NCBI GenBank assembly: GCA_012727935.1
Contig: JAAYGA010000168.1
Span: forward strand, 1 to 36,856
Length of the DNA stretch: 36,856 nucleotides
DNA from: Pseudomonadaceae bacterium
GTDB taxonomy: Bacteria > Pseudomonadota > Gammaproteobacteria > Pseudomonadales > Halomonadaceae
Direction of reading: 5' to 3'
How positions within the stretch are numbered: the stretch's first letter is position 1; each line of letters opens with the position of its first letter. The position numbers and the translations under genes are program-made. Under the pieces are notes generated by a model, which was given only the letters and a program-made list of their open reading frames with translations, searched no databases and was not told the origin of the DNA. This document shows, one piece after another, positions 1 to 36,856 of this stretch.

Positions 1-333
1 CACAATACCAACTTAAACAACTTACCATTAATTCCTTATATGGATTTACCTTGGGGCGTTGTTGGGCCTGAAATCGAACGCTTTGATTTAATTATTGGCA
101 GCGATATTTTATATGAACCTAACCATGCTGAACTTTTAGCAGGTTTAATTGGGCGAGTTGCCAAGCCTAAATCTAAAGTGCTGATTAGCTGCCCGGGTCG
201 TGGGCATAAAAATAACTTTAGTAGGCACATGGAAAAGTTAGGTTATTTATTAACAGAGCAGCGTGTTCCTTTTACCGCAGGTGAAAAAGCGCCTTTTAAA
301 GGACGCTTACTTTCTTACCAACGTGAAGCCTAA
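1..333 (+). CDS. C-terminal part of a SAM-dependent methyltransferase (Methyltransf_16-like), truncated at the window edge
   Basis: Frame is open from base 1 (HNTNLNNLPLIPYMDLPWG...FDLIIGSDILYEPNHAELLAGLIGRV...VLISCPGR); the D-I-L-Y motif is typical of lysine-methyltransferase-like proteins. The ORF-track start at 40 is internal. Confidence 0.65.
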   Translation, partial: HNTNLNNLPLIPYMDLPWGVVGPEIERFDLIIGSDILYEPNHAELLAGLIGRVAKPKSKVLISCPGRGHKNNFSRHMEKLGYLLTEQRVPFTAGEKAPFKGRLLSYQREA

Positions 334-346
334 GTTTAAATTCCAT

Positions 347-685
347 TTAACTAAAACTGACGCCTTGTTGAATGGCCATGTAGCAAATGGTTCCAGCCAA
401 CATAGACAGCAAGGCATTGCGTCGCCATAGGTGTAAAATAACCACCAAGGCAGCCGGTATTAAGGCATCTAACCCAAAAATTGGCGTTACCCAATGCGCC
501 GAACGGGGTAAGAAAATAGCAACTAAAACGGCCATAATGCCAGCAGGCAGGTAGCGCCCCAAGTGCTGCGCTAAAGGGTGGCTGCTGTGTTTGCCTAAAA
601 AAGCAAACGGCATTAAGCGCGTTAAAAAAGTGGCTGCTGCAGTAACCAGAATAAAGCTAACTAGGTAAAGTGTTTCACTGCTCAT
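347..685 (-). CDS. azlD: AzlD-family branched-chain amino acid transport subunit
   Basis: 112-aa hydrophobic protein overlapping the AzlC-like ORF by 11 nt; typical AzlD size and composition (FLTRLMPFAFLGK). Confidence 0.8.
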   Translation of the reverse strand: MSSETLYLVSFILVTAAATFLTRLMPFAFLGKHSSHPLAQHLGRYLPAGIMAVLVAIFLPRSAHWVTPIFGLDALIPAALVVILHLWRRNALLSMLAGTICYMAIQQGVSFS

Positions 686-1409
686 TGGCAGGTTCCTCTT
701 TATTGGTTAGTTTTTTCTTATAGCGGTGTTTGTTAGCGGGGTATTGCCAAAACAGCACTACACAAATTAGCAACATCGCAATCAGCAGTTGTTGGCTTTC
801 AGGAAAAAGTAACAAAGATAACAAGCCTGCAGCAAAACCTAACCAAATAGGGAAGCTAGATCGCAAAGCTTTGTATTGCTCAATACACAAGACAATAAAC
901 AAGGCCACCAGTGCAAACTCTATGCCTGTGGCATCAAAGGTTAGGTTACGCCCCAGCCAAGCGCCTAGCCCACAACCCAGTATCCAATAACTGTGATTAA
1001 ACAGCGTGATTAAAAAATCAATCTGCTGCTCATTCTGTTTATCTTCTGTGCGCGCACGGCTGGTTAATAATGAATAGGTTTCATCGGTTAACCCAAAGAT
1101 TAAATAAGGCTTGCGCCAGCCAGCACTTTTAAAGGTGTCTAATAAAGACAAGCCATAAAAAACATGGCGAGCATTTAAAAGCAGCATGGCAATAAATACT
1201 TGCGTGAGCCCCGCCACCGCAACCAGCAAAGTAACGGCTAAGAGCTGGCCAGAACCTGCATAAATAACCACGGCCATTAAAGGCGCAATCCACCAAGCGT
1301 AATCCAGCTGAGTGCTGAATAAGACACCAAAAGATGCACCTAAAGGGATGTAACCAAAAAATACAGGCAACGAAATTTTAAGAGCAAGGAGCCAGTTTTT
1401 TTGCGGCAT
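675..1409 (-). CDS. azlC: AzlC-family branched-chain amino acid permease
   Basis: ISLPVFFGYIPLGASFGVLF...LLLNARHVFYGLSLL...FGLTDETYSLL motifs of the AzlC family. Confidence 0.85.
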   Translation of the reverse strand: MPQKNWLLALKISLPVFFGYIPLGASFGVLFSTQLDYAWWIAPLMAVVIYAGSGQLLAVTLLVAVAGLTQVFIAMLLLNARHVFYGLSLLDTFKSAGWRKPYLIFGLTDETYSLLTSRARTEDKQNEQQIDFLITLFNHSYWILGCGLGAWLGRNLTFDATGIEFALVALFIVLCIEQYKALRSSFPIWLGFAAGLLSLLLFPESQQLLIAMLLICVVLFWQYPANKHRYKKKLTNKEEPANEQ

Positions 1410-1415
1410 CTAATA

Positions 1416-2933
1416 TTATTCCGCTAGCTCAGGTTTTAAACGTCGTGATGTTTCAGGGTAAAGTAAATTCAGTGCTACGGCTCCACCATCCACCACTACA
1501 GCGGCATGTTCACGCGTTAGCTGCCTAGGCTCTGCCACACCACAAGAATGAGCAATCGATTCTACTTCATGCACTAGGTTGTGGTGGTAATTAGCAACAC
1601 GCACGGCTTTAACGCTGGGCACTAAACCTTGTTGTAGGCGTGGGTCGTGGGTAGTAATACCGGTAGGGCAAGTGTTTTTATTGCACTGCAGGGCTTGAAT
1701 ACAACCTAGCGCAAACAAGAAACCACGCGCCGAAACCACAAAGTCTGCACCCATACAAAGGGCAGCGGCAACTTCGGTTGGGTTAATAAGTTTGCCAGAA
1801 GCGATTACTCGAATACGCTCTTTAAGGCCGTAACGTATTAGCTGGTTAACCAATAAAGGCAGGCTGTCTCTTAAAGGAAGGCCTACGCTGTCCATTAGCG
1901 GCATCGGCGCAGCGCCCGTTCCACCATCAGAGCTGTCTAGGGTAATAAAATCGGGTGCAGTTTCCAGCCCCCTTGCAATTATTCGTTCACAAAACTCTTC
2001 AAGCCAGCCAGTAGTGCCCAATACCAGTTTAAAACCAACAGGCTTGCCGGTGACTTCTCGTACATGAACAATAAAGTCTAATAAGGTATCAATGCTGTTT
2101 ATTTCAGGGTGACGGTTGGGACTAATAGATGCTTCCCCCACAGGAATGCCACGGGTTTCAGCTATTTCAAGTGTTACCTTTTCACCGGGTAAAATTCCGC
2201 CTTTACCGGGCTTGGCACCTTGAGAAAGCTTAATTTCAAACATTCTTACCTGTTCAATATCAGCCAAGGCTTTTAGTTTTGAGTCATCCAACTTGCCTTG
2301 CTCGTCACGCACACCATATTTAGCCGTACCAATTTGAAAAACAATATCGCAACCACCTTCAAGGTGATATTTAGATAAAGCACCTTCGCCAGTATTCATC
2401 CAGCAACCTGCTTTAGCAGCACCTATGGCAAGGGCTTGAATGGCAGGTTTAGATAGCGCACCAAAACTCATGCCGGAAATATTTAAAAAAGAAGGCGCAT
2501 CATAGGGGGTACGGCAGTTTTGACCAATGCGTAAAGGCTGAGTAGTGGCAGCATCTTCAGTAAGGGTAGGAAAGGGGCAGTTTAAAAAGTAATAAGTGCC
2601 AGGTTTGGTTAAATCGCGGGTGGAGCCAAAGGCAATAGTGTTATCAATATTTTTAGCGGCACGATAAACCCATGAACGTTGTGCACGGTTAAAAGGCATT
2701 TCTTCTCTGTCCATAGCAAAGAAATACTGACGTAAAAACTCACCTAAGTGTTCAAAAATATAGCGAAAGCGACCAATCAAAGGGTAGTTGCGGCGAATGC
2801 TATGGGTTGTTTGCTTCTTGTCTGTGCGGTACATAAAGAAAGCACTAATCAGCAAACCAAGAATAAGCAACAGCAGCAAAGTACCAACAAGGACAACAAA
2901 AATAACGGCTGCCTGAATCCAGCTTTCATTCAT
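1416..2933 (-). CDS. Membrane-anchored FMN-binding glutamate synthase family protein
   Basis: N-terminal TM segment, then a GltS FMN-domain-like sequence (NISGMSFGALSKPAIQALAIGAAKAGCWMNTGEGALS..., LDSSDGGTGAAP, CNKNTCPTGITTHD). Confidence 0.85.
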   Translation of the reverse strand: MNESWIQAAVIFVVLVGTLLLLLILGLLISAFFMYRTDKKQTTHSIRRNYPLIGRFRYIFEHLGEFLRQYFFAMDREEMPFNRAQRSWVYRAAKNIDNTIAFGSTRDLTKPGTYYFLNCPFPTLTEDAATTQPLRIGQNCRTPYDAPSFLNISGMSFGALSKPAIQALAIGAAKAGCWMNTGEGALSKYHLEGGCDIVFQIGTAKYGVRDEQGKLDDSKLKALADIEQVRMFEIKLSQGAKPGKGGILPGEKVTLEIAETRGIPVGEASISPNRHPEINSIDTLLDFIVHVREVTGKPVGFKLVLGTTGWLEEFCERIIARGLETAPDFITLDSSDGGTGAAPMPLMDSVGLPLRDSLPLLVNQLIRYGLKERIRVIASGKLINPTEVAAALCMGADFVVSARGFLFALGCIQALQCNKNTCPTGITTHDPRLQQGLVPSVKAVRVANYHHNLVHEVESIAHSCGVAEPRQLTREHAAVVVDGGAVALNLLYPETSRRLKPELAE

Positions 2934-3112
2934 AGGTTTTTATCCGGTAGATGAATAACCTGCTTATGCTACTTGAAGCAGTTAATAAGGCCAATGCTCT
3001 TCTATAAAGAAAGGCATTACACCTTAAGTGCAAGGTTAGTATAGCTGGCTGTTATTTTTTATAACAATTTTTAGAAAATAACGGTGGGAACTGGGTGTGG
3101 ATAACTTGAATC

Positions 3113-3140
3113 ACCCTAACGAGGAAGCTCCCATTAGGGT
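3113..3140 (-). terminator. Hairpin downstream of the tmm-like gene, possible terminator
   Basis: ACCCTAA (3113-3119) and TTAGGGT (3134-3140), 23 nt past the stop at 3163; no clean U-tract. Confidence 0.3.
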
Positions 3141-3162
3141 ATTGAGTTGCTTTATTACTTGG

Positions 3163-4545
3163 TTACTTATTAGCTTTCTTTTGCTTACTTTTAATAAACC
3201 CTAGGTTTAAAAAGTGTTCTAGCGAATCATCGAGAATGTCTAACCAAGGCTCAGGTAATTCAGGCGCTAAGGTGTTGGTTAACGTAGAACGGTAGGCTTT
3301 TTCTCTAAAGCCCATAATGTCGGCCTGCTTATCTAGCTGCCATTGCTTGAGAATATCCCCTTGTTTTTCTACGGCAAATTCTGGGTAGTCGGTTGCGTTG
3401 GTTAAATCACGAATGTATTTGGCTTGAAAGTCGATATCGCCACAAACATTATTAACCTGTTCATATTCAGCCAACCACTTCTGCTCATCTGCTTCACGTT
3501 TAGCCAGTGTTGGTAGTTGCATTTTTTCTAAAATCACGTCACGCACATACCAAGCTTGGGCATCAAACATATTAAAAGTGAAGTACTGGTCTTGCATACC
3601 CAAATAAATTAACTGGGTATTTGGCTGCCAGAAAATGCCCTTATATAAATTGGCTGGGTATAGGCAATTGTGTGTTTGTAAGCGCAACTCATCAGGCAGG
3701 AAGGGGAAGTGAAATAAATAGCCTGTACACATAACTACCGCATCAAAACGCTTGCTTGTGCCATCTGAAAAATAAGCAACATCGCCTTCAAAGTGCGTTA
3801 AGAGTGGTTTTTCTTCAATACCTTCAGGCCAGTTATAACCCATGGCTTCAGAGCGGTAGCTAATGGTGACTGACTTAGAGCCATACTTATAACACTGAGT
3901 ACCTATGTCTTCTGCTGAATAGCTGCTGCCAACCAATAACAGGTCTTCACCTTTAAATTCTAGCGCATCACGGAAGTCATGGGCGTGCATTACACGGCCC
4001 GGAAACTCTTCTAACCCTTCAAAGTAAGGCATGTTTGGCGTAGAAAAGTGACCTGTAGCAACCACAACGTAATCAAACTCATTGGTTTCCTGCTCACCGG
4101 TCTTATGGTTCATAACCGTTACAGTAAACAGCTTGGTTTCATCATCAAAAGTTACCCAACGCACAGGGCATTCAAAACGTATGTATTTACGAATGTCTTG
4201 CTTATCAATGCGGCCCATAATGTAGTCTTTAAGCACTTCACGGGGCGGATAAGAAGGAATGGGCTGGCCAAAATGTTCCTCAAAAGAATAATCAGCAAAC
4301 TCTAAGCATTCTTTTGGGCCATTAGACCAAAGGTAACGGTACATGCTGCCATGAACAGGCTCGCCATTCCTATCTAACCCAGTGCGCCAAGTGTAATTCC
4401 ACATGCCGCCAATATCATTTTGCTTTTCATAGCAAATAACTTCAGGTAGGTTTTCGACACCGGCTAAACGAGCCGCTTCAAATGCACGCAATTGTGCTAA
4501 ACCACTAGGGCCTGCGCCTAAAATAGCAATTTTTTTCTTATTCAA
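3163..4545 (-). CDS. tmm: Flavin-containing monooxygenase, trimethylamine monooxygenase (Tmm)-like
   Basis: GAGPSG FAD motif, GSSYSAEDIG NADPH motif, VMCTGY motif; 460 aa, with overall resemblance to bacterial Tmm (ECLEFADYSFEEHFG, PSYPPREVL). Confidence 0.75.
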   Translation of the reverse strand: MNKKKIAILGAGPSGLAQLRAFEAARLAGVENLPEVICYEKQNDIGGMWNYTWRTGLDRNGEPVHGSMYRYLWSNGPKECLEFADYSFEEHFGQPIPSYPPREVLKDYIMGRIDKQDIRKYIRFECPVRWVTFDDETKLFTVTVMNHKTGEQETNEFDYVVVATGHFSTPNMPYFEGLEEFPGRVMHAHDFRDALEFKGEDLLLVGSSYSAEDIGTQCYKYGSKSVTISYRSEAMGYNWPEGIEEKPLLTHFEGDVAYFSDGTSKRFDAVVMCTGYLFHFPFLPDELRLQTHNCLYPANLYKGIFWQPNTQLIYLGMQDQYFTFNMFDAQAWYVRDVILEKMQLPTLAKREADEQKWLAEYEQVNNVCGDIDFQAKYIRDLTNATDYPEFAVEKQGDILKQWQLDKQADIMGFREKAYRSTLTNTLAPELPEPWLDILDDSLEHFLNLGFIKSKQKKANK

Positions 4546-4654
4546 TGGACTCTCCTATAAAAACAAACGGTACTTACCATAACATTTTTTTATGGATGCC
4601 GTTTTTAGGAGGGGTTAAGCAGGTGCTTTGTAGGCTATTTGGATACAAAGTTTA

Positions 4655-4731
4655 TGGCGCGCCAGGCGGGAGTCGAACCCACGACCTTCGCCTTCGGAGG
4701 GCGACACTCTATCCAGCTGAGCTACTAGCGC
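4655..4731 (-). tRNA. tRNA-Arg (anticodon CCG)
   Basis: Minus strand GCGCTAGTAGCTCAGCTGGATAGAGTGTCGCCCTCCGAAGGCGAAGGTCGTGGGTTCGACTCCCGCCTGGCGCGCCA. Acceptor GCGCTAG/CTGGCGC, anticodon arm TCGCC-CTCCGAA-GGCGA, GGTTCGA T-loop, encoded CCA. Confidence 0.95.
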
Positions 4732-4796
4732 ATTACTTGTAAAAATAGATTTGTAGAAGGGTGTTTACAAGGCCGTGAATTGTAGGGGGCTAAGGT

Positions 4797-5609
4797 TTAT
4801 TTGTCCAGCAAGGAAGCCTGTTGGTTAATAAACCTTTCTATTTGGGCGCGGCTTAACTCACCAAAGTGCCTGTCCACCTGCTCACCTTTAGCATTATAAA
4901 ATACCGTTGCTGGTAATCCGGGCGCTCTAAAAATTCGGCCTGCTGTTTGGTGGATATCAATTAAGACTGCGCTAAAGTTTAGGTTCTGGCTGCGTAAAAA
5001 CTGGTCAACCGCGACGGGGCTTTCGCCTTGGTTAATCATAATAAGCTGAACCCTATCATCTTGTTCAAAGCTTGCCAGCATCGGCATTTCCCGACGGCAA
5101 GGCGGGCACCAAGTTGCCCACATATTAACAATTAATGGCTTGCCTTGAAATTCTGTTAACAGCTGCTCTTCACCACCAAGGTTGGTAAATGCTTGGTCTG
5201 GCAAACGTTCGCTTGTGAACTGATTACCGGGAGTTAAAAGTAAGAGTGCCAAACCCATAAAGCTAGCTATGCCTAGGTTGGTTAGGCCACTGGGTAGCAG
5301 TTTGGGCTTTTTAGCAAGGTAAAAACCAGTAAATAGAATTGCCGATAAAATAGCACCCCACACACTAAAGCCGGGCTGCCAAAAATACAGCAGTGTCCAA
5401 GGTTCGCTTAGGTAGGCAGAAGGTGTGCTGGCTGCGTAAACCAGCCTAGCCCCTAGGGTTGCTATCAATACAGTTAGCCAGCCCCAGCGAGCAAGACCAG
5501 GGTGGCGCTTATTCAGTAGTTCGCTGCCTACTAGTAGAATAATAAGTGCTACTAGGCCGGGAATACGGCTAAACGGTAAAACTAGAGGGCCTAAAGTAAG
5601 GGCTTCCAT
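4797..5609 (-). CDS. TlpA/DsbE-like thioredoxin-fold protein with an N-terminal Lgt-like membrane domain
   Basis: C-terminal WATWCPPCRREMPML redoxin motif; N-terminal TM region with Lgt-like text (GARLVYAASTPSAYLSEPWTLLYFWQPGFSVWGAIL). Confidence 0.75.
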   Translation of the reverse strand: MEALTLGPLVLPFSRIPGLVALIILLVGSELLNKRHPGLARWGWLTVLIATLGARLVYAASTPSAYLSEPWTLLYFWQPGFSVWGAILSAILFTGFYLAKKPKLLPSGLTNLGIASFMGLALLLLTPGNQFTSERLPDQAFTNLGGEEQLLTEFQGKPLIVNMWATWCPPCRREMPMLASFEQDDRVQLIMINQGESPVAVDQFLRSQNLNFSAVLIDIHQTAGRIFRAPGLPATVFYNAKGEQVDRHFGELSRAQIERFINQQASLLDK

Positions 5610-5620
5610 AATATTTTATC

Positions 5621-6484
5621 TTAGCGAAAACGCATTAAAGTGGGTTCTGTGTGCTTTTGTGCTGGCAAACCAGTCACGCTAGGCAACTTGGGTAGGCGCA
5701 ACATACCTGAATGGGTTTGCATCTCGCCTGCTTCATTTAACCAAACCCAGCCGGGTGTGCCATTCAGGCCAAATGCCTGCATTAAACTCATGTTGTTTTG
5801 TAGCTGCATTTTTTCTTTATCATTGGGTATTTTGTTTAAGTTGCCAGTGGGTTGCCCGAATGTTTGCATACTTTTTTCAAGTAAGGCTGCTTGCTGGTTT
5901 TTAGGGGCGCTTAAAAGGGCGGCGGCCTTGTCACGGCTGTCAGGCTTTAAATAGGCGACAGGAATCCAGCGCACTTCCAACCCTGCTTGGCGGTAGGGTT
6001 GTAACGCTAGCCAAGATAAATGGCAGAAGGGGCAGTTAGCATCAAAAAACATATAAATGGTTGACTTAGGAGGCGTGTCTTTGCCATCGGCGAGGTTTTT
6101 TTCAGTAATAAAGTGGCTGCTAGCTAAATCATTCCAGCTGGGTTTGGGTAGCCAGTTTTTCTGGTGCTCTTCAGTAAGGTCATTGCCTTGGGCATCTAAT
6201 AAAACGCCACTAATTAAAAACTCACCATCGGCAGTGGTATAAACAATCGTGTCATTGCCCTCAAGGCTAACCACCCAGCCACTGATGGATGCGCCTACTG
6301 GAAATTCACGTACAATATCCAACCCTTTATTTTTAAGGTGTTGAATAGGTTCAGGTAGCTTGCTTGGCAGGGTAGCAGCAGGCGTTGCTTGTGCTAGGGT
6401 GGAACCAGAAAAACTAAAAAGTAGGCTCAGCATTAATAAGCTAGGTATTAATGCAAGTGACTTGGTACGAAAAAAGCGATTCAT
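5621..6484 (-). CDS. dsbG: DsbC/DsbG-type periplasmic thiol:disulfide interchange protein
   Basis: FFDANCPFCHLSW (CPFC) motif and signal peptide MNRFFRTKSLALIPSLLMLSLLFSFSGSTLAQA. The ATG at 6484 is preferred over the ORF-track start at 6556. Confidence 0.8.
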   Translation of the reverse strand: MNRFFRTKSLALIPSLLMLSLLFSFSGSTLAQATPAATLPSKLPEPIQHLKNKGLDIVREFPVGASISGWVVSLEGNDTIVYTTADGEFLISGVLLDAQGNDLTEEHQKNWLPKPSWNDLASSHFITEKNLADGKDTPPKSTIYMFFDANCPFCHLSWLALQPYRQAGLEVRWIPVAYLKPDSRDKAAALLSAPKNQQAALLEKSMQTFGQPTGNLNKIPNDKEKMQLQNNMSLMQAFGLNGTPGWVWLNEAGEMQTHSGMLRLPKLPSVTGLPAQKHTEPTLMRFR

Positions 6485-6621
6485 AAAGCGGTTAACCTCT
6501 GCTAAGCCTGTGCTGGGTAAAAAACCAAGTAAGAACTGGGTAAAATTAAGCGACAAGGTTAGCTAGTTTGCTAGGCAGTGTCATCTTTTAGGCTGGGTGA
6601 ATAGGGTTGGATGAATAATCT

Positions 6622-6861
6622 ATGTTGAATGATCGACTCCGTTTTTGGGCGATAGTTTCCCAAGCCTTGGGTTTTGTGATTATTTTTTTGTTAGAAACAA
6701 GCTTGGGTCGAGGGCAGGCTGGGCCTTATCAGCTAGGTGTGCTGCTAATTATGCTGGCCTTTGCACTGGTTATTGCAGTGCTAAGGCGTTATGCACAGCG
6801 CAAGGCTCTGCGTTTGGCAGCAGAACGTTTTGCCCTGCTGCGTGAAGAAGAGGGTGATTAG
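6622..6861 (+). CDS. Small two-TM membrane protein of unknown function
   Basis: 79-aa ORF with two hydrophobic segments and a charged C-terminus; uninterrupted and between annotated genes. Confidence 0.5.
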   Translation: MLNDRLRFWAIVSQALGFVIIFLLETSLGRGQAGPYQLGVLLIMLAFALVIAVLRRYAQRKALRLAAERFALLREEEGD

Positions 6862-6866
6862 TTAAA

Positions 6867-7229
6867 TTAGGTTTTTAAATGTTTCATTAGGCTTTGTAAT
6901 TGGAAAAGTTGCTTATAATCACCTGTTACTTTGACATCGCCTTCCTGAATAGCGCGCATAAAAGCATTTTTATCTTTGCTTGTTAGCGTGCTCCAAGCTT
7001 GGGCTGCTGTGCCAAATATTAGCGTCATATCCAGCGGTGCTTCATTCTGCCCAGTGGTTTTTATACCGGTAGATTGTAAAAAAAAGTGACGCTCTATTTT
7101 ATTATCAGCTGTTTTTATTGCAAAGTTTAATGGTTGTTTTTCTAATTTTTGACGAAATTTTTCGTCATTACGCCAAGTACGTTTAAGTAAAAAGCCTAGT
7201 ATCCACAGTAAAAATCTTAGTTTCAGCAT
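6867..7229 (-). CDS. SCP2 sterol-binding-domain-like protein
   Basis: MLKLRFLLWILGFLLKRTWRND...DMTLIFGTAAQAWSTLTSKDKNAFMRAIQEGDVKVTGDYKQLFQLQSLM; the SCP2-like 'G.v.v.GD....l' ending is visible. ATG at 7229 chosen over 7463. Confidence 0.65.
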   Translation of the reverse strand: MLKLRFLLWILGFLLKRTWRNDEKFRQKLEKQPLNFAIKTADNKIERHFFLQSTGIKTTGQNEAPLDMTLIFGTAAQAWSTLTSKDKNAFMRAIQEGDVKVTGDYKQLFQLQSLMKHLKT

Positions 7230-7419
7230 TGTTATTAGTGTCCGCTGGTTAATGTGACTGATGAAAATGAAAGAGTGCAAAGGTAATGCAGAATAAAACA
7301 AGTGTTTTAAAAAGTCAGCAAATAAAAAGGTAGCAAGGCTTGGGCTAGTTAAATGTACGGCCAGAATCCTTGTGTTAGAATTTGCAGCCATTATTGACCA
7401 AAAAGTACCTTTGTTTGTT

Positions 7420-7980
7420 ATGTTATTAACCCATTTACAACACTCGCCGCCAAAATCAGCCACAATTAATTGGCTGCCTAGTGTGCATTTAACAGGCGCT
7501 CCAGCAGGGGCTTGGCGAAGCTGGCTGCAAGAAAAAGGTTCGCTTACCCTTAGGCTAAAAAACCATGCTCAGCACAGCTTTAAAGTTAGAGTGCTGAGTG
7601 AACAACTAACCACTGCACTGCCCAATGAAATGGCTTTGTTAGGCTGCATAAAACAGCGGTCGTGGGTTCGGCAGGTGGTTTTGGAAGTTGATGGCAAGCC
7701 TTGGGTATTTGCCCGATCAGTTATGCCTTTAGATTCACGCGGCCTAGCGTACCGTCGCCTTCTTCAAGTGGGTGACAAGGCATTAGGTCAGGTGCTATTT
7801 AACGACCCCTTAATTAAGCGTGGCCCCTTTGTTTTTTGTGTGCCTAACCAGCTTTCTTTACCTAGCCTGTGGGGTCGTGCTTCGTGTTTTTCAGGCCAAA
7901 ATTTACGCCTATTAGTAGCTGAACATTTTTTACATCCAATGGCTAAACAGCTACTTTTATCTGGAGCGCCTGAAGCATGA
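7420..7980 (+). CDS. ubiC: Chorismate--pyruvate lyase
   Basis: [14 protein letters not shown]..., [31 protein letters not shown] motifs; directly upstream of ubiA (ATGA overlap). Start could be 7372 or 7420. Confidence 0.85.
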
Positions 7981-8843
7981 CACCTTGGTATCAACGTATT
8001 CCTGCATTTGTAGACTTAACACGGTTAAATCGCCCTATCGGTACTTACCTAGTCTTATGGCCTACCTTATGGGCCTTATGGTTTGCTGCTGGTGGTGTGC
8101 CAGATTTTAAAGTGCTAATAATTTTTGTAGTGGGCGTGGTGTTAATGCGTTCAGCTGGCTGTGTAATCAATGATTTTGCTGATCGTAAAGTAGACGGCCA
8201 TGTTAGACGAACCTGCACGCGGCCTTTAGCAACCGGCAAGGTAACAGCTAAAGAAGCTTTAATATTGTTTGCAGTTTTAATTTTAATTTCGTTTATTTTA
8301 ACCTTGTTTACCAATGCATTAACTGTGGCGTTAGCACCTATAGCCTTGCTATTAGCGGCTAGTTACCCGTTTATGAAGCGTTACACCCACTTTCCACAGG
8401 TGGTGTTAGGGGCTGCTTTTTCTTGGGCAATTCCTATGGCTTTTGCAGCACAAAGCAATGCTTTACCTGCTGCTTTATGGCTGGTTCTTTTCGCTAACTT
8501 GGTTTGGACGGTGGGCTATGACACAACTTACGCTTTGGAAGACAGGGAAGATGACCTTAAAATTGGTGTTAAGTCGACAGCCATTTTTTTTGGTAAGTAT
8601 GACCGTTTTGCCATAGCTGTTTTACAACTTTGTACTTTGGTTTTATTGGTGTTGGCAGGCATAGCTTTTGAACGTGGCACACTTTTTTACCTAGGTTTAG
8701 TCGGCATGGCAGGTTTTTTTATTTGGCAACAATGGTTAATCCGCCATCGCCAACGTGGGCCTTGTTTACGGGCGTTTTTAAACAACCACTATGCAGGTAT
8801 GCTACTGTTTGTTTTACTAGCCGCCGACTACTGGTTTAAATAA
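7977..8843 (+). CDS. ubiA: 4-hydroxybenzoate polyprenyltransferase
   Basis: [66 protein letters not shown]. Confidence 0.97.
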
Positions 8844-8874
8844 CAACAACCTAGGGGTGGTTGAACAACAGGCT

Positions 8875-9708
8875 TTACAGCATTTGTGCTAGAACTTTAT
8901 TAAACTTTATTTCAGTTTCAGTATCTTGTGGTAAAAACTGTACCCGCACATTGAACTTGTCGCTTAGCGGGCTGCGTTCGGTTAGTTGCAGGTTAGAAAC
9001 ATAAGCTTTTACAGTAACTCTAATGGCGTTTTCTTCACTACCAACGGCTAAGCCTAGCGTTACTTCTTGTGCTAAGGTTAGGCAGCCATCGCTTCGTTTA
9101 GCTAATAAAAGTGCCTCTTGCTGGTTAATGTCGCGAATAATAACCGTCATACGCTCTTCACCAGCAATTAATAAAGCTTTACCAAAGGGGCCTTTACGCT
9201 TGGGTGCTGCTGGCCGCGGCTTGGCTTGGGCAAGTAACGGGTTACCACCGGCTAAAAGTTCTGCACCACCAGCAGCAGAAATGCGTTCTTTACGACCCAT
9301 GTTCATTGCTTCTTCACGGGTAACGCAGCCACACTTAATTAACTGCTTCATTACTTTGGTAATTAACTGTTCTGGCGTAAAGGGTTTGGTAACATAATCG
9401 TTGACCCCAGCTTGCAGTGCTTCGACTACGTTTTCTTTTTGGTCTAAACTGGTAATAAGTATAAAAGGTTGTTCTTTTAGAGTTTCGTGGCTACGTACCC
9501 ACTGTAATAGTTCAATGCCACTCATTTCAGGCATTTCCCAGTCACAAAGAACCATATCAAAACTATTACGTTCCAGAAGAGCTTGGGCTTTGCGCCCGTC
9601 AACTGCTTCGGTAATTTCCATTTCTGGGTATTCGGTTCGTAGAGTTTTTTGCACCAAATCACGAATAAATTTGGCATCATCAACAATTAAAAGTCTTATT
9701 TTTTTCAT
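8875..9708 (-). CDS. Response regulator: CheY-like receiver with a PilZ-like or unknown C-terminal domain
   Basis: LLIVDDAKFIRDLV...DMVLCDWEMPEMSG...DYVTKPF receiver motifs; C-terminal ~120 aa is beta-rich without a canonical output motif. Confidence 0.8.
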   Translation of the reverse strand: MKKIRLLIVDDAKFIRDLVQKTLRTEYPEMEITEAVDGRKAQALLERNSFDMVLCDWEMPEMSGIELLQWVRSHETLKEQPFILITSLDQKENVVEALQAGVNDYVTKPFTPEQLITKVMKQLIKCGCVTREEAMNMGRKERISAAGGAELLAGGNPLLAQAKPRPAAPKRKGPFGKALLIAGEERMTVIIRDINQQEALLLAKRSDGCLTLAQEVTLGLAVGSEENAIRVTVKAYVSNLQLTERSPLSDKFNVRVQFLPQDTETEIKFNKVLAQML

Positions 9709-9909
9709 GTTTATACGCTGGCCAAGAAGTAAAAGTTAAGCAATCATGATTCTAGCGTTAAAGTAAAGTAAATGTCAGTAGTCTGCTTCAAGGATAATGG
9801 CCTTGTTAGCATAAAAAATTTGCTTTATTACTTATTGCAGGTAAAATTTTTCTATATCGCAGTTGCGAACAGTAAACACAGAACAATAAAGATAAAAATA
9901 GGTGCAGCC

Positions 9910-10323
9910 ATGACAGAACTTGAAGACCTTGAAGATAACCCCGGCCCTGAAGGGCTGCTAAGTTTAAAATTGGTTGCTACCCCTAAAGATACTAATTTAC
10001 ACGGTGATATTTCTGCAGGCTGGGTGGTGTCACAAATGGAACAGGCCGCAGAGCTAGCCGCCGCACGTTTAGCGAAAGGGCGAACGGCTACAGTTGCGCT
10101 AACTAGTATGGATTTTCTTTGCCCCGTTCGTTTGGGCAGTTTGGTGCAGGTGCATTCCCAACTATTAGAAACAGGCACTAGTTCAATGAAAATTAGTGTA
10201 GAAGTTTGGATATTACCACCCAATGAAAAAGACCCTAATAGCCTTTATAAAGTAACAGAAGCTGTTTTTGTTATGGTTGCGCTTGATGACAAAGGCCGAA
10301 TTCGCACTTTACCCAATAGTTAA
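9910..10323 (+). CDS. Acyl-CoA thioesterase (YciA-like hotdog fold)
   Basis: ATPKDTNLHGDISAGWVVSQMEQAAELAAARLA...VALTSMDFLCPVRLGSLVQVHSQLLETGTSSMKISVEVW; ATG at 9910 matches the family N-terminus better than 9772. Confidence 0.85.
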   Translation: MTELEDLEDNPGPEGLLSLKLVATPKDTNLHGDISAGWVVSQMEQAAELAAARLAKGRTATVALTSMDFLCPVRLGSLVQVHSQLLETGTSSMKISVEVWILPPNEKDPNSLYKVTEAVFVMVALDDKGRIRTLPNS

Positions 10324-10513
10324 GTTAACTAGTTTTCTATTTAAATCCCCAGTAAAAAGTGTAATTTAGGTTGAAAGTCGGTAAGAAATCGCCATAAAAT
10401 TAGTTGTTTATTCGTTTTTACCCTTCTTTGTTAATCTTAAACAATGCTACTAAGCTTTATTTACAGTAGCTTAAAAAGGTTAATTGTTAAGTAGTTAATT
10501 ATACATCTTAGAG

Positions 10514-10726
10514 GTGAAGCACTTGAAGCCACGCGGCTTGCCAGACTATTACCGGCAAAAAATAAACTTACATGATGAGCTTGATAAACAGCTTCGTGAA
10601 GAGTTGTTAAAGCTTGATGCAAAAAAGCCAGTAGTTGACCCAGACCTTGCCTTTAAGGAAGAAATTGAGGCACTACTGAAAAATTATGGTATCTCTCCTG
10701 CTCAGATGTTAGAAATTCTCTCTTGA
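10514..10726 (+). CDS. Small charged protein of unknown function; C-terminus resembles the MvaT/H-NS oligomerisation segment
   Basis: GTG-start ORF (70 aa). An alternative TTG start at 10523 has GAGGTG 6 nt upstream. Tail FKEEIEALLKNYGISPAQMLEILS. Confidence 0.5.
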   Translation: MKHLKPRGLPDYYRQKINLHDELDKQLREELLKLDAKKPVVDPDLAFKEEIEALLKNYGISPAQMLEILS

Positions 10727-10750
10727 AACTTTAGTAACTTGCCCCCATTT
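10722..10750 (+). promoter_or_regulatory. Sigma32 (RpoH) heat-shock promoter for grpE-dnaK-dnaJ
   Basis: TCTCTCTTGAA -N15- CCCCATTTA; CTTGAA at 10722-10727 and CCCCATTT at 10743-10750, close to the E. coli sigma32 consensus. Confidence 0.85.
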
Positions 10751-10823
10751 ATCTGTAACCTAACTAGTTCAGCATGAATTAACGCAAGGGTGCCTTCTGT
10801 GCGCCCGGTTTACGGAGTTAAAT

Positions 10824-11414
10824 ATGAGCAAGCAAGAAGAAGTCCAAGAGCAACTCGAAGGAGAGTTGCTAGACCTAGTCAATGCAGACGCCGAACAGGT
10901 GAATGACCTAAGTCCTGAAGAAGAAATTGCTAGTCTATATGCTCAAATAGAAGCCTTACAGCAAGATGCCAATACGGCGCGTGATCAAATGCTGCGTGCT
11001 GCTGCAGAAGCACAAAATGTAAGGCGTCGAGCAGAAGCCGATGTAGAAAAAGCACACAAGTTTGCGCTAGAAAAATTTGCCCGTGAACTTTTGCCAGTTG
11101 TTGATAGCTTAGAAAAAGCCACTGAAGCTTTAGCCGGTGCTGAAGACTCGCAAAAAGAAGGTGTAGAAATGACCTTGCAGCTATTTTTAGCTGCTATGGG
11201 GAAGTTTCAAATTAAACAACTGAATCCGCTTGGGCAAACTTTTGACCCTCAATACCATGAAGCCATGAGTATGGTGCCTAACCCTGCTTTGCCAGCTAAT
11301 GCGGTGATGGACGTGTTGCAGAAAGGTTATTCTTTAAATGAACGCTTGTTGCGTCCTGCGATGGTTGTTGTTGCAACCGGCGGCGAAGCAAAAAAAGTTA
11401 ATGAGATGGCTTGA
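10824..11414 (+). CDS. grpE: Nucleotide exchange factor GrpE
   Basis: AAAEAQNVRRRAEADVEKAHKFALEKFARELLPVVDSLEKA... and QTFDPQYHEAMSMVP. Confidence 0.97.
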   Translation: MSKQEEVQEQLEGELLDLVNADAEQVNDLSPEEEIASLYAQIEALQQDANTARDQMLRAAAEAQNVRRRAEADVEKAHKFALEKFARELLPVVDSLEKATEALAGAEDSQKEGVEMTLQLFLAAMGKFQIKQLNPLGQTFDPQYHEAMSMVPNPALPANAVMDVLQKGYSLNERLLRPAMVVVATGGEAKKVNEMA

Positions 11415-11478
11415 AATACGGCACCTCAGCACACATTAAATAGATAAGCGAATTGAACTTACTTTCGGAGAGATAAAT

Positions 11479-13392
11479 ATGGGTCGCATTATAGGCATTG
11501 ACCTAGGTACTACCAACTCATGTATTGCTGTGTTAGATGGCGACAAGCCAAAAGTGATTGAAAATGCTGAAGGTGGACGTACAACCCCTTCCATTATTGC
11601 TTACACAGAAGATGGCGAAATTTTAGTTGGCCAAAGCGCCAAGCGCCAAGCAGTTACTAACCCACACAACACCCTTTACGCCATTAAGCGTTTAATTGGC
11701 CGCCGTTTTGATGAAGAAGTTGTTCAGAAAGTCATTAAAATGGTGCCTTACAAAATTGTTAAGGCTGAAAATTCTGACGCTTGGGTTGAAGTTAACGGTA
11801 AGAAAATGGCACCGCCACAAATTTCTGCTGAAGTCTTGAAAAAGATGAAAGCCACAGCAGAAGATTATTTAGGCGAAGAAGTAACTGAAGCCGTTATTAC
11901 CGTTCCAGCTTACTTTAACGACAGCCAGCGCCAAGCAACTAAAGACGCAGGCCGCATTGCTGGCCTTGATGTTAAGCGCATTATTAACGAACCAACCGCA
12001 GCAGCACTTGCTTACGGTATGGACAAATCAAGCGGCGATAAAACCATTGCTGTGTTTGACTTGGGCGGTGGTACTTTCGATATTTCTATTATCGAAATTG
12101 CAGACGTTGATGGCGAAACGCAGTTTGAAGTTTTGGCAACCAACGGTGACACCTTCCTAGGTGGTGAAGATTTTGACATTCGTTTAATTAATTACCTAGC
12201 GGATGAGTTCAAAAAAGACAATGGTATGGACCTTAAAGGTGATCCTTTAGCCATGCAGCGTCTAAAAGAAGCTGCAGAAAAAGCCAAGATTGAACTTTCT
12301 TCAGCCCAGCAAACCGATGTAAACCTTCCTTACATTACTGCTGATGCCAGTGGTCCTAAGCACTTAAACGTGAAGGTTACCCGTGCTAAGTTAGAATCTT
12401 TGGTTGAAGATTTAGTTGAACGTTCATTAGAGCCTTGCCGTATTGCATTGAAAGATGCTGGCTTAACAATAAGCAAAATTGACGACGTTATCTTGGTGGG
12501 TGGTCAAATTCGTATGCCACTGGTTCAAGCTAAGGTTGCTGAATTTTTTGGTAAAGAAGCTCGTAAAGACGTTAACCCAGACGAAGCAGTAGCCGTAGGC
12601 GCAGCCATTCAAGGTGCGGTTCTTTCGGGTGATGTGAAAGACGTTCTACTGCTAGACGTAACGCCACTAACGCTAGGTATTGAAACCATGGGCGGCGTGA
12701 TGACTTCTTTGATCGAGAAGAACACCACTATTCCGACTAAGAAATCTCAGGTGTTTTCGACTGCAGAAGACAACCAGAATGCAGTAACAATTCACGTATT
12801 GCAGGGTGAGCGTAAGCAAGCTACCCAAAATAAGTCACTCGGTCGTTTTGACTTGGCTGATATTCCACCAGCGCAGCGCGGTTTACCACAAATTGAAGTT
12901 ACTTTTGACTTAGACGCTAACGGTATTTTAAACGTTTCTGCTAAAGATAAAGCAACAGGTAAAGAGCAATCGGTCATCATTAAAGCTTCTTCTGGCTTGT
13001 CTGACGAAGAAGTAGAAAAAATGGTGCAAGATGCAGCAGCCCACGCCGCTGAAGATAAAAAGTTTGAAGAAATGGTGCAGGTGCGTAACCAAGCCGACGG
13101 TATGATTCACGCCGCACGTAAAATGCTAACTGAAGCCGCTGACAAAGCAGATGCAGCAGAAAAAGAAGCAATTGAAACTGCCATCACTGAACTAGAAGAA
13201 GCCATGAAGGGCGACGACAAAGAAGCCATTGACGCTAAAATTCTAGTGCTAACCGAAGCTTCTAGTGGCCTAGCGCAGAAGATGCAGGCTGAAGCAGCGT
13301 CTGCAACCCAAGGCGCAGAAGCCACTTCCAAAAACTCTGATGATGTTGTTGATGCAGAGTTTGAAGAAGTAAAAGAAGACGATAAAAAATAA
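11479..13392 (+). CDS. dnaK: Molecular chaperone DnaK
   Basis: Full-length Hsp70: [50 protein letters not shown]-terminus. Confidence 0.99.
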
Positions 13393-13423
13393 GTTTTCTG
13401 GTAAATAAGCAGTCAACATAATA

Positions 13424-13455
13424 GACAACGCGGGAGCCTTTCCCGCGTTGTCTTT
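13424..13455 (+). terminator. Perfect 12-bp hairpin between dnaK and dnaJ (attenuator, stabiliser or processing signal)
   Basis: GACAACGCGGGA (13424-13435) GCCTT TCCCGCGTTGTC (13441-13452) followed by TTTATACG. Confidence 0.7.
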
Positions 13456-13505
13456 ATACGATAGTTAATTTATAAGATGGTTGAAACAGGCGGTGACAAA
13501 AAACC

Positions 13506-14636
13506 ATGGCAAAACGTGATTATTACGAAATCCTAGGTGTAGAGCGCGAGGCTGACGAAAAAGCTATTAAGAAAGCCTACCGTCGTCTGGCTATGAAATA
13601 CCATCCAGACCGTAACTCTGATGACCCAGCAGCAGAAGATAAGTTTAAAGAAGCCACTGAAGCCTATGAGGTTTTAGCTGACGAACAAAAACGTGAAGCC
13701 TACGATCATTACGGCCATGCTGGTTTAGACCAACAAATGGGCGGCGGTGGTTTTGGTGGTGGCAATAGCGGTTTTGGCGACATTTTTGGCGATGTATTTG
13801 GCGATATTTTTTCGGGTGGCTCAAGTCGTGGTGCTGGTCGCAGTAGTGCTCAGCGCGGCTCAGACCTTCGCTACCAGTTAGACTTAGATTTAGAAGAAGC
13901 CGTTAAAGGCACCAGTGTAAAAATTAAAGTGCCTACACTTGCAGAATGTACCCCTTGTAACGGTACAGGCTCTGATGATGGGCAGGTTAAAACCTGTACC
14001 ACCTGTGGTGGTGCGGGTCAGGTGCGTATGCAGCAAGGTTTCTTTGCTATTCAGCAAACTTGCCCTACTTGTCGGGGTGCTGGCCAGTCAATTAGTAACC
14101 CTTGTAAGAAGTGTAATGGTGAAGGGCGCGTTCAAAACACTAAAACTTTGGAAGTTAAAATTCCAGCGGGTGTTGATACAGATGACCGCATTCGTCTTTC
14201 TGGTGAAGGGGAAGCTGGGCGTAAAGGTGGGCCAACGGGCGATCTTTATGTGCAAATTAATGTGCGCCCCCACCCAATTTTTGAACGCGATGGTGCCGAT
14301 CTTCACTGTGAAGTGCCGGTTAGCTTTGTTGATGCAACCCTAGGTGGCGAGCTTGAAGTACCCACCTTAGAAGGCCGAGTGAAGCTTAAAATTCCTGCTG
14401 AAACACAAACGGGTAAACTGTTTCGTTTACGTGGCAAGGGTGTTAAGCAGGTTAGAGGCGGAGCACAAGGCGACTTGTTGTGTCGAGTAGTGCTTGAAAC
14501 GCCAGTGAACCTAAGCGATGCACAAAAAGATATTTTACGTCAGTTCCATGAAGACACTCAGACAGAAAAAAATTCACCGAAAAAGAATAGCTGGTTTAAT
14601 GGTGTAAAAAGTTTTTTTGAAAACTTAAAATCTTAA
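13506..14636 (+). CDS. dnaJ: Co-chaperone DnaJ
   Basis: J domain with HPD (KYHPDRN), G/F-rich region, four CxxCxGxG-type zinc motifs. Confidence 0.99.
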
Positions 14637-14663
14637 GCTTTAAGCTAGTTTTTTGGCAAATAG

Positions 14664-14697
14664 AAACCCCGCTAGCTTATGGCTGCGGGGTTTTTTT
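14664..14697 (+). terminator. Rho-independent terminator after dnaJ
   Basis: AACCCCGC...GCGGGGTT stem with inner AGC/GCT, then TTTTTTT. Confidence 0.9.
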
Positions 14698-14757
14698 ATT
14701 ACCTAACTTTTTGGGTTAGGTAAAAAAGCTTAGGTAAATGGGGTTTAGCTAAAAAGT

Positions 14758-15933
14758 TTAGCGTTCGATAGCTAAAGCAACACCCTGACCACCACCAATA
14801 CATAAAGTGGCTAGGCCTTTCTTAGCATCTTGCTTAACCATTTCGTGTACTAAAGACACTAGAACACGGCAACCAGAAGCACCAATGGGGTGGCCTAGTG
14901 CAATAGCGCCGCCATTAACGTTGACCTTGCTAACATCCCAGCCTAGTTCACGGTTAACGCACAGGGCTTGGGCAGCAAAAGCTTCGTTGGCTTCAACTAA
15001 GTCTAACTCGTTAATATCCCAGCCCGCTTTTTCTAAGCACAAGCGTGTAGCAGGAATAGGGCCAGTACCCATGATTTTAGGGTCTACACCGGCAGAAGAG
15101 TAAGCTTTAATGCGTGCTAAAACGGTTAAGCCTAATTCTTCAGCTTTTTTAGCTGAACAAAGGATAACTGCAGCTGCGCCATCATTAATTGAAGAAGCGT
15201 TACCTGCAGTTACTGTGCCGTCTTTTTTGAATGCAGGGCGCATAGTGCCAAGCTTTTCAGTCGTTACACTGCGTGGGCCTTCATCTGTATCAAAAACAAC
15301 TGGGTCGCCTTTGCGCTGAGGAATGATGACAGGGAAAATTTCGTCTTTAAAACGGCCTTCAGCAACGGCTTTAGAAGCCTTAACTTGAGAGGCAGCAGCA
15401 AATTCATCTTGGTCTTCACGGCTAATTTTGAACTGTTCAACAATGTTTTCAGTGGTAATACCCATGTGGTAGTCGTTGAACGCGTCCCATAAACCATCAA
15501 CAACCATAGTGTCTTGTGCTGTCCAAGGCCCCATGCGCTGACCATTACGTGAGTTAGGCAGGATGTGTGGTGAAGCACTCATGTTTTCTTGGCCACCGGC
15601 AATAATGATGTCGGCATCGCCACAACGAATGGCTTGAGTAGCAAGGTGTAGTGCTTTTAGACCAGAACCACAAACCTTGTTGATAGTCATGGCAGGTGTT
15701 GCTTCAGGTAAGCCTGCGGCAATCACAGCTTGACGTGCTGGGTTTTGACCACAACCGGCAGTTAAAACTTGGCCTAGAATAACTTCATCAATTTGGTCTG
15801 CTTTAATACCAGACTTTTCTAATAGTCCTTTAATAACTGTTGCGCCTAATTCATGAGCCGGCACATTAGCGAGTGAACCACCAAAGCTACCAATGGCAGT
15901 ACGACCTGCAGCTACAATGACAACATCTTGCAT
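14758..15933 (-). CDS. Acetyl-CoA C-acetyltransferase (thiolase)
   Basis: [14 protein letters not shown] active-site Cys, [33 protein letters not shown]. Confidence 0.95.
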
Positions 15934-16060
15934 ATTTGACTCTCCTAGTTAACCTCAACGAGGCAAAAATAATGAATATTATCTATGGCTAAAGTTAAAA
16001 ATGTACCAGAAGCTAAGCTAATTGCCTACAACTTGTAGTATAAACACCTTAATTAGCGAT

Positions 16061-16090
16061 AAAAAAAGGCAGCCTAGGCTGCCTTTATTG
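16061..16090 (-). terminator. Rho-independent terminator after panD
   Basis: Palindrome AAAGGCAGCCTAGGCTGCCTTT (16065-16086); on the minus strand followed by further Ts. Confidence 0.85.
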
Positions 16091-16096
16091 TTCAGT

Positions 16097-16477
16097 TTAA
16101 GAAACTTGAACAGGAATAGCGTCACTGGTGTGACTTACAGCATTGCCATCTGTTATGTAGATAAGCGCCGGTTTATGTTGCAAGCGTTCCTCTTCAGAAT
16201 AGTTGGCATAGGCACAGATAATTACTCTATCGCCTACACTTGCCATGTGTGCAGCAGCGCCATTAACAGAGATAATTCCGCTACCTTCTTCACCGCGAAT
16301 AATGTAAGTAGTAAAACGCTTACCATTATCTAGGTTGTAAATTTGAATTTGCTCGTATTCATGCATGCCAGCCATGTCGAGTAGATCACCATCTATGGCG
16401 CAAGAACCCTCATATTCAAGCACCGCATGAGTAACCCGAGCTTGATGGAGTTTGGCTTTGAGTAGAATGGTTTGCAT
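16097..16477 (-). CDS. panD: Aspartate 1-decarboxylase
   Basis: [18 protein letters not shown] (GS self-cleavage site), [20 protein letters not shown]. Confidence 0.97.
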
Positions 16478-16499
16478 TGCTTACTGTTACCTCGTTTAT

Positions 16500-17366
16500 T
16501 TAATTACTGTCCCGCTGAACAATAAGATTATCAATAAGGCGGGCTTTGCCCAACCTTGCAGCTATAAGAATAACCCAGCTTTTAGCATCTAAACTGGCAG
16601 GGCTTAAGTCTAGGTTACGTACTTCAACATACTCAGGTGCAAAACCCTGTTCAGCTAAGCGTGCGCGTGCAGTATGAGTGAGTTCATGAAAATGGGTATT
16701 ACCTGTGGTTAAAGTTTGAGCCATATTTTTAAGCACAGTATAAAGGGCTGGAGCTTTTACTAGCTGCTCTGGTGTTAAATAGCCATTCCGTGATGAAAGG
16801 GCTAAGCCCTCAGGTGTTCTATGCGTTGGCACTTCAATAATTTTAATGGCAAAAGATAAGTCATCAACCAGTTTACGAATAACCGTTACTTGCTGGTAAT
16901 CTTTTTGCCCAAAACACGCCACATCTGGCTGTACAAAGTTAAATAGTTTAGTAACAACTGTGGCAACGCCATCAAAATGGCCGGGCCGTTTTTGCCCACA
17001 TAAGCCTTCGCTAACCCCTGGCACTACAACGCGTGTTTGGTTGTCTTGGCCGTTGGGGTAAACCTCGTTAATGCTTGGGGTGAAGAGTAGATTACAACCT
17101 GCACTAGCCAGCATCGTTTGGTCGGCTTCTAGTGTGCGTGGGTAGCTTTCAAAATCTTCACCAGCATTAAACTGCAGTGGGTTTACAAAAATAGTAGTGA
17201 CTACCAAATCAGCATGGCGTTTAGCTTCTTCAACTAAGCGCAAGTGGCCTTGGTGTAAATTGCCCATGGTTGGAACCAGTGCAATGGTTTTGCCTTCACG
17301 ACGGTAGGCTGCCAGTTCTTGACGTAACTCACTAACTTGGCTGATCGTTTTTAGAGGTACACTCAT
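16500..17366 (-). CDS. panC: Pantothenate synthetase
   Basis: [55 protein letters not shown]. Confidence 0.98.
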
Positions 17367-18154
17367 TTAAAACAATGTTCCTTTGCTGGAAAAGTACCTG
17401 ATTTTACCTGCTGATGGTAAGCAGCAAGTGCAGCGGGAATAGAGTCAGCTTCTAGCATAAAGTTTTTTACAAACTTAGCCGTTTTACCTACAGTAATGCC
17501 TAGCATGTCATGTAATACAAGCACTTGACCATCAGTCTTTGGCCCAGCGCCTATGCCAATAACAGGGCATTTAACTGCCTGAGTTACAGCTTCACCTAAG
17601 TCACTAGGCACACATTCTAATAAAATAACAGAAGCGCCAGCAGCTTCTAAGGCAAGGGCTGTTTCAATGAGTGCCTGCCCTGCATCGCCACGGCCTTGCA
17701 CCTTGTAGCCCCCCATTTGGTTAACCATTTGTGGGGTTAAGCCTAAGTGGGCGCACACAGGAATGCCACGCTGAGTAAGTTTAGTAATGCCTTCAGCCAA
17801 CCAAGCCCCACCCTCAATTTTAACAAGGTGAGCGCCAGCGCGCATTAGTTGTGCAGAGTTTTCTAGCAGAGTAGCAAGGTTAGCATCTGACATAAAAGGC
17901 AAGTCAGCCATAATTAAAGCATGTTGATTACCGCGCTTCACTGCTTGCGTGTGGTAAGCAATATCTGCCACTGTAACGGGCAGGGTAGAGTCATGACCCT
18001 GTAAAACCATGCCTAGGGAATCACCCACCAGCATTACCTCAATCCCCGCTTCATTAATTCGGGTTGAAAAGGTGGAGTCGTAACAAGTTAGCACGCTAAA
18101 CTTCTTACCGGCTTCTTTTAACTCTCTCAAGGTATTAATGGTCACAGTATTCAT
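17363..18154 (-). CDS. panB: 3-methyl-2-oxobutanoate hydroxymethyltransferase
   Basis: [40 protein letters not shown]; 4-nt overlap with panC. Confidence 0.98.
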
Positions 18155-18250
18155 CGACTGCTCCCTTTGAAGTGATTAGTAAAATGGAAGACTAAATTGT
18201 AATCTGTGTTTCTAGCAAAAAAACGATTGTTACCCCTAGTAACTTAAAAG

Positions 18251-18760
18251 TCAAAACCTTGTCGTAACTTTTGCTTCCAGCGGTAACACCTCACTGCAAG
18301 CTTGTTCGCCAAGCTGTTGAATTAATTGCTTAACCTTGCCCAAGTTGGGTAAAGCTAAGTTTTCATCTAACTCGGCAAGTGGGCAAAGCACAAAAGCGCG
18401 TTCGGCAATGCCAGGGTGGGGTAGGGTTAGTATTTCACTGCTAAAAACTTCTTGTTCATAAGCAAGCAGGTCTAAATCAAGGGTGCGTGGCCCCCAGTGC
18501 CTTTCTCTTTTACGTTGGTGTAAATCTTCTAAGCCTTGCAGCTTGGCTAACAAGTCTAAAGGCGTTAATTCAGTAGTAATTTCCGCTACAGCATTAATAA
18601 AATCAGGTTGGTCTTGTGGCCCAAAAGGCTTGCTTTGCCACAAGCTAGAATGCCGCACTAGCTGGGTGGCAGGTAATTCATTAAGCTCTACAAACGCGTC
18701 GGTTACTTGTTTGCTAGGGTTTTCAAGGTTGCTGCCTAAGCCTATCCAAGCTTTAGCCAT
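18251..18760 (-). CDS. folK: 2-amino-4-hydroxy-6-hydroxymethyldihydropteridine diphosphokinase
   Basis: WIGLGSNLENP, FGPQDQPDFINAVAEI, RHWGPRTLDLDLLAY, LPHPGIAERAFVLCPL. Confidence 0.97.
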   Translation of the reverse strand: MAKAWIGLGSNLENPSKQVTDAFVELNELPATQLVRHSSLWQSKPFGPQDQPDFINAVAEITTELTPLDLLAKLQGLEDLHQRKRERHWGPRTLDLDLLAYEQEVFSSEILTLPHPGIAERAFVLCPLAELDENLALPNLGKVKQLIQQLGEQACSEVLPLEAKVTTRF

Positions 18761-18813
18761 AATTTATCTTCCTTTTTTACCACTTCTAAACTTTATTAAA
18801 CCTTAACTGGGCC

Positions 18814-20175
18814 TTAACTGGCTGAAACGGGTTTGCGGCGGCGTGGGTTACGTCTTTTACTGCCTGATTTTTTAACCGGAGAGCGCCCTAAAGAAGCAAT
18901 AAGCTTATGTTGCTCTTCTTCGCTGGCTTCTTGAAAGGCTGTCCACCAAGCAGCAGCCCCTTCGGTTGCTTCGCCCGCTATTTCACGTAACAGTAAAAAG
19001 TCATAGGCAGCACGAAAGCGCGGTGTTTGTAGCATTACCCAAGCTTTTTTACCATTACGCTGCGGTAGCTTCAGCTGCAAGTCCCATATTTCACGCATGG
19101 GAAAAGAAAAACGTTTAGGAATAGTAATGTGTTGATTTTGCCTTTGCAGCAGCCTGTTTCCTGCTTGCTGCATGGCAGGAAAAGCGGGAACACCATTATT
19201 TTGCAAATCATTAAAAATTTGCTCTAACCCTGGCCAAAGTAAAGCAGCATATAAAAATGCAGGCGTAACAGGGCGGCCTTCGTGAATACGAAGATCAGTA
19301 TTTATCATTGCCTGTTCAACCATTTTTAAAGCCGTTGGGTTAGTTTTAAAGGCTTCATGGCTGGCAGGAAATAAAAATGCAAATAAACCGTATTGACGCA
19401 ACAGCTGAAAAGTAGCTAAAGCATGTCCAGCTAGAAATAACTTAAGCACCTCATCAAACATACGCGCCGGTGCCACCTGCAATAACAGGTTAGCTTGTTC
19501 ACTTAACGGGGCTTCAGTGTTGGTTTCTAACTTAAAGTTTAGCTTTGCTGCAAAGCGCACGGCTCGCAACATGCGAACTGGGTCTTCGCGGTAACGGGTA
19601 ACAGGGTCACCAATTAAGCGCAAAGTTTGGTTTTTTAAATCATCTAAGCCACCAGTGTAATCATAAATGGCTTGGTCATTAATATTGTAGTAAAGCGCGT
19701 TAATAGTGAAGTCACGCCTTAAAGCATCTTCTTCAATACAACCCCAAACATTGTCACGCAACAACATGCCTTCTTCACTCTGCCGAAGGCGCTTGTCGGC
19801 CACTTCTTGAGTTTTACCTCTAAAGGTTGTCACTTCAATAATTTCACGCCCAAAACGTACGTGAACAATGCGAAAGCGGCGACCAATCATACGGGCATTA
19901 CGAAACAGCTCAGTGACTTCCTCTGGGGTAGCGTCGGTTGCTACATCGAAGTCTTTTGGGTTCTTGCCCAATATACGGTCACGAATACAACCACCCACTA
20001 GGTAAGCTTGGAAGCCACTCTTTTGTAAGCGGTAAAGGACTTTAAGTGCTCCTTCGTGTAGTTCGCTACGTGAAATAGGATGCTCTGAACGGGCTAATAG
20101 GCGTAGTTGCGGTGTTTTCACTAGTGCCTTTTTGTTCATGCGAGTTTTAAGGTAGCTGGTAATTCCTTTAATCAT
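18814..20175 (-). CDS. pcnB: Poly(A) polymerase I
   Basis: AYLVGGCIRDRILGKNPKDFDVATDATPEEVTELFRNARMIGRRFRIVHV, EDALRRDFTINALYYN. Start at 20175 (MIKGITSYLKTRMNKK) or 20139 preferred; the ORF-track start at 20319 would run through the sRNA terminator. Confidence 0.95.
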   Translation of the reverse strand: MIKGITSYLKTRMNKKALVKTPQLRLLARSEHPISRSELHEGALKVLYRLQKSGFQAYLVGGCIRDRILGKNPKDFDVATDATPEEVTELFRNARMIGRRFRIVHVRFGREIIEVTTFRGKTQEVADKRLRQSEEGMLLRDNVWGCIEEDALRRDFTINALYYNINDQAIYDYTGGLDDLKNQTLRLIGDPVTRYREDPVRMLRAVRFAAKLNFKLETNTEAPLSEQANLLLQVAPARMFDEVLKLFLAGHALATFQLLRQYGLFAFLFPASHEAFKTNPTALKMVEQAMINTDLRIHEGRPVTPAFLYAALLWPGLEQIFNDLQNNGVPAFPAMQQAGNRLLQRQNQHITIPKRFSFPMREIWDLQLKLPQRNGKKAWVMLQTPRFRAAYDFLLLREIAGEATEGAAAWWTAFQEASEEEQHKLIASLGRSPVKKSGSKRRNPRRRKPVSAS

Positions 20176-20257
20176 TTTGACCCATGGCGCAAAAGAAAGA
20201 TGCAGCAGTTTAACTGACCTGCGAGGTAGGGCAAAGGCTGAATAGCATAATAGTATA

Positions 20258-20294
20258 AAACAAAAAATGGGAAGGCTTGTGCCTTCCCATTTTT
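20258..20294 (-). terminator. Rho-independent terminator of the CrcZ-like RNA
   Basis: AAAAATGGGAAGGC (20263-20276), 4-nt loop, GCCTTCCCATTTTT (20281-20294); minus strand reads GCCTTCCCATTTTTTGTTTT. Confidence 0.92.
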
Positions 20295-20743
20295 GTCGAT
20301 TGATAGGTTGCGAATCCATTCTGCCTTTAGGGTGAAAGTTCTAGATCGCCCTGAACACGTACCACAGTCACCAAATCGCCAACTTATTATTATTTTTGTT
20401 TTTAATTGCGAGGGTTGACCATCTCGTATTCAAAACAATTTAGCCTCAGCTTGGACTTTTTCTAGGGTGCTTATTGTTGTTGTTCACCCTTTGGATGCAG
20501 TAGGCATTATTTTTGTTTTCGCCTTTTTACATCAGTTTTCGCTGAAGACCGGAGACCTTAGCTATTATTGTTGTTTTTAATGCTTTTAAGCTGCTTAGCC
20601 TTTTTTTGTTTTTATGTTGGCTAGTGTGCTGGTCGTTCACCAAGCTTCCTAATTATTCTTATTGTTGGGAGGCTGGTTCGGTCAGGCTCAGTATTGTTTT
20701 TGTTTTTTCTGAGTGGCTGACGCCGGTATTTTTGTTTTTCTTA
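20260..20743 (-). ncRNA. crcZ: CrcZ-like Hfq/Crc-sequestering small RNA
   Basis: Lies between cbrB and pcnB; sigma54 promoter at 20754-20769, perfect terminator at 20263-20294, and about eight A-rich motifs such as GAACAACAACAATAA, AAAAACAAAAATAATAATAA, CATTAAAAACAACAATAATA. Ends are estimates. Confidence 0.88.
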
Positions 20744-20753
20744 CTAAGTATTA

Positions 20754-20769
20754 TGCTGGATACGTGCCA
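20754..20769 (-). promoter_or_regulatory. Sigma54 (-24/-12) promoter of the CrcZ-like RNA
   Basis: Minus strand CT-TGGCAC-GTATC-CAGCA-T: GG and GC elements at exact sigma54 spacing. Confidence 0.85.
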
Positions 20770-20841
20770 AGTTTGTAAATTTCCTTATTAATCAATAGCT
20801 TAATCTTTGTTTTGGTTTTTTAGTGTTTGTTCAAACTGAAA

Positions 20842-20894
20842 GTGTTACCCCCTTTTCAGGCTTAAAACTGGTGTGTGGGTGTAACGGTAACACC
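20842..20894. promoter_or_regulatory. Candidate CbrB upstream activating sequences
   Basis: Quasi-palindrome GGTGTAAC-G-GTAACACC (20878-20894) and half-site GTGTTACC (20842-20849), about 75-125 bp upstream of the -24 element. Confidence 0.6.
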
Positions 20895-20913
20895 TTGTTT
20901 TTAGGTTAAACTT

Positions 20914-22356
20914 TCAACGTGCCGTGTTTGTTTTGCGTCTAGGAATGCCAAGTCGTTGGCGTCTTTCCCATAAGCATTTTCTGGAAATGCCTAGTTTTTT
21001 AGCCAGCTCTGTTTCGCTCAGCTGGTCTTCATTTTCTTGTACAAAGCGCACAAAATAATCTTCTAGTGAAAGGTCATCAGCAGGCAGGTGTGCTGGGTCT
21101 AAGTCTTCAGCAACTGCTGCTTTAAAGGGTTGTTGGGCGGTGTTGGCGCTAGAAACTGAATTGGCTGCTAAGCCAGTAAAGTTAACCTTTCTGGGTTGTT
21201 GAATGCTTTGAGGTAATTCTAAATCTTCAGCATGAAGTAGGGTGTCGTCGGCCAAAATAACCGCACGCTCAACCCTGTTTTCTAATTCACGCACGTTGCC
21301 CGGCCAAGAATAGGCTAATAGTGCATTGCGTGCTGATTTAGAAAAACGTGCCAGAGGTTTACCCAGTCGTTCACAGCTGGCTTTTAATAGGCTTTCAGCA
21401 ATCAGTAAAATGTCATCTTCACGTTCAGTTAGGCAGGGCAGCTCTAGTTCAATCACATTTAAGCGGTAATAAAGATCAAGACGAAACTTGCCTTGGTCTA
21501 CTAGGTTTTTAATGTCCCTGTGGGTTGCAGCAATAAGGCGAATGTCTACCTTTCTTGATTCAACAGAACCTAAACGCCGAATTTCACCTTCTTGCAGCAC
21601 CCTTAATAAACGCGCTTGGGCTTCAAGGGGCAGCTCGCCTATTTCATCAAGGAACAAACTGCCGCCGTCTGCGGCTTCAACTAAACCATTGCGGCTGGTA
21701 TTAGCGCCGGTAAATGCACCTTTTTCATGCCCAAACAATTCAGATTCTATTAGGGTTTCAGGAATAGCCGCACAATTCACACTAATTAAAGGCGCTTTGT
21801 GACGAGGGCTAAGGTTATGCAAAGCGCGTGCAACTAATTCTTTACCCGTTCCCGATTCACCTAAAATAAGCACCCGCGTATTAAAAGGGGCAATTTTTTT
21901 AATCTGCTGAAAAACCGCCTGCATTGCAGGGCTTTCACCAATCATGCCTTGCAAGCCAGTAGGTGTTGCTGCTAATTCGCTATTAGCTAAAGCTGGGGAA
22001 GCTTGTTGCTGGCGGTGCTGGTTAAGAATGTGGTTAACCGCAGAAAGCATTTCATCATGATCAAAAGGCTTAGCTATGTAATCTACAGCGCCTTGCTTCA
22101 TAGCGTCCACAGCAGAACGCAAGCTAGCGTAGCTGGTCATAATTAACACAGGTATTTCTTGGTTAATTAATACTGTACCCATTTCACCGGGTAGGCGTAG
22201 GTCGCTAATAATTAGATCAAAGCTTTGTGTTGCCAGTTCCTGACGTGCTTCAGGAACCGTACCTGCTTCAGTAATCTGAAAACCGTTGCGCTCTAACAAA
22301 CGTCTTAGTGCTGAACGAATAATGCCTTCATCTTCAACGATCAGTATTTTGCTCAT
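20914..22356 (-). CDS. cbrB: NtrC-family sigma54-dependent response regulator CbrB
   Basis: Receiver domain, AAA+ with GESGTGKE and the GAFTGA motif (EKGAFTGAN), Fis-type HTH; adjacent to cbrA and pcnB as in Pseudomonas. Confidence 0.93.
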
Positions 22357-25297
22357 TGTCGCTTGATGACTCCTGATAGGTTAGATCACTACTAGGTAGT
22401 GGAAAGCGGCAGCGAAAACAGCTACCGCTTTTAAATTCTGGGCTAGGGCTAAGAGCTTGAATTTGCCCACCGTGCTCTTCGACAATACTATAAACCAGCG
22501 CCAGTCCCAAACCTGTGCCTTCACCGGCTTGTTTTGTGGTGTAAAAAGGTTCAAACAAATGTTCTAAGTGTTGGGGTGAAATGCCCTGCCCATCGTCGTG
22601 TACTTCCAACAACACTTCCTGCCCTTGTTGGCGGCCAAGGCACAAGATTTTTCCACCCTCAACAGTGGCATCACAGGCATTAGCTATAAGGTTAACGAAA
22701 ATTTGCACTAGCCGTTGAGTATCGCCGGTAACATAAAGGTCTTCTGGGCAAGCATTTTCATACACCCTATTGCGGCCTTTGTGGCTAAGTGAAATTAAGC
22801 TGATGGATTCTTGTATTGCACCGCGCAGGTTAATCAGTTCAAACTTAAGGGTGTCGCTGTGCCGCCCCGCATGAGCAAAATTAACCAAAGATTGCACTAT
22901 GCTAGTAATGCGTTTAGTTAGTTGTAAAATTTGCTGGCTGGTTTCTTTAACAACTTCTGGCTCTTCAGCGTCGTAATAAAGGTTTTGAGCTAGCGAAGAA
23001 ATACCCGTTACAGGGTTACCTATTTCGTGGGCGACCCCTGCTGCTAAGCGGCCTATCGAAGCTAGGCGTTCGTTGTGCAGCAGTTCATTTTCTAATAACT
23101 TTAAGCTACTTTGGTCTTCAACCAGCAAAATGGTGCCGCCCATTAAAGTGGCTGGGTCGTCTTGCTGCGCCTTGTGCAAGCTTAACCAAGCTGTGCTGCC
23201 ATCGTTGTTTTGTAGAGGCTGGCGATAAACTTGCGAAGCTTCACCTTCTAAAAAACTATTCAGTAACTCGCCCCAAGGCGTTGGCAGGTGGCGAATTTTA
23301 GAGCCTATTGCCTGATCGCTGGCTAGGCCGGTTAGGTTTTCCATTGCACGGTTCCACAGCAACACTTCTTGGTCGCTGCCCAAAGTACAAATGCCAACAG
23401 GCAAATACATGAGTGTTTGGCGGTGGTGGCGGCGCAGTTTATCAAGTTCCCTTGCCATGCCGGTTAAGCGTGAACGGTAGTCTTCAAGGTGGCGTTCAAC
23501 GTGGTGAATGTCATTTTCACTGGGCTTATCTTGGCTTTGCCAAGGCAGATAACGGTCAACAATTTCCTGTGCAACAGCAGACCCCATTAACCCCGATAAA
23601 TTGGCTTGAATTTGACCACGCAGGCGGCGCAGCAGATAGGGCCTTGCATCGGCAGGGTCAATATTTAATTCAATTAGTGCGCGATTAACTTCCCTTTGCG
23701 CTGTTTCAGAGCCAAGTGGAATGCTGAGTAGGCGAATTAAATCGGCGCTGTCTTTGGCTTTCAACTGTAAACGTTTAGGGAAAAACAACGCATCCTGTGA
23801 ACAGGCTAAGGCACCTGCTTTCTCTTCTTCACTTATTTTGGTGAACAGCGACACAGTAATAAACAGCACAATATTGGCAGTGGTTGCTGCAAGGGTGATG
23901 TTGTGCCAATCGTCAATGCCTGTAAGCTGCAGTTTAATGCCAAACCCAGTAACCTGCTGAATGTTAAGTAGTAATGGAAAACCCAAGCCTACCCCCAGCA
24001 CTAAAAAGCCTGCTGCCAAGCCTACTAATAAGCCTTTACGGTTAGCAATGGGCCAGTATAAAAGTGCCAAAGTACCGGGCAAAAATTGCAGGGTGGCAAT
24101 AAAAGCAGACAAACCTAGCGTGGCCAGATCGTGTTCAATGCTAACCACTAGGTAAACAAGGTAGGCAATAAAAATTAATGAACCTATCAGCAAACGGCGC
24201 ATTCGTACCAGCCAAAAGTAAATATCAAAATCGGCAGGTGGTTGGTAAACGGCTAAAACTAAATGGTTAAGCACCATAGGTGCCAGTGCCAGCGTCATAA
24301 CAATAATGGTGCCGCTAGCCGCCGCTAAGCCAATAATAAAAGACACTAAACCCCAATAACCCCCCAATGAAAGGGTGGCATATTCAATAGGTAGGTTGCT
24401 GCCCAAGGCTTGGTGCGCCCAATAAATAACCGGCACAGGCAAAGCCAAGAGCAACAGGAAGATGGGCAGCATCCAGCTAGATTGCATCATGGCTTCTTCG
24501 GAAGGGTTTTCAGTAAAAATAATGTGAAAAATGTGCGGCATGGTTAGCGCCGTAGCAAAAAAGATTAGCAGCAGGGTGCGCCACTGGTTGTTTTCTAAAG
24601 GCTGCATGGCGGTGGTTAACGTGTCACTATTTTCGGTTAGCCAGTGTTCTAAACCGTCAAAGCTACCAAACACGCTGTAAAGGGTGAAGCCGCCTAAAGC
24701 TAAAAAAGCTACCAGCTTAACCAAAGATTCAAAAGCTATGGCAAATAACAGGCTTTCATGGCGTTCCCTTAAAGAAATGTGCCGCGCCCCAAATAAAATA
24801 GCAAACAGCGTAATAACCGCACAAAACACAAAGGCGAGGTGATAGGGCGAAGACTCATTGGTTAGTAGATAAATAACATCGCCAATGGCCTGAATTTGTA
24901 AGGCCAGCAGCGGCATACTGCCAAACAACAGCCCCAAGGTTACTAACATGCCAACCCAGCGGCTGCGGTAACGAAAGGCCAGTAGGTCGGCTAGGGAAGA
25001 CAGCTGATAAGTGCGAGCAAGGCGTAGCAAGGGCGAAAGCAATAGGGGTGCTAAAACAAAAATGCCAGCAATGCCAAGGTAATAGGTTAAATAGCCATAA
25101 CCATATTGATGCGCCAAGCCAAATGAGCCATAAAAAGCCCAAGCACTGGCATAAACACCCAGCGCCAATACATAAACTAAAGGATGCTTAACTAGCTTTT
25201 GTGGCAACCAGCCTTTTTCAACAACCCAAGCACAGGCAAAAAGTAAGGAAAGGTAGCCAACACCTAAGGCAAAAATTTGGGTAAGAGTGAAGCTCAT
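22334..25297 (-). CDS. cbrA: Sensor histidine kinase CbrA with N-terminal SLC5 sodium:solute-symporter-like domain
   Basis: 987 aa; ~13 TM SSS-like N-terminus, PAS, HisKA ([16 protein letters not shown]), HATPase ([28 protein letters not shown]). Confidence 0.95.
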
Positions 25298-25298
25298 A

Positions 25299-25472
25299 TT
25301 ACTCTAACAGTTCAAGTCGGCGTTTTTGTTCTAACCAAAGAGTAGCCGCTATAAGCCCAGCCCAAAACAGGAAAGGTTTGTACCAGTCGCTACTGCCCCA
25401 AGGTTGTAGCAGCCAAGGTGAAAAAAAGTAGCCCAGAGTGACTAGCAGAAGTACGAGTCGGTAAGCATACAT
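25299..25472 (-). CDS. Small membrane protein upstream of cbrA (CbrX-like), not in the ORF track
   Basis: Minus strand ATG...TAA encoding MYAYRLVLLLVTLGYFFSPWLLQPWGSSDWYKPFLFWAGLIAATLWLEQKRRLELLE (57 aa); stop is 1 nt before the cbrA ATG (TAATATG). Confidence 0.75.
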   Translation of the reverse strand: MYAYRLVLLLVTLGYFFSPWLLQPWGSSDWYKPFLFWAGLIAATLWLEQKRRLELLE

Positions 25473-25603
25473 AAGCGCAGTTCGACCTCGCTAGGTTAAT
25501 AGGCTAAATAAGAGGGGTGAAAATCTTCTTTTAAAGAAACGCTTTAAAACGTTAAGTGCTCTTGCTTGGCAAGAGCACTGGGTGAATTTACTTTACGACT
25601 AAC

Positions 25604-26041
25604 TTAACCACCAATTTGTTTTTCTTTAATTTCGGCTAGGCTTTTACAATCAACACACATGGTTGCTGTTGGGCGTGCCTCAAGGCGGCGAATACCAATT
25701 TCAATGCCGCAAGCTTCACAATAGCCATAGTCGCCTTCTTCAATGCTTACTAGCGTTTCATTAATTTTTTTAATTAATTTGCGCTCTCTGTCGCGTGTTC
25801 TTAGTTCTAAGCTAAATTCTTCTTCCTGAGTAGCGCGGTCGGCTGGGTCGGCGAAGTTAGAGGCTTCTTCTTTAAGGTTTTTAACTGTGCGATCAACTTC
25901 ATCTAACAGCTCTTGTTTCCAGTCTTGCAAAATACCACGGAAATGTTCTAGCTGTTCATCACTCATATACTCTTCGCCCTCAGTTTCCTGATAGGGTACA
26001 AAGCTTTGGTTTTCGTTCATATTTTGCTTACTCTTTGACAT
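25604..26041 (-). CDS. dksA: RNA polymerase-binding transcription factor DksA
   Basis: DPADRATQEEEFSLELRTRDRERKLIKKI...GDYGYCEACGIEIGIRRLEARPTATMCVDCK. Confidence 0.97.
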   Translation of the reverse strand: MSKSKQNMNENQSFVPYQETEGEEYMSDEQLEHFRGILQDWKQELLDEVDRTVKNLKEEASNFADPADRATQEEEFSLELRTRDRERKLIKKINETLVSIEEGDYGYCEACGIEIGIRRLEARPTATMCVDCKSLAEIKEKQIGG

Positions 26042-26102
26042 AGCCTTGCCTCGTGGCGTAGTAGTCGTCCTGTATTCGGTAGCTACCGAGCGAAAAAGAC
26101 TA

Positions 26103-26145
26103 AGTTATTTAAAGATACCAAGTTATTTAGAGACCGAGTTATTTA
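26103..26145. repeat. Three short direct repeats AGTTATTTA (minus strand TAAATAACT) upstream of dksA
   Basis: Copies at 26103-26111, 26121-26129 and 26137-26145, periods 18 and 16 bp with partly conserved spacers. Confidence 0.6.
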
Positions 26146-26320
26146 ATGCAATTTTAAAGTAAACACAAGGATTATATCTAAAAATTTAGTCTTGCGGTTA
26201 ACAAAAAACACTGAACGACTAAGGCTAAGCTAACCTTTCAACTCACTTTAAAGGCGAATAAAGGCAAGCTAGCCCTTCAAATTATCTAACTATTTTCCTG
26301 CTTGCTCATCTTCCTGCTTA

Positions 26321-27901
26321 CTAATCTTCCAAACGTAAATAATCACGAATCAGCTTTACTAGCATTTGGCTAGCTGCTGGTGCATCAGTATCGACAGTAA
26401 CCGCCCGCGTTAACTCTTCAGCAGTTAAAGGGTCGTGGTTGGCTAGTTGGTGTTCTAATACTAGCAAATCAGCTTCGGCTACTTTTTCACCTTCTTGAAT
26501 GCGTTTGGTTAAGCGGCGGCGCAAGGTGGCTTGGTCAGCAGTTAAAGAAATAATTAGCGAGGTTAGGCCAAGGTTTTCAGCAACGGCATGTAACTGGTCG
26601 CGCTGGCTTTTCTTTAAGTTGGTGGCATCAAGAGTGACAGGAAAACAAGAACGCAGCACATTGTTTGCCAGCTGGGTTAAGCGGTTGTAAGTTAATTCAC
26701 TGGCTTCGGGCGTGTAAATACCGCCGGTTAATTCTGAGGAATGACTGTTTTCTTCTGCCTTTAACCCAAACAAACGCTTGCGCTCAACGTCGGAACGAAT
26801 GCGAATGCCGCCTAACTCTCTTACTACGCCGGTGGTTAGCGTGCTTTTACCACTGCCTGAAAAACCGTGGGTAATTAGTAAATAAGGTGAATGAAACTCA
26901 ATGTAGCTTTCGGCTAGGTCTGTGTAGCTGCGGTATTGGCGCATCACGCTGGCCTTGTCTTCATCGTCTAGGCCAGGTTGTGCTAAGCGGAAGAGGTTCA
27001 CTTTGGCTCTAACCAATGCACGGTAAACCTTATAGAAGCACAGTAGTTCTAAGCCTTCGTAATCGCCGGTTTGTTCAAGGTAATGGTTAAGGGTTATTTG
27101 TGCCATTTGCTTTAGGCCACGGTCTTCCAAATCCATCAACAAGAAAGCTAGGTCGCTTATTACATCGCACCAGCGGAACGCATCGTTAAATTCTATGCAA
27201 TCAAAGGCAATCACCTTGCCTTGCCAAAGGGTGGTGTTACCCAAGTGCAAGTCGCCGTGGCCTTCACGCACAAAACCGTCGGCTAGGCGCTTGGCAAAGG
27301 TTTCTTTATGGCGTGAAAAAGTGTCTTTAGACCAGTCTTCCAAAACTTGCAGCTGCTTTAAGCTGTCTTCATCGTCAGCAGGCAACAGCTCACGAATTTG
27401 GTCAAAGTTTTGCTCTGCCGGAAACCAAATGGATTCAGGAGAACCCAAACCCTTGGGTGGCTGTCCAGGTGCTAGGTGCGTATGAAAATCAGCCAACTGT
27501 TCAGCCAACTGCAGCAAATGGCTTTCTTTTAGCTCACCGCGCTGTTGCAAAGCATTTAGCAGCTGTGAATCATCAAAGCGACGCATTCTAAGCAGGTATT
27601 CAAAAGGGGCGCTAGCATCATCAAAGCTAGGTGCTTCTGCACTGCCCGACAAAGGCAGCACATTCAAATAAAACTCAGGCGCTAGGCGCTGATTCAGTTT
27701 TAACTCTAGCTCACAGAAGTGTTTACGCTGCTCTAGGCTTGAGTAATCAAGAAAGCCAAAGTTAACTGGCTTTTTAAGTTTGTAAGCAAATTCACCGGCC
27801 AAAAAAACCCAAGAAATGTGGGTTTCACGAATAAGCACTTCATCAACAGGATGAGGGTAGTTTGCTGGGTTCTTTAGTGCCTGAACTAATGCCTCGTTCA
27901 C
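26321..27901 (-). CDS. Two-domain aminoglycoside phosphotransferase-like / AAA P-loop kinase fusion
   Basis: APH-like GHGDLHLGNTTLWQGKVIAFDCIEFNDAFRWCDVISDLAF plus P-loop HGFSGSGKSTLT. Confidence 0.85.
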   Translation of the reverse strand: MNEALVQALKNPANYPHPVDEVLIRETHISWVFLAGEFAYKLKKPVNFGFLDYSSLEQRKHFCELELKLNQRLAPEFYLNVLPLSGSAEAPSFDDASAPFEYLLRMRRFDDSQLLNALQQRGELKESHLLQLAEQLADFHTHLAPGQPPKGLGSPESIWFPAEQNFDQIRELLPADDEDSLKQLQVLEDWSKDTFSRHKETFAKRLADGFVREGHGDLHLGNTTLWQGKVIAFDCIEFNDAFRWCDVISDLAFLLMDLEDRGLKQMAQITLNHYLEQTGDYEGLELLCFYKVYRALVRAKVNLFRLAQPGLDDEDKASVMRQYRSYTDLAESYIEFHSPYLLITHGFSGSGKSTLTTGVVRELGGIRIRSDVERKRLFGLKAEENSHSSELTGGIYTPEASELTYNRLTQLANNVLRSCFPVTLDATNLKKSQRDQLHAVAENLGLTSLIISLTADQATLRRRLTKRIQEGEKVAEADLLVLEHQLANHDPLTAEELTRAVTVDTDAPAASQMLVKLIRDYLRLED

Positions 27902-27930
27902 GAGCAGCTCCTAAGGTGGTTATTAAAGTT

Positions 27931-29217
27931 TTATTTCAAGCTAGCAAAGGCAATTTCTGCGGCTGCTAAAGTGGCCTGAAGTTCCTTTTCTTGGTGGACA
28001 GCCGACACAAAGCCAGCCTCATAAGCCGACGGCGCAAGGTAAACGCCCTCTTTTAACATGGCATGAAAGAAAGCGTTAAAGCGTTCTAGGTTACAAGCCG
28101 TAGCATCGGCAAAGTTACGCACCACTTTTTGCTGGGTAAAGAACAAGCCAAACATGCCACCCACCTGTTGGGTCATAAATGGAATATCCGCTGCCTTGGC
28201 TTTTTCTTCTAGGCCACGGCACAGGCGTTCGGTATAGCTGCTTAGGTGTTTGTGGAAGTTAGGCGCATTACTAATTTTTTGTAATAGTGCCAAACCTGCC
28301 GCCATTGCCAAAGGGTTACCCGAAAGCGTACCGGCCTGATAAACCGGACCAAGTGGCGAAAGGTGGTCCATAATTTTAGCTTTACCGCCAAAAGCACCCA
28401 CCGGCAAACCACCGCCCACAATTTTACCAAGGGTAGTTAAGTCTGGGTCAATATTGTAGTGCTGTTGTGCGCCACCCAGTGCCACACGGAAGCCGGTCAT
28501 CACTTCGTCAAAAATTAACAAAGCGCCCGACTCACTGCACACTTCACGCAGCGTTTCTAAAAAACCAGCTTGGGGTGGAATGCAGTTCATATTGCCAGCC
28601 ACGGGCTCCACAATAATGCAGGCAATTTGGTCGCCTAGCTCTTTAAAGCATTCACGCACACCTTCGCTGTCGTTAAACGTAAGCGTTAGGGTGTGTTTAG
28701 CAAAATCGGCAGGCACACCAGGGGATGTGGGTACGCCAAAGGTGAGTGCGCCAGAACCTGCTTTAACTAATAAAGAATCGCTGTGACCGTGGTAACAACC
28801 TTCAAACTTAACAATCTTGTCGCGGCCTGTGTAACCTCTGGCAAGCCGAATGGCACTCATAGTGGCTTCAGTGCCTGAGCTAACCATACGAACCTTTTCC
28901 ATCGAAGGCACTAGCTTGCAAACCAGTTCTGCCATGTCGGTTTCTAAGGCCGTGGGCGCACCATAAGAAAGGCCAAGGTCTAAACGGCTACGCACAGCAT
29001 CTAAAATGTCTTTATCGGCATGGCCGGTAATCATAGGCCCCCAAGAGCCCACGTAATCAATGTAACGCTGGTCATCTTCGTCAATTAAATAAGCACCTTC
29101 AGCTTTTTTAATAAAAACAGGACTACCACCCACACTTTTAAAGGCGCGAACGGGTGAGTTAACGCCACCAGGAATGAATTGTTGGGCGCGTTTAAATAGA
29201 TCTTCTGAGCGTGTCAT
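27931..29217 (-). CDS. hemL: Glutamate-1-semialdehyde 2,1-aminomutase
   Basis: [72 protein letters not shown] at 29217 preferred over 29337. Confidence 0.97.
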
Positions 29218-29887
29218 TGAGAGCCTCATGAGAAGTAAATGGAAGGGTGGGTTCAAAAGCCTTACGAAAATTACGAACGGCTTCTTCTGGACAAGGTTGG
29301 TCAAAAATACTGGCAACAGAAGCAACCATAGCAGCACCGGCTCTGGCTAAGAGCGGCAGGTGTTCAACTCTAATGCCGCCAATAGCAAGAGTAGGTAAGC
29401 CTAAGTGTTCAGCCAGTTTAAAAATATTTAAATCGGCAGCTGGCGCATCAGGCTTGGTGCTTGAGGGGAAAAAGCGCCCAAAGGCTAGGTAACTAGCACC
29501 CGATAGAGCAGCTTGGCTGGCCAGCTGTAAACTGTTGTGGCAGGTGCTGCCAATAATGGCTTCTTGGCCTAACAGTTCACGCGCATGACGCAGGTTAGAA
29601 TCGCTTTGGCCTAAATGCACCCCAGCAGCTTCGCAAGCTTTGGCCAGTTCAGGGTCGTCATTAATAATTAGCTGGCATTCATAACTAAGGCACAGATCGG
29701 CCAACAGCCGCGTTTGGCGTAATGCTTTACTGGCATCGGCTGTTTTATCACGGTATTGCAAAAGCTTTAAGCCACCGCGCATCGCCGACTCTGCGGCTTC
29801 CTGTAAGCGCGTATCGTCGGGCAGCAGGTTAGCGTCGGTAATGGCATAAATACCACGCAAAAAGGGTTGATTAAGCATGGGGTACAT
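29192..29887 (-). CDS. thiE: Thiamine-phosphate synthase
   Basis: [58 protein letters not shown]. Confidence 0.95.
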
Positions 29888-30689
29888 CCTGCATTCTAAG
29901 GGGTAAAAGCTGTCCTTCGGTTAGCTTAAGGGCTTTTTCTAAACTCCGCCAAGTGTAATCTTGCGCCTTCACCGAAGCCGTTGCCAAAGCTTCGCCCCTG
30001 CCAAGTAAAGCAGCTAAAGCCGAAGCTAGCGTACAACCAGAGCCGTGATATTCGCCGTCTAAACGCTGCCAACGGTTAACAACTGGCTCGCTTGAAGCAG
30101 TGAAGAGCAAGTTTTTTACTGTGTGGGTTTGGTTGTGTGTGCCAGTTACTAGCACGGCTTTACAGCCCAGTTTAATAAGCTGCAAGGCTTTAAATTCAAT
30201 ACTGCCTTGGCCGGGAACTAACAAATCTAATTCGGGAAGGTTAGGGGTGATGACAGTACAAAAAGGTATTATCTGCTCTTTTAAATGGGCAATTAATTCT
30301 GCACTGCTAAACTCTGTGCCGCTGGTGCTGGCAAGCACTGGATCTAAAATTACCGGTATATCTGGAATGCGCTTTAGTAAGCTGGCTAGCGTTTCTTGAA
30401 TGGCTAAATTACCCAACACACCTAGCTTAATGGCGGCTGGCTGAAAGTCTGCCAAGAGGGTTTCTAACTGTTGTTGAAATGCTTCAATAGGCTGATAACT
30501 TACTTGCTTTATAAACTCGGTATTTTGTGCTGTTAAGCAAGTAATGAGTGTTAGCGGCCAAGTGCCTAAAGCCAATAAAGTTTGGGCATCGGCAATAATG
30601 CCTGCACCACCGGAAGGGTCATGCCCACCTATGGCTAAAACAGGCGGGTATTTTTTTTGAAAGTTAGGGTGAACCCCAAGCTTGATCAT
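29871..30689 (-). CDS. thiD: Hydroxymethylpyrimidine/phosphomethylpyrimidine kinase
   Basis: LAIGGHDPSGGAGIIADAQTLLALG, LDPVLASTSG, GEYHGSGCTLASALAALLGRG. Confidence 0.95.
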   Translation of the reverse strand: MIKLGVHPNFQKKYPPVLAIGGHDPSGGAGIIADAQTLLALGTWPLTLITCLTAQNTEFIKQVSYQPIEAFQQQLETLLADFQPAAIKLGVLGNLAIQETLASLLKRIPDIPVILDPVLASTSGTEFSSAELIAHLKEQIIPFCTVITPNLPELDLLVPGQGSIEFKALQLIKLGCKAVLVTGTHNQTHTVKNLLFTASSEPVVNRWQRLDGEYHGSGCTLASALAALLGRGEALATASVKAQDYTWRSLEKALKLTEGQLLPLRMQDVPHA

Positions 30690-30708
30690 AATTCAAACAT
30701 CCAACGCT

Positions 30709-31146
30709 TTACCAAGGCTTAATGACCGCAAGAAGCACTACAAAAATAAGTACAAAGACTGGCAGTTCATTAAAAAACCGATACCAAGTTTCGCTATGAT
30801 CATTTTTGTCTGCCGCTAAACGCCGTTGCAGCATACCACACCAAAAATGATAGATTATTAGCAGCGTTACTAAAACTAGCTTCAATTGCAGCCAAGTTTG
30901 TGAAAGGTAGCCTGCAAAGTTTAGGCTTAATAACCCTGTGCCTAACAGAACTACCGCCACCATTGAAGGGTTCATTATGCCCCTGTAAAGCTTACGCTCC
31001 ATAGTTTTGAAGCGTTCAACACCTTTAAGATCGCCCTCTGCTAGGGCTTGGGTGTGGTAGATAAATAGTCTGGGCAGGTAAAAAATGGCTGCGAACCAAG
31101 TGACAATAGCCATAATGTGAAAAGCTTTCAACCAGAGGTAAGCCAT
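30709..31146 (-). CDS. hemJ: HemJ-type protoporphyrinogen oxidase
   Basis: YLWLKAFHIMAIVTWFAAIFYLPRLFIYH, FKTMERKLYRGIMNPSM, RFFNELPVFVLIFVVLLAVIKPW. Confidence 0.88.
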   Translation of the reverse strand: MAYLWLKAFHIMAIVTWFAAIFYLPRLFIYHTQALAEGDLKGVERFKTMERKLYRGIMNPSMVAVVLLGTGLLSLNFAGYLSQTWLQLKLVLVTLLIIYHFWCGMLQRRLAADKNDHSETWYRFFNELPVFVLIFVVLLAVIKPW

Positions 31147-31321
31147 TTATTTTCCATGCGTTTGGTTAAAAAAGGAAGGATACCTTAACACTTGTTATAA
31201 AGGTAATAAGACTGACGGCAAAGGCATACTTGATAAGTATTTTTGTGTATTATTAACCCCAGAAATTAACATGCTAGGCTGTTCAATAAGCGAAAAACAA
31301 GCGAAAAGTTAGGAGAGTTAA

Positions 31322-32371
31322 GTGATAAAAATAGGTATCGTTGGTGGAACAGGCTATACCGGTGTTGAACTGCTAAGGCTCTTGGCTTCACACTCCAATG
31401 CTCGCGTCGATGTCATCACTTCACGCTCTGAAGCAGGCATGTGCGTTGCCGATATGTACCCCAATCTTCGTGGTCATTATTCTTATTTGTTTTTCAGTGA
31501 GCCAGAAGTTACTAAGCTTGCCGCTTGTGACGTGGTTTTCTTTGCAACACCTCACGGCGTGGCACATGCCCTTGCCAATGAATTACTAGAAGCCGGTACT
31601 AGGGTAATCGACCTTTCTGCCGACTTTAGATTACAAAACGCCGACGAATGGGCTAGCTGGTATGGCCAGCCACACGGTGCGCCTGAATTACTAGGTGAAG
31701 CCGTTTATGGCTTGCCAGAAGTTGCCCGCGAAAAAATTAAAACCGCACGGCTAGTGGCTGTGCCAGGTTGTTACCCTACCGCAGTACAGCTGGGCTTAAT
31801 TCCCCTGTTTGAACGCGGCCTAGTTGAAACCCAAGGCATTATTGCTGATTGTAAATCAGGTGTTTCTGGTGCGGGCCGTGGTGCGAATGTGGGTTCGCTG
31901 TTTTGTGAAGCTGGTGAAAGCATGAAAGCTTACGCTGTGGGTAAGCACAGGCATCACCCAGAAATAACGCAAGGTTTAACCGCTGCCGCAGGCCAAGCCG
32001 TTGGCCTAACCTTTGTGCCTCACTTAATACCCATGATACGCGGCATTCACGCCACACTTTATGTGCGTTTAACCAGCGAAAATCAAAAACTAACCGATGC
32101 TGAATTACAACAAGTTTTTGAAGAGCGTTATAAAAACGAACCTTGTGTTGATATGATGCCGTGGAATTCCTGCCCTGAAACGCGTAGTGTTCGCGGAGCA
32201 AATGTGTGTAGAATTGGACTGCACAGACCACAAGGCAGTGATTTACTCATTGTTCTTGCTGTTATTGACAACTTGGTTAAAGGTGCCAGCGGACAGGCAG
32301 TGCAAAATATGAATATTATGTTTGGTCAAGATGAGTTAGAAGGTTTGCGTTTTGCAGGCCTAATGCCCTGA
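31322..32371 (+). CDS. argC: N-acetyl-gamma-glutamyl-phosphate reductase
   Basis: GTG start; [52 protein letters not shown]. Confidence 0.97.
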
Positions 32372-32409
32372 CCTTTGTAACTGACTGAGCAGTTGGCGGA
32401 TATCGAAAA

Positions 32410-33147
32410 ATGAATAAAGGACAGGGAGAGCGCCTACAGATCGTTACTTACAATCCGATGCGGCGCTTTATTAATCGAATTATTGTCTTAGGTTTAATCC
32501 TTGCTTTAACAGCAAGCGGTTATTTCTATGGTCAATGGACAGTTTGGCACGAGTGCGGCTCTGCCGTTGTTGAACGCGACGACCTTAGAGAAAAAACCAA
32601 GCAACAGGAAAAAGAGCTAGTCGACTTAAGGCGCAGGGTGCTAGTAACAGAAAGCAGCAATGCAATAGACAAACAAACACACCAAGAAGTGCATCAAACC
32701 ATCTTAGATTTAAATGCCCATATTGGTAAGTTAGAAAATGAATTACATTTTTATCAGCGTGTTATGGCACCAGAAAAAGCAGATCAAGGTCTTAGAATTG
32801 ATCGCTTCGACATTAAGCCAACAGACAACCCTAAAGTGTTTGATTATCAACTAGTCATTACACAAGTAACTGATAACAACTCGTTTGTTGAAGGCCGTGC
32901 TTTAGTTAGCTTGGTTGGTGCGCGGGGGCAAACACTCAATGTAACCCTGCCACTAAAAGATGTTTCACCCGAAGTCGATGAGTTAAGCATAAGGTTTAGG
33001 TTCCGTTTCTTTCAGAACGTAGCTGGACAGATACACTTGCCCGAAGACTTTGTACCAGAAAGAGTACAGGTGATTTTGCAATCAATTGGAAGCAAAGCTA
33101 TGCGTATCGAAACAGAGTTTGGCTGGACTAGCCAGGAGGCAATTTAA
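32410..33147 (+). CDS. Membrane-anchored coiled-coil protein (DUF6776-like)
   Basis: One N-terminal TM, coiled-coil region, C-terminal beta domain; immediately upstream of bactofilin. Confidence 0.65.
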   Translation: MNKGQGERLQIVTYNPMRRFINRIIVLGLILALTASGYFYGQWTVWHECGSAVVERDDLREKTKQQEKELVDLRRRVLVTESSNAIDKQTHQEVHQTILDLNAHIGKLENELHFYQRVMAPEKADQGLRIDRFDIKPTDNPKVFDYQLVITQVTDNNSFVEGRALVSLVGARGQTLNVTLPLKDVSPEVDELSIRFRFRFFQNVAGQIHLPEDFVPERVQVILQSIGSKAMRIETEFGWTSQEAI

Positions 33148-33678
33148 ATGTTTGGAAAAAAATCTATGCCTACTAATAATTTTGACACTTTAATTTCAAG
33201 CAAGGCAGAAATTGTCGGTGATATTCATTTTTCTGGCGGGCTACATATCGACGGCAAGGTGTATGGAAACATTATTGCCGATGATGAATCTAAGGCAGTG
33301 CTAAGAGTAAGTGAAAAAGGTGCGGTTGAAGGCGAAGTGTCGGTTCCTCACCTTATCGTTAACGGCACCATTGTTGGCGACGTTCATTCTTGTGAACACC
33401 TAGAACTAGCAGCCAAAGCTGTTATTAAAGGCGATATCTTCTATAACACCGTAGAAATGGTGATGGGTTCTCAGGTTGATGGGCGTTTAGAACACCGCTA
33501 TAAAAGCAATAAAGGCAGTGAGAAAGCCAAAATGCCTAAGCAGGTAACCAAAGAAAAGCCTAAGTCACAGCTGCAAATTACTGACGAATCTAAGCCAGCC
33601 GAATTAAAAATGGCGACCAAGCCTAATCCTGCGGCCTCAGCTGACATTAAGCCTGCTTTAGATACTGCAAAAAAATAA
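33148..33678 (+). CDS. Bactofilin (polymer-forming cytoskeletal protein)
   Basis: GDIHFSGGLHIDGKVYGNI...VSEKGAVEGEVSVPHLIVNGTIVGDVHSCEHLELAAKAVIKGDIFYNTVEM beta-helix repeats. Confidence 0.93.
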   Translation: MFGKKSMPTNNFDTLISSKAEIVGDIHFSGGLHIDGKVYGNIIADDESKAVLRVSEKGAVEGEVSVPHLIVNGTIVGDVHSCEHLELAAKAVIKGDIFYNTVEMVMGSQVDGRLEHRYKSNKGSEKAKMPKQVTKEKPKSQLQITDESKPAELKMATKPNPAASADIKPALDTAKK

Positions 33679-33719
33679 GTGCTACTTTTTAGTTTGCTTT
33701 TTAGCTAGCCAATAAAAAC

Positions 33720-33754
33720 CAGCCACCCATTATTAAGCTTTTAATAGGTGGCTG
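33720..33754. terminator. Strong hairpin between bactofilin and erpA genes, orientation uncertain
   Basis: CAGCCACC (33720-33727) / GGTGGCTG (33747-33754) with inner AT pairing; T-rich flank is on the minus-strand side. Confidence 0.5.
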
Positions 33755-33805
33755 CTTGCTATTAGTAGAAAGCTAATTCTGAGTAGCTTATTAAGCCTCG
33801 CCGCT

Positions 33806-33838
33806 ATACTTGACTAGATTGCTAGGTTAAGTCAAACT
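33806..33838 (+). promoter_or_regulatory. Candidate IscR type-1-like site upstream of erpA
   Basis: ATACTTGACTAGATTGCTAGGTTAAGTCAAACT with inverted repeat TTGACT (33810-33815) / AGTCAA (33830-33835). Confidence 0.5.
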
Positions 33839-33865
33839 TTAGCCTAGTATATTGGAGTTAATTAT

Positions 33866-34219
33866 ATGACCTCTGTTGTAAGTTTTACTCCTCAACCACT
33901 ACTAATTACAGCTGCAGCAGTAAAAAAGGTGCAAAGGTTGGTTGAAGAAGAAAATAACCCTGAACTCAGCTTGCGTGTTTATGTTACTGGCGGCGGCTGT
34001 TCTGGCTTTCAGTATGGTTTTGATTTTGACGACCAAACCCAGCCAGACGACACCATCATAAAAGAACAGGGCGTGCGCTTTTTGCTAGACGAACTTAGCT
34101 ACCCCTACTTAAACGGCTCAACAGTCGATTACGTCGAAGGTTTAGAAGGCGCTAAATTCATCATAGTGAACCCTAACGCCTCAGCTACTTGTGGTTGCGG
34201 TTCTTCTTTTACTGTCTAA
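33866..34219 (+). CDS. erpA: A-type Fe-S carrier ErpA
   Basis: [20 protein letters not shown] and [16 protein letters not shown] with the three conserved Cys. Confidence 0.96.
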
Positions 34220-34271
34220 CTTCTAGTGAGTCGTTAAGCAACTAGCTAAAAAATACAGCTAAGAAAGATAG

Positions 34272-35411
34272 CTAAGCAGGATAAAACCCACCTAAAACCC
34301 TTTCCCCTTTAGCGCCGGTTACACTGGGCAGGTTACCGCTTTTATTATGGTAATGCCGCCAAGCCAGCCAAGCAAAAGCCGCTGCTTCAACGTCTTGGGG
34401 TGGAATACCCAAGGCTTCAGTGGAAGCCAAGGGGCGGGGGCTAGCCAGTTCAATAATTCTTGCCCTTAAAAAGCTGTTTTGCCAACCCCCTCCGCAAACA
34501 AATACCTCTGCTATTGCCTTAGGGTCAAGCATTCTTATTTGATCAACCAAAGAAACAGCGGTTACCTCAACCAGTGTTCTAAGCACGTCTTTGGCAGCAA
34601 ACTCACCGCTTCCTGAACAAGAGGCCAGCCAACTGCTTAGCTGTTGTGGGTTAAATAGCTCTCGCCCCGTGCTTTTGGGTGGTTTTCTGGCAAAATATTC
34701 GTTGGCTAAAATGGTGTTTAAAAGTGCAGGAATCACTTGGCCGCTGGCCGCCTGTTTGCCTTCAGCGTCAAAAGGCAACTGCCAATGCTGCTGGAACCAA
34801 GCATCTAATAACAAATTGGCAGGGCCAGTATCAAAGCCTATTACTGCTTGCTGTGGGTTGGCAGATAAAAGAAGAGCAGGCAAAAAAGTAAGATTAGCAA
34901 TGCCACCCAAGTTAATAATCACTCTATCTTTATTAGCCGAACGAAACACACTGTTATGAAACGCTGGCACTAAAGGTGCAGCCTGCCCACCGGCTGCTAA
35001 ATCGCGTCGCCTAAAATCGGCAATAACGTTTTTACCAGTTAATTCAGCTAGTAAACTTGGGTTTAATAGCTGTAAAGTATAGCTAGGCACTAAATTAGGC
35101 TGGTGTTCTAATGTTTGGCCATGACAGCCCATAGCTAAAGGTTGCTGGCTTTTGGGTAAATCAGCCAACAGCTGCAAAGCACAGTCAGCATAGAGGCGTG
35201 TTAAGCCATCTTCTGCCACGGCTAATTGGCGAAAAGTAAGCGTTTCAGAATGGGCTAAAAAAGTGAGCTGTTCTTTAAGTAACTTAGGCAGGTTAATAGA
35301 AGCACGCTTAAGCAGCTGGCTTGAACCCCCAGCCACATCAAAAGCAACCAGCACCCCATCCACTGCATCTAAGCTAGTACCAGACATCATGCCAATAAAA
35401 TGGCTGTTCAT
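34272..35411 (-). CDS. anmK: Anhydro-N-acetylmuramic acid kinase
   Basis: FIGMMSGTSLDAVDGVLV, GCHGQTLEHQP, VIADFRRRDLAAGGQAAPLVPAFH, INLGGIANLT, FDTGPANLLLDAW. Confidence 0.97.
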   Translation of the reverse strand: MNSHFIGMMSGTSLDAVDGVLVAFDVAGGSSQLLKRASINLPKLLKEQLTFLAHSETLTFRQLAVAEDGLTRLYADCALQLLADLPKSQQPLAMGCHGQTLEHQPNLVPSYTLQLLNPSLLAELTGKNVIADFRRRDLAAGGQAAPLVPAFHNSVFRSANKDRVIINLGGIANLTFLPALLLSANPQQAVIGFDTGPANLLLDAWFQQHWQLPFDAEGKQAASGQVIPALLNTILANEYFARKPPKSTGRELFNPQQLSSWLASCSGSGEFAAKDVLRTLVEVTAVSLVDQIRMLDPKAIAEVFVCGGGWQNSFLRARIIELASPRPLASTEALGIPPQDVEAAAFAWLAWRHYHNKSGNLPSVTGAKGERVLGGFYPA

Positions 35412-35574
35412 GCGAATTCCTTACGAAGCAGTTAGGCTTAACAAGCAGTTTGTAGGTGGTATACTTTGCCACAATTTAGGCTTCTAAACACGGCCAAGCA
35501 CCCATAAGTAGCGCCTATAGAATGGATAGAATGACACCAACTACAACAGTATTTATTGAAATTAAGGAAAGGTA

Positions 35575-36774
35575 ATGAGCAAGCAACAAGCCGCACTAGA
35601 AATTATTCGCCGTGGTACCCATGAAATACTAGTAGAAGAAGAACTAGTTAAAAAGTTAGCCCAAAACCGTCCATTAAGAGTTAAAGCTGGTTTTGACCCT
35701 ACCGCCCCTGATTTACACCTAGGCCACACGGTACTCATTAATAAGCTGCGTCAACTGCAAGACCTAGGCCACACAGTTTTGTTCTTAATTGGTGACTTCA
35801 CTGGCCGCATTGGTGACCCTTCAGGTAAAAACGTGACTCGCAAGCCGCTAACCGAAGCAGAAGTCATGGAAAATGCTCAAACCTATAAAGCACAGGTCTT
35901 CAAAATTTTAGACCCAGCTAAAACTGAGGTAGTATTTAACTCAGAGTGGATGAGCCGCATGACCGCCTCAGACCTAATTAGCCTAGCCGCCCAACAAACC
36001 GTGGCACGCATGTTGGAACGTGACGACTTTGAAAAGCGTTACAAGGGCAACCAACCTATCGCTATTCACGAATTTTTATACCCTTTAATACAAGGTTACG
36101 ATTCAGTTGCCCTGCAAGCAGATATTGAACTGGGCGGCACCGACCAAAAGTTCAACCTCTTAATGGGGCGTGAACTGCAAAAAAGTCATGGCGCAGAGCC
36201 GCAAGTGGTTATCACCATGCCTTTGCTTGAAGGTTTAGACGGCGTACAGAAAATGTCTAAGTCCTTAGGTAACTATGTGGGCATAGATGAAGCGCCAGGC
36301 GTTATGTTCAACAAACTGGTTTCTATGCCCGACAGCTTAATTTGGCGTTATTTTGAACTTCTTTCCTTTAAGAGCTTAGAAGCAATTGGCCAATTAAAGA
36401 AAGATGTAGCAGAGGGCGCTAACCCAAGAGACATTAAAATCCTTTTGGCACAGGAACTTATTACCCGCTTTCACGGTGAAGAAGCTGCCGCTAATGCTCA
36501 CAAATCGGCAGGCAACCGTTTAGAAGAAGGCGAACTGCCAGAAGACTTGCCTGAAATTGAACTAGATTTAGAAGGCGAAGCTGATCTACCCATTGCCGCA
36601 ATCATTAACCGTGCAGGCTTAACAGCCAATGGCGCACAGGCCAAAGATGCCGTTAAGCGTGGCGCTGTTAAGGTAAATCATCAAGTAGTCGATGAAAGCT
36701 TTCGCCTAGCCAAAGGCAGTGAACAAGTGATTCAAGTGGGTAAAACCAAGTACGCACAGGTTCGTTTAGTCTAA
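35575..36774 (+). CDS. tyrS: Tyrosyl-tRNA synthetase
   Basis: [56 protein letters not shown] (KMSKS), C-terminal S4 domain. Confidence 0.98.
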
Positions 36775-36780
36775 TTTGTA

Positions 36781-36840
36781 AATTAATTACAAAAAGTACT
36801 TGCGTTATAAAAGTTAGTGCCTATAATACGCATCTCTTGT
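36781..36840 (+). promoter_or_regulatory. Strong sigma70 promoter at the right edge, probably for an rRNA operon
   Basis: TTGCGT (36800-36805) -16 bp- TATAAT (36822-36827) preceded by an A/T-rich UP-like stretch (AATTAATTACAAAAAG). Confidence 0.7.
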
Positions 36841-36856
36841 CAGGGAGGCCTTAGAA

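Follow-up and report, generated by a model that had tools for sequence, protein, structure and literature searches.

A predicted CrcZ-like small RNA gene with a conserved helical domain between cbrB and pcnB in the Halomonadaceae

In Pseudomonas aeruginosa, CrcZ is a 407 nt RNA with six A-rich stretches that titrates Hfq via its distal face (PMC4063720). The cbrAB-crcZ system has been described only in Pseudomonas and Azotobacter, with CbrAB regarded as unique to Pseudomonadaceae (PMC8871633) and termed exclusive to pseudomonads in another paper (PMC6296734). The CbrB site of P. putida crcZ consists of one forward and two reverse subsites with centres 20-25 bp apart (PMC6296734). Sponges of this kind, likewise A-rich, activated by CbrB and directed at Hfq/Crc, occur as second copies named CrcY or CrcX in P. 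putida, P. syringae and Azotobacter vinelandii, and CrcZ has also been described in A. vinelandii (PMC6292655), a member of the Pseudomonadaceae, whereas the genome considered here belongs to the Halomonadaceae. CbrA/CbrB transcripts have been reported from marine communities in a paper whose available passages do not mention the RNA (PMC5073097). A literature search, which left subscription papers mostly uncovered, returned no CrcZ work outside the Pseudomonadaceae and no experimental link of CrcZ or CbrB to Halomonas, Marinobacter, Cellvibrio or Oceanospirillales.

The stretch of DNA analysed here (the window) comprises 36,856 nt of contig JAAYGA010000168.1 from assembly GCA_012727935.1 (2.76 Mb, 87.5% complete, 5.3% contaminated). 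Its family, f1 in the present sampling, corresponds to Halomonadaceae, as Halomonas maura (L007) was nested within it in a partial-PcnB tree. The gap between cbrB and pcnB contains a predicted sRNA gene on the minus strand, with a transcript of approximately 484 nt running from about 20743 to 20260 and a +1 position placed about 12 nt after the GC of the sigma54 element (Table 1). A sequence-only reading of this gap had proposed dense AAYAAYAA-type motifs and a sigma54-type promoter followed after about 484 nt by a terminator, all of which are present: the promoter element TGGCACGTATCCAGC is found at 20769-20755, the terminator stem at 20294-20263 has 14 pairs and a T tail, and there are four non-overlapping AAYAAYAA motifs in the gap compared with 0.5 expected, a number reached by none of 100 dinucleotide shuffles. 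That reading contained neither the CbrB half-sites, nor the conserved helical domain, nor the cause of the overlap between the RNA and the pcnB reading frame. Elsewhere in the window (3163-4545, minus strand), a gene previously remarked upon as Tmm-like was identified as a trimethylamine monooxygenase (NF058570, 752 bits, above the cut-off).

Table 1. Positions of the predicted sRNA gene, its control elements and its neighbours in the window
Feature	Coordinates	Strand	Description
pcnB, poly(A) polymerase	18814..20175	-	TIGR01942, 545 bits; start re-set to codon 49
Predicted CrcZ-like sRNA	20258..20743	-	Basis: promoter and terminator positions, fold, family-wide conservation
Intrinsic terminator	20263..20294	-	14 pairs, 4-nt loop, T-rich tail
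Conserved domain	20345..20439	-	15-bp helix ATTGTTTTGAATACG/CGTGTTCAGGGCGAT, inner stem of 6-8 bp
A-rich stretch 8	20383..20403	-	Within conserved helical domain
A-rich stretch 7, AACAACAACAATAAG	20470..20484	-	Loop of GGGUG/CACCC hairpin
A-rich stretch 6	20506..20517	-	Loop of GGC/GCC hairpin
A-rich stretch 5, AAAAACAACAATAATAGC	20561..20578	-	
A-rich stretch 4	20599..20613	-	Loop of UAGCC/GGCUA hairpin
A-rich stretch 3, AACAATAAGAATAAT	20652..20666	-	
A-rich stretch 2	20693..20710	-	Loop of CUCAG/CUGAG hairpin
A-rich stretch 1, AGTAAGAAAAACAAAAAT	20728..20745	-	5' end of RNA
sigma54 promoter element TGGCACGTATCCAGC	20755..20769	-	TGGCACG-N4-CAGC, GG-N10-GC spacing
CbrB half-site R, GTAACA	20843..20848	-	79 bp before sigma54 element
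CbrB half-site F, TGTTAC	20887..20892	-	123 bp before sigma54 element
cbrB, sigma54-dependent response regulator	20914..22356	-	Upstream of sRNA
cbrA, sensor kinase	22334..25297	-	PAS, HisKA and HATPase_c in C-terminal part

All partner proteins of the Pseudomonas system are encoded in the window genome. CbrB shares 57-62% identity with its counterparts in Pseudomonas, Halomonas and Cellvibrionaceae, and the first 591 residues of CbrA match a solved chain annotated as 'histidine kinase' (10ed_A, E 8.5e-185), a match read as an SLC5-type domain, consistent with CbrA as described in the literature. The Crc orthologue, an exonuclease-III-like protein encoded between rph and pyrE, has P. aeruginosa Crc (4jg3) as its best PDB match (E 1e-79), and strong Crc matches were obtained in every family genome searched. 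The residues of its ExoIII catalytic motifs appear altered (QDVR, GTWN), as in Crc. Hfq is encoded between genes identified by sequence inspection as miaA and hflX, with its distal-face region NGIKLQGQIESFDQ intact. The arrangement cbrA-cbrB-RNA-pcnB, followed by folK and panB and panC, is seen in the window, and the cbrA-cbrB-RNA-pcnB synteny is shared by most CbrB-containing relatives.

The predicted RNA is 41% A and contains eight stretches of at least four ARN repeats, and its fold has a predicted energy of -123.7 kcal/mol (z = -5.8 relative to shuffles), with hairpin loops holding most of the A-rich stretches. In all 19 RNAs tested, the A-rich motifs were predicted to be more often unpaired (0.72-0.94) than other A residues (0.51-0.76), the value for the motifs of the window RNA being 0.88, and the AAYAAYAA count exceeded all 100 shuffles in most of the gaps compared.

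The upstream region carries CbrB half-sites, searched with the consensus of PMC6296734, in a register that can be compared across families. Relative to the sigma54 element, TGTTAC lies at -124 and GTAACA at -103/-104 in Pseudomonas (L001) and L105, the corresponding positions in Gilvimarinus and a Cellvibrionaceae MAG are -123/-124 and -102, and those in the family of the window are -125 and -80. Set against the one forward and two reverse subsites of P. putida, these positions indicate that F1 and R2 were kept and the middle subsite R1 (-103) was lost in the family. Both half-sites were present at 49 of 51 family loci with CbrB and at none of the 23 without it, while the genome-wide F-R-sigma54 pattern was found in 99 of 151 family genomes and in none of those from seven CbrB-less genera. 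Most family genomes contained a single promoter of CbrB-type geometry. In one genome (G404) the pattern of the CbrB-type promoter recurred about 2.5 kb from its crcZ-like locus (L262, C16:264014-264145), and this additional site could be another CbrB target or a chance occurrence.

The locus is not a member of the Rfam CrcZ family (RF01675) as modelled. The covariance search that had been proposed as a check did not detect it: at gathering and relaxed thresholds the best fragment in the window scored 17.4 bits (E 0.023) against a cut-off of 95, and a genome-wide search with the same model gave no match. Positive-control loci from Pseudomonadaceae scored 272-350 bits (350 for Pseudomonas L001, 272 for L006 and 307 for L105). 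Across 296 genomes of the order, however, scores spanned the range on both sides of the cut-off, with f2 above it (101-111 bits), f37 (66-73), f22 (33-55) and f10 (45-49) below it, and G217, a genome of the window's own family, giving a hit of 22 bits (E 8e-4) that coincides with the locus. Three independent lines speak for orthology, namely synteny, promoter register and these intermediate families. The predicted RNA lies between cbrB and pcnB, has a sigma54 promoter preceded by two of the three CbrB subsites (F and R2) in the Pseudomonas register, contains eight ARN stretches of the Hfq distal-face type that are predicted to be mostly unpaired, ends at an intrinsic terminator and shares its genome with CbrA, CbrB, Crc and Hfq. 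These features support the CrcZ-like identity proposed from the sequence alone. It is highly likely that the gap encodes an orthologue of CrcZ in the form of a free-standing sRNA, approximately 484 nt long, that would be activated by CbrB and RpoN and would titrate Hfq/Crc.

The RNA shares with Pseudomonas CrcZ its position, sigma54 promoter, CbrB half-site register, terminator, length (about 400-480 nt) and number of A-rich stretches (six to eight), but differs in its sequence outside the A-rich motifs, which has diverged beyond the reach of the Rfam model, in the missing R1 subsite and in having, close to its 3' end, a conserved domain with a 15-bp helix that the Rfam model lacks. The earlier description as a complete CrcZ was apt in recognizing a CrcZ-like gene, but its wording concealed this structural difference, and the Halomonadaceae RNA is best read as a new structural variant of CrcZ. 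Unlike species with CrcY or CrcX, the family has the conserved core once per genome (at 0-1 mismatches, among the matches listed) and mostly a single CbrB-type promoter. We take the window locus to correspond to crcZ, rather than to crcY or crcX.

The 5' strand of the 15-bp helix is a 17-nt element, ATTGTTTTGAATACGAG (20439-20423), which pairs with a 3' strand of consensus CGTATTCAAGGCGAT; between the two strands lie the inner stem and an A-rich loop. The element was near-invariant, as 148 of the 151 family genomes carried it with no more than two mismatches. In a scan of the 296 order genomes at 0-1 mismatches, 12 of 12 f1 genomes had it; six other genomes matched sporadically, about as many as matched a reversed control pattern. 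Pairing was retained in 98.3% of cells over 52 distinct sequences, compared with 30-45% when the partner strand was slid. In the inner stem both strands had changed, one genus having U-A in place of G-C, and the outer helix was too invariant for covariation apart from U-A/U-G exchanges. The helix probably shapes or stabilises the RNA, and its degree of invariance, which exceeds the needs of pairing, suggests an added role. A covariance model of the helix core did not reach Pseudomonas CrcZ. The same model gave a weak match (E 0.25) in family f8 (L129:1858-2002; L129/L203, G043), where a possible counterpart of the domain, AUCGCUUUGGAUA/UAUCCAAAGCGAU, has changed bases that still pair.

Three other readings of the locus were weighed. 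A chance combination of A-rich intergenic sequence and a sigma54 match has some basis in the pattern TGGCACRNNNNNNGCW, which matches three times in the window against 0.49 expected, and such a match is weak evidence when taken alone; it becomes convincing through conservation, as the element occupies a fixed place relative to the upstream sites and the RNA core among relatives. Together with the shuffle tests, the recurrence of the core in nearly all family genomes, the retained pairing and the co-occurrence of upstream sites with CbrB, this conservation already refutes a chance origin, the probability of which is negligible. It is very improbable that the region, instead of encoding a separate RNA, serves pcnB as a long regulated 5' leader. 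Such a leader would fit the position directly upstream on the same strand and the overlap of the RNA 3' end with the pcnB reading frame as called (18814-20319, minus strand, ATG at 20319). That overlap, however, arises only from the first 48 codons, which are probably not translated, since PcnB matches in relatives mostly start near codon 43-49 of the called frame, and a strong terminator separates the RNA from pcnB. In three of 151 family genomes the RNA is kept without the 17-nt element. Two of these (G023 and G024) lack the core but have A-rich motifs and, also ahead of pcnB, a sigma54-type promoter. The third (G030) encodes cbrB and crc, and no RNA was found adjoining either cbrB or pcnB. 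The promoter pattern TGTTAC-N34..44-GTAACA-N60..85-TGGCAY alone located a site in this genome at C13:107185, and the corresponding locus (L261, C13:107185-107900) combines an intact CbrB-type promoter and its sigma54 element with ten overlapping AAYAAYAA motifs, a diverged core helix, TGAATACG/CGTATTC, and a terminator. It lies far from pcnB, flanked by ORFs that on inspection appear HemF-like and Sua5-like. That the promoter model predicted a previously unseen gene indicates that the RNA is an autonomous unit rather than a pcnB leader, and the leader was rejected on the terminator and this relocation.

A further possibility is that the sRNA shares its origin with CrcZ but has since taken on another main task: it would still bind Hfq, yet work chiefly through base-pairing or through a helix-bound protein rather than as a Crc/Hfq sponge. 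The failure of the Rfam model to recognize the locus speaks for this, as does the near-invariance of the 5' helix strand even though the U-A/U-G exchanges in the 3' strand show that pairing tolerates change. Against this, the A-rich stretches are predicted to be unpaired and are at least as numerous as in Pseudomonas, strong Crc matches occur in all family genomes searched, and genera g17 and g18 retain the A-rich motifs and a sigma54-type promoter without the core, all of which make a changed job improbable and favour the CrcZ-like sponge. Sequence comparison itself shows the gene, its promoter architecture, conservation and structure, and the presence of CbrA, CbrB, Crc and Hfq. By extrapolation from Pseudomonas as to the activation signal, the titration and the effect on target mRNAs, scarcity of preferred carbon would lead to phosphorylation of CbrB, which would bind the half-sites, some 80-125 bp ahead of the promoter element, and act together with sigma54-RNA polymerase to switch the sRNA on; the eight A-rich stretches, mostly in hairpin loops, would then bind the distal face of Hfq together with Crc, removing both from catabolic mRNAs and relieving catabolite repression.

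CbrB was absent genome-wide in the genomes searched of genera g3, g7, g9, g15, g16, g17 and g18, where the best hits (about 1e-87 to 1e-94) were no stronger than those given by other NtrC-type regulators, and no cbrB adjoined the RNA. These lineages (L176, L177, L211-L230) have retained the RNA and a sigma54 promoter but have lost the paired CbrB half-sites. In the partial-PcnB tree the losses of CbrAB may represent only one or two events, so that the locus counts are non-independent and amount to one or two independent comparisons rather than 74. A TGCACCA-like (NtrC-like) sequence appears about 105-145 bp upstream in these genera, in many promoters near -135 to -145, and suggests an activator swap. 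Mean scores in a scan for NtrC sites were higher at CbrB-less loci (9.2, against 7.35 when shuffled), but some high scores also came from loci with CbrB (mean 8.35, against 7.4 when shuffled), so the swap is put forward as a hypothesis. A more extended scenario, on balance doubtful, is that the helix constitutes a second functional module for protein or RNA docking and that, where CbrAB was lost, control of the RNA passed to a different sigma54 activator, possibly NtrC; the sponge would then have survived the loss of its activator and would today signal nitrogen status instead of carbon status.

Strong matches to CbrB-type regulators were found in most families sampled across the order. CrcZ-like gaps, in which the sigma54 score was 9 or higher and no more than one of 100 shuffles attained the AAYAAYAA count, were identified in ten further sampled families (f4, f5, f7, f13, f14, f17, f18, f19, f22 and f23), including f23, which is Pseudomonadaceae by Rfam score and tree placement, leaving about nine beyond the Pseudomonadaceae. 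Such gaps were also present in named Cellvibrionaceae such as Gilvimarinus, and in f10 (L204, L205, L206) a CrcZ-like RNA lies upstream of pcnB with cbrB located elsewhere, on another contig at least in G045. Divergence among these genes across the order is too great for end-to-end alignment. The earlier suggestion that CrcZ might extend outside Pseudomonas was correct and understated, as the gene occurs throughout the Halomonadaceae and reappears across the order. These sequence data contradict the exclusivity of CbrAB-CrcZ to Pseudomonadaceae.

Taken at the level of the organism, the RNA very probably soaks up the proteins that shut off the use of second-choice foods. The occurrence of cbrB, the RNA and Crc across Halomonadaceae, together with look-alike loci in about nine more families outside Pseudomonadaceae, would mean that this carbon-priority circuit arose before the order split up, and would predict Crc/Hfq-type catabolite repression in the halophiles used for the production of bioplastics and ectoine. 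Those lineages with the RNA and without CbrAB would provide a natural experiment on the role of the sponge in the absence of its known activator.
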